This document shows positions 1 to 64,000 of a stretch of DNA of 64,000 nt, in pieces. This DNA is from Burkholderiales bacterium (lineage in GTDB: Bacteria > Pseudomonadota > Gammaproteobacteria > Burkholderiales > UBA6910): contig BPKG01000002.1 in NCBI GenBank assembly GCA_026005015.1, positions 372,001 to 436,000 on the forward strand. Direction: 5' to 3'. The translations under genes were made by a program, and so were the position numbers. The notes below the pieces were generated by a model, which was not told where the DNA came from, did no database searches, and saw only the letters and a list, made by a program, of their open reading frames with translations. How positions within the stretch are numbered: the stretch's first letter is position 1; each line of letters starts with the position of its first letter.

Positions 1-148
1 CTGGTCGGCCCGCGTCCATCGTCCCTCCGGAAGAAGAGGCCGGCGCAGCGGGCCCAGCCGAATGATCGGGCGCAGCCATGGGGTGAATGTGCGGTGAAAG
101 GCGCGGGGACGCAACCCCAGCTATTCTTGGCGCCGCCTCTTTGGCCTG
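1..148. other. Window edge, no gene recognised
   Basis: I see no recognisable coding sequence here on either strand. The stretch lies downstream of the stop codon of the ZIP transporter gene. Confidence 0.4.
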
Positions 149-928
149 TCAATGGGCGTGGCCGCCCACCAGCGCCCCGACTGCCCAGATCGATCCCACG
201 CCCAGGGCGATCAGCAGCACCTGGATGGCGCCGGCCTTGAGCGCCGGCGTACGGTGCAGGTCCGGGATCAGGTCCGCCACCGCCACGTAGATCATGCTGG
301 CGGCGGCAAACCCGAGGAGCGGCGGCACCAGCTCCCGCATGCTCTCCAGCCCCGCGTAGCCGATCAGCGCCCCCAGGAGCATGGCCATGCTGGAGAGCAG
401 GTTGAAGAGCAGGGCCTTGGCCTTGCTGAAACCGGAATGGAGCAGGACCAGGAAGTCGCCGGCTTCCTGGGGAATCTCGTGGGCGATGATGGCCAGCGCC
501 GTGACGATGCCCAGGTGCAGGTTGGTGAGGAAGGCGGCGGCGATCAGCACCCCGTCGACGAAGTTATGGATGGTGTCGCCGATGAGGATGAGGATGCCGC
601 TGCGGATGCGGGCCCCGGGCAGGAGCGCCGGGTCGTGGCCGTCCGAATGGTGGGTGTGGTGGTGGCGCCACAGCACCAGCTTCTCCAGCACGAAGAACAC
701 CACGATGCCGAGGAGCACGATGCCGCTCGTCTGCTCGATGCTCCTGCCATGGGCCATGGCTTCCGGCAGCATCTCCAGGAACGCTGCGCCGAGGAGCGCC
801 CCGATGGCGTAGCTCACCAGCCAGGGAATCCAGGCGGCGCGGGCGGCGAGGGTGAGGGCTCCCGCCACCAGCACGCTCAAGAGGCCGCCCGTGAGGCTGG
901 CGGCGATGATCCAGGCAAAAGGGGACAT
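149..928 (-). CDS. ZIP-family divalent metal transporter
   Basis: A 259-residue multi-spanning membrane protein of the ZIP (ZupT/GufA-like) family, which moves zinc or other divalent metals into the cytoplasm. The two family signatures are visible: HNFVDG at about residues 121-126 and HEIPQEAGD at about 150-158, the metal-binding helices 4 and 5. Between helices 3 and 4 lies a histidine-rich loop (residues 89-98), typical of the family and probably metal-sensing. Length fits the family. I chose the ATG at 928 because the protein then begins directly with a hydrophobic helix; upstream sequence in the same frame is antisense to the next gene. The actual metal cannot be read from sequence. This gene is intact, unlike those that follow. 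Confidence 0.9.
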   Translation of the reverse strand: MSPFAWIIAASLTGGLLSVLVAGALTLAARAAWIPWLVSYAIGALLGAAFLEMLPEAMAHGRSIEQTSGIVLLGIVVFFVLEKLVLWRHHHTHHSDGHDPALLPGARIRSGILILIGDTIHNFVDGVLIAAAFLTNLHLGIVTALAIIAHEIPQEAGDFLVLLHSGFSKAKALLFNLLSSMAMLLGALIGYAGLESMRELVPPLLGFAAASMIYVAVADLIPDLHRTPALKAGAIQVLLIALGVGSIWAVGALVGGHAH

Positions 929-975
929 GGAAAGGGCGCAGCGGCGAAACGGCGCATTATAGCCGCACCGCAGGC

Positions 976-1764
976 TCAATCGGTGAGCCACACCAGCGCC
1001 ACCGTGCGGCCCGGTGACGCCGGTCGCGCCGGTACGAATAGAAGCGCTGCGGGATCGCTGAAGGTGCAGGCCGCCTCCCCGGTCGACCGCCCGCACCCCG
1101 CACGCCGTCCAGCCGCTGCCGCGCGAGCAGCGTAGCAGGTTGGCGAGCCACCTGCCGTTGTCCCGCGGCAGCGAAGGCGAACGCGGCCCGCGCGTCGCGC
1201 GCGCAGGAACGCCTCGCCGCACCTCGTCGCCCACCTCGAAGCTGTCCGGCCCGATGGCGGGGCCCCAGCCACGCCAGCAGCCGGGCGGGATCCGCCTCGC
1301 GGTCGCGGCCACCGCGCTGCTCGACCACGCCGGCCGCCAGTCCCCGCCAGCCGGCGTGGGCGATCGCCTACCACGCGTGGCGTCCCGCGTCGCAGAGCAG
1401 GACCGGCAGGCAGTCCGCCACCTGCACCGCGCACAGACCACGCCGGGCGTCGCGGGTCGACGGCGGCATCGGCCTCTTTCTCCTCGGGCGGTGCCGACCG
1501 GGCTGCGGCTCGGGTCGAGGCGGGCCACCGTCGGCGCCGTGCACCTGCCGGAGCCAGCGCGGCTCGGCCGGCAGGCCTCCGCCGCAGCCGCGCGCCGGTT
1601 CTCCGCGACGTGCTCCGGCGGTCGTCCCCCACGTGCTCGCTCGAGGTTGAGCGACGCGTACGGGCCGCTGGCTCACGCCGCCCGCTCCGCGTGGTGACGA
1701 GCGCCCGCACCCGGCGCGGCGCGGGCCAGTCCGGGATGATCGCGGCGGAGCGCATCGCCGTCAC
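976..1764 (-). CDS. pgeF: PgeF/YfiH laccase-domain protein, frame-disrupted
   Basis: Remains of the multicopper-polyphenol-oxidase (laccase) domain family PgeF, known as a peptidoglycan-editing or purine-nucleoside-processing enzyme. Family blocks lie in different frames: the N-terminal [20 protein letters not shown] from the first frame, [15 protein letters not shown] and [15 protein letters not shown] in a second, [16 protein letters not shown] in a third, and the C-terminal VALVWLTD back in the first. At least four indels must therefore exist. The candidate GTG start at 1764 overlaps the rluD stop codon (1761-1763), which supports translational coupling; an ATG lies three codons later at 1755. 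The rluD-pgeF order is common in betaproteobacteria. I read the damage as sequence error, not a proven pseudogene. Confidence 0.8.
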
Positions 1765-2739
1765 GGCGCCGGTGGCGGGCGGCGCAGCGCCTCGATGAGG
1801 CCGCCAGGTCGGGCGGCGCCGGCGAATCGAACCGCAGCGCGCGACCGCTGGCGGGATGGGTGAACGCGAGCGTGGCCGCGTGCAGCGCCTGCCGCCTGAA
1901 CGCGCGGCACGGCGCGGGCAGCGCCGCGTTGCGGCGGTAGACCGGGTCGCCGACGAGCGGATGGCCGATGGAGGTGAGGTGGACGCGGATCTGGTGCGTG
2001 CGGCCGGTTTCCAGACGGCAGCGCAGCAGCGTGCAGGCGCCGAAGCGCTCCAGCACCTCGTAATGGGTCACCGCGGCCTTGCCGGCCGCCACCACCGCCA
2101 TGCGCGTGCGCTGCGTCGGATGACGGCCGACCGGCGCATCGATCGTGCCGCCGCGCTCGAGGTCGCCCTGGACGAGCGCGAGGTACTCGCGGCGCACCTC
2201 GCGCGCGGCCAGCTGCCGCACGAGGCCCGCGTGCGCCGTCAGGGTCTTTGCCACCACCAGAGGCCCGCTCGTGTCCTTGTCGAGCCGGTGCACGATGCCC
2301 GCCCGCGGCAGCGCCGCCAGCGCGGGGCAGTGGTGGAGCAGGGCGTTGAGCAGCGTGCCGCGCCAGTTTCCGCTGCCCGGGTGGACGACGCGCCCTGGCG
2401 TCTTGTCCATGCACCATGCAGCTCCTCGTCCTCGTGCACGACGGCGAGCGGGATCGCCTCCGGCGCGAACGCGGACGCCTCGGGCGCCGGCGCCGGCGCG
2501 AGATCGACGCGTTCGCCGCCCCAGACCTTGTCCTTGGGCGTGACCTCGCGACCGTCCACCCGCACGCAGCCGCCGCGGATCCACGCGGCGAGCCGCGAGC
2601 GCGAGTACTGCGGCAGGACGCTGGCCAGCGCCTGATCGATACGCATGCCGGCCACCTCCCGCGGCAGCGTCAGGCGCGCCGGCGGGGCCGGCTCGGGGGT
2701 AGAATAGGACACGACATTCAAGCGAGGCTCGCCCGACAT
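1761..2739 (-). CDS. rluD: 23S rRNA pseudouridine synthase RluD, frame-disrupted
   Basis: RluD-type pseudouridine synthase acting on helix 69 of 23S rRNA. The N-terminal S4-like RNA-binding part is readable ([18 protein letters not shown], then [12 protein letters not shown]). The catalytic block HRLDKDTSG with its aspartate and the downstream [10 protein letters not shown] motif are in a second frame. The C-terminus [12 protein letters not shown] with TGA at 1761-1763 is in a third frame. At least two indels, near 2410 and 1825, are needed. The ATG at 2739 overlaps the bamD ATG on the other strand; the GTG at 2712 (VSYSTPEP) is an alternative that would leave room for a promoter. Coupled to pgeF downstream. 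Confidence 0.85.
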
Positions 2740-3592
2740 GCGCCCTAGTTTATCTGCAATCCCCGCCGCGCCGCCGCCGGCGCGCGCGGCGGCCTGGCTC
2801 GCCGCGCTCGCGGTGGTGCTGCTGGCCGGCTGCGGCAACCTGTTCACGAGCGAGGACGAAACCCAGACCTGGTCCGCGCAGCGCCTGTACAGCGAAGCCA
2901 AGGACGAGCTGAACAGCGGCAACTACCAGAACGCGCGATCAAGCTGTTCGAGACGCTGGAAGCGCGCTATCCCTACGGCCGCTTCGCCTTGCAGGCGCAG
3001 CTCGAGGTCGCCTACGCCTACTACAAGGACGGCGAGGCGGCCGCCGGCCGTGCAGCGCCGCCGACCGCTTCATCAAGCTGCACCCCAACCATCCCGAACG
3101 TCGACTACGCCTACTACCTCAAGGGCCTCGCGCATCTTCAACACGCGGACCTGGGCATTTTCTCCGCCAACCTGGCGGGGCGACGACCTCACCGACCGGG
3201 ATCCCAAGGCGGCGCGGGAGGCTCGTTCGACGCCTTCCGGGAGCTGGTGGCGCGCTTTCCCGGAGAGCCGCTACGCCGCCGACGCCCGCGCGCGCATGCG
3301 CTACCTGGTGAACGCCCTGGCGCTCCCACGAGGTGCACGCGGCCCGCTACTACCTGCGCCGCGGCGCCTACGTCGCCGCGGCCAACCGCGCCACGTTCGC
3401 GCTGGAGACCTATCCCGCAGGCCCCGGCCCTCGAGGACGCCCTGGCCGTCATGGTGCGCGCCTACGAGCGCCTCGGGGCTGCACCGAGCTGCGCGACGAC
3501 AGCGCGCCGCGTGCTGGAGCAGAACTTCCCCGGCAGCGTCTCCCTGGCTCGCCGGCGGCCCGCAGTCGGGCGCCTGGTGGAAGTTCTGGTGA
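2738..3592 (+). CDS. bamD: Outer-membrane assembly lipoprotein BamD, frame-disrupted
   Basis: BamD (ComL) is the essential TPR lipoprotein of the BAM complex that inserts beta-barrel proteins in the outer membrane. A signal peptide with lipobox LAGC lies at about residues 26-32. Family blocks follow in shifting frames: [70 protein letters not shown] and the C-terminal WWKFW with TGA ending at 3592. I can place extra bases near 2935 (two), 3105, 3325, 3418, 3475, 3503 and 3541; each resolved change is an insertion. Because BamD is essential, sequencing or assembly error is far likelier than inactivation. Confidence 0.88.
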
Positions 3593-3670
3593 CGCCCGGT
3601 AGCCGACGCCGCGCGGGAGCAAAGGGTGGCACGGCCCCGGAGGTGCCGGGGAGCCGGGGAAAGACCTGAA

Positions 3671-3815
3671 TGCCTTGAACCGCGAAGGACACGAAGGACG
3701 CCGGGTAACGAATTCCTTCCCCGTTGTCGGGTTTCCTTCGCGTCCTCTGCGTCTTCGGCGGTGGAAAGCTGTTGAACTTCTCCGCGCCTCCGCGCCTCGG
3801 CGGTGAAAACGCCGC
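3671..3815. repeat. Degenerate intergenic inverted repeats between bamD and csoR
   Basis: Two related units of about 35 bases face each other. The left one (about 3676-3706) contains ACCGCGAAGGACACGAAGG. The right one (about 3731-3767) reads, on the opposite strand, ACCGCCGAAGACGCAGAGG. A third, shorter unit in the right-hand orientation (about 3779-3810) contains CCGCGCCTCGGCGGTGAA. The frame of csoR runs on into these units. From memory, similar short repeats occur between genes in many unrelated bacteria; I cannot check their copy number here. Confidence 0.6.
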
Positions 3816-4097
3816 CGCCCTTCCGGCTCAGCGCGCGAACTTCCTGCACCACGTCCATCAGCTCGGCGATGGCCGCCTCCCCGTCGCCGGAGCGGATCGC
3901 GCCCTTCACGCACCCCTGGGTGTGGTCCTCCAGCAGCTGCAGCGCCGACGGCGTCCAGCGCCGCGCGCAGCGCGGCGATCTGCGATCAGCACGTCCACGC
4001 AGTAGCGGTCCTCCTCGATCATCCGCGCCACGCCCCGCACCTGGCCCTCGATCCGGGCGAGGCGCTTCAGCAGCGCGGCCTTGCGCGGCTGCACCAC
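3811..4097 (-). CDS. csoR: CsoR-family copper-sensing repressor, frame-disrupted
   Basis: CsoR/RcnR-family all-helical repressor that releases DNA on binding Cu(I). The N-terminal half from a GTG at 4097 shows [17 protein letters not shown] and the first ligand cysteine in DRYCVDVL. The second half, in another frame, shows [20 protein letters not shown] with the ligand histidine and second cysteine (the Cys-His-Cys triad), then [16 protein letters not shown]. One or two extra bases near 3960-3985 separate the halves. The 3-prime end is uncertain because the frame runs into the intergenic repeats; I place it near 3811. Last gene of a copA-copZ-csoR set, with a matching operator ahead of copA. 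Confidence 0.8.
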
Positions 4098-4149
4098 CCG
4101 ACTTCGGCGGCGTGGCGAGGCCTCGGAGCGCCGGCGCGGACTGACCCGA

Positions 4150-4365
4150 CGACCTCATAGCCCGCCCCCTCGATCGCCGCCCTTGCAGCTGCCTCGTCGC
4201 CGGTGCGCGCCGGGTCGTACGCGACCCGGTGCCGCGCCTTTCTCCGCCAGCGACACGTCGGCGCTGCCCGACGCCCGGCGATCCCCGCGCAGCACGCGGG
4301 TCACGCTGCTTCAACGCAGCCCATGGCAGGTCATGCCGTTCGACTTTCAGGGTGACCGTTTCCAT
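4150..4365 (-). CDS. CopZ-like copper chaperone (HMA domain), frame-disrupted
   Basis: A small heavy-metal-associated domain protein between copA and csoR. It starts METVTLKVE at the ATG at 4365. Correcting one extra base after VE gives GMTCHG, and dropping a second gives the CXXC-type copper site GMTCHGC. The tail reads YDPARTGDE and then [13 protein letters not shown] in other frames, as expected for the last strand and helix of an HMA domain of about 70 residues. It would carry Cu(I) to the ATPase or to CsoR. The end is approximate because of the indels. Confidence 0.65.
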
Positions 4366-4499
4366 GCTTGCTCCTGTGCGGGTGATGGGTCGTGGGCAAT
4401 AGAGTATCGAAAAAAACGCTAACCGGTGATGGAGGACGGGCGGCGCGTCGCCGGCGGGGCGGCCGCGGTGGCGCGGCCCGTCGCTCGCCCATCGCGGCT

Positions 4500-6913
4500 T
4501 CCGCATCGCGCATCGGGGCCGGTTTCCGCCGGGCCGCCAGCGCCGGAGCAGCAGCGAGTTGCTCACCACCGACACCGAACGTCATGCGCCATCGCGGCGC
4601 CCGCGATCACCGGGTTCAGCGAGCCCCACGGCCGCCAGCGGGATGCCCAGCACGTTGTAGACGAAAGGCGAAGAACAGGTTCTGCCGGATCTTGGCCGGA
4701 GCGTCGCCCGGGAGAGCGAGAGGGCGTCGGCGACGCCGTTCAAATCGCTGCGCATCAGCGTCACGTCGGCGGCCTCGATGGCGACGTCCGAGCCGGTGCC
4801 GACGGCGAAGCTCACGTCGGCGGCCGCCAGCGCCGGCGCGTCGTTGATGCCGTCGCCGACCATGCCCACCACGCGTCCGGAGGACTTGAGCCGCTGCACT
4901 TCCTCGGCCTTGTGCCGCGGCAGCACTTCGGCCACGAAGCGGTCGACGCCGGCCTGCGCGGGCGATCGCGGCGGCCGTGGCGTGGTTGTCGCCGGTCAGC
5001 ATCACCACCTCGAGGCCCATCGCCTTCAGCCGCGCCACGGCGTCGCGCGACGTCTCCCGCAGGCGGTCGGCGATGGCGAGGAGGGCAAGCACTTCCCGGC
5101 CGCGCGCCAGGGCCACCACCGTCTTGCCCTGGGCGGTGAGCGGCTCCAGCTCGGCCGCCGGCACGTCGATCCCGCGGCCGGCAAGGAACGCGGGCGAGCC
5201 GAGCGCGAGCGGCACGCCGTCCACCTCGCCGATGACGCCGCCGCCGGTGACCGCCTCGAACGCGGCCAGGCGCCCGAGGGGGATGCCCTGGTCGCGGGCG
5301 CGATCCAGGATCGCCTTCGCCAGCGGATGCTCGGAGCCCTGTTCGAGCGAGGCGGCCAGGGCGATGACGTCGCGTTCGCTCGCGCCGCGGGCGATCACGT
5401 CGGTCAGCGCCGGCTTGCCCTCCGTCAGCGTGCCCGTCTTGTCGACGACGAGCGTGCGGATGTGCTCGGCCTGCTCCAGCGCCGCGGCGTTCTTGATCAG
5501 CACGCCGGACTGGGCGCCGCGGCCGGTGCCGACCATGATCGCGGTGGGCGTCGCGAGCCCCAGCGCGCACGGGCAGGCGATCACCAGCACCGCGACGGCG
5601 TTGATCAGCGCGGTGGTGAAGTCGCCGGCGAGTCCCCACGTCACCGCCAGCGTGAGCAGGGCGATGCCCACCACCACCGGCACGAAGACGCCGGAGATGC
5701 GGTCGGCGAGACGCTGGATCGGCGCCTTCGAGCCTTGCGCCTCCTCGACCAGGCGGATGATGGCGGCGAGCTGGGTGTGGCTGCCGACGCCGGTCGCGCG
5801 GGCACGCAGGCTGCCTTGCTCGTTCCGGGTGCCGGCGTAGACCCTGTCGCCGGTCGTCTTCGTGACCGGCAGGCTCTCGCCGGTCAGCATGGCCTCGTTG
5901 ACGGTGGTCGTGCCCTCGATCACCTCGCCGTCGACCGGGATGCTTTCGCCGGGCCGTACGATGAAAACCTCCCCGACGCGCAGCGTGCCGGCGTCGACCT
6001 CGACGAGCTCGCCGTCGCGCTCGACGCGGGCGGTGCGCGGCTGCAGGCGGATCAGCGACTCGATGGCGGCGGAGGTGCGCGCGCGGGCGCGCGACTCGAG
6101 CAGCTTGCCCATCAGCACGAGCGTGATGATCGCCGCGCTGGCCTCGAAATAGACGTGCTGGTGGTGTAGCGCCAGGACCGTGACGACGGCGCTGAACGCG
6201 TAGGCCATCGTGGTGCCGAGCGCGACCAGCACGTCCATGTTGGCGCCGCCGCCGCGCAGGGCGTGCCAGGCGCCGACGTAAAAGCGCTTGCCGATCCAGA
6301 ACTGCACCGGCGTGGCGAGGACGAGCTGCAGCCAGCGCGGCAGGAATTCGTGGCCGGCGCCCGCGAACATCGGCGCCATCTGCGCGACCAGCGGCAGCGT
6401 CAGCGCGACCGAGATCCAGAACAGGCGCAGGTCGCGGGCGTAGACGGCGGCGCGGCGCGCCTTCTCCTCCTCGCGGGAGGTCTCGGTGATTTCCTCGGCG
6501 CCGTAACCGGCGCGCTCGACCGCGGCGATGAGCTCCGCGACGGTGGCGGCGCCGGGCGAGACGTGGATGCGGGCGCGCTCCGCCGCGAAGTTGACGCTCG
6601 CCTCGACGCCGTCGATGCGATTCAGGACCTTCTCGATGCGCGCCGCGCACGCCGCGCAGGTCATGCCGGTGACCTTCAGCTCGACGGCCTGGGGAGGGAC
6701 GGAATAGCCGGCGCGCTCGATGCTCTTCACCAGCGCGTCCGGGGCGGTGGCGTTCGGGTCGAACTCGATGTGCGCGCGCTCGGCGGCGAAGTTGACCGCC
6801 GCGTGCACGCCGGGCAGGCGGTTCAATACCTTCTCGATGCGCGCGGCGCACGCGGCGCAGGTCATGCCCGTTGACGGGCAGGTCCCGATGGAGCGTGGCG
6901 CTGCCGAGCTCAT
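4500..6913 (-). CDS. copA: Copper-exporting P1B-type ATPase CopA, 3-prime end frame-disrupted
   Basis: Cu(I) efflux ATPase of the inner membrane. From the ATG at 6913 (preceded by GAGGAG) the protein shows two HMA domains, each with GMTCAAC, the actuator motif TGES, the transmembrane metal site CPC in [12 protein letters not shown], the phosphorylation site DKTGT and the hinge block [14 protein letters not shown]. The last block lies in another frame: an extra base near 4957 and further ones near 4680-4700 break the C-terminal part. Remnants [15 protein letters not shown] and [14 protein letters not shown] show the gene continues to about 4500. The extreme N-terminus before the first HMA may also be shifted. 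First gene of the copper set and directly downstream of a CsoR-type operator. Confidence 0.92.
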
Positions 6914-6943
6914 GGCGACTCCTCGGTCAGAAGCCGCGATCGT

Positions 6944-6960
6944 ATACCCCAATGGGGTAT
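6944..6960. promoter_or_regulatory. CsoR-type operator upstream of copA
   Basis: A perfect 7-3-7 inverted repeat, ATACCCC-AAT-GGGGTAT, lies 31 bases upstream of the copA start. This is the known layout of CsoR operators (TACCC/GGGTA half-sites). With csoR in the same gene set it implies autoregulated, copper-induced expression of copA, the CopZ-like gene and csoR. Confidence 0.8.
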
Positions 6961-6986
6961 TCGTCAACGAGCCCCCGCTCGCTTCC

Positions 6987-8996
<2,010 letters not shown>

Positions 8997-9138
8997 ACTC
9001 CACCTCCAAGGGCTTTGAGCTCCGAGGGCTGAATCCAGCCGCTCTCGTCATCCGTAGTAAGAAAATTGTATGCCAAAGGACGAGCCTGCAGCGCTGCCGG
9101 CCGTAAGCGGGCATTATCTTAACTATATATACTGCTGG

Positions 9139-9165
9139 CGAAGGCCGGGCCCGACTCGGCCTTCG
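9139..9165 (+). promoter_or_regulatory. Hairpin in the leader of the ECF sigma gene
   Basis: Perfect 9-base arms CGAAGGCCG and CGGCCTTCG with a 9-base loop, ending 6 bases before the GGGAGAAG ribosome-binding site. There is no following T-run, so it is not a standard terminator. A role in mRNA stability or translation is inference. Confidence 0.45.
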
Positions 9166-9180
9166 TCGACGGGAGAAGCT

Positions 9181-9765
9181 ATGGTCCGATCCCGCCAAAA
9201 GGCTTCTACGGCGCTCGATGCCGAGGACACGCCCGCCCGGTTGCTCGCGCGCTGTGCGCTGCGGGACGAGAGGGCTCTGGAGCGGCTTTATCGCTTGACC
9301 TCGCCTCGGCTGTTTGCCCTGGCGCTGCGCATGCTCAGGCGCCGGGATTGGGCCGAAGACGTCCTCCAGGACTGTTTCCTAGCGGTATGGCGCCATGCCG
9401 CGGATTATCGGCCGGAGCGAGGCGAGGCCCTCGCCTGGATGGCTGCGATTTTGCGTAACCGGGCGCTGGATTGGCTGCGGCGGGTCGATCCAGAGACTCC
9501 CTTGGAAGGTGAAGCGTTCTCGGAGCTGGCCGTGGAGGACGAGCATGCGGATCCGCCGGATCGAATGCTTTCCTCCACCGCGGCACGGGTGCTGCAGGAG
9601 TGCCTGGCGCGGCTCCAATCGCGCCAACGCCAGGCGATTGCCCTCGCCTACTACCAGGGCCTAACCCATGAAGAGCTGGCACAGCACATGGGCGAGCCCC
9701 TGGGCACGGTCAAGACATGGATCCGGCGAGGTCTCGAGCAGTTGCGCAGGTGCCTGGGGCGATGA
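9181..9765 (+). CDS. ECF-type RNA polymerase sigma factor
   Basis: A 194-residue sigma-70 family protein with only regions 2 and 4, hence the extracytoplasmic-function group. Region 2 spans about residues 30-103 (LERLYRLTSPRLF, DWAEDVLQDCFLAVW); region 4 spans about 135-190, with the helix-turn-helix LTHEELAQHMGEPLGTVKTW at 161-180. I chose the ATG at 9181 because of the GGGAGAAG ribosome-binding site just upstream; an upstream in-frame start at 9070 would add 37 non-conserved residues. The ATGA overlap with the next gene, a membrane anti-sigma factor, indicates a SigK/RskA-like pair. The stimulus is not readable, but the next genes encode heme proteins. Confidence 0.92.
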   Translation: MVRSRQKASTALDAEDTPARLLARCALRDERALERLYRLTSPRLFALALRMLRRRDWAEDVLQDCFLAVWRHAADYRPERGEALAWMAAILRNRALDWLRRVDPETPLEGEAFSELAVEDEHADPPDRMLSSTAARVLQECLARLQSRQRQAIALAYYQGLTHEELAQHMGEPLGTVKTWIRRGLEQLRRCLGR

Positions 9766-10470
9766 GATACGACAATCCACGGTTGAGGCAGCTGCTGGCG
9801 GGCGAATATGTGCTCGGCACCCTTCGGGGTCGCGCTCGGCGGCGCTTCGAACACCTGCTGCTCGACGACCCGGCACTGCGCCGGCTCGTGGAGGATTGGG
9901 AAATGAAACTCAACACGCTGGCTGAATCGGTGCCTCCGGTCAAACCTCCCGAGCGGGTATGGCGGGCGATCCGAGCCCGCATCGCCCCAGCACGGCCAGC
10001 GCCTGAAGCCTGGTGGAACCGGCTAGTGCTGTGGCGCGCCTTCGCAGCGGCCGCGGCCTTGGTTGCCGTGATGCTGGGCATCCAGCTCGGGCGGGAGCCG
10101 GCGGTAGAGCCCGCCCGTCCTGCGGTGGCGGTGTTGACCGGCGCCCAGAATCAGCCTGCCTGGCTCGTGATCCTGGGGGCCCAGCCCGGCGCAGCCCCTT
10201 CCCTGCGCTTTACCGCGCTTCAGCCCCAGGCCCTGAGCCCCGATCGGTCTTTCGAACTATGGCTGATTCCCCAGGGCGAGGGGGGCCCCTGTCTCGGCGG
10301 GCCTGCTCCCGCCCAGTGGCAGCGGAGCGCTGGCCCTTTCTCCGGCTGCCCAACGCGCTCTTTACCAGGCCAAGGCCGTGGCGGTCAGCCTGGAGCCGAA
10401 AGGAGGGTCTCCCACTGGAGCGCCCACGGGTCCGGTGCTCTATCAGGCGACCCTGATGGCCATGGAGTGA
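9762..10470 (+). CDS. Anti-sigma factor (RskA-like), single-base frameshift
   Basis: Membrane-anchored anti-sigma factor paired with the ECF sigma. The cytoplasmic N-terminal part (residues 1-85) includes [20 protein letters not shown], typical of RskA-type proteins. One transmembrane helix lies at about 88-110. The periplasmic RskA domain ends in SFELWLIPQGEGGP. There the frame breaks: removing one base near 10288 restores AGLLPPSGSGALALSP, then KAVAVSLEPKGGSPTGAP and TGPVLYQATLMAME, the expected ending, with TGA at 10468-10470. Without correction the frame runs to 10478 with an unrelated tail. I expect a sequence error, but a true mutation would release the sigma factor. ATG at 9762 overlaps the sigma stop. 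Confidence 0.85.
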
Positions 10471-10501
10471 ATCTGTAATCGCGCTTCTTGCGTATTAGCC
10501 A

Positions 10502-10519
10502 GTGCGGGATGTCCCGTAC
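10502..10519. promoter_or_regulatory. Inverted repeat upstream of the hemoglobin gene
   Basis: An 8-2-8 inverted repeat, GTGCGGGA-TG-TCCCGTAC, with one mismatch between arms, 26 bases before the start of the truncated hemoglobin gene. Its position suits a repressor operator or leader stem. I do not recognise the regulator. Confidence 0.4.
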
Positions 10520-10545
10520 GATGCAATCTAAAAAGGAGCGCCATC

Positions 10546-10998
10546 ATGAAAACTCGTTTCCGCCGTTCGTTCTTGGTCTTCGGTCTGGTGGCCGCGTTGA
10601 CCGCCTGTACCGCGGCCCAGAGCGCCGCGACCGGGAAGTCCGGGAAGTCTCTCTACGAGCGTCTTGGCGGCAAGCCCGCGATTCAGGCGGTGGTGGATGA
10701 CTTCATCGGCAATGTGGCCGCCGATGCCCGCATCAACGGCTTTTTTGCCAACGCCGATATTCCCCGGCTGAAGAGAATGCTCGTGGACCAAATCTGCGAA
10801 GCTAGCGGTGGGCCTTGTAAATACACGGGTAAGAGTATGAAGGAAGCCCATGCCGGGATGGGAATCACGGAGGCCCATTTCAACGCCTTGGTGGAGGATC
10901 TGGTCAAAAGCCTCGACAAGTTCCGCGTCCCCGAGAAAGAGAAAAACGAGCTCCTGGCGGCTTTGGCGGCGATGAAACCGGACATCGTCGGTAAATAA
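10546..10998 (+). CDS. Group 1 truncated hemoglobin, lipoprotein form
   Basis: A 150-residue protein of the bacterial-like globin (trHb group 1) family. The globin fold begins at [19 protein letters not shown] (residues 35-53). KEAHAGMGI holds the likely proximal heme histidine, H102, and [14 protein letters not shown] follows. Unusually the protein begins with a signal peptide ending in the lipobox LTAC (cysteine 21), so the globin should sit on a membrane outside the cytoplasm. Two cysteines, 84 and 91, flank a GGP turn. The ribosome-binding site AAGGAG precedes the ATG. Family members bind oxygen or nitric oxide; the placement between an ECF pair and a P460-like cytochrome suggests detoxification or sensing of nitrogen oxides (inference). 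Confidence 0.9.
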
Positions 10999-11078
10999 AG
11001 CTCCGAGCCCTCGCTTCCCTGCCAGGGGCAGAAAGACCGCGCCGGATCAAGGCATAGACATCTTCTTTACAACCTCAT

Positions 11079-11121
11079 CCCCCCGCAGACCCGCGTTTTC
11101 TCTGGCCGTCGCGGGGGTTTT
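11079..11121 (+). terminator. Possible weak terminator after the hemoglobin gene
   Basis: CCCGCG at 11090-11095 pairs with CGCGGG at 11110-11115, followed by G and a short T-run (11118-11121). An alternative outer pairing uses the C-run at 11079. The T-run of four is short, so this is tentative. Confidence 0.35.
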
Positions 11122-11136
11122 GGGAGGAAGGCCTAA

Positions 11137-11670
11137 ATGCGCAAGGCTCTATTTCTATTTTGTGGATGGCTATCGTCAAGTCTGTTTTTTGCGGACGTGG
11201 CGTTCCCCAACGAGTCGCGGCGGGACGGAGAGCTTGAGCTGCCTGTCGGCTACCGAGCCTGGCCTGTGAAGCTGCTCGCTGTGGAGCGACCCGACCTTAA
11301 ACAAGTGCGGGACATCTATATCAATAGCCAGGGAAGCCGTTCCACCCGGCCTTTCCCCTATGGCACGGTGCTCGTGATGGAGCTTTATTCGGTGCGGGTG
11401 GGATCGGATGGAAAACCTGTACGGGACGCCGCTGGCAAACTCGAAAAGGGCGCCTTGACCAAGATCTTCGTCATGGGCAAGGGTTTTGGCTGGGGCGAGC
11501 AAGTGCCGCCCGAGCTGCGTACGGGGGAGTGGGTCTATGCGAACTATGAGCCGGACGGAAGACCAGCGGCAGGAGATTTGAGTGCCTGTCGCAGCTGCCA
11601 CGCTCGCTTCAAGGATAGGGATTTCGTCGCTCGTGCCGATGAATACGAGGCAAGGCGCAACGCCCGCTGA
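11137..11670 (+). CDS. Cytochrome P460 / c-prime-beta-like c-type heme protein
   Basis: A 177-residue exported protein with a hydrophobic N-terminus (residues 1-22) and a single C-terminal heme-binding motif CRSCH at 151-155. The body (LPVGYRAWPVKLLAVE, DIYINSQGS, YPYG-like FPYGTVLVMELYSV, then KIFVMGKGFGWGE and GEWVYANYEPDG) matches the cytochrome P460 family. Known members oxidise hydroxylamine or bind nitric oxide in the periplasm. Whether the special lysine-heme cross-link of true P460 is present cannot be judged from sequence alone. Start: ATG at 11137 after GGGAGGAAGG. It follows the lipoprotein globin, so two heme proteins lie downstream of the ECF pair. Confidence 0.85.
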   Translation: MRKALFLFCGWLSSSLFFADVAFPNESRRDGELELPVGYRAWPVKLLAVERPDLKQVRDIYINSQGSRSTRPFPYGTVLVMELYSVRVGSDGKPVRDAAGKLEKGALTKIFVMGKGFGWGEQVPPELRTGEWVYANYEPDGRPAAGDLSACRSCHARFKDRDFVARADEYEARRNAR

Positions 11671-11713
11671 CGGTATAGGGCAAGATTTACGCGCGTCGGG
11701 AGAATCGTCGAGG

Positions 11714-13219
<1,506 letters not shown>

Positions 13220-13232
13220 AGGACGTGTCCGG

Positions 13233-13661
13233 TCAGAAAAAGGTCGTCACCCGAAAGCCGAGGGCGCGCGCCGCCTCGGCCTGATTTCTGTCGGAAGTCG
13301 CGAAGCCGGAGGCGCCTAGGGACTCGGCCAGCGAAAGGTGCAGCGCGTCCAGGGTCCGCAGCGGCGCGTTCGCGACGCGCCCGAGCAGATGGTAGGCATC
13401 CGCCACCGGAGCGTTGCCGACGGGATAAAGGACGATGGCGCCGTCCTGGATGTCGGTGCGCATTTCCTCCAGGGCGCGCTTTTCCAAGCGCCGGTCGATG
13501 TGTCCTGCGCGCCGCCGCCGCGCCAGGCCGGAGCGCATCTCCACCAGCGTCAGGCGGCTGACGGCCACCGGCGCGTGGGCGATGAAGAAGGCGTCGAAAG
13601 GCGCGCTCTGGGGCTCTGCGATATAGCGCTTCATGAGCGCGCTGGTGTCCACATAGATCAT
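13233..13661 (-). CDS. PIN-domain toxin, VapC-like
   Basis: A 142-residue PIN-domain ribonuclease of the type II toxin class. The acidic metal-binding residues of the family are in place: D5 in [10 protein letters not shown]41 in [10 protein letters not shown]105 in TLDALHL and D124 in FATSDRNQ. It should cleave RNA, often tRNA or mRNA, when freed from its antitoxin. The ATG at 13661 overlaps the antitoxin stop by four bases, so the two are translationally coupled. It ends 13 bases upstream of lysS. The catalytic set is complete, so it is probably functional. Confidence 0.9.
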
Positions 13662-13891
13662 CGACCGCTTTCTTCGCGATCCTGGCCGATGACGGCCTCG
13701 CTCGGCACCTGCTGCATGCGCTGGCTGGCCCGAAATTTCGCGAGCGAGCGCACCTTGCGCTTCGGGGTTGCGGGCAGAATGCGAACGATCGGCTTCCCGC
13801 GACGGACGACCAGGACCTCGTCGTGGTCAGCGAACAACCGTTCGGGATGACTCAGACCTTCCCGGGCCTCGCGGATGGTGAGCGTTTTCAT
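13658..13891 (-). CDS. Phd/YefM-like antitoxin
   Basis: A 77-residue protein that starts [20 protein letters not shown] and continues with [18 protein letters not shown], the usual pattern of Phd/YefM-type antitoxins: a DNA-binding N-terminal part and a flexible C-terminal toxin-neutralising tail. I chose the ATG at 13891, which has GAGGAACG upstream; an in-frame ATG at 13924 would add 11 residues without family support. It precedes and overlaps the PIN toxin gene by four bases, the standard antitoxin-first order, and probably autoregulates the pair. Confidence 0.82.
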
Positions 13892-14014
13892 GCGTTCCTC
13901 CCGAGAAGTTTGATTGTGACACAAAAGCCAAAACGTGTCGCAAGGCTCCCTCCGTTCGCGCGCTGCGCAATAAGCCCGGGAGTGGGCCTTCCGGATCCGG
14001 CCAGGACCCGCCAG

Positions 14015-15120
14015 TCACACCCCCTGCTTGAGGCTCGCGGTGATGAATTCGTCCAGGTCCCCGTCCAGCACCGCCTGGGTGTTGCCGATCTCCACGCCGG
14101 TGCGCAAGTCCTTGATGCGGGACTGGTCGAGGACGTAGGAGCGGATCTGGTGGCCCCAGCCGATGTCGGTCTTGGATTCCTCCAGCTTCTGCCGCTCCGC
14201 CTCCCGCTTGCGCAGCTCCAGCTCGTAGAGCCGGGCCTTCAGCATGGCCATGGCCTCGGCCCGGTTGCGGTGCTGGGAGCGGTCGTTCTGGCACTGGACC
14301 ACAATGCCGGTGGGGAGATGGGTGATGCGCACCGCCGAGTCGGTGCGGTTCACGTGCTGGCCGCCGGCGCCGCTCGCCCGGTAGGTGTCGATGCGCAGGT
14401 CCGCCGGGTTGATCTCTACCTGGATGGAGTCGTCCACCTCCGGGTAGACGAAGACGCTGGCGAAGGAGGTGTGCCGCCGGGCGTTGGCGTCGAAAGGGGA
14501 CTTTCTCACTAGGCGGTGCACTCCCGTCTCGGTGCGCAGCCACCCGTAGGCGTAGTCGCCGGTCACCTTCAGGGTGGCGCTCTTGATGCCCGCTACCTCC
14601 CCCGGCGATTCCTCCAGCACTTCCACGTCGAAGCCCTTGCGCTCGCAGTACTTGAGGTACATGCGCTCCAGCATCTGGGCCCAGTCCTGGGCCTCCGTGC
14701 CGCCGGAACCGGCCTGGATGTCGATGAAGCAGTTGTTCGGATCCATGGGGTTGGAGAACATGCGGTGAAATTCCATCTCCGCCACCTGCTTCTCCAGGCG
14801 CTTCGCGTCGGCGGCGACCGCGGCGAGGGTTGCCTCGTCCCGTTCTTCCCGCGCCAGGGCGAAGAGCTCCCCGGCGTCCTTGAGCTCTTGCCCGAGGCGC
14901 GAAAGGCGAAGCACCACCGATTCCAGGGCTCTTGCGCTCGCGTCCCAGCTCCTGGGCGCGGCGGGGGTCGTTCCAGACCGCCGGGTCCTCGCTCAGGCGC
15001 ACGACTTCGGCCAGGCGCGTTTTCTTGGCATCGTAGTCAAAGATACCTCCGCAGTTCGGAGGTGCGCCGGGCCAGGTCTTCCAGGGATTGCTCGATGTCG
15101 TTGAGGGTTTCGGCGTCCAT
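14015..15120 (-). CDS. prfB: Peptide chain release factor 2, programmed frameshift plus one extra base
   Basis: RF2 ends translation at UGA and UAA. From the ATG at 15120, 27 codons lead to an in-frame TGA (15039-15037) inside the classic autoregulatory +1 frameshift site; after the shift the protein continues [19 protein letters not shown]. The stop-recognition tripeptide SPF (in RKSPFDAN) and the catalytic GGQ (in SGAGGQHVN) are both present. A second, unexpected shift occurs near 14935: after [10 protein letters not shown] the family sequence [16 protein letters not shown] resumes only if one base is dropped. That change has no slippery sequence and would destroy an essential protein, so I take it as a sequence error. 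It lies downstream of recJ on the same strand. Confidence 0.93.
15036..15050 (-). promoter_or_regulatory. RF2 programmed +1 frameshift site
   Basis: On the minus strand the order is GGAGG, TAT, CTT, TGA, C. This reproduces the known RF2 element: an internal Shine-Dalgarno-like GGAGG, a slippery CTT and a UGA followed by C. Low RF2 lets the ribosome slip to TTT-GAC and complete RF2, giving feedback control. Confidence 0.95.
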
Positions 15121-15169
15121 GGGCGGAAGATTCTGTAAAATGACAAATTATAACGTCGCGCGGCCGCTA

Positions 15170-15202
15170 CCGAGCGTCCTAAAAAGGCTTGACGACGCTC
15201 GG
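15170..15202. repeat. 9-15-9 inverted repeat in the recJ-prfB gap
   Basis: Arms CCGAGCGTC (15170-15178) and GACGCTCGG (15194-15202) are perfect complements with a 15-base spacer. The element directly abuts the 28-base palindrome at 15203. It could fold upstream of prfB. Confidence 0.55.
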
Positions 15203-15230
15203 CGGTAAATGGTTCGTCAACCATTTACCG
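15203..15230. repeat. 28-base palindrome, copy 1
   Basis: Arms CGGTAAATGGTT and AACCATTTACCG are perfect complements around the loop CGTC. It lies between recJ and prfB. Copy 2 at 20137 has the same arms with the loop in reverse complement; copy 3 at 61169 is diverged. Confidence 0.8.
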
Positions 15231-15249
15231 GAGCCTCAATAGGACAGGC

Positions 15250-16944
15250 TCAGGCCGGCTCCCAGTGCCGGATCGTGAGCTGCACCCGCTCCTCGCCGTT
15301 GAACTCGTTGACCTCCAGCCGGTAGGCGGCGCGAATGCGGGAGGGCAGCTCCCCGGCGTGGAAGAACAGCATGGCGTCGAACCGGGCGCCCGCCTTGGCG
15401 AGCCTGAGTTTGAGATGACGGCCCGCCACCACCCGCTGGGATTCCACCAGGAAGCAGTCGTCGAACAGGGGCTCCGGAAACCCCTGGCCCCAGACGTGCC
15501 GGGCGAGGAGCCGGGCGAGCTCCAGGTCGACGTCCCGGGGATCGAGGGGGCCGTCCGTCTCCAGGATCTGTTCCAAGTCAGCCTCGGTGAGCAGCTCCCG
15601 TGCGCAAGTTTCGAAGGCCTCGCGAAACGCCTCTAGCCCCTCCGCCGGCAGGGTCAGGCCCGCCGCGGCGGCGTGGCCACCGAAGCGGACGATCAACCCG
15701 GGCCGGCGCTTGGCCACGAGATCCAAGGCGTCCCGCAGGTTGAGGCCCGGGATGGAGCGGCCGGAACCCTTGAGCTCGCCGGCCTGCCCCGGTGCGAAAG
15801 CGATCACGGGGCGATGGAAGCGTTCCTTCAGCCGGGAGGCGAGGATGCCGATCACCCCCTGGTGCCAGGAGGGTTCGTAGAGAGCGAGGCTCCAGCGGCT
15901 TCCGGGGTCGAAGTCTTCCAGACGCTCCAGGGCCGCCTCGTGCATGTCCGCCTCGATGTCCCGGCGCGCCGCGTTGAGCCGGTCCAGCTCCGCGGCGATG
16001 GCCTCGGCCCGGACCGGGTCGTCGGTGGTGAGGCACTCGATCCCTAAGCTCATGTCGGCGAGCCGTCCCGCGGCGTTCAGGCGCGGGCCCAGGCAGAAGC
16101 CCAGGTCGTAGGCGCTCGCCCGGCGCGGGTCGCGCCCCGCGGCCTGGAACAGGGCCAGCACACCGGGGGGCGCGTCCAGGGCCCGGATGCGCGCGAGCCC
16201 CTGGTGCACTAGGATGCGGTTGTTGTGATCCAGCTTCACCACGTCGGCCACGGTGCCGAGGGCCACCAGAGGCAGGAGCCGGGCCAAGTTGGGCTCGGGC
16301 GTCCGGGCGAAGGCTCCGCGGGCGCGCAGCTCCGCCCGCAAAGCCAGCATCAGGTAGAACAGGACGCCGACGCCGGCCAGGGCCTTGCTGGGAAAGGGGC
16401 ATTGGGGCTGGTTGGGGTTGACGATGGCCGCCGCCCGGGGCAGGACGGGCCCGGGCAGGTGGTGGTCGGTGATCACCACCTCCATCCCCAGCCGGCGGGC
16501 CGCCTCCACCGCTTCCACGGCGGCGATGCCGTTGTCCACGGTGATGAGGAGGTCCGGGCGCTTCAGGTGAGCGGCCAGTTCCACGATCTCAGGGCTGAGG
16601 CCGTAGCCCGTCTCGAAACGGTTGGGCACCAAGTAATCCACCCGGGCGCCGAAGGCCTTGAGCGCCCGCAGCCCCACCGCGCAGGCGGTGGCGCCGTCCG
16701 CGTCGTAGTCGGCCACGATCAGGAGCCGCTTGCCCGCCTGGATCGCCTCCGCCAGGAGCCGGGCCGCCTCCCTCACCTGGCGCAGCCCGTCGTAGGGGAG
16801 CAGGGCGGCGAAGCGGGCGGAAAGCTCCTCCGGCGCCGCGACGCCCCGGGCCGCGGCAAGCCGGGCCAGCACGGGATGGATTCCCGCTCCCCTCAGAGCC
16901 TGCTCGGCGTCGGGGGGGACTTCCCGGGAGATGAGCCGGGGCAC
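15250..16944 (-). CDS. recJ: Single-stranded-DNA-specific exonuclease RecJ
   Basis: RecJ degrades single-stranded DNA 5-prime to 3-prime in recombination and mismatch repair. 564 residues, normal length. DHH-family motifs are visible: VADYDADGATA (motif I), LLITVDNGIAAVEA (motif II) and VITDHHLPG (motif III); the DHHA1 part follows, with RFGGHAAAAGLTLP, and the OB domain lies at the end. I chose the GTG at 16944 (VPRLISREVPP) because family proteins begin there and it sits 2 bases after the stop of the upstream phosphoglycerate-mutase-like gene; the open frame further upstream is antisense shadow of nothing conserved. Read with prfB downstream. Confidence 0.96.
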   Translation of the reverse strand: MPRLISREVPPDAEQALRGAGIHPVLARLAAARGVAAPEELSARFAALLPYDGLRQVREAARLLAEAIQAGKRLLIVADYDADGATACAVGLRALKAFGARVDYLVPNRFETGYGLSPEIVELAAHLKRPDLLITVDNGIAAVEAVEAARRLGMEVVITDHHLPGPVLPRAAAIVNPNQPQCPFPSKALAGVGVLFYLMLALRAELRARGAFARTPEPNLARLLPLVALGTVADVVKLDHNNRILVHQGLARIRALDAPPGVLALFQAAGRDPRRASAYDLGFCLGPRLNAAGRLADMSLGIECLTTDDPVRAEAIAAELDRLNAARRDIEADMHEAALERLEDFDPGSRWSLALYEPSWHQGVIGILASRLKERFHRPVIAFAPGQAGELKGSGRSIPGLNLRDALDLVAKRRPGLIVRFGGHAAAAGLTLPAEGLEAFREAFETCARELLTEADLEQILETDGPLDPRDVDLELARLLARHVWGQGFPEPLFDDCFLVESQRVVAGRHLKLRLAKAGARFDAMLFFHAGELPSRIRAAYRLEVNEFNGEERVQLTIRHWEPA

Positions 16945-16946
16945 GG

Positions 16947-17993
16947 TCAGCCTCCCCGGCTTCTCGCCGCCCACACGGGCAACGGTCGCTTCCTTCGCCA
17001 GAAACGGCGCAGGTCCGAAGCCCGGACCTGGACTTGCACGGGGGCGGGAACCGGGGTCACCACCAGGCGCTCGAAGCGCTTCGCGCCGAGGGCGGCTTCC
17101 AGGGGAGCAAACCACTGCCCTTCCAGGGCGGCGAGGCCCTCCCGCCAGCCTTGGACGTCCCCGTACTGGACCGCGCCCCGGAGGCGGTCCAGGACCACCA
17201 GCACCTCACCCTCCTCCCGAGGGCCGGCGAAGAATTCCCGGGCCGAAGGGGGGAGGGCGCGCGCCGCAACGCCGGCGGCCCGGGCGAGGGCGAGCGCCAG
17301 GACGTCGCGAGCGTACACGGTGCTGAAGACGGGCCGGGGTGCGGGGACCTCGCGCCCGCCCCCCCACAGCCAGACGCTGTTGATCGGCGGCCGCCCTTCC
17401 GCCTCCCGCCGGAGATTGACGGGATGCTCGTGGAGTAGCATCTGAATCTCGGTCAGCCGGCGCTGCCAGCGGGGCGCGTCTTCGCCCGTGAGCTGAAAAG
17501 CGTCCACGTCCCGCCCGATCGCCTCGGCGATGAGCCGGGTCTGGAGCCGGGGGACGGCGGGCAGGCGCAGGTACCACCGGTCGGGCCGCATGGGGTAGAA
17601 GGCGAGCTCTTCCTCGGCGAAATGCCGGTTCAGGGTGTCGGTGAGGGCGGCGGCTTCCGCCTGATTCACTTCGAACGCGCCGCTGTCGGCGAGCAGCACC
17701 CGATCCCGCTCGACCTGAAGATGGACCGGATCGGCCCGCAGCCAGTAGGCGCCGCCCGGCGCGCCCTCGTCCAGCGCCAGGGTGAGGGGGGCGACCGGCC
17801 AGTCCTGCTGGCGCTCGACGCCGAACGCCCGGCATAGCCAGATTTCCGGGCTTGCAGGCTCGGCCGGCTGCCACCGGCCCCGGGACAGGAGCCGCTCCAG
17901 GCCCTCGAGGGAAAGATCGGCGAACGGCAAGGGGTCCGAGGCGTCGAAATCAAGAAGGTCAAGAAGGTGGGGAACCAGCAGATGGACGATCAC
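16947..17993 (-). CDS. Phosphoglycerate-mutase-like protein of unknown role, recJ partner
   Basis: A 348-residue protein of a family often found just before recJ in betaproteobacteria and usually annotated as a regulatory or cofactor-independent phosphoglycerate-mutase-like protein. It starts at GTG 17993 (VIVHLLVPHLLDLLDF). Conserved-looking stretches are YWLRADPVHLQVERDRVLLAD, split by a short loop from LTDTLNRHF, then FYPMRPDRWYLRLP, INSVWLWGGG and the C-terminal RFWRRKRPLP. No metal-binding or catalytic phosphoserine motif of true mutases is evident to me. No signal peptide. The 2-base gap to recJ indicates coupled expression. Function unknown. Confidence 0.75.
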   Translation of the reverse strand: MIVHLLVPHLLDLLDFDASDPLPFADLSLEGLERLLSRGRWQPAEPASPEIWLCRAFGVERQQDWPVAPLTLALDEGAPGGAYWLRADPVHLQVERDRVLLADSGAFEVNQAEAAALTDTLNRHFAEEELAFYPMRPDRWYLRLPAVPRLQTRLIAEAIGRDVDAFQLTGEDAPRWQRRLTEIQMLLHEHPVNLRREAEGRPPINSVWLWGGGREVPAPRPVFSTVYARDVLALALARAAGVAARALPPSAREFFAGPREEGEVLVVLDRLRGAVQYGDVQGWREGLAALEGQWFAPLEAALGAKRFERLVVTPVPAPVQVQVRASDLRRFWRRKRPLPVWAARSRGG

Positions 17994-18144
17994 GGTGGCA
18001 GAAGGACCGCGCGGCGCGGTTGGAGGGGGCATTGTACACCGGCTCCTCGGAGGAGCTCCTCTTCCCGGCGGGCGGCCCGGGGTGCGTGCACCGGAAGAAT
18101 GTGGCAGACTCTGGCCCGCCTGCCTTCGAAAGCGACGGCCTGAA

Positions 18145-19389
18145 TTGCAACCTTACGAAGTCTTCGTCGGCCTGCGCTATACCCGCGCCAAGCGCCGCAA
18201 CCATTTTATCTCCTTCATCTCCCTCATCTCCATGGCCGGCATCGCCCTGGGGGTGGCGGCGTTGATCGTGGTGCTCTCGGTGATGAACGGATTCCAGAAG
18301 GAGCTGCGGGCCCGCATCCTGGGGGTGGTTTCCCACGTCCAGATCTCGGGCTCGGGTAACGTGCTGCGGGACTGGCGGGAGGTAGAAGCTCAGGCGCTCA
18401 AACATCCCGGCGTGCTGGCCGCCGCGCCCTACGTGCTCGGGCAAGGCATGCTTACCCACCAGAGCCGGGTGCAGGGGGTGGTGGTGCGGGGCATCGACCC
18501 GGCGGCGGAATCCCGGGTCGCCGACGTGGGACACCACATGCGCTCGGGCAGCCTCGAGGCCCTCGAGCCCGGCGGGTTCGGGATCGTGCTGGGAATCGAC
18601 CTGGCCCGCATCCTGGGCGTCTTCCCGGGAGACAAGGTGGTGCTGGTGGTGCCCCAGGGGATGGTGACCCCGGCCGGCATCCTGCCCCGGCTCAAGCAGT
18701 TCACCGTGGCGGGCGTGTTCGAAGTGGGCATGTACGAATACGACAGCGGCTTCGCCCTGGTGCACCTGGCCGATGCCCAGGCCCTGTTCCAGTTGGGCGG
18801 CGCCGTTTCGGGCGTGCGGCTCAAGCTCGACGACCTGTTCGCCGCGCCGCGGAGGGCGCGGGAGCTCTCGGCGACCCTGCCCGGGGACCTGTACGTGAGC
18901 GACTGGACCCGCCAGCACAGCAACTTCTTCCGCGCGGTGGAAATCGAAAAGCGCGTCATGTTCATCATCCTCACCCTGATCGTGGCGGTGGCCGCGTTCA
19001 ACATCGTCTCCACCCTGGTGATGGTGGTGACCGACAAGCGGGCCGACATCGCCATCCTGCGCACCATGGGGGCGACCCCCGGGAGCATCACCCGCATCTT
19101 CATGGTACAGGGCTCCCTGATTGGCGTGATCGGCACCCTGCTGGGCGTGGCGGGCGGGGTGCTGCTGGCGTGGAACGTGGACGTGGTGGTGCCCTTCATC
19201 GAGGGCCTGTTCGGCGTCCAGTTCCTGGCCAAGGACGTCTACCAGATCAGCGAGCTGCCGTCGGAATTGCAATCGAAGGACGTGATCACCATCGCCGGCG
19301 TGTCCCTCGCCCTGAGCCTGCTGGCCACCCTCTACCCGAGTTTCAGGGCTTCCCGGGTGAACCCGGCGGAGGCGCTGCGCTATGAATGA
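18145..19389 (+). CDS. lolC: Lipoprotein-releasing ABC permease LolC/E
   Basis: Inner-membrane permease of the LolCDE complex, which extracts outer-membrane lipoproteins and passes them to LolA. 414 residues. The family N-terminus [20 protein letters not shown] is followed by transmembrane helix 1 (about residues 27-50), a long periplasmic domain (about 51-265) and three C-terminal helices. I propose the TTG at 18145 ([10 protein letters not shown]), since homologues start at the equivalent residue; upstream in-frame codons lie in the divergent promoter region. It overlaps lolD by 8 bases. As in many betaproteobacteria a single LolC/E-type permease (LolF-like homodimer) may serve; no second permease gene is present here. 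Confidence 0.92.
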
Positions 19390-20131
19390 CCGCACGGCCC
19401 CGGTGAGCGGCGCGCGGGCCGGGGCGCCGGCGCGGGAGGAGGGGAGGCCGGTGATCGCCTGCCGGGGATTGCGCAAAACCTACGGGGAGGGTCCCACTGC
19501 AGTGGAAGTGCTGCTGGGGGTGGACCTGACCGTCGAGCCCGGCGAGCGCCTCGCCATCGTCGGCGCGTCGGGATCGGGTAAGAGCACCCTGCTGCATCTG
19601 CTCGGAGGGCTCGACCCGCCCACGGCGGGGGAGGTGCGGGTGCAGGGGCAGGATATCCACGCGATCAGCGAAGCGGAGCGCAATCGGCTCCGCAACCGGA
19701 CCCTGGGTTTCGTCTACCAGTTCCATCACCTGTTGCCGGAATTCACCGCCTTGGAAAACGTGGCCATGCCGCTCCTGATCCGCCGCCTACCCAAGGAGGA
19801 GGCGGCCGCCCGGGCGGCGCGGATGCTGGAGCAGGTGGGGCTAGCGGCGCGCCAGCACCACGTCCCTGGGGAGCTCTCGGGGGGCGAGCGCCAGCGGGCG
19901 GCGCTGGCCCGGGCGCTGGTGACGGAGCCCCTGTGCGTGCTGGCGGACGAGCCCACCGGTAACCTGGACCGCCACACCGCCCGCAGCGTGTTCCGCCTGA
20001 TGCTGGAGTTGAACGAGCGGCTGGGGACCAGCTACGTGATCGCCACCCACGACCCGGAGATCGCGGCCGGCGCCCAGCGCGTTCTCCGGCTGGAGGAAGG
20101 GGTGCTGGTACCGGCGAAGGCCGCTTATTGA
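19382..20131 (+). CDS. lolD: Lipoprotein-releasing ABC ATPase LolD
   Basis: ATPase of the LolCDE lipoprotein transporter on the cytoplasmic face of the inner membrane. 249 residues with Walker [11 protein letters not shown]-loop [17 protein letters not shown], signature LSGGERQ, Walker [14 protein letters not shown] and the H-loop in IATHD. The N-terminal 20 residues before [14 protein letters not shown] are unusually long, charged and low complexity; an internal start cannot be excluded. Overlaps lolC by 8 bases. Its end is followed directly by the palindromic repeat at 20137. Confidence 0.95.
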
Positions 20132-20136
20132 GCCTA

Positions 20137-20164
20137 CGGTAAATGGTTGACGAACCATTTACCG
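20137..20164. repeat. 28-base palindrome, copy 2
   Basis: Arms CGGTAAATGGTT and AACCATTTACCG around the loop GACG. It sits between the convergent ends of lolD and a small membrane-protein gene and contains the latter's TAA (20159-20161). It could act as a bidirectional terminator, though no long T-run follows. Confidence 0.8.
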
Positions 20165-20500
20165 CTGTTCTGTTCCCTTCTCCTCGGCCGGGTCCTCGAT
20201 CTTCAGCACGCCGGCCTGCACCGCCTCGGTGTACCAGGCTTCATCCTGGAGGGCCTGGGTGACCACGAAATTGGGTGCCGAGCGCTTGATGAGGCGCGGT
20301 CCGACGAAGCCCGCCAGGAAGACCAGGATCCCGAGCCACAGTTGGCCGATCAGCGCCAAGGCCACTCCGGCTCCCAGGACCGGCAGCGTCACCAGGGGCA
20401 ATAGCAGCCGGCGGGACAGGAGCTTTTCCGCCAGGGCCCGATCGATTTTCACTCGCAGCGCGCCGCTGCGGTAGCCGGAGACGAATTCTTCGTGGGTCAT
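20159..20500 (-). CDS. Small conserved membrane protein, function unknown
   Basis: A 113-residue protein. Residues 1-30 are polar (MTHEEFVSGYRSGALRVKID), followed by two adjacent transmembrane helices at about residues 31-70 (LLLPLVTLPVLGAGVALALIG and the segment around LWLGILVFLAGF), then a cytoplasmic tail ending VLKIEDPAEEKGTEQR. I do not recognise a functional family. It lies 6 bases after the AlkA-type glycosylase gene in the same direction, so the two are probably co-transcribed. The stop codon lies inside palindrome copy 2. Confidence 0.75.
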   Translation of the reverse strand: MTHEEFVSGYRSGALRVKIDRALAEKLLSRRLLLPLVTLPVLGAGVALALIGQLWLGILVFLAGFVGPRLIKRSAPNFVVTQALQDEAWYTEAVQAGVLKIEDPAEEKGTEQR

Positions 20501-20506
20501 GGGGCT

Positions 20507-21124
20507 CTAGTATTCCACCGGAATCGGATCCAGGCTGCGCCACAGGTACCAGGTGGCCACCGAGCGCCACGGGATCCAGCGCCTGGCGATGGAGCGCATC
20601 TTGAGCTTGGACAGGGGCCGCTCGTCGTTGTAGTGCCGGCTCATGGCCCGCTGCAGCCCGATGTCGTCCAGGGGCAGCACGTCCGGGCGCAGCATGTAGA
20701 AGATCAGGAACATCTCCGCTGTCCAGCGGCCGATCCCCCGCAGCTGGGTAAGTTCCCCGATGAGCGCCTCATCCTCCAGTTGCTCCCATGCCTCCAGAGA
20801 AATGGAGCCGTCGCTGAAGCGGCGCGCCAGGTCCCGCAGGTAGTCCGCCTTGCGCGCGGATAGCCCGCAGGCGCGCAGCGCCTCCTCGTCCAGCCGGAGC
20901 AGGGCCTGGGGGCTCACGGCGCCGCAGGCGGCGGCGAGCCGCTGCCACACCGATTCCGCGGCCTTGACCGAGATCTGCTGGCCGACGATGGAGCGGGCGA
21001 GGGCGGTGAAGGCGTCGCTGCGCCGGCGCAGCGCCAGCCCGTCGTGGCGCCGGATGAGCCGGCGGATCACCGGATCCGAGCCGGCCAGCTCCCGCTTGGC
21101 CTGTTCCCAGTAGAGGGGCGTCAT
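20507..21124 (-). CDS. DNA-3-methyladenine glycosylase II (AlkA-type)
   Basis: Base-excision repair glycosylase of the HhH-GPD superfamily that removes alkylated purines. 205 residues from the ATG at 21124. The N-terminal helix-rich part contains ALARSIVGQQISVKAAESVW; the helix-hairpin-helix is LTQLRGIGRWTAEMFLIFYM; and the catalytic aspartate lies in PLDDIGL just after it. It lacks the N-terminal TBP-like domain of E. coli AlkA, as do many short bacterial homologues. Five bases separate it from the DUF2062 gene upstream, so these and the small membrane protein form a three-gene unit. Confidence 0.9.
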   Translation of the reverse strand: MTPLYWEQAKRELAGSDPVIRRLIRRHDGLALRRRSDAFTALARSIVGQQISVKAAESVWQRLAAACGAVSPQALLRLDEEALRACGLSARKADYLRDLARRFSDGSISLEAWEQLEDEALIGELTQLRGIGRWTAEMFLIFYMLRPDVLPLDDIGLQRAMSRHYNDERPLSKLKMRSIARRWIPWRSVATWYLWRSLDPIPVEY

Positions 21125-21129
21125 GGGGA

Positions 21130-21699
21130 TCAGGAGGGATGGCGGGTGACGGAGCGAGCGAAGCGGGCCCGGCGGCGGCGCCACTGGATCGAGTAGTAAA
21201 GGCGCCAGGACCCGAGCACCGCGAAATAGCCCAGGCCAGCGAGCAGGACCGCCAGCATCGGCAGGCCGATCAGCAGGGGCTTGCCCAGGGAGGCGGTCCA
21301 GTCGACGAGGGCGGGGATCCATTCCTTGAAAGGCACGTGGCCAAACTCTAGGGGCTCCAGGGGGAGCGCCCGGTTGCCGCCGCCCGTGACCAGGGTGCCC
21401 AGCTTGTAGGCCGCCAAGTACAAGGGGACGATGGTGAAGGGATTGGTGTAGAGGGTCGTCAGCAGGGCGACTGGGAGATTCACCCGCAGGATCGCCGCCA
21501 GGATCGCCGCGGCCAACATCTGGAGCGGGCCCGGAATGAGCCCCGAGAAGAGGCCCACGGCGACGCCGCCCGCCACCGAGCGCCGGTGGAGATGCCACAG
21601 GTTGTGGTGGTGCAGGGTCTTGCCGAAGACCGAAAGGAAGCGGTTGCCTTTGACGCTTTCCAGCGTCGGTAGGTATTTCCTAAAGTATTTCCTGGGCAT
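21130..21699 (-). CDS. DUF2062 membrane protein
   Basis: A 189-residue membrane protein of the DUF2062 family. Signature features are HNLWHLHRRSVAGGVAVGLF near residue 35, the following hydrophobic GLIPGPLQMLAAAILAAILR, the TTLYTNPFTIVPLYLAAYKLG block, a periplasmic amphipathic stretch and a last helix near residues 145-170 before a very basic tail (RRRRARFARS). Three or four transmembrane helices. Function unknown; the family often lies beside comEC, as it does here (divergent). Start ATG at 21699. Confidence 0.88.
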   Translation of the reverse strand: MPRKYFRKYLPTLESVKGNRFLSVFGKTLHHHNLWHLHRRSVAGGVAVGLFSGLIPGPLQMLAAAILAAILRVNLPVALLTTLYTNPFTIVPLYLAAYKLGTLVTGGGNRALPLEPLEFGHVPFKEWIPALVDWTASLGKPLLIGLPMLAVLLAGLGYFAVLGSWRLYYSIQWRRRRARFARSVTRHPS

Positions 21700-21831
21700 G
21701 CACGTGAACCCGCAGGCCGGCGCCGGACGGGACAAGGAGCGTGGCCCTGGGCGCGAGGCGAAGATCAATCTTACACTAAGGGACCTCTGAACAAGTCCCG
21801 CGCGGCGCAACTTCGGGTAAATTGACGGCCC

Positions 21832-24180
21832 GTGCGCGTCGCAGTGCTCGCCTTTCTTTTGGGAACTTTCCTGCTCCAGCAGCAGGCGTCCCTTCCCGAC
21901 CGGCGCTGGCTTTGGCTCGCGCCCGTGGCCTTCGCTTTGGGCTGGGCTGCCGCTGGGAGCCGGTGTCCCTGGCGGCGGAGCGTGGGGCTCGCGGCGGCGG
22001 GCCTCGTCCTCGGCTTTCTGTGGGGTCAGCTTCGCGCCGACCTGCGGCTCGCGGACGCCCTCGCTCCCGAGTGGGAAGGCCGGGACGTGGAAGTGGAAGG
22101 CGTGGTGGCGAGCCTGCCGCGGCGACTGGAGTACGGCACCCGGTTCGAGTTCCAGGTGCGAGACCGGTTCCCGGCGGAGGCCGAGGTACCGGCGCGGCTC
22201 CTCCTCACCTGGCCCCGGCGGGAGAACGAGGACGGGGCCTGGGTCCCGCCCGTCAGGGGCGGGGAGCACTGGCGTTTCACCGTCCGGCTGCGTCGTCCCC
22301 ACGGCACGGCCAACCCCCATGGGTTCGACTACGAGGCCTGGCTCCTGGAGCGGGGGGTCCGCGCCACCGGCACCGTGCGGGAACGCTCGCCGAGCGCCCG
22401 GCTCGGCGTGGACGGCGGGCCCTCGTCCCGGGTGCTGCGGGCCCGGGAAGCGGTACGGGAGCGCCTGTATGGGGTACTCGGGGTTCGCCCCTACGCCGGC
22501 GTGATCGTCGCCCTTGCCATCGGCGACCAGGACGCGATCCCCCGCAGCCAGTGGGAGGTCTTTACCCGCACCGGGGTGAACCATCTCATGAGCATTTCCG
22601 GATTGCACGTCACCCTGGTCTCGGGCCTGGTGTTTGGCCTGGTCCGGGCCCTGTGGCGGCGCGTACCCGGGCTCGCTCTGCGGCTGCCGGCGGCGAAGGC
22701 GGGGATCGCGGCGGGCGCCGCCGCGGCCCTCGCCTACGCCTTGCTGGCCGGCTTCGCGGTGCCCACCCAGAGGACCTTCTACATGCTGGCGGTGGTGGCC
22801 CTGGCCCTCTGGACCGGGCGGGTCGAGTCCCCTTCCCGGGTCCTGGCGGCCGCCCTGTTCGTGGTCATGGCCCTGGACCCCTGGGCCGTCCTGTCCCCCG
22901 GGTTCTGGCTTTCCTTCGGCGCCGTGGCCGCCATCTTCTACGTGGCTTCGGGCCGCATCGGGACGCCGCCGCGCCTCGTCCAATGGGCGCGCATTCAGGG
23001 CGCGGTGACCCTGGCGCTCCTGCCCCTGCTCCTCGCCCTTTTCCAGCAGTTCTCGGTGATCTCCCCCATCGCCAACGCCCTGGCGATTCCCCTGGTGAGC
23101 CTGGGGGTGGTGCCCCTCACCTTGGCAGGGGCGCTCCTTCCCCTGGACTTCCTGCTCATCGCCGCCCATGAGGCCATGGCGGCCGGCGGCGCGGCGCTGG
23201 CCTGGTTCGCCGCGTTGCCGGCCGCGGTGTGGCAGCAGCACGCACCGCCCGGGTGGAGCGTACCCCTGGCCGTCGCCGGGCTGTTGTGGCTCCTGCTCCC
23301 CAAGGGTTTTCCCGCCCGCTGGGTGGGGGTGGTGCTGCTCCTGCCCCTGGGGCTTACGGCCGCGCCGCGGCCCGGTCCCGGGGAGCTGTGGGTGGACGTG
23401 CTGGACGTGGGCCAGGGGCTGGCGGTGGTGGCGCGCACGGAGAACCACGCCCTGGTGTACGACACTGGACCCGCCTTCGGACCGGACGCGGACAGCGGCG
23501 AGCGGGTGGTGGTACCTTTCCTGCGGGGGGAGGGAATCCGGCGCCTGGACGCCCTGGTCGTGAGCCACGACGACGCGGACCACGCGGGGGGAACTCGTTC
23601 GGTGCTGGCGGCGCTGCCCGTCGCCCGGATGTGGTCGTCCCTGCCTGAGGGCCATCCCCTCCGGGGCGCCGCCTCCGAGCATCGCGTCTGCCGGGCGGGG
23701 GAAGGCTGGGACTGGGACGGGGTGCGCTTCGAGTTCTTGAGCCCTGGGACCTCGGACTACGCCGATCCGCGCCGAGACGACAACGCCCTGAGCTGCGTGC
23801 TCCGCATCGCCGCCGCCGGCGGCAGCGTGCTGCTGCCGGGGGACATTGGGCGGGCCGTCGAACGGCGCCTAGTGCAAGCCCATGGCCCGGGGCTCGACGT
23901 CACCCTGCTCATCGCGCCCCATCACGGCAGCGGCGGCTCCTCGTCGCCTGCGTTCGTGGCCGCTACCCGACCCGAGACGGTGGTGTTCACGGCAGGCTAC
24001 CGCAATCCTTTCCGCCATCCCCGCCCCGACGTGGTGGAGCGTTACCGGGCGCTCGGTGCGGCGGCTTTCCGCAGCGACCGGGACGGGGCGGTGCGGGCGC
24101 ACTTCGGGCCGCAGCCCGGCATGGAGATCGTCGCCCATCGCCAGGTGTCGCGGCGCTACTGGCACGCTGCCGAGCGCTGA
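21832..24180 (+). CDS. comEC: DNA internalization/competence protein ComEC/Rec2
   Basis: Inner-membrane channel that brings single-stranded DNA into the cytoplasm during natural transformation. 782 residues from a GTG at 21832. N-terminal helices and an OB-like DUF4131 region (to about 190) come first, then the competence domain with GVNHLMSISGLHVTLVSGLV. Many helices follow, then a C-terminal metallo-beta-lactamase-like domain with LDVGQGLAVVA, VSHDDADHAGGT and the late IAPHHGSGGSSS. All three domains are intact. With other competence genes outside this window it would suggest transformability (inference). Confidence 0.94.
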   Translation: MRVAVLAFLLGTFLLQQQASLPDRRWLWLAPVAFALGWAAAGSRCPWRRSVGLAAAGLVLGFLWGQLRADLRLADALAPEWEGRDVEVEGVVASLPRRLEYGTRFEFQVRDRFPAEAEVPARLLLTWPRRENEDGAWVPPVRGGEHWRFTVRLRRPHGTANPHGFDYEAWLLERGVRATGTVRERSPSARLGVDGGPSSRVLRAREAVRERLYGVLGVRPYAGVIVALAIGDQDAIPRSQWEVFTRTGVNHLMSISGLHVTLVSGLVFGLVRALWRRVPGLALRLPAAKAGIAAGAAAALAYALLAGFAVPTQRTFYMLAVVALALWTGRVESPSRVLAAALFVVMALDPWAVLSPGFWLSFGAVAAIFYVASGRIGTPPRLVQWARIQGAVTLALLPLLLALFQQFSVISPIANALAIPLVSLGVVPLTLAGALLPLDFLLIAAHEAMAAGGAALAWFAALPAAVWQQHAPPGWSVPLAVAGLLWLLLPKGFPARWVGVVLLLPLGLTAAPRPGPGELWVDVLDVGQGLAVVARTENHALVYDTGPAFGPDADSGERVVVPFLRGEGIRRLDALVVSHDDADHAGGTRSVLAALPVARMWSSLPEGHPLRGAASEHRVCRAGEGWDWDGVRFEFLSPGTSDYADPRRDDNALSCVLRIAAAGGSVLLPGDIGRAVERRLVQAHGPGLDVTLLIAPHHGSGGSSSPAFVAATRPETVVFTAGYRNPFRHPRPDVVERYRALGAAAFRSDRDGAVRAHFGPQPGMEIVAHRQVSRRYWHAAER

Positions 24181-24234
24181 GGGATCTAGCTCGCGACCGT
24201 GCCCGGCCCGCCCGGGCAAAGCCTTCGTGTCATA

Positions 24235-26422
24235 ATGAATTCCGTGATTTTGACCAGCGCACCGAACTCCGCCGCGCTCGAGGCGCGGCTTCCCGCCGCG
24301 ATGACCGCGGTGCTTCCTCGGCTCGGCGCTTCCGAGGCAGCGCTGCTCGGCCGGGCGCTGGAGAAGGCGCGAGCCCTCTACGGCGACGCCCGACGGCCGA
24401 CCGGGGAAGGGCTGCTGGAGCACGCGCTGGGGGTCATGGAGATCCTCAACCTGTTGCGGCTCGACTCGGACGCCCTGGCGGCGGCGCTCCTCATGGACGC
24501 CCCCGGCCGGCTGGAAAACGCCGCGGAAAGGCTCGCGGCGGAGTTCTCCCCCCGCCATCGCCCGGCTCACGGAAGGGGTCGCCCGCATGGGCCAGATCCA
24601 CGCCCTTTCCGGCACCGCCGCCCAGCAGGGGCAGGCAGAAGCCCTGCGCAAGATGCTGCTCGCCATGGTGGAGGACCTGCGGGTGGTGCTGATCAAGCTG
24701 GCTGACCAGCTCCAGACCCTGCGGGCCCTGGCGATGTCGGAGACCCCCGACGAAGCTGCCCGGGCGATCGCCCGGGAGACGCTGGATATCTTCGCCCCGC
24801 TGGCCAACCGGCTCGGGGTGTGGCAGCTCAAGTGGGAGCTGGAGGATCGGGCCTTCTCCCTCCTGGAGCCCGCTCTCTACAGGAAAGTCGCCGCCCAGCT
24901 CGACGAGCGGCGGGTGGACCGGGAACGCTACATCGGGCGCGTGGTCGCGGCCCTCAAGGAGGAGCTGGCCCGCGCCGGGGTCCAGGCCGAGATCACCGGG
25001 CGGCCCAAGCACATCTACAGCATCGTCAAAAAAATGCGCCGCAAGCGGGTGCCTTTCGAGGAGATCTACGACGCCCGGGCGGTGCGCATCCTGGTGAAGG
25101 AGGTGAAGGACTGCTACACGGCGCTGGGGGTAGTGCACAACCTGTGGACGCCGATCCCCAAGGAGTTCGACGACTACATCGCCAAGCCCAAGGGCAACCA
25201 CTACCGCTCGCTCCATACCGCCGTCATCGGCCCGGAGGGCAAGGCGTTGGAAGTGCAGATCCGCACCTTCGAGATGCACCAGCACTCGGAGCTCGGGGTG
25301 GCCGCCCACTGGCGCTACAAGGAAGGCGGGCGGGAGGATCCCCGCTACGACGACAAGATCGCCTGGGTGCGGCAACTCCTGGAGTGGAAGGAGGAGCTCG
25401 CCGACAGCGCGGAGCTGGCCGAGCAGTTCAAGACCGCCCTCTTCCAGGACACGGTCTACGTGCTCACCCCCCAGGGACGGGTAATCGACTTGCCCCGGGG
25501 CTCGACTCCGGTGGATTTCGCCTACGCCGTGCACACCGACCTGGGGCACCGCTGCCGCGGCGCCCGGGTGAATGGGGCCATCGTGCCCCTCACCTATCGC
25601 CTGGAGAACGGCCAGCGGGTGGAGATCATCGCCGCCAAGCAGGGCGGGCCGTCCCGGGACTGGCTGAATCCCGAGCTGGGCTACCTCCGCAGCCCCCGCG
25701 CCCGGGCCAAGGTGCGCCAGTATTTCAAGAGCCAGGAGCTGGCCCAGACCCTGGCCGAGGGCCGGGCGATCGTGGAGCGGGAGCTCTCCCGCCGGGGCCT
25801 GGCGGCCATGGGCCTGGAGCAGGTGGCCCAGCGGCTCCATTTCTCCAAGGTGGAGGACCTCTTCGCGGCGGTGGCCCGGGGGGACGTGAACCACCGGGCC
25901 CTGGCCCAGGCCCTGGGGGAAAAAACCGCCCCGGCGGCGCCGGAAGAAGCGCTGGGGCCGCGGCCCCAGGCCGCCCCTTCCGCCACGGGCATCCTGGTGG
26001 GCGGGGTGGGGGATCTGCTCACCGTTTTCGCCCGCTGCTGCCGGCCGGCGCCCCCCGACCCGATCCTCGGTTACGTGACCCGTGGCCGCGGGGTGTCGGT
26101 CCACCGGCGGGGCTGCACCACCCTCGCCAAGCTGATCGAGCGCCATCCCGACCGGGTGATGGACGCCGCCTGGCGGGTGCGCGAGGGCATGACCTTCGAG
26201 ACCGACGTGGTGGTGGAAGCGAACGACCGGCCGGGCCTGCTGCGGGACATCTACGAGGTGGTGGCCCGGGAGCGGATCAACATCACCGCGGCCAACACCC
26301 ACACCCGGGGCTCCGTGGCGCACATGTTCTTCACCCTGCGGGTTGCCAACCTGGAACAGCTGAAGCGCCTGCTCGCCCTGGTGAGGGAGGTGCCTGGCGT
26401 GGTGCATGCGGTCCGGCGCTAG
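24235..26422 (+). CDS. relA: GTP pyrophosphokinase RelA, single-base frameshift
   Basis: Ribosome-associated (p)ppGpp synthetase. From the ATG at 24235 (MNSVILTSAPNSA) the degenerate HD region runs to EFSP, where a run of six C at 24548-24553 has one base too many; dropping one gives AIARLTEGVARMGQIHALSG and an intact protein of 728 residues. The HD motif lacks the usual HD pair (LLMDAP instead), and the synthetase carries EFDD, the motif of the monofunctional RelA type rather than RXKD of SpoT. Synthetase blocks: GRPKHIYSIVKKM, GNHYRSLHTAVIGP. TGS, a helical part, a cysteine pair RCCRP and a C-terminal ACT domain follow. The homopolymer indel is probably an error. Confidence 0.94.
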
Positions 26423-26463
26423 AACCGGGAACCTCCGGGTTGCTTAAGGGGGAGGGAAAACCC

Positions 26464-27303
26464 ATGACGGCGTGGGAGAGACTCGGCGCGTCCCTGGAGA
26501 ACGCCTTCCTGCAGGTGGGGGAGCGTCTCGCCAGTACCGCGCCTAACCTTCTCGGCGCGGTAGCGCTCCTGTTGGCGGGCTGGCTCGCGGCCCGCCTCCT
26601 GCGGGGAGGGGCGGTGCGGCTGATCGGCGTGCTGGAGCTGTTGCTTTACCGGCTGTCCCGGACCCGCGGAGTCGAGCCGCCCCGCATCCCCTCCGCCACG
26701 GCGGAAGGGGTGGGCAGCGTCCTGTTCTGGGTGGTGATCCTCTTCTTCGCCGCCGCGGCCACCCACGTGCTGGGCTTGGACGTTTTTTCCTCCTGGCTCG
26801 CGGGGCTGGTGGCCTACGTGCCGACCCTGGCAGCAGGGGTCCTGATCATCCTGGCCGGCGTGCTCCTGTCGGGCCTCGCCCGGGACCTGACCGCGGCGAC
26901 TTTGTCCACCCTATCGGAAGCCCAGCGGGCGCTGCTCGCCCGCATCGTCCAGATCACCATTCTCACGACCGCCGTGGTGATCGGCGCCGACCAGATTGGG
27001 GTCAAGATTACCTTCTTAGTGATCCTGGCCGCCGTGGTGATGGCCGCCATGATCGGCGGCGTGGCCCTCGCGGTGAGCCTAGGGGCGCGGGCCTATGTGG
27101 CCAATCTGATCGGCGCCCACTATCTGCGCCAGGCCTTCGGCGTGGGGCAGCGCATCCGGGTGGCCGGACTGGAAGGGACGATCCTGGATCTTACCCCCGT
27201 GTCTATCGTGCTCGAGGCTGAGGAAGGCCGGATTACCGTTCCGGCCAAGGTGTTCAACGAGGAGCCCATCGTGCTGCTCACCGACCGGGGTGAGGAAGCC
27301 TGA
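26464..27303 (+). CDS. MscS-like small-conductance channel family protein
   Basis: A 279-residue membrane protein with four to five helices (about residues 25-45, 80-100, 110-135, 158-180, 183-205). It ends in a beta-rich domain with FGVGQRIRVAGLEGTILDLT and RITVPAKVFNEEPIVLL, the MscS-type vestibule pattern. It belongs to the conserved-TM-helix branch of MscS-like proteins. Likely an osmotic or ion-leak channel. The ATG at 26464 follows GGGGGAGGG. Its end overlaps the next gene, a half-size MgtE-like protein, which suggests joint expression with magnesium transport genes. Confidence 0.82.
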   Translation: MTAWERLGASLENAFLQVGERLASTAPNLLGAVALLLAGWLAARLLRGGAVRLIGVLELLLYRLSRTRGVEPPRIPSATAEGVGSVLFWVVILFFAAAATHVLGLDVFSSWLAGLVAYVPTLAAGVLIILAGVLLSGLARDLTAATLSTLSEAQRALLARIVQITILTTAVVIGADQIGVKITFLVILAAVVMAAMIGGVALAVSLGARAYVANLIGAHYLRQAFGVGQRIRVAGLEGTILDLTPVSIVLEAEEGRITVPAKVFNEEPIVLLTDRGEEA

Positions 27304-28144
27304 GGTGAACGGGCTCACACTAACCTTTGTGGAAGGGCATCCGGCGGATGCGGCCCGGGTGCTAGAGGGTCTGCCCGCACCCGAAAGCGCTGCTTTTGTG
27401 GCGCGGCTGCCGGCGCGGCTCGGCGCACTGCTTCTTCGGTATATGGCGCCCCTCTACGGCGGGAGGCTGCTCGCGCTGCTGGACGACAAAACCGCCGTTG
27501 CCCTGGTGGAGCGCCTCAGCCCCCACGAAGCGGCCGGGTTGCTCCAGCAGCTCTCGAGTGAACGCCAGGCCCGGCTGCTCCAGGCGCTGCCGGTCGCCAC
27601 GGCGGTGGCCCTGCGCCTGCTGATCGGCTATCCCCGCGGCACCTGTGGCGCGGCGATGGATCCCTGGCCCCCGACGGCATCTCCCGGTACCCTGGCGGAG
27701 GAGGCGCTTGCGCAGGTGCGCGCCTTCGACGGGGACCCGGGCGATGCCCTGTTCGTGGTTAACGGACAGCGGCGCTTACTGGGGGTCGTGCCCCTGGCGG
27801 TCCTGGTCAAGGCGACGCCGAGGGACACCTTGATGAAACTGATGCGGCCCCCTGTCCATGCGGTGTCGGCGCTCGCCACCCTGGCCTCGGTGGCGCAGCA
27901 TTCCGGGTGGGCCGAGTTCCACGCGCTGCCGGTGGTGGAGCGGGACAATCGGCTCGTGGGCCGATTGCACCGGAGCGCGGTCAACCCGGCGCGGCAGCCG
28001 CCCTTGGAGGCCGCCGAAGGCCACCTAGGCGCCGGGCTTGCCGCTGCCTACTGGCAGGTGCTGGCCGCCCTGGCCCAAATGGTGGTGGGAGTCCTACCCG
28101 CCATACAACCTATCGACGGAACGAGGAAATCCGATGAGCGCTGA
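27290..28144 (+). CDS. MgtE-like cytosolic-domain protein without the channel
   Basis: A protein of up to 284 residues resembling only the soluble half of MgtE: an N-terminal helical superhelix (about residues 15-115, with LVERLSPHEAAGLLQQL) and a CBS-like pair (about 125-235, with ALFVVNGQRRLLGVVPLAVL and HALPVVERDNRLVGRL). The five-helix magnesium channel is missing; only one hydrophobic segment is left near 255-275. Start is GTG at 27290 or 27305. It overlaps the MscS-like gene by 14 bases (or follows it directly) and overlaps full-length mgtE by 11 bases. It could be a regulatory partner subunit of MgtE; this is inference, and no frame damage suggests a pseudogene. Confidence 0.7.
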   Translation: MRKPEVNGLTLTFVEGHPADAARVLEGLPAPESAAFVARLPARLGALLLRYMAPLYGGRLLALLDDKTAVALVERLSPHEAAGLLQQLSSERQARLLQALPVATAVALRLLIGYPRGTCGAAMDPWPPTASPGTLAEEALAQVRAFDGDPGDALFVVNGQRRLLGVVPLAVLVKATPRDTLMKLMRPPVHAVSALATLASVAQHSGWAEFHALPVVERDNRLVGRLHRSAVNPARQPPLEAAEGHLGAGLAAAYWQVLAALAQMVVGVLPAIQPIDGTRKSDER

Positions 28145-29447
28145 CGCCCGACTCCCAGCGGAAGCGGCTCTGGAGGGCCGCTATCTCAAGGACTATCCCC
28201 GGGAGGCTGCTCGCCGCCTGGAGGCCATGCCCGCCGCGGAGGCGGCGGAGGTGATCGCCGCCCAGCCCCCCGCCCTGGTGGTGCCGGTGTGGGAACTGTT
28301 GGCAGCGGACGTGCAGGAGCGGCTGCTGGAGCGGCTGCCCGAGGCCACGGTGGCGCGGCTTCTCTCGGAGATGGACCCGCCGCTCGCCGCCGAGCTGCTA
28401 TTGGACCTGGAAGCGGAAGCCCGGACCCACTGGCTCGCCCGCATGGATCCGGCGGCGGCTCGGCTGGCGGAGCGGCTGATGGCTTATCCCCCCGACTCGG
28501 CGGGCAGGCTCATGGATCCCCGGGTGTTGGGCTTCCGAGCTGACATAACGGTGGCGGAAGCGCTTGCCCGGATGAAGGGGTTCCGCCGAACCCGGGCCCT
28601 GCGGGAGCTGTTCCTCGTGGACGAGGAAGGGCATCTGGCCGGCCGGGTGGAGCTGCAGGACCTGGCGGTGGCGCCGCCGGAGGAGAGCTTGGCCCAGCTC
28701 TCCCGCCCGGTGACGGCGGCGGTGCTGGATCTGGCGCCCAGGGAGGAGGTGGTGGAGCGGATCGAGCAACACCGGATCCCGGCCCTGCCGGTGGTGAACG
28801 TGGCCGGGCGCCTGATCGGTGTAATCCACCAGGGCGCCCTGGTCACGGCGCTCCAGGAGGAGGTGAGCGTGGACATCCAGACCATGGTGGGGGCGAGCAA
28901 GGACGAGCGGGCCCTGTCGAAGGTGTCCTTCGCCGTGGTGAAGCGCCTGCCCTGGTTGCACGTCAACCTGGCCACCGCCTTTCTGGCCGCCTCGGTGGTG
29001 GGGCTGTTCGAGGACACCATCGCCAAGGTCACTGCCCTGGCGGTGTTGATGCCCGTGGTGGCGGGTCAGTCGGGCAACGCAGGCGGCCAGGCCCTGGCGG
29101 TCACCATGCGCGGGCTGGCCCTGCGGGAGATCAGTCCGCGGCATCTTCCGTGGGTGGTGTTCAAGGAGATCCGGGTGGGGCTCCTGAACGGCCTGGCGGT
29201 GGCGGCCACCTGCGCCTTGGGGGTGTACCTGTGGAGCAGTTCTCCCGGGCTGGTGGCGGTCATCGCCGCGGCCATGGTGGTGTCCATGGTGGCTGCCGGA
29301 CTCGCAGGGGCGTCGATCCCTATCCTGCTCACTCGCCTGGGACAGGATCCGGCCCAATCCTCCACCATCTTCCTCACCGCCGTGACTGACGTGGTGGGGT
29401 TTCTGTCCTTCCTAGGGGTGGCCAGCCTATCTCAGGGATGGCTCTGA
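28134..29447 (+). CDS. mgtE: Magnesium transporter MgtE
   Basis: Magnesium channel of 437 residues. N-domain: about residues 20-125 (EVIAAQPPALVVPVWELLAA). CBS pair: about 130-250, with ELFLVDEEGHLAGRVELQDL and IPALPVVNVAGRLIGVIHQG. Membrane part: five helices from residue 275, with the hallmark VLMPVVAGQSGNAGGQAL ahead of helix 3. The cytosolic domains act as the magnesium sensor. Start ATG at 28134, inside the end of the half-size MgtE-like gene. Converges on the HupE/UreJ gene with an 18-base gap and no clear terminator. Confidence 0.95.
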   Translation: MSADARLPAEAALEGRYLKDYPREAARRLEAMPAAEAAEVIAAQPPALVVPVWELLAADVQERLLERLPEATVARLLSEMDPPLAAELLLDLEAEARTHWLARMDPAAARLAERLMAYPPDSAGRLMDPRVLGFRADITVAEALARMKGFRRTRALRELFLVDEEGHLAGRVELQDLAVAPPEESLAQLSRPVTAAVLDLAPREEVVERIEQHRIPALPVVNVAGRLIGVIHQGALVTALQEEVSVDIQTMVGASKDERALSKVSFAVVKRLPWLHVNLATAFLAASVVGLFEDTIAKVTALAVLMPVVAGQSGNAGGQALAVTMRGLALREISPRHLPWVVFKEIRVGLLNGLAVAATCALGVYLWSSSPGLVAVIAAAMVVSMVAAGLAGASIPILLTRLGQDPAQSSTIFLTAVTDVVGFLSFLGVASLSQGWL

Positions 29448-29465
29448 CCTTGCCGGTTCGGCGGT

Positions 29466-30065
29466 CTAGAAGACGGCGAGCAGAAACACCAAGCCTGCAG
29501 TGGTGGCAGAGGCTCCCGCCAACGGCAGCAGCATCCGCAGCCGTCCTGCTTGAGCGCTTCCTACCCAGGCCATGCCAATACCCATGCCAATCAACAGGAC
29601 GCTCGCCAGCATAAAGCCGGCGACGTACGCTAGAGCATCCCCAGCCACCGGCATTTTCACCCCATGGGCATAGCCATGAATGATGGCGAACGTCGCGGCG
29701 ATGGCGCTGGCGAAGGCAGTAGGTGGCTGGACCGCGTGCAGAATCAATAGGCCTAGCACTACGCTGGAGAGCGCAACGCCGGCCTCTGTGCCCGGCAGCG
29801 GGATTCCCCACGCTCCGATGAGCCAGCCACCGAGCGTCGCCGCAAGAAACCAAGCCAGAAGCCGCGGCCTTCCCCGAGAACCGAGCTGGGCGGCCCAAAC
29901 CCCCACGGCCACCATGGCTACCATATGGTCCAGGCCGAGGACCGGGTGCAGGAAGCCGACGCTGAAAGACGCGAGCTCGTCATGGCCCGTGTGGGCGATG
30001 GCGATTCCGCCAAGGCCGCTGATCGTGAACAGGACGATGAGTGTCAGAAAGTTTTTGGACGTCAT
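29466..30065 (-). CDS. ureJ: HupE/UreJ-family nickel permease
   Basis: A 199-residue membrane protein of the HupE/UreJ family. It has a signal-like first helix, then HTGHDELASFSVGFLHPVLG and GLDHMVAMVAVGVWAAQLG, which hold the family's conserved histidine/aspartate motif, and IIHGYAHGVKMP later. Members import nickel for urease or hydrogenase. As the last gene of the urease operon it most likely feeds nickel to UreG/UreE. Start ATG at 30065, 28 bases after ureG. Expression would follow the whole urt-ure unit. Confidence 0.9.
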   Translation of the reverse strand: MTSKNFLTLIVLFTISGLGGIAIAHTGHDELASFSVGFLHPVLGLDHMVAMVAVGVWAAQLGSRGRPRLLAWFLAATLGGWLIGAWGIPLPGTEAGVALSSVVLGLLILHAVQPPTAFASAIAATFAIIHGYAHGVKMPVAGDALAYVAGFMLASVLLIGMGIGMAWVGSAQAGRLRMLLPLAGASATTAGLVFLLAVF

Positions 30066-30093
30066 TCGCTGGCCTCCAAGAAGAAAAGAAAAA

Positions 30094-30735
30094 TCAAGGT
30101 GTCGGTTGAGTCGGGGCAGAACGGGGCGTCAGCATGCCGTGGGTTTCGATAAACGCGATGATGGCCTCAAGGCCCTGACCGGTCTTCAAGTTGCTGAAGA
30201 CGAAGGGCCTCGGACCGCGCATGCGGCGCGCATCCTGCGCCATCACTTCCAGCGACGCCCCCACGAGCGGCGCGAGGTCGATCTTGTTGATGATCAGCAG
30301 ATCCGACCTGGTGATTCCAGGCCCGCCCTTGCGTGGGATCTTGTCGCCTGCGGCCACGTCGATCACGTACAGGGTCAGGTCGGAAAGTTCCGGGCTGAAG
30401 GTGGCCGCCAGGTTGTCGCCGCCGCTTTCCACGAACACGATGTCCAGCGCCGGGAAAGCGTGACTGAGTCGGGCCACCGCCTCTAGGTTGATGGAGGCGT
30501 CCTCGCGGATCGCGGTATGAGGGCAGCCGCCCGTCTCCACGCCGATGATCCGCTCGGGGGCAAGCGCCTCGTGGCGCACCAGGAACTGGGCGTCCTCCTT
30601 CGTGTAGATGTCGTTGGTCACGACCGCGATCTCGTAGCGGTCCCGAAGGGCGCGGCACAGGGCGAGGGTGAGCGCGGTCTTGCCGGAGCCTACCGGGCCG
30701 CCGATGCCGACGCGCAGAGGCTGATTGCGGCTCAT
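30094..30735 (-). CDS. ureG: Urease accessory GTPase UreG
   Basis: SIMIBI GTPase that drives nickel insertion into urease. 213 residues: P-loop [12 protein letters not shown], the nickel-site motif CPH in [13 protein letters not shown], switch block [15 protein letters not shown] and guanine-recognition NKIDLA. A proline-rich tail follows. The start ATG at 30735 lies 12 bases after ureF. With UreD and UreF it forms the maturation complex; nickel is handed over from UreE. Confidence 0.97.
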
Positions 30736-30747
30736 GGGGTGACCTCC

Positions 30748-31443
30748 TCAAGATCTGAACAACCGGCTGTATTGGGTCTCGTGGCGGCAGCTGGCGAGGG
30801 CGAAGGCCGGGGCGAAGTTGCTGAAAGCGTGGTCGTCCAGCCGGATCGATCGGCGCGCGACTTCTTCGATGCGCGTGCCCAAGGCAAGCAGCAGCCGCTG
30901 GCCGGCGCTCTGCCCCAGCGGCACCGTCTTGATCGCCACCATGACTTGGTTTTCAGCCCACGTCCAAAGGTAAGCGCCTACGGCTTCAAAGGTGGGCAAT
31001 CCCCACGCGGCCGCCATCCATCCCCAGGCCGTCGGGTACGCCGGCTCAGGGATGGACTCGAGCCTCGCCAGCTCGGCCTCGTCGAAGGCGTCGAGCTCGC
31101 GGACGAGGCGCACCAGAGAATAGCCCATCTGCAGCGTCTCCGCTCGCAACTCCGCCGTTTCGCGGCTCGCCACGAACCAGGCATTCAGCTCGGCTGCGGC
31201 TTGATCGTCGCGGGTTCTCCAGACGGTCATGAGTCGCGCCAGCAGGGGCGCCTCGAAAGAGCCCACGACAAATTCCAGCAGGTCCGCAATCCAACGGCCG
31301 GCGCTTTGCTCGTCGTGCACCGTTCCCTCGGCCACGGCCCATTCCAGCCCCTGGGAGTAGGTGTACCCGCCCACTGGCAACGCGGGGCTCGCCAGCTGCA
31401 ATAACCTGGATAGAGAGGCACGATATCTCGCGGTCATCGTCAT
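30748..31443 (-). CDS. ureF: Urease accessory protein UreF
   Basis: All-helical protein that gates GTP hydrolysis by UreG in the UreD-UreF-UreG complex. 231 residues, with [20 protein letters not shown] at the start, the block [13 protein letters not shown], and the C-terminal [20 protein letters not shown] followed by QYSRLFRS, typical of UreF. The ATG at 31443 overlaps the ureE stop (ATGA); another ATG two codons later (31437) is possible. Confidence 0.96.
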
Positions 31444-31907
31444 TCGAAATGATGAATCGCGGGCCGGCCCCTTCCGTGGCCGTGTCCGTGGCGGTAGGCG
31501 CCGCCCTCGGGCTCGAACGGCGCTACCACTTCCGTCACCCGGGCGCCGAGACCCACGAGCATTTGTTCGAGCACCGCGTCGGCCGCAAAGCGTAGCCATT
31601 GCGGCCCCACTTCTACAGCCACATGGCGATTGCCGAGGTGATAGGCCAGGCGGGCCAACTGCGCCGGGTCCTCGCTGCGGGCTTCCATGAGCTGCTCGGG
31701 GGCCGCCACCACTTCCACCACGCGCCCGTCATTCCCGAGCAGCCGGTCACCACCGCGCAACACCGTGCCGGGCTCAAGGAACAGGCCCGCTTCCTCGCCG
31801 GTTTCCAGGCGCGTGCGCAAGCGGCTTCTGCAGCGCAGTTCGAACGGCAGCACCAGCCGCTCGGTGGGAGGCTCGGGACCCTCGTAGCGCCGTTCGATCA
31901 CGAGCAT
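31440..31907 (-). CDS. ureE: Urease nickel metallochaperone UreE
   Basis: Nickel chaperone of 155 residues. N-terminal peptide-binding domain (to about 70, with [19 protein letters not shown]), then the metal-binding domain with [13 protein letters not shown] holding the conserved interface histidine. The tail is histidine-rich ([18 protein letters not shown]), adding nickel sites. The start lies 6 bases after the ureC stop, and the stop overlaps the ureF ATG. Confidence 0.96.
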
Positions 31908-31913
31908 TCGCTT

Positions 31914-33680
31914 TCAGAATAAAAAGTATCGCTGCGCCATGGGCAGCACGTGCGCCGGCTCGCAGACGAGGAGCTCCCCGTCTGCGCGTACCTCATAGGT
32001 TTCCGGATCCACTTCGACCCTGGGCGCGTAATCATTGTGGATCATGTCCCGTTTGCTGATGGTGCGGGTGCCGCGCACGGGCTCCAGGGGCTTCCTCAAC
32101 CCGAGCGCGTGCAGTTGCGGGTCGTCCAGCGCCGCTTGCGACACGAAGGTGACCGAGGTGCGCAGCGCGGCGCCGAAGGCGGCGAACATGGGCCGGTAGT
32201 GCACCGGTTGCGGGGTGGGAATGGACGCGTTGGGATCTCCCATGGCGGCCGCCGCGATCATGCCGCCTTTGAGCACCAATGCCGGTTTGACGCCGAAGAA
32301 GGCTGGCTTCCACAGCACCAGGTCGGCGAGCTTGCCTTTTTCCACGGAGCCCACCAAGTGGGCGATGCCATGGGTGATGGCCGGGTTGATGGTGTACTTG
32401 GCCACGTATCGCTTGACGCGAAAGTTGTCATTCCTGGGATTTTCCTGCACCGCAGGGTCAGACGTTTTCATCGCTTCCTGGGAAAGGGGGTGGAGGCGAG
32501 GGCCAGGGGGCGCAAGCCAGCCGCGCTGCACCTTCATCTTGTGGGCCGTCTGCCAGGTGCGCTGAATCACCTCGCCCACCCGGCCCATGGCCTGGGAGTC
32601 GGACGAGATCATGCTGAAGGCCCCGAGATCGTGGAGAATGTCCTCTGCCGCGATGGTCTCGCGGCGAATGCGGGATTCGGCGAACGCCACGTCTTCGGCG
32701 ATGCCGGGATCCAGGTGGTGACACACCATGAGCATGTCCAGATGCTCGTCGACGGTGTTGACCGTGTACGGCCGCGTTGGGTTGGTGGAGGAGGGCAGCA
32801 CGTTGGGCTCGCCGCAGGCGCGAATGATGTCCGGCGCATGGCCGCCCCCGGCCCCCTCGGTGTGGTAGGTATGGATAGTGCGCCCCTTGAACGCGCGCAG
32901 GGTGGTCTCGACAAAGCCGGATTCATTGAGCGTATCGGTGTGGATCGCCACCTGAATGTCCATTTCGTCGGCGACGCTCAGGCAGTTGTCGATGGCCGCC
33001 GGCGTGGTCCCCCAATCCTCGTGGAGTTTCAGCCCCATGGCGCCGGCCCGCACCTGTTCCTTGAGCGGCTCCGGCAGGCTGGCGTTGCCCTTGCCGAGAA
33101 AGCCCAGGTTCACGGGGAAGGCTTCCGCCGCGGCCAACATCGATCGGATATGCCAGGGGCCAGGGGTGCAAGTGGTGGCCTTGGTGCCGGTCGCGGGCCC
33201 CGTGCCGCCGCCGATCATGGTGGTGATGCCGGACATCAATGCCTCTTCGATCTGCTGGGGGCAGATGAAGTGAATGTGGGCGTCGACGCCGCCTGCTGTT
33301 ACGATCATGCCTTCGCCGGCGATGATCTCGGTCGCCGGCCCGATGACGATGTCCACGCCGGGCTGGATGTCGGGATTGCCCGCCTTGCCGATGCCAGCGA
33401 TGCGTCCGCCCTTGATGCCGATGTCCGCCTTGACGATGCCCCAGTGGTCCACGATCAGGGCGTTGGTGATCACCGTGTCGGCGACCTCGCCAGCGGTGCG
33501 CGGGCTCTGGCCCATGCCGTCGCGGATGACCTTGCCGCCGCCGAATTTGACCTCTTCGCCGTATACGGTGAAGTCCCTTTCCACTTCGATCCAGAGCTCC
33601 GTGTCCGCCAGGCGGACACGGTCGCCCACGGTGGGTCCGAACATCTCGGCATACGCTTGACGGGAGATCTGGGCGCTCAT
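31914..33680 (-). CDS. ureC: Urease alpha subunit UreC with an extra loop
   Basis: Catalytic subunit that hydrolyses urea to ammonia and carbamate. 588 residues; the family norm is about 567-572. Nickel and catalytic residues are in place: H135 and H137 (HIH), carbamylated lysine K218 in LKLHED, H247, H273 and D361, and the flap cysteine-histidine C320/H321 in MVCHHLDPG. The extra length sits at residues 388-416, between KMKVQRG and NDNFRVKRY: 29 residues where about 8 are usual. The insert is rich in proline and charged residues, keeps the frame and has no repeat. Overlaps ureB by four bases. Confidence 0.97.
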
Positions 33681-34003
33681 CTCAGTCTCCCCATCACTTT
33701 GCCGGCGAACCCGTACACTTTCCGCTCACCGCCCAGGGCCACCAGCTCCACGGTACGGCTCTGACCAGGCTCGAACCGTACTGCGGTGCCGGCGGGGATG
33801 TTGAGCCGGAAGCCGTACGCCGCTTGGCGATCGAACCTCAGCGCCTCGTTGGTCTCGAAGAAGTGATAATGGGACCCGACCTGGATGGGCCGGTCGCCAG
33901 TATTCGCCACCTCCAGGGTGACCGTGGCGCGGCCCGCGTTCAACTCGATTTCGCCGGGCTGTACGTGGATTTCGCCGGGAATCATCGGACGCTCCGTTTT
34001 CAA
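33677..34003 (-). CDS. ureB: Urease beta subunit UreB
   Basis: Structural subunit of urease, 108 residues from the ATG at 34003, or 102 from the ATG at 33985 ([16 protein letters not shown]), which matches most homologues. Family blocks: [38 protein letters not shown] and [14 protein letters not shown]. The ATG at 34003 overlaps the ureA stop, and its own stop overlaps the ureC ATG, so the three structural subunits are coupled. Separate UreA and UreB is the usual bacterial three-subunit form. Confidence 0.96.
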
Positions 34004-34302
34004 ACGATCGGATTGTGGACGGTGACCAGCTTGGTGCCGTCGGGGAAAGTGGCTTCTACCTGGATCTCGGGGATCATCTCGGCCACGCCTTCCATCACGT
34101 CCTCGCGCTTGAGCAGGGTGGCGCCCCAGCGCATGAGCTCGGCCACGCTCCGGCCGTCGCGAGCGCCTTCCATGATGGCAGCGCTGAGGTAAGCGACCGC
34201 TTCCGGGTAATTGAGCTTCAGTCCCCGGGCCTTGCGCCGCTCGGCCAGAAGCGCTGCCGTGAAGACCAACAGTTTGTCTTTCTCTCTCGGTGTCAGCTCC
34301 AT
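34000..34302 (-). CDS. ureA: Urease gamma subunit UreA
   Basis: Smallest urease subunit, 100 residues, the normal length: [20 protein letters not shown], then [32 protein letters not shown] and the end [14 protein letters not shown]. The ATG at 34302 follows GGGAGGAAA. It lies 45 bases after ureD and overlaps ureB by four bases. Confidence 0.97.
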
Positions 34303-34347
34303 GCGATTTCCTCCCGCATTAAGTCCTGCCGTGCGGTCCCTGGATGA

Positions 34348-35193
34348 TCAAGTGTTCCAGATCCGCGGCGGACACGCCGCCCGCCCGCACAGAGCCGGGC
34401 GGATCAATGCCCACAACTGGCCGAAATACCGGCGCGCAGCCTGCCCGCTCGGGCCGAGAAAGCGCGCCACCAACAGCCCCGGGAGCACAGTGATGCCGCC
34501 TGCGCAGCCTTGCGCCGGCGCCACGTCTCGGCAGCGCTCCAGCAGCTCCGGCGAGATGTGATCGGCGACCGCGAGCAGCGTGCCGCAGACCGGCTGGCCG
34601 GCGAGGCCCGCCGGCGATGTCAATACCGGTCCGCCACCCGCCAGAATTCCTTGTTCCAGCCACAAGGGTCGCCCGTTGCGCCACAGCCGGGTGCTGAGCT
34701 TCACGGTGCCGCGGGAGAAACGCTCGCCTCGCGCCGTGCGTCCCAGGCACAGGATCTCCCAGCCGATGTAGCGGCTGCGCCCCTTTAGATGCACGTCGCA
34801 ATGCATGACAGCACGCGCTTGATCGAACACAATGGTCTCTTGGGGCAGCCATTCCAGCGTTGCATCATCTTCCACGTCGAAGCGCAGCCGCTGAGCCGCT
34901 TCCGGGCCCGCGGAACGGTACCACTTGCTGGCTCCGGGGGTGGTGAGGAGCGCATGGGCACCCGACATTAGCTGGACACAAAGATCCAGCCGGTCGCCTC
35001 CAGCCAGTCCTGCGGGCGGGTGCAGTGGCACTGTGTGGCAGACGGCTTCTCCTTCCGGGTAGAACGGCTTCTGGACCGCCAAGGGACCCGAGTGGGCGCG
35101 CTCCACCAGCCGCGTGCGCGGGCCATCCCTGTCGTAGCGCAACGTGAGCGCTCCATGCCATCCCGTGGCGGCAACCTGCTCGCGGGGAATCAT
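34348..35193 (-). CDS. ureD: Urease accessory protein UreD
   Basis: Scaffold of the nickel-insertion complex, forming a tunnel with UreF to the apo-urease. 281 residues from the ATG at 35193 (MIPREQVAATGWHG). Family blocks: LTLRYDRDGPRTRLVERAHS, GPLAVQKPFYPEG, HALLTTPGASKWYRS, EWLPQETIVFDQA and GWEILCLGRTARGE. It starts 7 bases after urtE, joining the transporter and enzyme genes in one unit. Confidence 0.95.
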   Translation of the reverse strand: MIPREQVAATGWHGALTLRYDRDGPRTRLVERAHSGPLAVQKPFYPEGEAVCHTVPLHPPAGLAGGDRLDLCVQLMSGAHALLTTPGASKWYRSAGPEAAQRLRFDVEDDATLEWLPQETIVFDQARAVMHCDVHLKGRSRYIGWEILCLGRTARGERFSRGTVKLSTRLWRNGRPLWLEQGILAGGGPVLTSPAGLAGQPVCGTLLAVADHISPELLERCRDVAPAQGCAGGITVLPGLLVARFLGPSGQAARRYFGQLWALIRPALCGRAACPPRIWNT

Positions 35194-35200
35194 CCCCGGA

Positions 35201-35893
35201 TTATACGGCGAGGTAGCCGCGCACGTTGTCGCGGTCCATGTCGGCTCCCGCGCCGCGCTTGACGATTTCGCCGCGTTCCATGACCAGGTACTGGTCGGCC
35301 AGCGAGCGCGCGAAATCGTAGTACTGCTCCACCAACAGGATGGCCATTTCACCGCTTTCGGCGAGCGTGCGGATCGCGCGCTCGATATCCTTGATCAAGG
35401 AGGGTTGGATTCCCTCGGTCGGCTCGTCCAGGATGAGCATCTTCGGCGTCATGGCGAGCGCCCGGCCGATGGCAAGCTGCTGCTGTTGGCCGCCGGAGAG
35501 GTCGCCCCCGCGGCGCCTGAGCATGGTCTTGAGCGCGGGAAACAGCTCGAAAATGCGCGCCGGAAGCGGCGTTGCCGGATGGCGCGAAGCAAGCCCCATG
35601 CGCAAGTTCTCCTCCACCGTGAGACGGGGAAAAATCTCCCGCCCCTGAGGAACGTATCCGATGCCGGCCTGCGCGCGCCGGTGCGAAGGGCAGCGGGTGA
35701 TATCCTGCCCGGCGAAGCGGATGGTACCCGAAGCTGCCGGGATGACGCCCATCAGGCACTTGAGCAGGGTGGTTTTGCCCACGCCGTTGCGGCCCAGCAG
35801 CGCCGTCACCTTCCCTGGCGGCACCTCGAAGCTCACGTCGCGCAGGATGTGGCTTCCGCCGTAGAACTGGTTGAGATTTTCAACACTCAGCAT
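35201..35893 (-). CDS. urtE: Urea ABC transporter ATPase UrtE
   Basis: Second ATPase of the urea importer, of the LivF type. 230 residues with Walker A GRNGVGKTT, signature LSGGQQQ and Walker B MLILDEPTEGIQPS. The start MLSVENLNQFYGGSHILRDV is typical of UrtE. Located between urtD and ureD, with an 86-base gap after urtD. Confidence 0.96.
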   Translation of the reverse strand: MLSVENLNQFYGGSHILRDVSFEVPPGKVTALLGRNGVGKTTLLKCLMGVIPAASGTIRFAGQDITRCPSHRRAQAGIGYVPQGREIFPRLTVEENLRMGLASRHPATPLPARIFELFPALKTMLRRRGGDLSGGQQQQLAIGRALAMTPKMLILDEPTEGIQPSLIKDIERAIRTLAESGEMAILLVEQYYDFARSLADQYLVMERGEIVKRGAGADMDRDNVRGYLAV

Positions 35894-35979
35894 ATGGGCG
35901 TTTAACCGCGGGCAGAGGCGGAGAAAACGACTTTCTCGCGTTTTTCGAATGGAAGCTCCATACCTCGGCGGTCAAGGAT

Positions 35980-36806
<827 letters not shown>

Positions 36807-36810
<4 letters not shown>

Positions 36811-37910
36811 GGTTTGCGTGCCACGAGCTGCTGCACGAGCCCGACGATTCCGCGCGGCATGAAGAGCGTCACCGCGATGAACAGAAGCCCTAGGAAATAG
36901 AGCCAGAACTCGGGGAACGTCACCGTGAACCAACTCTTCGCCCCGTTGACGATGCCGGCGCCCACGAGCGCGCCGATGAGCGTTCCGCGGCCGCCGACGG
37001 CAACCCAGATGGCGATCTCGATCGAGTTGGCGGGCGACATCTCGCTGGGGTTGATGATGCCCACCTGCGGCACGTATAGGGCCCCGGCGATGCCGCAGAT
37101 GACGGCGGAGAGCGTCCAGATGAACAGCTTATAGTGCAAAGGGTTGTAGCCGGAGAACATGATCCGGCTCTCGGCGTCGCGGATGGCGGTCAGCACCCGG
37201 CCCAGCTTGGAAGTGACGATGAAGCGCGCGGCGATCAGCGTCAAGAGGAGCGCGGCTCCGGTGACCATGAACAGCGCCATACGGGTTTCGGGGGTCGCGA
37301 TGGGAAAGCCGAGGATGCGCTTGAAATCGGTGAATCCGTTATTGCCCCCGAAGCCGGTCTCGTTGCGGAAGAACAGCAGCATGGCGGCGAAGGTGAGGGC
37401 CTGGGTGATGATGGAAAAGTACACGCCCTTGATGCGGGAGCGAAACGCGAAATAGCCGAATACAAAGGCGAGCAGTCCTGGCACCAGCACCACGAGCAGC
37501 GCCGCGTACCAGAACTGGTCAGTGTTCCACCAGTGCCAGGGGAGCTCTTTCCAGTCCAGAAAGACCATGAAGTCTGGGAGATCGCTCTGGTAATGGCCGT
37601 CGCGGCCGATCTGACGCATGAGATACATGCCCATGGCGTAGCCGCCGAGGGCGAAAAACAGACCGTGGCCCAGACTCAGGATGCCGGCGTAGCCCCAGAT
37701 GAGGTCCAGGGCGAGCGCGACCATGGCGTAGCACATGATTTTGCCGATAAGCGTCACGAGGTAGTCTGGGATGTGCAGCGGACTTCCGGCGGGCACTGCC
37801 AGGTTGAGGATCGGGAACAGGACCAGCAAGATGGCGGCGGCGAGCGCTACCGAGGTCCAGCCGGCCGGACCGTAGAGACGCCCCAGGCGGACGCAGAAGG
37901 GCGTGCGCAT
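36807..37910 (-). CDS. urtC: Urea ABC transporter permease UrtC
   Basis: LivM-type inner-membrane permease, 367 residues and about nine to ten helices. Typical blocks: DLIWGYAGILSLGHGLFFAL early, and KLGRVLTAIRDAESRIMFSGY, the conserved loop that contacts the ATPases, later. Three bases separate its start from the urtB stop; its end overlaps urtD. Confidence 0.95.
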
Positions 37911-37913
37911 CGG

Positions 37914-39515
37914 TCAGCTCTCCGCGGTCCGCCCTTTCAGGGCAAACAGGCCCTGGGGTCGTTTCTGGATGAACAGGATGATGAAGACCAGCACGGCGAT
38001 CTTGGCCAGCACGGCGCCTTGCCATGCTTCGAGGAACTTGTTCACGACGCCAAGGCCGAGCGCTGCGTAGACCGTGCCGGCGAGCTGCCCGACGCCGCCC
38101 AACACCACGACCATGAAGGAGTCCACAATGTAGGCTTGGCCGAGGTCGGGTCCGACGTTGCCGATCTGGGAAAGGGCGCACCCCGCGAGCCCGGCGATGC
38201 CGGCGCCCAAGCCGAAAGCGTAGGTGTCCACCCGCGCGGTGGGGACGCCGCAGCAGCCCGCCATGGACCGATTCTGCGTGACGGCGCGGATGAACAGACC
38301 GAGGCGGGTTCGGGCGAGCAGCGCGGCCACCAGCAGGACGACCATGCTGGCGAACAGGATGATGACGATCCGGTTGTAGGGCAACACCACGTTGCTCATC
38401 AGTTCTACACCGCCCGACATCCAGGACGGGTTCTCGACCTGGACGTTCTGGGCGCCGAAGAGCGTGCGGACCCCTTGGATCAGGATCAGGCTGATGCCCC
38501 AGGTGGCGAGCAGCGTCTCCAGGGGCCGCCCGTACAGGTGGCGGATCACGCTGCGTTCCAAGGCGATGCCGACGAGGGCCGAAGTGACGAACGCCGCCGG
38601 GGCGGCGCACAGCAGGTAGAAGTCGAACGCATGGGGCAGATGGCTGCGGAACAGGTTCTGCACCACGTAGGTGGCGTAGGCGCCCACCATGATGAGCTCG
38701 CCATGGGCCAGGTTGATGACGCCCATGAGGCCGTAGGTGATGGCAAGTCCCAGGGCGGCGAGCAGCAGGATGCTGCCCAGGCTCACACCGCTGAAGACCT
38801 GGGCCGCCCGCTCGCCCATCGCCAGCCGGCTCTCCACCGCCCGCAAGGATTTTTCGGCCTCGGCGCGCACGGTGGGATCGGGCTCGGCGTAGCCATCGGC
38901 TTTTTTCGCCAGCAAAGCGAGCAGCAGCGTCCGGGTGTTGGGATCGCTGCTGGCGGCAAGCGTCCTGACGGCGGAGAGGCGGGTGGCCGGATCGGGGCTG
39001 GCCAGCTGCAGTCCGGCCTGGGCCAGTTGCAGCTTTTCTTTGATCCGGGGGTCGGTCTCCTGGGCGAGAGCCCGGGAGATCGCCGGCAGCAGCGATTCGT
39101 CCGCGCCGGCTTGCAGCGCCTGTGCCGCCGCCAGGCGCTCGGCGCGGTTTTTGGAAAACAGCTTAAGGCTGGCGATGGCGGTCGCCAGTTCGCTGCGAAT
39201 CCGGTTGTTGACGACCACCTCGTCGAGCTGTTCCGGCGTCGGCTCCACTTTCCCGCCTGTGGCCGCGTCGATGACCGCACCGTCTTTGACGATGAGCACC
39301 CGACCATCGGGGGTCGTGTGGAGCTCGGCGTTTTCCAGGGCCTGGAGCACCGGCAGCGCCGAGTGGTCGCCTCCTGCCGCGATTTCGCGAATCGCGGCGA
39401 TCTTCTCGTCACTGTCGCCGAAGGCCAGGGCCTGGAGCCGTTGCGGCGCCATCGCCAGCGCGCAGAGCGGCAGTAGCGACAGGATCGGGGCGATGAGATG
39501 CAGCAGTCGTTTCAC
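37914..39515 (-). CDS. urtB: Urea ABC transporter permease UrtB
   Basis: LivH-type permease with the long non-membrane N-terminal extension characteristic of UrtB: residues 1-20 form a signal-like helix and residues about 25-240 a polar, helical (HEAT-like) region with repeated ALEN/LALL-type helices. About eight transmembrane helices follow, with VINLAHGELIMVGAYATYV and FIRAVTQNRSMAGCCGVPT. 533 residues from the GTG at 39515 (VKRLLHLIAPILSLL). It follows urtA after an 84-base gap, the usual place for a stem that limits downstream expression; I do not see a strong one. Confidence 0.95.
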   Translation of the reverse strand: MKRLLHLIAPILSLLPLCALAMAPQRLQALAFGDSDEKIAAIREIAAGGDHSALPVLQALENAELHTTPDGRVLIVKDGAVIDAATGGKVEPTPEQLDEVVVNNRIRSELATAIASLKLFSKNRAERLAAAQALQAGADESLLPAISRALAQETDPRIKEKLQLAQAGLQLASPDPATRLSAVRTLAASSDPNTRTLLLALLAKKADGYAEPDPTVRAEAEKSLRAVESRLAMGERAAQVFSGVSLGSILLLAALGLAITYGLMGVINLAHGELIMVGAYATYVVQNLFRSHLPHAFDFYLLCAAPAAFVTSALVGIALERSVIRHLYGRPLETLLATWGISLILIQGVRTLFGAQNVQVENPSWMSGGVELMSNVVLPYNRIVIILFASMVVLLVAALLARTRLGLFIRAVTQNRSMAGCCGVPTARVDTYAFGLGAGIAGLAGCALSQIGNVGPDLGQAYIVDSFMVVVLGGVGQLAGTVYAALGLGVVNKFLEAWQGAVLAKIAVLVFIILFIQKRPQGLFALKGRTAES

Positions 39516-39599
39516 GACGCTATGAGGCCCAGGAAGCAGGTTCGGGCAAAAGGGGAAACGCCGCGGCCCGGAAGCGTCCCGGCCGCGGGCGGGCACGAC

Positions 39600-40859
39600 T
39601 TACTTCTTCTCCGGTTCGTCTTTCTTCTTATCGTTGCCGGGGATGTAGGGGCTCCACGGCTGGGCCTTGACGAGGCCCTTGCTTTTCCACACCACGTTGA
39701 ATTGGCCGTCCGCCCGCACTTCGCCGATGAACACCGGCTTATGCAGGTGGTGGTTTTTTTCGTCCATTTTCACGGTGAAGCCGGAAGGGGCCTTGAAGGT
39801 CTGGCCCGCCATGGCGGCGATGACCTTATCGACATCGGTCGTCCTGGCCTTTTCCACCGCCTGCTTCCACATGTGGATGCCGATGTAGGTGGCCTCCATC
39901 GGATCGTTGGTGATGGGTTTGTCCCGGTGGCCGGGCAGGTTCTTCGCCTTGGCGTACGCCGCCCATTTCTTGATGAATTCCTCGTTGGTCGGATTTTTGA
40001 GCGACATGAAGTAGTTCCACGCCGCCAGGTGACCCACCAGCGGCTTGGTGTCGACGCCCCGCAGCTCTTCTTCCCCGACCGAGAACGCCACCACTGGCAC
40101 GTCGGTGGCCTTCAAGCCCTGGTTGCCGAGTTCCTTGTAAAACGGCACGTTGGAGTCGCCATTGATCGTGGAGATCACCGCGGTCTTTCCGCCCTGGGCG
40201 AACTTCTTGATGTTGCCGACGATGGTCTGGTAGTCGGTGTGCCCGAACGGCGTGTAGACTTCCTCGATGTCCGACTCCTTGACCCCTTTCGACTTGAGGA
40301 AGGCGCGCAGGATCTTGTTGGTGGTGCGGGGATACACGTAATCCGTGCCGAGGAGGAAGAAGCGTTTGGCACCGCCGCCTTCCTTGCTCATCAGGTATTC
40401 GACCGCGGGAATCGCCTGCTGGTTAGGAGCGGCCCCGGTGTAGAAGACGTTGTAGGACAGCTCCTCGCCCTCGTACTGGACGGGATAGAAAAGCAGCCCG
40501 TTGAGCTCTTCGAACACGGGCAGCACGGATTTGCGTGATACCGAGGTCCAGCAGCCGAAGACGACGGCCACCTTGTCCTGGGTAAGGAGCTGGCGCGCTT
40601 TCTCGGCGAACAGGGGCCAGTTGGAGGCCGGGTCCACCACCACGGGCTCCAGTTTTTTGCCCAAGACCCCGCCCTTGGCGTTGATTTCCTCGATGGTCAT
40701 CAGGGCAACGTCTTTCAGCACCGTCTCGCTGATGGCCATGGTGCCCGAGAGCGAGTGCAGGATTCCTACCTTGATGGTCTCGGCAGCCTGCAGGGGCGCA
40801 GCCCACCAGAGGGCAGCCGCCAGGCCGAGCGCCGTTTTCAAGAATTGCTTCCGGTTCAT
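39600..40859 (-). CDS. urtA: Urea ABC transporter substrate-binding protein UrtA
   Basis: Periplasmic urea-binding protein of the branched-chain-amino-acid-binding type (419 residues). The signal peptide ends near LQAAE (about residue 25). Conserved blocks: TIKVGILHSLSGTMAISE, VVVDPASNWPLFAEKARQLL, VFGCWTSVSRKSVLPV and LLFYPVQYEGEE, all typical of UrtA/AmiC-like urea and amide binders. A lysine-rich tail ends the protein. Start ATG at 40859 after AAGGGGAG. First gene of the urt-ure unit, about 90 bases below a sigma-54-like promoter. Confidence 0.97.
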   Translation of the reverse strand: MNRKQFLKTALGLAAALWWAAPLQAAETIKVGILHSLSGTMAISETVLKDVALMTIEEINAKGGVLGKKLEPVVVDPASNWPLFAEKARQLLTQDKVAVVFGCWTSVSRKSVLPVFEELNGLLFYPVQYEGEELSYNVFYTGAAPNQQAIPAVEYLMSKEGGGAKRFFLLGTDYVYPRTTNKILRAFLKSKGVKESDIEEVYTPFGHTDYQTIVGNIKKFAQGGKTAVISTINGDSNVPFYKELGNQGLKATDVPVVAFSVGEEELRGVDTKPLVGHLAAWNYFMSLKNPTNEEFIKKWAAYAKAKNLPGHRDKPITNDPMEATYIGIHMWKQAVEKARTTDVDKVIAAMAGQTFKAPSGFTVKMDEKNHHLHKPVFIGEVRADGQFNVVWKSKGLVKAQPWSPYIPGNDKKKDEPEKK

Positions 40860-40957
40860 CGTGCTCCCCTTGTGAGGACGAGTGATGTGGGTGCCCAATC
40901 TTTCTCCGTGTGAGTGAACCTCTGCCCTTTGCGGGGCGGCGGTTCGACGCCCCTGTC

Positions 40958-40973
40958 CGCAACAACCATGCCA
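40958..40973 (-). promoter_or_regulatory. Sigma-54 promoter for urtA
   Basis: Minus strand TGGCATG-GTTG-TTGCG fits the sigma-54 consensus (TGGCAC/T, G, four bases, TTGC, A/T) with exact -24/-12 spacing; only the last base differs. Expected transcript start near 40946, giving a leader of about 87 bases. Sigma-54 with NtrC is the known nitrogen-control route for urea genes. Confidence 0.72.
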
Positions 40974-41091
40974 GTCGGAGGACTGACGTCAAAGACGTTG
41001 TGTTTCAGCTGATTGCGGCGAGCCGCCGATGCCCTTGGCGGTGCCGGGGGATGGGACGGCGCGCCCGTCTTTGGTGCGCCCGCGGCGAGCG

Positions 41092-41108
41092 TGCACTGGT
41101 TTGGGGCG
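41092..41108. promoter_or_regulatory. NtrC-like enhancer site
   Basis: TGCACT, five bases, GGGGCG: 11 of 12 positions fit the NtrC pattern TGCACY-N5-GGTGCR (the T of the second half is G). It lies about 120-135 bases upstream of the sigma-54-like -24 element, the normal enhancer distance. A weak GGTGCG half-site is at 41073. Confidence 0.5.
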
Positions 41109-41155
41109 GGGTGGGGCTTCGGGCCTCGGGTGAGGCCATCGCGTGCGCTCCCGGT

Positions 41156-41184
41156 TTGATGGCACACCCGGTTTCCGGTAGAAT
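41156..41184 (+). promoter_or_regulatory. Promoter of tRNA-Val
   Basis: TTGATG (-35, 41156-41161), a 17-base spacer and TAGAAT (-10, 41179-41184), 12 bases before the tRNA. A good sigma-70 housekeeping promoter. Confidence 0.65.
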
Positions 41185-41196
41185 TCAGGGCGTTTC

Positions 41197-41273
41197 AGGC
41201 GCGTAGCTCAGCTGGTTAGAGCATCACCTTGACATGGTGGGGGTCGGTGGTTCGAGTCCACTCGCGCCTACCA
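41197..41273 (+). tRNA. tRNA-Val (anticodon GAC)
   Basis: 77 bases with acceptor arms AGGCGCG / CGCGCCT, D-arm TAGCTCAGCTGGTTAGA, anticodon stem CACC/GGTG around TTGACAT (anticodon GAC), T-arm GGTTCGAGTCC and encoded CCA at 41271-41273. Reads GUC valine codons. Confidence 0.97.
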
Positions 41274-41323
41274 GCTTCTTGCAGGTTGCCCATGTCGTTC
41301 CGAACTCGCATGACGACCGACGC

Positions 41324-41351
41324 TTGAGAAAAGGGGTCGAGCCCCGCTCAA
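41324..41351 (+). promoter_or_regulatory. Leader hairpin before thrS
   Basis: TTGAG (41324-41328) pairs with CTCAA (41347-41351), and inside it GGGG (41333-41336) pairs with CCCC (41342-41345). It precedes the terminator hairpin at 41358 by 6 bases. The pair might form a regulatory leader for thrS (inference). Confidence 0.4.
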
Positions 41352-41357
41352 AGAAGG

Positions 41358-41381
41358 GTGCGGCTCGGCCGCACTTTTTTT
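41358..41381 (+). terminator. Intrinsic terminator 21 bases before thrS
   Basis: Perfect 7-base stem GTGCGGC / GCCGCAC with a TCG loop followed by seven T. It would end tRNA-Val transcripts; being so close to the thrS ATG it could also be an attenuator, since no room for a promoter remains after it. Confidence 0.85.
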
Positions 41382-41402
41382 GCGCCCCGAGAGAGGATTT
41401 TT

Positions 41403-43322
41403 ATGTCGGTCGTCATCACGCTGCCCGACAAGTCGCAAAAGACGTTCGACCAGCCGGTGACCGTGGCGGAAGTCGCCGCGGCCATCGGTCCGGGTCTTGC
41501 GCGCGCCGCGCTCGCCGGCCGGGTCAACGGGCGGCTGGTGGACACCTCCTACCGTATCGAGTCCGACGCTGAGGTGGCCATCGTCACGGACAAGGACCCC
41601 GAGGGGCTGGAGATCCTACGCCACTCCACGGCCCATCTCCTGGCCCACGCGGTGAAGGAGCTCTTTCCCGACGCCCAGGTGACTATCGGCCCGGTGATCC
41701 AAAACGGCTTCTACTACGACTTCGCCTACAAGCGTCCCTTCACCCCTGAGGACCTGGAGGCGATCGAAAAGCGCATGGCGGAGATCGCCCAAAGGGACTA
41801 CCCAGTGGAACGCCAGGTGCTCCCCCGGGACGCGGCGATCAGGTTCTTCCGCGAACAGGGCGAAGAGTACAAGGCCCGGATCATCGAGGCGATCCCCGAG
41901 GGGGAGGAAATCTCTCTGTACCGCCAGGATGGATTCACGGATCTATGCCGGGGGCCCCACGTGCCCTCCACCGGCCGGCTCAAGGTCTTCAAGCTGCTCA
42001 AGGTGGCGGGGGCTTACTGGCGGGGCGACGCGCGCAACGAGATGCTGCAGCGGATCTACGGCACCGCCTGGGGAAAAAAGGAAGACCAGGAGCGCTATCT
42101 CAAGGCCCTGGAAGAGGCGGAGAAGCGCGACCACCGTCGGCTCGGGCGCCAGCTGGATCTGTTTCACACCCAGGACGAGGCGCCAGGAATGGTGTTCTGG
42201 CATCCCAAGGGATGGGCCGTGTGGCAGCAGGTGGAACAGTACATGCGCCGGGTGTACGTGGACAACGGCTACCAGGAAGTGCGCTGCCCCCAGATCCTGG
42301 ACGTGAGCCTGTGGCAGCGCTCGGGTCACTGGGACAACTTCCGCGAGAACATGTTCTTCACCGCTTCCGAAAACCGGCAATACGCGGTGAAGCCCATGAA
42401 CTGCCCGGGCCACGTGCAGATCTTCAATAGCGCGCTGCGCAGCTACCGGGACCTGCCCCTGCGCTACGGGGAGTTCGGCTCCTGCCACCGCAACGAGCCC
42501 TCCGGGGCGCTGCACGGGCTCATGCGGGTGCGGGCCTTCACCCAGGACGATGGCCACATCTTCTGCACCTCGGAGCAGATCGAGCCCGAGGTGGTGGCGT
42601 TCCACCGCCTGGCCCTGAGCGTCTACGCCGATTTCGGCTTCGACGAGGTCACCATCAAGCTGGCCCTGCGGCCCGAGAAGCGGATCGGCTCCGACGCGAT
42701 CTGGGACCAGGCGGAAGGGGCGTTGCGGGCGGCGCTCGCCGCCTGCGGCGTGCAATGGGAGGAGCTTCCCGGCGAAGGAGCCTTTTACGGCCCCAAGATC
42801 GAATACCATCTCCAGGACTCCATCGGCCGCTCGTGGCAGTGCGGAACCATCCAGGTGGACTTCGCAATGCCCCAGCGCCTGGGGGCGGAGTACGTGGCGG
42901 AGGACAACACCCGCAAGACGCCGGTCATGCTCCACCGGGCCATCCTGGGCTCCATGGAGCGGTTCATCGGCATCCTGATCGAGCACTACGCCGGGGCGTT
43001 TCCCCTATGGCTCGCCCCCGTCCAGGCGGTGGTGATGAACATCTCCGAAGGCCAGGCGGCTTACGCCCGGGAGGTGGGCGAGGTGCTGCGGCGCCGGGGG
43101 CTGCGGGTGGAATGCGACTTGAGGAACGAAAAAATAACCTATAAAATTCGAGAACATAGTTTGCAGAAAGTGCCGTTCCAGCTCGTTGTCGGGGACAAGG
43201 AGGTGGCGGCGCGGAAAGTGGCGGTGCGCGCGCGAGGCAACCAGGACCTGGGGGCGATGACCCTAGAAGGATTCTGGAACCTGGTCGAGCGGGAACTGGC
43301 CAAGAAGGGGCGCACTGGATGA
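41403..43322 (+). CDS. thrS: Threonyl-tRNA synthetase
   Basis: Class II synthetase, 639 residues. Order: TGS domain (residues 1-60), editing domain with the zinc-type motif [16 protein letters not shown] (about 75-90) and the later [10 protein letters not shown]; catalytic core with motif 2 ([20 protein letters not shown]) and motif 3 ([20 protein letters not shown]); and the anticodon-binding domain to the end. I chose the ATG at 41403 ([12 protein letters not shown]), preceded by GAGAGGA. First protein gene of the thrS-infC-rpmI-rplT-pheST cluster. Confidence 0.97.
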
Positions 43323-43324
43323 GG

Positions 43325-43379
43325 GCTGTGGCCGCCGCGCGTATCGACGAGCGGAGCGCGGCGGGCCGCAGCTTTTTTT
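43325..43379 (+). terminator. Intrinsic terminator between thrS and infC
   Basis: GCTGTGGCCGCCGCG (43325-43339) pairs with the strand ending GGGCCGCAGC at 43372, about 15 pairs with one wobble and one bulge, followed by seven T (43373-43379). It ends 19 bases before the infC start. Confidence 0.85.
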
Positions 43380-43398
43380 GACTTGGAGGGCTGACGCT

Positions 43399-43917
43399 AT
43401 CGTTCAAGAGAAACAGCACCGGATCAACGGCGAGATCACCGCGCCCGAGGTCCGACTGATCGGCGTAAACGGCGAGCAGATCGGCATCGTGAGCCTGGCC
43501 ACCGCCCAGCAAATGGCGGAGGAAGCTGAGCTGGACCTGGTGGAAATCGCGCCGCAGGCGAAGCCCCCGGTTTGTCGCATCATGGACTACGGGAAGTTCA
43601 AGTACCGGGAGAGCAAGAAGCGACACGAAGCCAGGCTCAAGCAGAAGCAGATCCAAGTCAAGGAGATCAAGTTCCGGCCGGGAACCGACGAAGGGGACTA
43701 CCAGATCAAGCTGCGCAACCTGGTTCGTTTCCTCCAGGAAGGGGATAAAGCGAAGGTGACGCTGCGCTTCCGCGGGCGCGAGATGGCCCACCAGGAGATC
43801 GGCGTGCGGCTGCTCGAGCGGGTGAAGGCGGACCTGGAACCCTACGGCATGGTAGAACAGTTTCCCAAGATGGAAGGGCGGCAGATGGTGATGGTGCTGT
43901 CGCCCAAGAAGAAGTGA
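43399..43917 (+). CDS. infC: Translation initiation factor IF-3 with an ATC start
   Basis: IF-3 keeps ribosomal subunits apart and checks start codons. 172 residues: N-domain [20 protein letters not shown], linker rich in lysine and arginine ([15 protein letters not shown]), C-domain [20 protein letters not shown] and end VLSPKKK. No ATG, GTG or TTG fits: the ATC at 43399, preceded by GGAGGG, is at the position where homologues start. A rare AUU/AUC start is the known device by which IF-3 represses its own synthesis. The only other in-frame candidate, TTG at 43378, overlaps the terminator T-run. Confidence 0.93.
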
Positions 43918-44011
43918 GCGGCCCAAGGTAAGGATCGCTATACAAGCGGCGCCGGGTCATGAAGCGTCCGCCCATGCGGGCCGCCCGGCGAGCGAAGAAA
44001 GGAGAGTGAAA

Positions 44012-44209
44012 GTGCCCAAACTCAAGACCAAGCGCGGCGCCGCCAAGCGCTTCAAAGTGCTGGGCGGCGGCGGGATCAAGCGCACCAAATCCCACCTGCG
44101 CCACATCCTCACCAAGAAGTCGCGCAAGCGCAAACGCAACCTGCGCGGGACGACCATGATTCACCCGGCCGACAAGGCCCTGGTGAAGAACATGCTGCCG
44201 TACGCGTAA
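44012..44209 (+). CDS. rpmI: 50S ribosomal protein L35
   Basis: 65 residues: [38 protein letters not shown] and the end [13 protein letters not shown] chose the GTG at 44012, 11 bases after AAGGAG, because homologues begin MPKLKT; another GTG two codons earlier (44006) is less likely. The leader after infC contains a possible long-range pair (43918-43924 with 43978-43984). Confidence 0.95.
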
Positions 44210-44221
44210 AGGAGCGCACCC

Positions 44222-45644
<1,423 letters not shown>

Positions 45645-45655
45645 GCCCCAGGGCC

Positions 45656-48007
45656 ATGAAGTTCTCCGAACACTGGCTCCGCAGCTTCGTGGATCCGCCC
45701 CTCACCAGCGAGGAGCTGGCGGAGGCCCTCACCATGGCCGGGCTTGAGGTGGAGGCGTTGGAGCCAGTCGCGCCGCCCTTCAGCGGGGTCGTGGTCGGCC
45801 GGGTGCTGGCGGTAGAAAAACACCCGGGCGCGGACCGCCTCTCGGTATGCCGCGTGGACGCGGGGGACGATCCCCTCACCATCGTCTGCGGCGCGCCCAA
45901 CGTGCGCCCCGGCATGAAGGCGCCGTGCGCCCTAGTGGGCGCCCGGTTGCCAGAATCAGCCATCCGGGAGGTGAGTGTGCGGGGCGTGGTTTCCCAGGGC
46001 ATGCTGTGCTCGGCCCGGGAGCTGGGCCTGTCCCAGGAGGCATCGGGGTTAATGGAGCTGCCCGCGGATGCCCCCGTGGGGGTGGATCTGCGGGAAGCGT
46101 TGGATCTGGATGACCGGCTCTTCACCTTGAAGCTCACCCCCAACCGCAGCGACTGCCTGAGCGTCGCGGGGGTTGCCCGGGAAGTGGCGGCCATCACCGC
46201 CACCAGCCTGCGGCTGCCCGAAATCGAGCCGGTGGCCGCGAGCATCGAAGACGCGCTGCCCGTCCAGGTGGACGCTCCCGACGCCTGCCCCCTCTACTGC
46301 GGCCGGGTGATCCGCGGCGTGAATCCCGCCGCCCCCACCCCGGACTGGATGGTCCAGCGCCTGGAGCGCAGCGGCGTGCGTCCCTTGAGCGCCCTCGTCG
46401 ACGTCACCAACTACGTGATGCTGGAGCTGGGGCAACCCCTGCACGCCTTCGATCTCGCCCGGATCGAAGGCGGAATCGTGGTGCGCTTCGGGCGCCCGGG
46501 GGAGGGGCTCGCCCTGCTCAACGGGCAGCGGGTGGAAACCGCCCCGTTCCTGGTGATCGCGGATGCCGCGAAACCGCTGGCGCTGGCCGGCATCATGGGC
46601 GGGGCGGACAGCGCGGTCGGCGCGGCCACCGCCGACGTTTTTCTGGAGGCGGCTTTCTTCAGCCCCCAGGCGGTGGCGGGGAAGGCGTTCGGCCTGGGCT
46701 TCACCTCCGAGTCGCTGCACCGCTTCGAGCGGGGCGTGGACTACGCCGCCACCCGCCAGGCGATGGAACGGGCGACCCAGTTGATCCTCGGCATCTGCGG
46801 CGGGCGCGCCGGGCCGATCGGCCAGGTGGAAGGCACGCTGCCCAAGCGGGAGCCCATCCGGCTGCGGGTGGCGCGGGCGCAGCGCCTGCTGGGCATAGAG
46901 CTGGATGCGGCCAAGGTGAGCGAGCTGCTGCGGCGGCTCCAGTTCCGCTTCGTCGACGAGCGGGACGTGTTCTACGTCACCCCCCATACCTACCGCTTCG
47001 ACCTGCAGATCGAGGAGGACCTGATCGAAGAGCTGGCCCGGCTCTATGGCTACGACCGCATCCCGGCGACCCTGCCTTCGGGGGTGGCCGCCATGCGCCC
47101 GGTTCCCGAAGGGGTGAGGCGCGAGGAAACCCTGCGCCAGCGGCTGGTGGACCGGGACTACCAGGAGGTGGTGACCTATGCCTTCGTGGACGAGGCGCTG
47201 AATGGGGACCTTACGGGGAACGGGGAGCCCGTGCGCCTCTTGAATCCCCTCGCCAGCCAGATGGGGGTCATGCGGGGCAGCCTGTGGACAGGCCTGCTCC
47301 AGTGTCTTCGCTACAACCTGAGTCGCCAGCAGCCCCGGGTGCGGGTGTTCGAGGTGGGCAGTTGTTTCCTTCGTCAAGACGGGGAACTGCGCCAGCCGGC
47401 GCGCATCGCCGCCCTCGCTTACGGGGAGGCATTGCCGGAGCAGTGGGGGGAGGCGGCCCGGAATGTGGATTTCTTCGACGTGAAAGCCGATCTGGAAGCT
47501 CTGTTTGCCCCCCGGCCGGTGCGCACGGTGGCCCGGTCCCATCCGGCCCTCCACCCCGGGCGCTCGGCGGCCGTGGTGGTGGAAGGGGTGGAGGTGGGAT
47601 GGATCGGCGCGCTGCATCCCCGCTGGCAGCAAAAATACGAGTTGCCCGAGGCCCCCGTCCTGTTCGAAGTGGAGCTGGCCGAGGCGCTGCGGGTGCCAGT
47701 TCCCGCTGCCCAGCCGGTCTCCAAGCTGCCTTTGGTACGCCGCGACATCGCCGTGCTGGTGGACGAGGGGCTGCCCGCCCAGGCCTTGCTGGACGCCCTG
47801 GAGGGACTCCACCTGGACCGGGTGGTGGAAGTGGGTCTCTTCGACGTGTATCGGGGAGGGGGCCTTCCCCCCGGGAAAAAAAGCCTTGCATTCCGAGTGT
47901 TATTCCAGGATACTCAGAAAACCCTTACCGACCAGGAGGTTGAGGAACTGGTGGCCCTGCTGGTGCGGGCCCTCGAGCACAAGTTCCAGGCCAAGCTTCG
48001 AATTTAA
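45656..48007 (+). CDS. pheT: Phenylalanyl-tRNA synthetase beta subunit
   Basis: 783 residues with the usual domain row: N-terminal domain and EMAP-like tRNA-binding domain (about 40-150, [19 protein letters not shown]), B3/B4 editing region (about 215-380, [19 protein letters not shown]), B5 (about 400-475), the core ([18 protein letters not shown]) and a C-terminal ferredoxin-like anticodon-binding domain (about 690-783). Intact. It ends 11 bases before ihfA. Confidence 0.97.
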
Positions 48008-48018
48008 GGGGAATTTCC

Positions 48019-48351
48019 ATGACGTTAACAAAAGCCGAGCTCGCGGATCTGTTGTTCGAAAAGGTCGGCCTCAACAAGCGGGAGGCCAAGGACATGGTGG
48101 AGTCCTTTTTCGAGGAGATCCGGGTAGCCCTCGAAAACGGAAACAGCGTGAAACTCTCCGGCTTCGGCAACTTCCAGTTGCGGGACAAGCCCCAGCGCCC
48201 CGGGCGCAACCCGAAGACCGGCGAGGAGATCCCGATCACCGCCCGCCGGGTGGTGACCTTCCACGCTAGCCAGAAATTGAAAGCCCTCGTCGAGCAGACC
48301 TATCGTGGACCCGACAACGCCCAGCAAAGAGTTGCCTCCGATTCCCGCTAA
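48019..48351 (+). CDS. ihfA: Integration host factor alpha subunit
   Basis: DNA-bending nucleoid protein of the HU/IHF family, 110 residues. [20 protein letters not shown] at the start, [20 protein letters not shown] with the beta-arm proline, and [19 protein letters not shown] at the end are IHF-alpha typical. It commonly follows pheT. IHF also assists sigma-54 promoters, so it may matter for the urt operon (inference). Its last 47 bases overlap the MerR-like gene. Confidence 0.96.
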
Positions 48352-48655
48352 GCGCTACTTCACCATCGGTGAAGTGAGCGAGCTATGCGGGGTGAAGCCC
48401 CATGTCCTGCGCTACTGGGAGCAGGAATTCACCCAGTTGAAGCCCGTCAAGCGGCGGGGCAACCGGCGCTACTACCAGCATCACGAAGTGCTGCTGATCC
48501 GGCGCATTCGCGAGCTGCTCTACGAGCAGGGCTTCACCATCAGCGGTGCCCGCCATCGCCTGGAAGAGGGGGCGAGTGTCGCGGCCTCCACCCCGCTCGA
48601 TCTGCGGGAGCTTAAGCGCGAGCTCAAGGAAGTTATCGAATCCCTGCGCCTTTGA
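48305..48655 (+). CDS. MerR-family transcriptional regulator
   Basis: A 116-residue protein with a MerR-type winged helix: [40 protein letters not shown] and [21 protein letters not shown] short helical tail (about residues 95-116) replaces the sensor domain, so it lacks a metal or drug pocket. This small regulator after ihfA is conserved in proteobacteria; its targets are unknown to me. Start GTG at 48305 gives a 47-base overlap with ihfA; the HTH begins well inside, so a later start is possible. Confidence 0.88.
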
Positions 48656-48713
48656 GGGACCCCCGGCGAAGGTTCCCCAGCGGGCGCACCCGCGCCGTTG
48701 TCCCGTTCTCTGC

Positions 48714-48719
48714 TATAAT
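48714..48719 (+). promoter_or_regulatory. Extended -10 of the tRNA-Pro promoter
   Basis: TGCTATAAT has a perfect TATAAT (48714-48719) preceded by TGC, an extended -10, 12 bases before the tRNA. No good -35 is seen. Confidence 0.6.
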
Positions 48720-48731
48720 CCGTTGCGCGTT

Positions 48732-48808
48732 CGGGGCGTAGCGCAGCCTGGTAGCGTACCTGCATGGGGTGCAGGTGGTCGCTGGTTCAAATCCAGTCGC
48801 CCCGACCA
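48732..48808 (+). tRNA. tRNA-Pro (anticodon GGG)
   Basis: 77 bases; acceptor CGGGGCG / CGCCCCG, D-arm TAGCGCAGCCTGGTAGCG, anticodon stem CCTGC/GCAGG around ATGGGGT (anticodon GGG), T-arm GGTTCAAATCC and encoded CCA. Reads CCC/CCU proline codons. Confidence 0.97.
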
Positions 48809-48814
48809 GTTTTT

Positions 48815-48917
48815 CAGAAGGCGGAAGTCAGGGGCGCAAGCCGAAGAAAGCGTCGGACGCGCGGCATCGATCCAGGCGGTCGCAGGTCGTGTTCTAATTT
48901 CTGACTTCCGACTTCTG
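48815..48917. repeat. 103-base inverted-repeat element between tRNA-Pro and surE
   Basis: Arms of 17 bases, CAGAAGGCGGAAGTCAG (48815-48831) and CTGACTTCCGACTTCTG (48901-48917), match at 16 of 17 when reverse-complemented, with 69 bases between. The right arm ends 4 bases before the surE ATG, so surE has no evident ribosome-binding site. No open frame inside. Confidence 0.65.
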
Positions 48918-48921
48918 TCCC

Positions 48922-49803
48922 ATGCGGATCCTACTGAGCAACGACGACGGCTATTTCTCTCCCGGTCTCGCCGCCCTCGCCGAAGCCCTCGCCAAAATCG
49001 CAAGAATCACGGTGGTCGCGCCGGAGCGCGACCGCAGCGGGGCGAGCAACTCCCTGACCTTGGATCGGCCGCTCACCGTGCGGCGCGCGGCCAACGGGTT
49101 CCTGTACGTGAACGGCACCCCCACCGACTGCGTGCACCTGGCCGTGACCGGGCTCCTTGACGAGATGCCAGAGATGGTGGTCTCGGGCATCAACCACGGG
49201 GCCAACATGGGCGACGACACCATCTATTCGGGCACGGTGGCGGCGGCCATGGAGGGCTACATGCTGGGCATCCCGTCGATCGCCGTGTCCCTGGTGTCCA
49301 ACGGGGACAAGCATTTCGACACGGCGGCCCGGATCGTCGCCGACCTGATCGAGCGCCATCAGCGGGAGCCGTTTCCCGAGCCCGTGCTGCTCAACATCAA
49401 CGTGCCGGATTTGCCCTTCGAACGGCTCGCCGGCATCCAGGTCACCCGCCTCGGCAAGCGGCACAAGGCGGAAGGGGTGGTGAAAAGCGTCAATCCCCGG
49501 GGGGAGACCGTGTTTTGGGTGGGCGCCGCAGGGGCCGCCCAGGACGCTGGCGAAGGCACCGATTTCCACGCCGTCGCCCGGGGGGCGGTGTCGGTCACCC
49601 CGCTGCAGGCGGATCTCACCCGCTTCACCCAGATGGAGGCGTGCCGTCAGTGGCTGAAGGCCTACGGGGAGCGCCTCCAGGGCCGAGAGGGGAGCACCGG
49701 CGACCCGCAGCATCAGACGCGTCCCCCGGCTCTCCAGGGCTCCGGCCGGGACCCGGAAGCCGTGGGCCAGGGCACGGCTTCGCGCCCGGGCAGGTTCGAA
49801 TGA
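48922..49803 (+). CDS. surE: 5'/3'-nucleotidase SurE
   Basis: Metal-dependent nucleotidase of stationary phase. 293 residues; homologues have about 250, and the last 45 residues here ([20 protein letters not shown] onward) are low-complexity extension. Catalytic block [15 protein letters not shown] with the ND-D metal site, then [19 protein letters not shown] and [19 protein letters not shown]. The stop overlaps the pcm ATG. Start ATG at 48922 with no clear ribosome-binding site because an inverted-repeat element lies right before it. Confidence 0.95.
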
Positions 49804-50459
49804 CCTCCCGCTTCGACGGCATCGGCATGACCTCCATGCGCACCCGCGCCCGCATGGTGGAGCGCCTGCGCGAACGGGGCATTCGGGACGAGGAGCTGCT
49901 CGCCGTGATGGGCAGCCTCCCGCGGCACCTGTTCGTCGACGAGGCGCTGGCGAGCCGGGCCTACGAGGACATTGCCCTGCCCCTCGGCTTCGGTCAGACC
50001 ATCTCCAGCCCCTACACCGTGGCCCGCATGACCGAGGCGCTGCGGGGCGGCCAGGTGCTGAAGAAGGTGCTGGAAGTGGGCACGGGTTGCGGCTACCAGA
50101 CCGCGGTCCTGGCGCGCCTGGCGAAGGAAGTATATTCGGTGGAGCGCATCGGCGCGCTGCTCAAGCGCGCCCGCGCCGCGCTTCGCGACCTGCGCCTCTA
50201 CAACGTGCGCTTGAAGCATGGGGACGGCCAGCAGGGCATCCCCGAGGCGGCGCCCTTCGACGGCATCATCGTCACCGCCGCCATGACCCACGTACCGCGC
50301 TCCCTCACGGAACAGTTAGAAGTCGGTGGTAGAATGGTCCTGCCCCTCGGCGCCCAGGAGCAAGTGTTGCACCTGATCGAGCGGACCGAAAGTGGGATCA
50401 GGGAAAGCGCTCTCGAGTCGGTGAAGTTTGTGCCGTTGATTCCTGGGGTGGTGAGCTGA
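49800..50459 (+). CDS. pcm: Protein-L-isoaspartate O-methyltransferase
   Basis: Repairs isoaspartyl residues in aged proteins using S-adenosylmethionine. 219 residues: [61 protein letters not shown], the SAM motif [16 protein letters not shown], and [15 protein letters not shown]. The ATG at 49800 overlaps the surE stop. The surE-pcm-nlpD-rpoS order is conserved in gamma- and betaproteobacteria. Confidence 0.96.
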
Positions 50460-50489
50460 GGGGGCTGTTCGGCACTCCGCGAATCCCGC

Positions 50490-51449
50490 ATGCACCGGCA
50501 TCGACGCCCGCTTCTCTTCGTATGGATCCTCCTGCTGGCGGGCTGCGCGCCCGTGCGCCAGGGGGCCCCGGTAGTCGACCGCACCCCGTCCGCTGCCCCG
50601 CAAGCCAAAACCGTCCCCGCCCCGTCCCGGGCGGATTCCCGCGGCGAAGTCTACGTGGTCAAGCGGGGCGATACCCTCTACAGCATTGCCCTGGAGCACG
50701 GGATGGACTACCGGGAGCTGGCGGCGATCAACGGCATCACCGACCCGGGGACGCTCCCGGTGGGGCGCGAGCTCAAGCTCAAGCGTCCGGCCCCGCCGGC
50801 GGCCCTCGCACCCGCCGCGAGCGAGCCGGGCGGAGTGGTCACCGCGCCCCTCGTCGTGCCTTCGGGCATCGAGGCGAAGCCCCTGGGCGATTCGGTCACC
50901 CTTAAGACCGAGCCGAAGGGCTACAAGCTCCCCTACTCGGCGGAGGCCCTCGCCCGGATGAAAAGCGGGACGCCGCTCGCCGCGGCGAAGCCCGAGTCGG
51001 CCACCCCGCCCAAGCCGGAGGCGAAACCCGACCCCAAGCCTGAGGCGAGGCCCGGGCCGGACCCGGAGGGGGACGGGGAGATAGATTGGGCCTGGCCCGT
51101 GACCGGCAAGCTCATTTCCCGCTTCTCCGAGGGGAGCAAGGGGATCGACATCGCCGGCCGGATGGGCCAGCCGGTGTACGCCAGCGCCCCTGGCAAGGTG
51201 GTCTATACCGGCAGCGGCTTGCGGGGCTATGGAAAGCTGGTCATCATCAAGCATAATAGTGCCTACCTGTCGGCCTATGCCCACAACCGGGAGATCCTGG
51301 TGAAAGAAGGGCAGAGCGTCGCCAAGGGCCAGCAGATCGCGGAGATGGGCAATACGGACGCCGACCAGGTAAAGCTGCACTTCGAGATTCGGCGCTACGG
51401 CAAACCGGTGGATCCCCTCAAGTATCTGCCGGCGGACAGGGCTTCATGA
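50490..51449 (+). CDS. nlpD: NlpD-type LysM/M23 lipoprotein
   Basis: Outer-membrane lipoprotein that activates cell-wall amidases at division. 319 residues: signal peptide with lipobox LAGC (cysteine near residue 19), LysM domain (about 53-98, VYVVKRGDTLYSIALEHGMD), a proline/alanine-rich linker (about 100-190) and a C-terminal M23 domain (about 205-312, GKGIDIAG-like GSKGIDIAGRMGQPVYASAP). The metal ligands of active M23 peptidases are missing, as known for NlpD. Overlaps rpoS by four bases; in E. coli the main rpoS promoter lies inside nlpD. Confidence 0.93.
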   Translation: MHRHRRPLLFVWILLLAGCAPVRQGAPVVDRTPSAAPQAKTVPAPSRADSRGEVYVVKRGDTLYSIALEHGMDYRELAAINGITDPGTLPVGRELKLKRPAPPAALAPAASEPGGVVTAPLVVPSGIEAKPLGDSVTLKTEPKGYKLPYSAEALARMKSGTPLAAAKPESATPPKPEAKPDPKPEARPGPDPEGDGEIDWAWPVTGKLISRFSEGSKGIDIAGRMGQPVYASAPGKVVYTGSGLRGYGKLVIIKHNSAYLSAYAHNREILVKEGQSVAKGQQIAEMGNTDADQVKLHFEIRRYGKPVDPLKYLPADRAS

Positions 51450-52384
51450 GCAACGACAGCTTTTCCCACGAAGAGGAGTCCCTGGAGCCGACCCCGGAGC
51501 CGCCTCTCGCTTCCGAAGAGACGTTGTATGAGCCGGAAGCGCTGACCGGCGACCTCCTTTCCGACGTCACCAAGCTTTATTTGAACGAGATCGGGCACAA
51601 CGCCCTGCTCACCCCGGAGGAGGAGCTGCGCCTCGCCCGGCTCACCCGCCAGGGCGACTTCGCCGCGCGCCAGAAGATGATCGAGCACAACCTTCGGCTG
51701 GTGGTGAACATCGCCAAGCACTACGTCAATCGCGGGGTGGCGCTGATGGACCTGATCGAGGAGGGCAACCTGGGGCTCATGCACGCCCTGGAGAAATTCG
51801 ATCCGGAGCGCGGCTTCCGCTTCTCCACCTACGCCACCTGGTGGATCCGCCAGAACATCGAACGGGCCATCATGAACCAGTCCCGCACCATCCGGCTTCC
51901 GGTGCACGTGATCAAGGAGCTGAACACCGTGCTGCGGGCCATGCGCCACCTGGAGGCCCATTCCGAGCGGGAGCCCACCGCCGAGGACGTGGCCCACCTG
52001 CTGGACCGGCCTGTGGAGGAGGTGCGCCGGGTACTATCCCTCAACGAGCGCACCGCCTCCCTGGACGCGCCTCTGGACATCGACCCCATGCTTTCCATCG
52101 GGGAGTCCATCCCCGACGAGGCCAACCCGACGCCCGATCTGTGGCTCGAACAAACCCAGCTCGAGCACTGCGTGCGCGACTGGCTGCAGCAGCTTTCGGA
52201 AAAGCACCGCTGGGTGATCGAGCGCCGCTACGGCCTAAACGGCCACGAGGTGGCGACCCTGGAGCAACTGGCCGAGAGCCTGGGGCTCACCCGGGAGCGG
52301 GTGAGGCAGATCCAGGTGGAAGCCTTGCAGTCATTGCGGCGGTTGCTCCAGCGGCGCGGCATGTCCAAAGACCTGTTGCTTTAG
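51446..52384 (+). CDS. rpoS: Stationary-phase sigma factor RpoS
   Basis: Sigma-38 for general stress and stationary phase. 312 residues: acidic N-terminus, region 1.2 (VTKLYLNEIGHNALLTPEEE), region 2 (HNLRLVVNIAKHYVNRGVAL, GFRFSTYATWWIRQNIERAI), region 3 and region 4 with LGLTRERVRQIQVEALQSLR. The ATG at 51446 overlaps the nlpD stop. It converges on the transglutaminase gene with only 3 bases between. Confidence 0.97.
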   Translation: MSNDSFSHEEESLEPTPEPPLASEETLYEPEALTGDLLSDVTKLYLNEIGHNALLTPEEELRLARLTRQGDFAARQKMIEHNLRLVVNIAKHYVNRGVALMDLIEEGNLGLMHALEKFDPERGFRFSTYATWWIRQNIERAIMNQSRTIRLPVHVIKELNTVLRAMRHLEAHSEREPTAEDVAHLLDRPVEEVRRVLSLNERTASLDAPLDIDPMLSIGESIPDEANPTPDLWLEQTQLEHCVRDWLQQLSEKHRWVIERRYGLNGHEVATLEQLAESLGLTRERVRQIQVEALQSLRRLLQRRGMSKDLLL

Positions 52385-52387
52385 CGC

Positions 52388-54355
52388 TCAGGCGCGAAAA
52401 CTCCCCACCAGGATCCGCAGCCGCTTGAGTTGGCGCGGATCGCCCTCGGCCCCGTAGCGCAGGGCGATGTAGAGCTGGGAGATGGCCTGCACCTGGGCGG
52501 CCAGCTCGGGACGGGCCGCGGCGACCCGGTCCGCGTAGTCCCTGGGCCCTTCGCCCGGCCGCCGGGCGAGCCCCCGCCGGGCGAGCCGCCGGCAGAAGCG
52601 GCGATAGAGCCGCTGCGCCGGCTCCGGCCGCCGTTCCCCCATCCGCCACAGCAAGCCGGCGGCCAGCATTCCGATCAGCGCCCCCGTGCCGGCGAGAAGC
52701 AGGGCGGCCATGGAGCGCCAGTCGGGGCTCGCGAAGCCGATGCGGCTCAGGAGCTTCCGCTGGCGCTCCCCTCCGTAGCCCAGCACCCATTGGTTCCACC
52801 CGTTGGCCAGGGCGTCCCATGCCAGGCGCATCTGTCGCAGCCAGCCGCCGCCCGGGCGCATGAGCACGGGGAGCGGCTCCCCGGAGGCCGCGGCCAAGGC
52901 GAGCCCGCGCTCGACCCGCTCCGGGGCCACTGCCGCGGTGGGGTCCACCCGGGTCCAGCCCGAGGGCTCGAGCCACACTTCCGCCCAGGCGTGGGCGTCG
53001 GCCTGGCGTACGATCAGGTAGCCGCCCAGGGGGTTGAGCTCGCCCCCCTGGTAGCCGGTGACCACCCGGGCCGGGACGCCGGCGGCGCGCATGAGGAAGA
53101 CGAAGCTCGAGGCGTAGTGCTCGCAGAAACCGCGCCGGGTATTGAACAGGAAATCGTCCACCGGCTCCGCGCCGAGGAGCGGCGGTCGCAGGGTGTAGAA
53201 GAAGCCCTCGGCGCGGAAAAACTGGAGCGCCCGCTGGACGATGGCCGCCGGATTTCCCAGCTCCCGTTTCCACGTCAGGGCGAGGGCCCGGGCCCGGGGA
53301 TTGCCGCCGGAAGGGAGTTCCAGCGCCCTCTCGGCCGCCTCGCCGGAGAACCCCGGCTCCGCCCGGTAGCGCAGGTGAGAGGTTGCCGTGTAGCGGGTGC
53401 GGCTTCGCACCGGCGCCTGGGCGACCAATTGGTAGTCAGGCGTTAGCAAGGTTTTTTCCGGGCCGCGGCCGGGCAGGTCCAGGGCGAACAGCCAGCGCCG
53501 CTGATGGGGCTCCAGGGTCACCGTGTAGGTGACGCCCGCATCCAGGGGCTCCAGCGCCCCGGGCCCCGGCCCCGATGACAGGGACATGGACCAGACGCGG
53601 CCATCGAAGCGGGTGAGTACCGGCCCGCGCCAGTAGAGCCGGGAGGGCGGCGGCGCCTCCCCCTGGAAGTCCACCCGGAAGGCGACCGCGTCCGACAGGG
53701 ACAGCCGGCTCAGATCGCCCGGCGCCATGGTGTCCGAGAGCCCGCTCACGCCCTCGGCGGCTTCGTGGGGAACGCCCCACAAGGGCTGGGGCAGGCGCGG
53801 GAAGAACAGGAACAGGATCGCCATCACGGGCAGCGCCTGGGCGAGGAGCGCCGCGGCGGTCCTGAAGGGAGTGCCCAGCCCGGGATCCCCCGCCCCGTGG
53901 GCGAAGGCGGCGAGGAGGGCGGTCAGGCCCAGGACCGGCGCGGCGGCGTAGACGGCCATGGGGATCGACTGGTCGTAAAGGAAGACCGTGATCACCAGGA
54001 AATAGCCGAGGAACGCGAGGAGCACCGCGTCCCGCACCGTGCGGGACTCCAGGAGCTTGAGGGCCACTAGGACGATGAACAAGGCAACTCCCCCTGAGGG
54101 ACCGAAGAGGGTGCCGTAATGGAGCGCGGTGCCGGCTACCCCGGCGGCGGCGAAGGCGAAAAGCAACAGCCGGGGCGGCAGCGGGCCGCCGGTGAAAGCC
54201 AGGTACCAGCGCCACAAGCCCAGCATCAGCACGAAGGCGCACATCCACAGGGGCAGGCGCGGCAGATGGGGCGCCACGGCGAGCCCCAGGGTGAGGAGCA
54301 GCCAGGCGCTCTGGCGCTGGGTGGGGCGGGACTCCAGGGGAGACGCGGCGCTCAT
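52388..54355 (-). CDS. Membrane transglutaminase-like protein (TgpA family)
   Basis: A 655-residue membrane protein: about six N-terminal helices (residues 15-200), a periplasmic DUF3488 region, then a transglutaminase-like domain (about 355-480) with the catalytic triad cysteine in RRGFCEHYASSFVFLMRAAG, histidine in ADAHAWAEVWLE and aspartate in TRVDPTAAV; a further helix near 560-585 and a basic cytoplasmic tail. Works with the DUF58 and MoxR proteins encoded just upstream; the substrate is unknown. Overlaps the DUF58 gene by four bases. Confidence 0.92.
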   Translation of the reverse strand: MSAASPLESRPTQRQSAWLLLTLGLAVAPHLPRLPLWMCAFVLMLGLWRWYLAFTGGPLPPRLLLFAFAAAGVAGTALHYGTLFGPSGGVALFIVLVALKLLESRTVRDAVLLAFLGYFLVITVFLYDQSIPMAVYAAAPVLGLTALLAAFAHGAGDPGLGTPFRTAAALLAQALPVMAILFLFFPRLPQPLWGVPHEAAEGVSGLSDTMAPGDLSRLSLSDAVAFRVDFQGEAPPPSRLYWRGPVLTRFDGRVWSMSLSSGPGPGALEPLDAGVTYTVTLEPHQRRWLFALDLPGRGPEKTLLTPDYQLVAQAPVRSRTRYTATSHLRYRAEPGFSGEAAERALELPSGGNPRARALALTWKRELGNPAAIVQRALQFFRAEGFFYTLRPPLLGAEPVDDFLFNTRRGFCEHYASSFVFLMRAAGVPARVVTGYQGGELNPLGGYLIVRQADAHAWAEVWLEPSGWTRVDPTAAVAPERVERGLALAAASGEPLPVLMRPGGGWLRQMRLAWDALANGWNQWVLGYGGERQRKLLSRIGFASPDWRSMAALLLAGTGALIGMLAAGLLWRMGERRPEPAQRLYRRFCRRLARRGLARRPGEGPRDYADRVAAARPELAAQVQAISQLYIALRYGAEGDPRQLKRLRILVGSFRA

Positions 54356-55407
54356 GGGCGGGGGGGCGGGTCGGGCCGCACGGGGTCCCCCAGACCGAAT
54401 AGGGCCAGGGCTTTGAGACAGGCGCGGCGGTGCTCAGGGGTGAGGGCCGGGGGACGCGTTGCCCCCGGGAGCCGCAGCCCGTAGGGGATTCCCAGGACGT
54501 CGCACTCCAGCACCCAGCGGGCGAGGCGGGACAGCCGGGCCTCCGTGTCCAGGCCGGCGAGCCGCTCCCAGTCCAGCCACACTTCTTCCGCGGCGTTGCC
54601 GCTGAATTGCTTGGTGAGGGTGCCCCGCTCCTGGGCGGCGGCTTTCCACGCGATGTGCCGGGGCGAATCGCCGGGGCGGTAGTCCCGCAGGCCAGCGAAA
54701 TCCTCCCCGGCTCCCAGGAGGTCCCGTCCTCCTTCCATGGGGTGGAGGGCGGCGGGGGGCGGGAGCCGGATATCCTCGGGCCGGGGATAGACCAGGCACT
54801 GGAGCTTAAGCTCCACGGGTGCCCAGGCGCGGAACAACCCGAGGGGGTAGCGGGTGTGCACGGTCAAGCGCTGGAGCCGTAGCCAGCCCCGCCGGGTCGC
54901 CGTCATGGACACGGTCAGGGTGCGGGTCTGCCCCGGCGGGAGATCGCAGTGGACGGTGGGACTGCCGGGATGGGAGAGGGCGACGCTCAGGCGTGGTCTC
55001 GGCGAACGATTGGTGAGATCGATCCCGAAGGTGACCGCCTCGCCGGCGAACGCGGGAGCGGTCTTGCCGACGGACACCTCCAGGCCCGCCAGGGTGCGGA
55101 AGGCATGGAGGATGGAGACCATGCCCATCGCCCCCAGCAGGAAGGTCAAGGCGAAGCCCAGGCTCAACTGGTAATTGGTGGCGCCGATCAGCATGAGGAG
55201 GAGCATGCCGGCAAAGACGAGCCCCTGGCGCGTCGGCAGGATGAAGATGCGGCGCCGGGTCAGCACGACCCGAGCGCCGTCGCGGCCGCTGGATTCCGAT
55301 CCTGGAAGATGCCCGGCGCGGCGGGCGGTCCCGCCCAGGCCCGCGCGGATCCGCGCCGTCCAGGGACCCGTTTCCCAGGCGTTCGCCGCCGGCGATCTCA
55401 TGCTCAC
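54352..55407 (-). CDS. DUF58 domain protein
   Basis: A 351-residue protein (349 if it starts at the ATG at 55401) with two helices at about residues 60-105 and a DUF58 domain near 230-270, with GRDLLGAGEDFAGLRDYRPG and SPRHIAWKAAAQERGTLTKQ, the family signature. It is the usual middle member of MoxR-DUF58-transglutaminase operons, thought to build or activate surface complexes. The start region overlaps the moxR stop; its end overlaps the next gene. Confidence 0.9.
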   Translation of the reverse strand: MSMRSPAANAWETGPWTARIRAGLGGTARRAGHLPGSESSGRDGARVVLTRRRIFILPTRQGLVFAGMLLLMLIGATNYQLSLGFALTFLLGAMGMVSILHAFRTLAGLEVSVGKTAPAFAGEAVTFGIDLTNRSPRPRLSVALSHPGSPTVHCDLPPGQTRTLTVSMTATRRGWLRLQRLTVHTRYPLGLFRAWAPVELKLQCLVYPRPEDIRLPPPAALHPMEGGRDLLGAGEDFAGLRDYRPGDSPRHIAWKAAAQERGTLTKQFSGNAAEEVWLDWERLAGLDTEARLSRLARWVLECDVLGIPYGLRLPGATRPPALTPEHRRACLKALALFGLGDPVRPDPPPRP

Positions 55408-56324
55408 GGGATGGGCACTGCGGCGACGATGCGCCCGCTCAGATCGGTGCCGTCCTCGACCCCCAGGCGGTCGGCGGCGGGCCGCAGCCGATGCCCCACC
55501 ACGCTCGGCAGCACCGCCTGGATGTCCTCCGGCAGGACTTCGCGCCGCTCGTCCATGAGCGCCCAGGCTCGGGCGGCGGCGAGCAGCGCTAGCCCCGCCC
55601 GGGGCGACAGGCCGGTGTGAAAAAGGGGCGAGCGGCGCGTGAACTCGATGATGGCCTGGAGGTAGTCCACCAGGGCATCGGAGGCGTGCACCCGGCGAAC
55701 CTGGCGCTGCAGCGCCTCCAGCTCCCCGGCCTCCATGCAGGGCGTGAGCTCCGCCAGCAGCGCGCGGCGCTCGATCCCCTTGAGCAGCCCGCGCTCGGCC
55801 TGGGGGTCCGGGTAGCCCAGATGGATGCGCATCAGGAAGCGGTCCAGTTGGGATTCGGGCAAGGGAAAGGTCCCCACCTGGTGGGACGGATTCTGGGTGG
55901 CGATGACGAAGAAGGGACGGGGCAGGGCCCGGCTCTCCCCTTCGATGGTCACCTGGTGCTCCTCCATCGCCTCCAGCAGGGCGCTCTGGGTCTTGGGGGT
56001 GGCCCGGTTCACCTCGTCGGCCAGGATCACCTGGCTGAAGATGGGTCCGGGGTGGAACTTGAAGGCGCCCGTGTCCCGCTCGTAGATGGACACCCCCACG
56101 ATGTCCGCCGGCAGCAGGTCGGCGGTGAACTGGATGCGCCGGAACTCGAGCCCCAGGGACTTGGCCAGCACGTGGGCCAGGGTGGTCTTGCCCACCCCCG
56201 GCAGGTCTTCGATGAGCAGATGCCCGCGGGCGAGGAGGCAGGCGAGGGCCAGCCGGATCTGCCGTTCCTTGCCCAGGATGACGGTACCCGCCTGTTGGAC
56301 CACCCGCTCGACGGCGCTTGCCAT
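55404..56324 (-). CDS. MoxR-family AAA+ ATPase
   Basis: AAA+ chaperone of the MoxR type, 306 residues. Walker A in EDLPGVGKTTLAHVLAKSLG, Walker B in ILADEVNRATPKTQSALLEA, sensor 1 in VIATQNPSHQVGTFPLPESQ and the arginine finger region DRFLMRIHLGYPD. The C-terminal lid has LSPRAGLALLAAARAWALMD. It likely remodels or activates complexes made by the DUF58 and transglutaminase partners. Start ATG at 56324, 10 bases after the acetyltransferase gene. Confidence 0.93.
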   Translation of the reverse strand: MASAVERVVQQAGTVILGKERQIRLALACLLARGHLLIEDLPGVGKTTLAHVLAKSLGLEFRRIQFTADLLPADIVGVSIYERDTGAFKFHPGPIFSQVILADEVNRATPKTQSALLEAMEEHQVTIEGESRALPRPFFVIATQNPSHQVGTFPLPESQLDRFLMRIHLGYPDPQAERGLLKGIERRALLAELTPCMEAGELEALQRQVRRVHASDALVDYLQAIIEFTRRSPLFHTGLSPRAGLALLAAARAWALMDERREVLPEDIQAVLPSVVGHRLRPAADRLGVEDGTDLSGRIVAAVPIP

Positions 56325-56334
56325 GTCGTGATCC

Positions 56335-59028
56335 TCAGAGGGCCTTGCGGACCCGCTTGAGGCTGGGGTCTTCGGGGTGGTTTTCGATGGCGAAGCCGAG
56401 CTTTTCCATCAGCCTCAACATGTTGGCGTTGCCGGCGAGCACGTCGCCCACCATGGCCTTGAGGCCGTTCGCCCGGGCCACTTCCATGAGGGAATGCATG
56501 AGCTTGGTGCCAATCCCGCGTCCCTGCCAGGCGTCGGCCACCACCAGGGCGAATTCGCACGTCTCTCCGTCGGGGTTGGTGACGTAGCGGGCGGCGCCCA
56601 GTTCCATTTCCCGCTCGCCCTCGGCCAGCACGGCGATAAGGGCCATCTCCCGGTCGTAGTCGATCTGGGTGAGGCGGGCCACGGTCCGGGGGGAGAGCTC
56701 CTGCACCGTGCTGATGAAGCGGAAATAGCGGGATTCTTCCGACAGGTTGCGCACGAACGCCTGCAGGAGCTCCGCGTCCTCTGGGCGGATGGGCCGGATG
56801 GTGATCTCGGTGCCGTCGGCGAGATTCCAGCGCTGGATCAGATGCACCGGGTAGGGGCAGATGGCCATGTGGGCGTAGCGCGTCCCTGGGCCGGGGGTGG
56901 CGTGGTCCACGGTCACCCGGGCGTCCACGGCGATGGCCCCTTCTTCGTCCACGATGAGGGGATTGATGTCCATCTCTCGGATCCAGGGCAGCTCGCTCGC
57001 CATCTCCGAGACCCGCAGGAGCACCGTGACGAGGGCGTCCATGTGGATCGCGGGCAGGTTGCGGAAAGGCCCGAGCATGCGGGCCACCCGGGTGCGCTCG
57101 ATCAGGTCCTTCGCGAGGAGCGCGTTGAGGGGCGGCAGGCTCACCGTCCGATCCCCCATGACTTCGGCCGCGATGCCCCCGGCGGCGAAGGTGATGACCG
57201 GGCCGAACACGGGGTCGGTGGCGATCCCCACCATCAGCTCGCGCCCGTTGGGCTTCACCGTCATGGGCTGGAGGGTCACGCCATCGATGCGGGCTTCGGG
57301 CAGGCGGGCCGCGACGCTCCCCATGATCTCGTTGAACGCCGAGCGCAGTTGCTGCACGGTGGCGATATTGAGCTTCACCCCACCCACGTCGCTCTTGTGG
57401 GGGATGTCCGGGGAATTGATTTTCATCGCCAGGGGAAAGCCCATCTGCTCGGCCACCACGATCGCCTCGGGAAGGGAGCGCGCCACCACGGTGCGGGCGA
57501 CCGGGATGCGGAACGCCGCCAGCAGGGACTTGGACTCCATCTCCGAGAGCACCTTGCGCTTCTCCGCCAGCGCGTGCTCGATCACCATGCGCGCCCCCTC
57601 GGCATCCGGCCGGTCGACCCGGGACGTGGAATAGGGGACCTGCACCAGCAATTGCTGGTTGCGGTAATGGGTGGCGATGTGGGAGAAGGCCTCCACGGCG
57701 GGCTCCGGGGTGCGGAACACGGGGAGCCGGGCATGGGACAGGATCCGCCGCCCTTCCTCCACGTCCTCGCCTCCCATCCAGCAGCCCACCACCGGTTTCC
57801 TGAAATCCCGGGCGGTCTCCGCCACGGCTTCGGCCACCCGGGCTGCGCGGGTGTTGACATGGGGCGTGAGGATCACCAGCACGCCGTCGATGCCCGCGTC
57901 CTCGAGGCAGGCGCGCACGGCGCCGCGGTAATGCTCCTCGGTCGCCTCCCCCGTGAGGTCCAGGGGGTTGCCCCGGGACCAGCCGGCGGGGAGGGCTGCG
58001 GCGAGGCGCTCCAAGGTGGCGGGCGCGAGGGCGGGGACATCGATGCCGATGCCTGCCGCCCAGTCGGCGGCGATGACCCCGGCGCCCCCTCCGTTGGTGA
58101 CGATAGCGAGCCGGTTGCCGGTGGGCCGGTAGCGGGCGCTCAGGCACTTGGCGGCGGAAAAGAGCTGGCTGAAGGTCTTCACCCGCACCGCTCCGGCCCG
58201 GCGCAGGACGGCGTCGAACACGTCGTCGGACCCCACCAGGGCCCCCGAATGGGTGAGGGCGGCCTGGTAGGCGGCGGGACACCGGCCGGTCTTCACCACG
58301 ATCACCGGCTTGGCCCGGGCCGCCATGCGCAGCGCGCTCACGAACCGTCGCGGGGCGAACACCCCCTCCAGGTACAGCAGGATGCTTTCGGTGGCCACGT
58401 CCCAGGCCAGGTAGTCCAGGATCTCGCCGAAGCCCACGTCGGCGCCGTCGCCTACGGTGACGACGCTGGAGAAGCCCACTCCGTCCGCCTGGGCCCAGTC
58501 CAGGATGGCGTTGGTGAGAGCCCCGGACTGGGAGACGAGGGCGATGGTGCCGGGAAGCGCCCGGAAACGGCTGTAGGTGAGGTTGATGCGGGCCGCGGGC
58601 CGCTGGATGCCTGGGCACGCGGGTCCCAGGATGCGTACTCCGCCCGAGCGCGCCGCCGCCAGGGTCTGCCGCAGCAGGCGCGGCCCCTGGGGATAGGCGG
58701 GAGACAGCCCGTCGCTGACGATCAACGCGGCGCGGATCCCCTTGCGGGCGCAGGCGGCGACGATCTCCGGGATCGCCGCCGCCGGGGCGGCGACGACTGC
58801 CAGGTCCACGCTGGCGCTCACTTCGTCCAGGGAGCCGAAACACGGGCGCCCGAGCACCTGGGCGTGCTTCGGATTGACCGGATAGACGGCGCCTTCGAAC
58901 TGTTCCGCGAGCAGGTTCTCCATCAGCACCCGGCCCGCCGTTCCGGGGCGCTCGCTTGCCCCCACGATGGCCACCGACCGGGGAGCGAAGAGGGGCGTGA
59001 GATAGTGCCTTTCGGTGGAGACCGTCAC
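56335..59028 (-). CDS. Pat-type protein acetyltransferase (acyl-CoA synthetase-like + GNAT)
   Basis: An 897-residue fusion: a CoA-binding domain (about 10-130, FAPRSVAIVGASERPGTAGR), a succinyl-CoA-synthetase-like domain (about 150-460, with LVSQSGALTNAILDWAQADG and THSGALVGSDDVF), an ATP-grasp domain (about 480-690, MKINSPDIPHKSDVGGVKLN) and a C-terminal GNAT domain (about 725-890, LVVADAWQGRGIGTKLMHSL). Such proteins acetylate lysines of metabolic enzymes such as acetyl-CoA synthetase. The histidine in THSGAL is the phosphorylation position of true ADP-forming synthetases, so residual ligase activity is conceivable. Divergent from the deacetylase-family gene. Confidence 0.92.
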   Translation of the reverse strand: MTVSTERHYLTPLFAPRSVAIVGASERPGTAGRVLMENLLAEQFEGAVYPVNPKHAQVLGRPCFGSLDEVSASVDLAVVAAPAAAIPEIVAACARKGIRAALIVSDGLSPAYPQGPRLLRQTLAAARSGGVRILGPACPGIQRPAARINLTYSRFRALPGTIALVSQSGALTNAILDWAQADGVGFSSVVTVGDGADVGFGEILDYLAWDVATESILLYLEGVFAPRRFVSALRMAARAKPVIVVKTGRCPAAYQAALTHSGALVGSDDVFDAVLRRAGAVRVKTFSQLFSAAKCLSARYRPTGNRLAIVTNGGGAGVIAADWAAGIGIDVPALAPATLERLAAALPAGWSRGNPLDLTGEATEEHYRGAVRACLEDAGIDGVLVILTPHVNTRAARVAEAVAETARDFRKPVVGCWMGGEDVEEGRRILSHARLPVFRTPEPAVEAFSHIATHYRNQQLLVQVPYSTSRVDRPDAEGARMVIEHALAEKRKVLSEMESKSLLAAFRIPVARTVVARSLPEAIVVAEQMGFPLAMKINSPDIPHKSDVGGVKLNIATVQQLRSAFNEIMGSVAARLPEARIDGVTLQPMTVKPNGRELMVGIATDPVFGPVITFAAGGIAAEVMGDRTVSLPPLNALLAKDLIERTRVARMLGPFRNLPAIHMDALVTVLLRVSEMASELPWIREMDINPLIVDEEGAIAVDARVTVDHATPGPGTRYAHMAICPYPVHLIQRWNLADGTEITIRPIRPEDAELLQAFVRNLSEESRYFRFISTVQELSPRTVARLTQIDYDREMALIAVLAEGEREMELGAARYVTNPDGETCEFALVVADAWQGRGIGTKLMHSLMEVARANGLKAMVGDVLAGNANMLRLMEKLGFAIENHPEDPSLKRVRKAL

Positions 59029-59126
59029 GGATGCACCGTCATGGACAGGACCTGGGGGCCGCCGTAAGATGTTTGCAACAGAAGCGCCGGCGCACGCCAG
59101 GCCAGCAAATGGAGGAGGCTCGATTG

Positions 59127-60047
59127 AGCACGGTGCTCATCACCCATCCCGACTGCGCGCTGCACGACATGGGCTCCTATCACCCGGAATGCCCCGCCCG
59201 GATCCGGGCCATCGAGGATCAGCTCATCGCTTCCGGGTTGATGAACTGCCTGAGGCACGAGGAGGCTCCGCTGGCGACCCGGGAGCAACTGGAGCGGGTC
59301 CACGCCCCCGAATACCTCGATACGCTGCAAGCGGCGGCCCCCAAGCAGGGGCTGGTGCACCTCGACCCGGACACCGCCATGAATCCCCACAGCCTGAAGG
59401 CGGCGTTACGCGCTGCAGGTGCCGCCATTCTAGCAACCGACCTGGTGATCGGCAAAAAGGCGGACACGGCCTTCTGCAACGTGCGGCCGCCCGGCCATCA
59501 TGCCGAGTGCGCCCGAGCGATGGGGTTCTGCTTTTTCAACAACGTGGCGGTGGGCGCCGCCCACGCCCTGGAGCACCACGGGCTCGAGCGGGTCGCCATC
59601 GTGGACTTCGACGTGCACCACGGCAACGGCACCGAGGACATCTTCCGCGACGACCCGCGGGTCATGATGGTGTCCACTTTCCAGCATCCCTTTTATCCCT
59701 ACAGCGGGGTGGAGGGACGCTCGGAGCGGATGGTGAACATCCCGCTGCCGGCCTACAGCAACGGCGCCAAGTTCCGCGCCGTCGTCACCGAGCACTGGCT
59801 GCCGGCGCTGGAGCGCTTCAAGCCCCAGATGGTCTTCGTTTCCGCCGGCTTCGACGCCCACCGGGACGACGACATGGCCTCCCTCATGCTAGTGGAGTCC
59901 GACTACGCCTGGGTCACGGAGCGCATCAAGGAAATCGCCGACCGCTACGCGGAAGGGCGCATCGTCTCGGTGCTGGAGGGGGGCTACGACCTGCACGCCC
60001 TGGGGCGCAGCGCCGCGGCCCACCTCAAGGTGCTGGCGGAGCTTTGA
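59127..60047 (+). CDS. Histone-deacetylase-family (AcuC/HdaH-like) enzyme
   Basis: Zinc-dependent deacetylase of 306 residues. Family motifs: HPECPARIRAIEDQL, RPPGHHAECARAMGFCFFNN, VDFDVHHGNGTEDIF (with zinc ligands D and H), SAGFDAHRDDDMASL (zinc D) and LEGGYDLHALGRS. I favour the TTG at 59127 because GGAGGAGG lies just before it; an ATG at 59112 would give five more residues but overlap that site. The 98-base gap to the divergent acetyltransferase gene implies joint control. Likely removes acyl groups from proteins or small molecules. Confidence 0.92.
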   Translation, partial: STVLITHPDCALHDMGSYHPECPARIRAIEDQLIASGLMNCLRHEEAPLATREQLERVHAPEYLDTLQAAAPKQGLVHLDPDTAMNPHSLKAALRAAGAAILATDLVIGKKADTAFCNVRPPGHHAECARAMGFCFFNNVAVGAAHALEHHGLERVAIVDFDVHHGNGTEDIFRDDPRVMMVSTFQHPFYPYSGVEGRSERMVNIPLPAYSNGAKFRAVVTEHWLPALERFKPQMVFVSAGFDAHRDDDMASLMLVESDYAWVTERIKEIADRYAEGRIVSVLEGGYDLHALGRSAAAHLKVLAEL

Positions 60048-60054
60048 CGCCGCC

Positions 60055-60708
60055 ATGATCGCCTGGAACGCGGTGGACACGGTCCTGCTGGACATGGACG
60101 GGACCCTGCTGGACCTCAATTTCGACAACCACTTCTGGCTCGCCCACTTGCCCCGCCGCTACGCCGAGAAGCACGGCTTGAGCCTCGAGCGGGCGCGGGA
60201 GGAGCTCGTCGAGCGCTACCGCCGCAAGGCCGGCACCCTGGACTGGTATTGCGTGGACTACTGGACCCGGGAGCTGGGCCTGGACATCGCCCGGCTCAAG
60301 GAGGAGGTGGAGCACCTGATCGCGGTCCATCCCCACGTGGTGCCGTTCTTGATGGAGGTGCGACTGCGGGGCAAGCGGGCGGTGCTGGTCACCAACGCCC
60401 ATCAAAAGAGCCTGGAATTGAAGCTCAAGCGCACCGGGCTCGAGCGCTATCTGGACGGGCTCGTCTGCTCCCATGGGCTCGGGCTGCCCAAGGAAGCCCC
60501 GGGTTTCTGGGGGCGGATGCAGGCGCTCGAGCCCTTCGATCCGGGACGCACCGTCCTGGTGGACGACAGCCTGCCCGTGCTGCGCTCGGCGCGGGCCTTC
60601 GGCATCCGCTACCTCGTCGCGGTGCGCCGGCCCGACTCCGCGGCCCGGGAGGCGGCCGTCACGGAATTCGATTCCGTGGCGAGCTTCGCCGAATTGCTGC
60701 CGGGGTAA
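60055..60708 (+). CDS. HAD-superfamily hydrolase, GMP/IMP nucleotidase-like
   Basis: 217 residues with HAD motif I LLDMDGTLLDL, motif II in VLVTNAHQKSLELKL, motif III lysine in LGLPKEAPGFW and motif IV VLVDDSLPVLRSA. The N-terminal stretch NFDNHFWLAHLPRRYAEKHG resembles YrfG (GMP/IMP nucleotidase). The ATG at 60055 lies 7 bases after the deacetylase stop, so the two are probably co-transcribed. Substrate uncertain. Confidence 0.88.
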   Translation: MIAWNAVDTVLLDMDGTLLDLNFDNHFWLAHLPRRYAEKHGLSLERAREELVERYRRKAGTLDWYCVDYWTRELGLDIARLKEEVEHLIAVHPHVVPFLMEVRLRGKRAVLVTNAHQKSLELKLKRTGLERYLDGLVCSHGLGLPKEAPGFWGRMQALEPFDPGRTVLVDDSLPVLRSARAFGIRYLVAVRRPDSAAREAAVTEFDSVASFAELLPG

Positions 60709-60715
60709 GGGACGC

Positions 60716-61087
60716 TCAGCCCAGGATCAGGGCTGCCACCACTTTGCGATCCTCGGCCATGAGGATGTTGTAGGTGCGGCAGGCGGCGTAGGTGTCCATG
60801 ATCTCGTAGCCGATGCCGGCCTGAACCAGCGGCTCCAACAGGCTGGGATCGGGAAAGCGCAGCCGCTCCCCTGTGCCGAGCAGCACGATCTCCACGTCGA
60901 GGCCGGCGAGAAACTGGAAGTGTTCCCGGGCGAGAGCCGGGAAGGCGGGGACGTCCCAGTTCTCGATGAGGCGCTCGGGAAGGATCACCAGGCTTCTGTC
61001 GTAGCGCCGGCGGTTAACCATCACGTGGTCGCGCCCGTAGCCGGTGACCACGTTCTTGTCCGCCACCTGGGCGAGATGCAGTTTCAT
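60716..61087 (-). CDS. Mth938-like (DUF498) protein
   Basis: A 123-residue single-domain protein of the Mth938/DUF498 family, related to NDUFAF3 of mitochondria. Family blocks: ITGYG-like VVTGYGRDHVMVNRRRYDRS, VEIVLLGTGERLRFPDPSLL and EIMDTYAACRTYNILMAEDR. No signal peptide. Role in bacteria unclear, though the mitochondrial relative assists complex I assembly. Convergent with the HAD gene, divergent from alaC. Confidence 0.88.
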   Translation of the reverse strand: MKLHLAQVADKNVVTGYGRDHVMVNRRRYDRSLVILPERLIENWDVPAFPALAREHFQFLAGLDVEIVLLGTGERLRFPDPSLLEPLVQAGIGYEIMDTYAACRTYNILMAEDRKVVAALILG

Positions 61088-61168
61088 GGCGGTCGTTGCA
61101 GGGGACTTTACTCCTCGGTAGCATTATAAACTTTTTGTCCGGCCGGGCCCTGGCTTGGCTTATTGATA

Positions 61169-61196
61169 CGGTAAAGGGTTGACGAGCCGCTTACCG
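61169..61196. repeat. 28-base palindrome, diverged copy 3
   Basis: Arms CGGTAAAGGGTT and AGCCGCTTACCG around the loop GACG; 9 of 12 pairs are kept. Same 12-4-12 layout and same loop as copy 2. It ends 16 bases before the alaC start. Confidence 0.65.
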
Positions 61197-61212
61197 CTTT
61201 TGACCCGCGACC

Positions 61213-62397
61213 ATGGAAGAGTTTCCGCGCATCAAGCGCCTGCCCCCGTACGTGTTCAACATCACCGGGGAGCTCAAGCTCGCCGCGCGCCGGCGCGGGG
61301 AGGACATCGTCGACTTCGGCATGGGCAACCCCGACGGGCCGACCCCCAAGCACATCGTGGACAAGCTGGTGGAGGCGGCCCAGCGGCCGGATACCCACCG
61401 CTATTCGGTGTCCAAGGGCATTCCCCGGCTGCGGCGGGCCATCTGCACCTGGTACCAGCGTCGCTACGGGGTCGAGCTGGACCCGGATGCGGAGGCGATC
61501 GTCACCATCGGCTCCAAGGAGGGCATCGCCCACCTGGCACTCGCCACCCTGGACCGAGGCGACGCGGTCCTGGTGCCCAATCCCAGCTACCCGATCCACA
61601 TCTACGGCCCGGTCATCTCGGGCGCAGACATCCGCCACGTTCCCATGGTGCCGGGGGTGGATTTCTTCGAGGAGCTGGAAAAGGCGATCAAGGACTCCTA
61701 CCCCAAGCCCAAGTTCCTGATCTGCTGCTTTCCCAGCAATCCCACCACCCACTGCGTGGAGCTTTCCTTCTTCGAGCGGCTGGTGGCCCTCGCCCGGGAG
61801 CACGACATCTACGTGGTACACGATCTCGCCTACGCCGACATCGTGTTCGACGGCTACCGGGCGCCTTCCATCATGCAGGTGCCGGGCGCCCGGGACGTGG
61901 CCGTGGAGTTCTTCACCCTGTCCAAGAGCTACAACATGGCCGGCTGGCGGGTGGGCTTCATGGTGGGGAACAAAGACCTGGTGGCGGCCCTTGCCCGGAT
62001 CAAGAGCTACCACGATTACGGCACCTTCACCCCGATCCAGGTGGCGGCCATCGTCGCCCTGGAGGGGCCCCAGGAGTGCGTGGAGCAGATCCGCCAGGGG
62101 TACCAGAAGCGCCGGGATGTGCTGTGCCAGGGCCTGCACTCCGCCGGCTGGAGGGTGAGCGTCCCCAAGGCCACCATGTACGTCTGGGCCAAGATCCCCG
62201 ACGCCTACCGGGGGCTGGGTTCCCTGGAGTTCGCGAAAAAGCTGCTCCGAGACGCCAAGGTGGCCGTGTCCCCGGGAGTGGGCTTCGGCGAGTACGGCGA
62301 CGATCACGTGCGCTTCGCGCTGATCGAAAACGAGCCCCGCATCCGCCAGGCGATCCGGGGGATCAAGGAGATGTTCCGCAAGGACGGGCTGCTGTGA
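61213..62397 (+). CDS. alaC: Alanine transaminase AlaC-type aminotransferase
   Basis: Fold-type I PLP enzyme, 394 residues. It moves the amino group between alanine and 2-oxoglutarate. Motifs: [55 protein letters not shown] and the PLP lysine in [15 protein letters not shown]. The alaC-hom-thrC order is common in betaproteobacteria. Palindrome copy 3 sits just upstream; the ATG at 61213 has no strong ribosome-binding site. Confidence 0.94.
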
Positions 62398-62447
62398 GCG
62401 GGACCGGCCGCCCGCGGCGCATCGGAGCGTAGAGAGCGAAGCGAGAA

Positions 62448-63764
62448 ATGAAACCGATCAGGGTGGGACTCCTGGGCATGGGGACCGTGGGCGGCGGCAC
62501 GTTCCGCGTGCTCAAGCGCAACAAAGCGGAGATTACCCGCCGGGCCGGCCGGGAGATCGTCATCACCACGGTGGCGGACCGCAACGCACAGAAAACCCAG
62601 GCCATCGCGGGGGAGGGTATGCGGGTGACCGCCGACCCCTTCGAGGTGGTGAGAGATCCCCATATCGACATCGTGGTGGAGCTGATCGGCGGCACCACGG
62701 TGGCGCGGGAGCTGGTGATGGCCGCCATCGAGAACAAAAAGCACGTGGTCACGGCCAACAAGGCGCTGCTCGCGCTCCACGGCAACGAGATCTTCGCCGC
62801 CGCCCAGGAAATGGGCGTCATGGTGGCCTTCGAGGCCGCGGTGGCGGGGGGCGTGCCCATCATCAAGTCCCTGCGGGAGGGACTGACCGCCAACCATATC
62901 GAGTGGATCGCCGGCATCATCAACGGCACGAGCAACTTCATCCTGTCCGAGATGCGGGACCGGGGCGCGAGCTTCGAGGAGGTGCTGAAGGAGGCCCAGG
63001 CGCGGGGCTACGCCGAGGCGGACCCCACCTTCGACATCGAGGGGATCGACGCCGCCCACAAGCTCACCATCATGTCCGCCATCGCCTTCGGCATCCCGAT
63101 GCAGTTCGACAAGTGCTACACCGAGGGCATCTCCCGGCTCACCCGGGAGGACATTCGCTACGCGGAAGCCTTCGGCTATCGCATCAAGCTGCTCGGCATC
63201 ACCCGCCGGCGCCCCGAGGGAGTGGAGTTGCGGGTGCACCCCACCCTGGTGCCAGCGCGCCAGTTGATCGCCAACGTGGAGGGGGTGATGAACGCCATCC
63301 TGGTGAAGGGGGACGTGGTGGGACCGACCCTGTACTACGGCGCTGGTGCGGGCGCCGAGCCCACCGCCTCGGCGGTGGTGGCGGATCTCGTGGACGTGAC
63401 CCGGCTGCACACGGTGGACCCCAACAACCGGGTGCCCCACCTGGCCTTCCAGCCCGACGCGGTGCAGGACATCCCCATCCTGCCCATGGACCAGGTGGAG
63501 ACCTGCTACTACCTGCGGCTGCGGGCCCTGGACCGCCCCGGGGTGCTGGCCGACGTGACCCGGGTCCTGGCGGACCTGGAGATTTCCATCGACGCCATCC
63601 TGCAGCGGGAGCCGGCGGAAGGGGAGGATCAGGCGGACATCATCATCCTCACCCACAAGACCCTCGAGGCGCGCATGAACGCCGCCATCGGCAAGATCGA
63701 GGCGCTGCCCACCCTCATCGGCCCGGCGACCCGCATCCGGCTGGAAATGCTGAACCGGCACTGA
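62448..63764 (+). CDS. hom: Homoserine dehydrogenase
   Basis: Makes homoserine from aspartate semialdehyde for threonine and methionine. 438 residues: Rossmann start VGLLGMGTVGGGTFRVLK, VTANKALLALHGNEIFAAAQ, catalytic block AGIINGTSNFILSEM, GYAEADPTFDIEGIDAAHKL and a C-terminal ACT domain (about 355-430, LRALDRPGVLADVTRVLADL) for threonine feedback. Start ATG at 62448, after GAAGCGAGA. Confidence 0.97.
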   Translation: MKPIRVGLLGMGTVGGGTFRVLKRNKAEITRRAGREIVITTVADRNAQKTQAIAGEGMRVTADPFEVVRDPHIDIVVELIGGTTVARELVMAAIENKKHVVTANKALLALHGNEIFAAAQEMGVMVAFEAAVAGGVPIIKSLREGLTANHIEWIAGIINGTSNFILSEMRDRGASFEEVLKEAQARGYAEADPTFDIEGIDAAHKLTIMSAIAFGIPMQFDKCYTEGISRLTREDIRYAEAFGYRIKLLGITRRRPEGVELRVHPTLVPARQLIANVEGVMNAILVKGDVVGPTLYYGAGAGAEPTASAVVADLVDVTRLHTVDPNNRVPHLAFQPDAVQDIPILPMDQVETCYYLRLRALDRPGVLADVTRVLADLEISIDAILQREPAEGEDQADIIILTHKTLEARMNAAIGKIEALPTLIGPATRIRLEMLNRH

Positions 63765-63858
63765 CGAGCAAAACACCGATGGGTTCGAGCTCGAAGCCAT
63801 TTCGATCGGCCCGGGGCGCTAGGCGGCGCGCTTGCCCGCTGAAGGCGGAGTCCTGAGC

Positions 63859-64000
63859 ATGCGCTACGTGAGCACCCGAGGCGGCATGGCGCCCCAGTCC
63901 TTCCGCCGGATCCTGCTGGGGGGACTCGCCCCCGACGGCGGCCTGGTGGTGCCGGAAGCCTATCCGCGCCTGAGCGGCGCCGAGCTCGCCGCCCTGCGCG
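63859..64000 (+). CDS. thrC: Threonine synthase, 5-prime part (cut by window end)
   Basis: The first 47 codons of thrC: MRYVSTRGGMAPQSFRRILL, then GGLAPDGGLVVPEAYPRLSG. This is the N-terminal domain of threonine synthase; the PLP site lies beyond the window. It follows hom by 94 bases, completing the last two steps to threonine. GGCGGAG precedes the ATG. Confidence 0.9.
   Translation, partial: MRYVSTRGGMAPQSFRRILLGGLAPDGGLVVPEAYPRLSGAELAALR

Follow-up and report, generated by a model that had tools for sequence, protein, structure and literature searches.

The window, a 64,000-nucleotide stretch of a Burkholderiales genome, carries what appears, from its sequence, to be a sigma-factor switch that turns on a lipid-anchored haemoglobin beside a second gas-binding haem protein. 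We read the locus, with about even confidence, as an autoregulated ECF stress regulon with extracytoplasmic haem cargo, whose likeliest job would be to bind nitric oxide (NO), or another small gas like it, at the envelope. An RskA-like membrane anti-sigma factor would keep a SigK-like sigma factor bound until a signal at the envelope frees it; once free, the sigma factor would drive transcription both of its own gene and of a gene for cargo from promoters of the form TGAATCY-N16-CGTA. The cargo here would be an extracytoplasmic truncated haemoglobin with a lipid anchor; next to it comes a cytochrome c′-beta-like protein whose gene is probably reached by read-through from the globin promoter. 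At the envelope, both haem proteins may bind NO or a comparable small gas, and the c-type haem may act as the globin's redox partner. Gas binding seems the most likely role because the globin lacks oxygen-stabilising polar groups and the P460-type protein lacks the groups for hydroxylamine oxidation. NO capture is our best guess at the function, and relatives suggest that such a response of the envelope to a reactive gas or an oxidant is widespread and has been little described.

The sigma pair, its promoter sites and its linkage to the globin

The four genes run in one direction and have the identities that an earlier note on this DNA had predicted, as confirmed by Pfam matches, a lipobox, a CRSCH motif and an ATGA overlap. 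An ECF-type promoter site (9030..9056, + strand), TGAATCC followed by 16 bases and CGTA, precedes the sigma gene with the same spacing as in relatives. The sigma factor itself, of 194 amino acids (9181..9765, +), is recognised by Pfam (Sigma70_r2, 5.8e-17; Sigma70_r4_2, 1.1e-15) and by alignment to its closest solved relative, M. tuberculosis SigK (4nqw, 4e-26); against the NCBIfam SigK model it reaches 148.8 bits, under that model's cut-off of 226. Cys141 and Cys191 align with Cys133/183 of SigK in 4nqw, and the two cysteines are kept in 25/28 and 26/28 relatives. The ATG of the RskA-like membrane anti-sigma gene (9762..10478, +), at 9762, overlaps the sigma stop (ATGA). Read in three frames, this gene is frameshifted near 10285 as assembled: RskA homology reaches about residue 175 in the assembled frame, which stops at 10478, and the usual RskA C terminus lies in a different frame that ends near 10470. 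Because of the frameshift, the RskA_C match (4.4e-08; 33.9 bits against a cut-off of 29.4) is limited to profile positions 2-88 of 135. The break is likely an assembly error, since copA and an acetoacetyl-CoA-synthetase-like gene upstream are likewise broken into several frames; the sister species (L139) has an intact relative of the anti-sigma factor. According to PMC7509140, altering the extracytoplasmic portion of RskA increases SigK activity in mycobacteria, and a genuine frameshift would accordingly predict an over-active switch.

A second ECF-type promoter site, TGAATCT with 16 bases and CGTA, again at the spacing of relatives, precedes the globin gene (10468..10494, +). Between it and the ribosome site, the leader holds a hairpin (10502..10519, +; z −2.2), and three relatives have hairpins of different sequence at the same position. 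These two sites are the only exact copies of TGAATCY-N16-CGTA in the 3.38 Mb genome, where the backward control gave 0. In the sister species, the motif stands upstream of the sigma gene, of a ferritin-like gene in the corresponding syntenic position and of a DUF3034-globin operon that is unlinked to them. A looser motif precedes 49/104 globin and 24/65 sigma genes against 42/1555 other genes, and scrambled looser motifs precede at most 7/104 globin genes and 1/65 sigma genes; the Fisher test of the looser motif used another classing, with 49/104 globins against 33/1529 others. The window’s own globin site (ATCT) falls outside this looser form. No strict motif was found before the sigma gene in genomes G001 or G172, and G001 has nine further motif sites with repeated spacer sequences.

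Linkage was measured in an order sample of 300 genomes, evenly drawn from a larger group. Globin and anti-sigma genes lie within 5 kb of each other in 10 of the 35 genomes that match both, with about 0.12 expected; leaving the window genome aside, this holds for 9/34 and not for the other 25/34. A second set, of named globin loci, was drawn with a profile built from 7 close globins, which gave 372 matches (585 pattern stretches); the best 80 make up the set, a choice that favours close relatives. Here an ECF sigma factor scoring >100 bits is present at 37/80 loci and absent from 43/80, some loci being cut by contig ends. All counts are raw: related species enter several times, without correction for descent, and gene calling in relatives used a simple script, with approximate starts and some genes missed. 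Among the protein names assigned, DUF3034, Ferritin_2, GGDEF-EAL and Cytochrom_C were computed, with a cupredoxin-like protein under the cut-offs; SRPBCC, SUMF1-like, DUF4331-like, HupE-like, TPR, cupin/ChrR-like and HemN are presumed names, given by eye. Linkage in relatives, together with a shared motif whose exact form occurs only twice in the genome, supports the proposed membrane-signalled unit of sigma factor, anti-sigma factor and globin. The further expectation that all four families would recur in the same order is borne out only as partial linkages in relatives; among the loci examined, the window alone has that order, and we reject a unit of four genes in fixed order.

A globin with an apolar pocket

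The globin gene (10546..10998, +) encodes a group 1 truncated haemoglobin (Bac_globin, 8.3e-17) and predicted lipoprotein, with a lipobox, LTAC, that ends at Cys21. Its pocket is apolar, lined by Ile54 at B10, Leu75 at E7 and Leu79 at E11; the proximal histidine is His102, and Cys84/Cys91 form a cysteine pair. The roles of B10, E7, E11 and F8 are general background, in which Tyr B10 and Gln E11 of HbN are the oxygen-stabilising pair; PDB titles of HbN structures name B10 and E11. An HbN-like NO dioxygenase was rejected as a candidate role for the globin, the B10 and E11 residues being lost, and the cytosolic NO-dioxygenase idea is not simply transferable to extracytoplasmic globins because the needed residues are missing.

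We compared 111 globin relatives: the order set gave 31, among them the window’s own globin, and the named set gave the remaining 80. Tyr occurs at B10 in 0/111 and the cysteine pair in 110/111; a lipobox-like N terminus is found in 77/111, as classed by our own rule rather than by a signal-peptide program. Twenty cytosolic-looking trHb1s from the same order, hand-picked from lower-scoring order matches with signal absence judged by eye, differ in these features. Judged by these residues, the globin appears to be one of a large family of extracytoplasmic proteins that share an apolar distal pocket and a cysteine pair, and the frequency of lipobox-like N termini does not support the earlier view of an anchored truncated haemoglobin outside the cytoplasm as exceptional.

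The P460-type cytochrome and its place in the proposed unit

A G+C-rich hairpin followed by TTTT (11080..11117, +; z −1.85) separates the globin from the P460-type gene and might work as a weak terminator or as an attenuator; the scan for terminators reported nothing there. The gene beyond it (11137..11670, +; Cytochrome_P460, 4.5e-21) encodes a P460-fold c-type cytochrome of the c′-beta kind, with CRSCH at residues 151-155. Met81 occupies the position of the cross-link lysine, Lys78 in McP460, and Phe111 that of the distal carboxylate. The first position is Met in 16/16 relatives, and the second is F in 12, A in 2, L in 1 and Y in 1, with no acidic residue. The pocket and capping residue were read by alignment alone, the structure model (pLDDT 45) being unusable, and an alignment that included a globin-P460 fusion was of poor quality. 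By its fold family, its CXXCH and its want of a cross-link lysine, the protein is classed as cytochrome c′-beta-like. Hydroxylamine oxidation is unlikely because both the cross-link lysine and the carboxylate are missing; the action on hydroxylamine that the earlier note had entertained is unsupported, and we rejected the protein as a hydroxylamine oxidase.

This gene seems to be the weaker member of the unit. It may be a bystander that arrived beside the globin and stands outside the unit, which we regard as rather unlikely. An ECF promoter of its own was looked for before 11137 and none was found, so that of the three places where the earlier note had proposed a test for shared motifs only those before 9181 and 10546 have one; the hairpin lies between the two haem-protein genes; none of the other 35 P460 places found in the order sample has a globin within 5 kb; and the sister species has no match. 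The opposite is argued by four Thiobacillus-group genomes (L159-L162), where globin and P460 genes stand side by side, and by Nitrospira moscoviensis, where the two share one reading frame and form a single protein. The ECF motif also precedes the P460 genes of 6/20 relatives (four controls, 0), the 20 being hand-picked from 54 loci for a high score and the absence of a long extension. The extension criterion removed L019, a gene that also appears as L095 and there carries a motif. For the named loci, P460 was searched for in 50 of the 80, with a match in 19/50. Like the globin gene (58% G+C), the P460 gene is low in G+C (59%) against 67-72% for other genes measured nearby. A plasmid search returned 65 records, none with 80% query cover; of the two best, one has a different gene context and the other is unannotated. 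Membership of the unit, as first proposed, is partly supported by the Thiobacillus-group neighbours, the fusion and the relatives’ motifs, and not by the order sample or by the sequence before 11137.

Function and closest known systems

The same regulon could answer oxidative stress (peroxide, singlet oxygen or envelope redox state), with the haem proteins working not as NO traps but as peroxidases or as sinks for oxidants; we consider this unlikely. In the sister species and in G172 a ferritin-like gene takes the cargo position at this site, which would fit an oxidant response, as would the cupin-type anti-sigma factors at Thiobacillus and Nitrospira loci, which by eye we take to be ChrR-like. 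A tie between the globin and cd1 nitrite reductase was rejected, which also favours an oxidant: with the extracytoplasmic globin line at 80 bits and the reductase at E < 1e-99, the enzyme occurs in 11/41 order-sample genomes with the globin and in 66/259 others, showing no association. The two conserved SigK cysteines, for which the available part of PMC7509140 describes a redox role, point the same way. Against an oxidant, neutral gases fit the apolar pockets, and the c′-beta class is described as NO/CO binding in the available part of PMC11928373. Quite improbable, in our estimate, is a globin (with or without a c-type domain) that acts as a sensor, signalling envelope-bound gas or oxidant to RskA, so that the locus would serve chiefly for sensing, with feedback. 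The lipoprotein location implied by the N terminus, the linkage to several kinds of ECF/anti-sigma pair and the apolar pocket would suit a sensor, but the globin itself lies behind a promoter, as expected of an effector, and many motif-bearing globin genes have no sigma gene nearby.

Beyond gas binding in this genome, we suggest tentatively that extracytoplasmic, cysteine-paired, apolar-pocket truncated haemoglobins might be a general class of ECF-sigma effectors that work together with c-type haem, in some cases within one polypeptide chain, across Pseudomonadota, Nitrospirota, Rokubacteria, Methylomirabilota, Acidobacteria and Ignavibacteria, and so an unrecognised envelope gas-defence or gas-sensing system. 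If true, the missing signal to SigK/RskA-type and cupin-type pairs could come from this class; the available part of PMC7509140 states the starting signal of the SigK/RskA cascade as unknown. The minimal regulon, two promoter sites with haem cargo, gives a concrete, reporter-testable hypothesis on the ligand or oxidant, and the Nitrospira moscoviensis fusion offers one protein for direct biochemistry. The comparison points to a large, little-described haemoglobin class outside the cytoplasm, many of whose members are in nitrogen- and sulphur-cycle bacteria.

The closest regulatory counterpart is the mpt83-sigK-rskA cassette with the lipoprotein MPT83, reported from Mycobacterium and Yersinia in the part of PMC7509140 available. 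Both have a two-cysteine SigK-like sigma factor, an RskA-like membrane anti-sigma factor and an adjoining surface lipoprotein gene with an upstream sigma site, but the neighbours here are Bac_globin and Cytochrome_P460, with no MPT83. The window globin shares with HbN (1idr, 2gl3) the fold (TM 0.88 by target) and the proximal His, and differs in its lipoprotein signal, its cysteine pair and Ile B10 / Leu E11 in place of Tyr / Gln. Cytochrome c′-beta of Nitrosomonas europaea (7s5o; PMC11928373, as far as its available text goes) is the best solved relative of the P460-type protein (1e-9), likewise with Met at the lysine position and no carboxylate, whereas the protein here lies beside a secreted globin, has Phe for Ala at the carboxylate position and, by alignment, appears to have a different capping residue. 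The pentahaem cytochrome-truncated haemoglobin fusions of cable bacteria (PMC11976967, PMC13047784) also join an extracytoplasmic truncated haemoglobin to c-type haem; they differ in their multihaem partner and proposed oxygen reduction, and the available portions of both papers mention no sigma/anti-sigma link.

A sigma/anti-sigma locus with variable cargo

The window lies on contig 2 (372001–436000) of a 3.38-Mb assembly in 7 contigs, 95.3% complete. On its plus strand, an ECF sigma factor gene (9181–9765) is followed by an overlapping RskA-like anti-sigma gene (9762–10478), a lipoprotein truncated haemoglobin (10546–10998) and a P460-type cytochrome (11137–11670), and the coordinates and features that an earlier note had assigned to these genes are correct. 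The set is flanked by copA and an acetoacetyl-CoA-synthetase-like gene (minus strand) and by lysS (11714–13219, minus strand); between lysS and prfB, a PIN-domain gene overlaps a small upstream gene (13233–13924), a toxin–antitoxin-like arrangement. As assembled, the anti-sigma gene carries a frameshift near 10285. Assembly error is the first suspicion because copA and the synthetase-like gene upstream (4616–8996) are also split into several frames; all three are probably broken by assembly indels, with real pseudogenes possible for copA and the synthetase-like gene.

The sister species (locus L139) has the same copA, synthetase and lysS flanks and the same sigma/anti-sigma pair, its anti-sigma 74% identical, with one Ferritin_2 gene at the place of globin and P460. 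Its genome gives no match to the P460 query and encodes a different globin elsewhere. In the window, G+C content is 58–59% for the globin and P460 genes versus 67–72% around them. In the globin tree the window's sequence clusters at modest support (87/90) with Thiobacillus and rows belonging to other phyla rather than with G001, a member of its own family. Both genes were probably acquired together and then placed behind a pre-existing switch.

Linkage and a shared promoter motif

Across 300 genomes of the order, own included, the globin, anti-sigma and P460 queries matched 84, 72 and 32 genomes. Globin and anti-sigma lie within 5 kb of each other in 10 of the 35 genomes with both (own included), from six families, where about 0.12 would be expected; in the remaining 25 they do not. 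Layouts include sigma, anti-sigma, globin (G001), the same with a ferritin-like gene before the globin (G172), DUF3034, globin, cupredoxin-like, sigma, anti-sigma (G051) and divergent forms (G208, G227, G126). Among named globin loci, the best 80 of 372 matches, 37 have an ECF sigma above 100 bits, 29 of them with an anti-sigma match too, and 43 are without; record titles of the sigma-bearing loci name Nitrospira, Rokubacteria, Methylomirabilota, Acidobacteria, Ignavibacteria, Deltaproteobacteria and others. In some of these pairs a cupin anti-sigma, judged by eye, replaces RskA. A DUF3034 barrel, secreted globin, cupredoxin-like protein and GGDEF-EAL protein form a recurring neighbourhood (L083, L084, L099, L107 and similar), and DUF4331-like, TPR and HupE-like genes, named by eye, adjoin the globin in Competibacter and Nitrospira (L174, L181, L198, L202, L203; L183, L187, L191, L195).

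The earlier note had suggested testing for shared ECF-type promoter motifs, and one is common to the sigma and globin upstream regions. In upstream regions of the window and three relatives, TGAATCY-N16-CGTA occurs with identical spacing at six places: before sigma in the window (9030–9056) and sister species, and before the cargo gene in the window (globin, 10468–10494), G001 (globin), the sister species (ferritin-like) and G172 (ferritin-like, then globin). No strict site was found upstream of the G001 and G172 sigma genes. The whole window genome holds only the two exact copies (backward control, 0), and a longer form allowing one mismatch finds three sites, including both. The sister genome has three, at sigma, the ferritin-like gene and a DUF3034–globin operon on another contig; a single copy is present in G172 and ten are present in G001, where one sits at the globin and the other nine, whose spacers are repeated sequences (contig 29, 86781–92686, and six other contigs), are probably repeated elements. 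A looser ATCC-N15-17-CGTA is found close to the gene start for 49 of 104 globins (the window's own reads ATCT and falls outside the 49), for 24 of 65 sigma factors and for 42 of 1,555 other genes, and swapped, reversed, permuted or re-spaced controls reach at most 7 of 104 globin and 1 of 65 sigma genes. The motif also precedes many globin genes with no called sigma gene nearby and 6 of 24 DUF3034 genes. We strongly infer that the SigK-like sigma uses these sites, and the globin is very probably controlled by the sigma/anti-sigma pair.

The −35 TGA (10468–10470) doubles as the anti-sigma stop codon in the sister species and G172, and as the stop of an RskA-like alternative frame in the window. 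In four species a hairpin of differing sequence lies between promoter and cargo-gene ribosome site (window 10502–10519, L139, L074 and L069; z = −2.2, −2.2, −1.4 and −2.1).

The globin and the P460-type protein

The globin model is a trHb1 (mean pLDDT 84), and its best fold match is the HbN TyrB10Phe/GlnE11Val mutant (TM 0.88 by target). Alignment to HbN places Ile54 (B10), Leu75 (E7) and Leu79 (E11) distally and His102 proximally. Across 111 relatives, own included, gathered by similarity to the query so that some uniformity is expected, B10 is V 81, I 21, M 4, L 3, T 1 and A 1, E11 is L 103, I 4, V 2 and gap 2, His102 is invariant (111/111), and Cys84 and Cys91 occur together in 110, with neither in one; the two cysteines may form a disulfide. 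Twenty trHb1s from this order that scored lower and show no obvious signal have Tyr B10, Gln E7 and Gln E11 in 13 each, Cys at position 84 in 7 and at position 91 in none. The 111 N-termini are lipobox-like (77), otherwise hydrophobic (32) or behind a cytochrome c motif (2); the last, fused ahead of the haemoglobin, come from two genomes of one genus (L078, 7263–7931; L081, 135–803).

The closest solved structure to the P460-type protein is 7s5o (1e-9), which a 2025 review identifies as Nitrosomonas europaea cytochrome c′-beta and lists with Met79 in place of the lysine, Ala109 in place of the carboxylate and no oxidation of NH2OH (PMC11928373, Table 2). The window protein likewise has Met at the lysine position (Met81; Met in 16/16 rows) but Phe111 at the carboxylate position (F 12, A 2, L 1, Y 1 of 16).

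In four loci with Thiobacillus/Hydrogenophilaceae titles (L159–L162; globin 71–77% identical) a P460 gene follows the globin in the same orientation, 0.6–2.5 kb further downstream and separated from it by other genes. Nitrospira moscoviensis (NZ_CP011801.1) encodes globin and P460 in a single 341-codon frame with a lipobox. The ECF motif lies upstream of 6 of 20 relatives' P460 genes, hand-picked from 54 loci as high-scoring and without a long extension, that fusion included, versus 0 for four controls. Evidence against a link comes from the order sample, where none of the 35 other P460 places has a globin match within 5 kb. The P460 gene probably belongs to the unit.

Signal, chemistry and known cassettes

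SigK is controlled by the extracytoplasmic part of RskA, according to PMC7509140, and here the anti-sigma would release sigma as in known families. The sequences themselves show the genes, the motif, their linkage, the fusion and the lost residues; going beyond these, the response would be one at the envelope to NO or a similar gas. Cytochrome c′-beta is described as an NO/CO binder (PMC11928373). The c-type haem may be the globin's redox partner, as suggested by the globin fusions here and by those of truncated haemoglobin with c-type haem in cable bacteria (PMC11976967 and PMC13047784). The window genome has cytochrome cd1-family genes (best 2.4e-157), at a distance of about 35 kb from sigma, but across the order sample cd1 reductase (E below 1e-99) shows no association with this extracytoplasmic globin (80-bit line): it is present in 11 of the 41 genomes that have the globin and in 66 of the 259 others. 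An NO function is proposed tentatively, at slightly below even chances, with oxidative stress as signal its main rival.

The unit is real and regulated, a variant of the SigK–RskA–lipoprotein cassette whose cargo is a little-described extracytoplasmic haemoglobin family. The P460 review (PMC11928373) nowhere mentions globin, fusion, operon, gene cluster or sigma factor. Among the matches listed from mostly open-access literature, the cable-bacteria fusions are the only periplasmic truncated haemoglobins recognised. What sets the window's unit apart from the known SigK–RskA–lipoprotein cassette is the extracytoplasmic haemoglobin that it carries as cargo.
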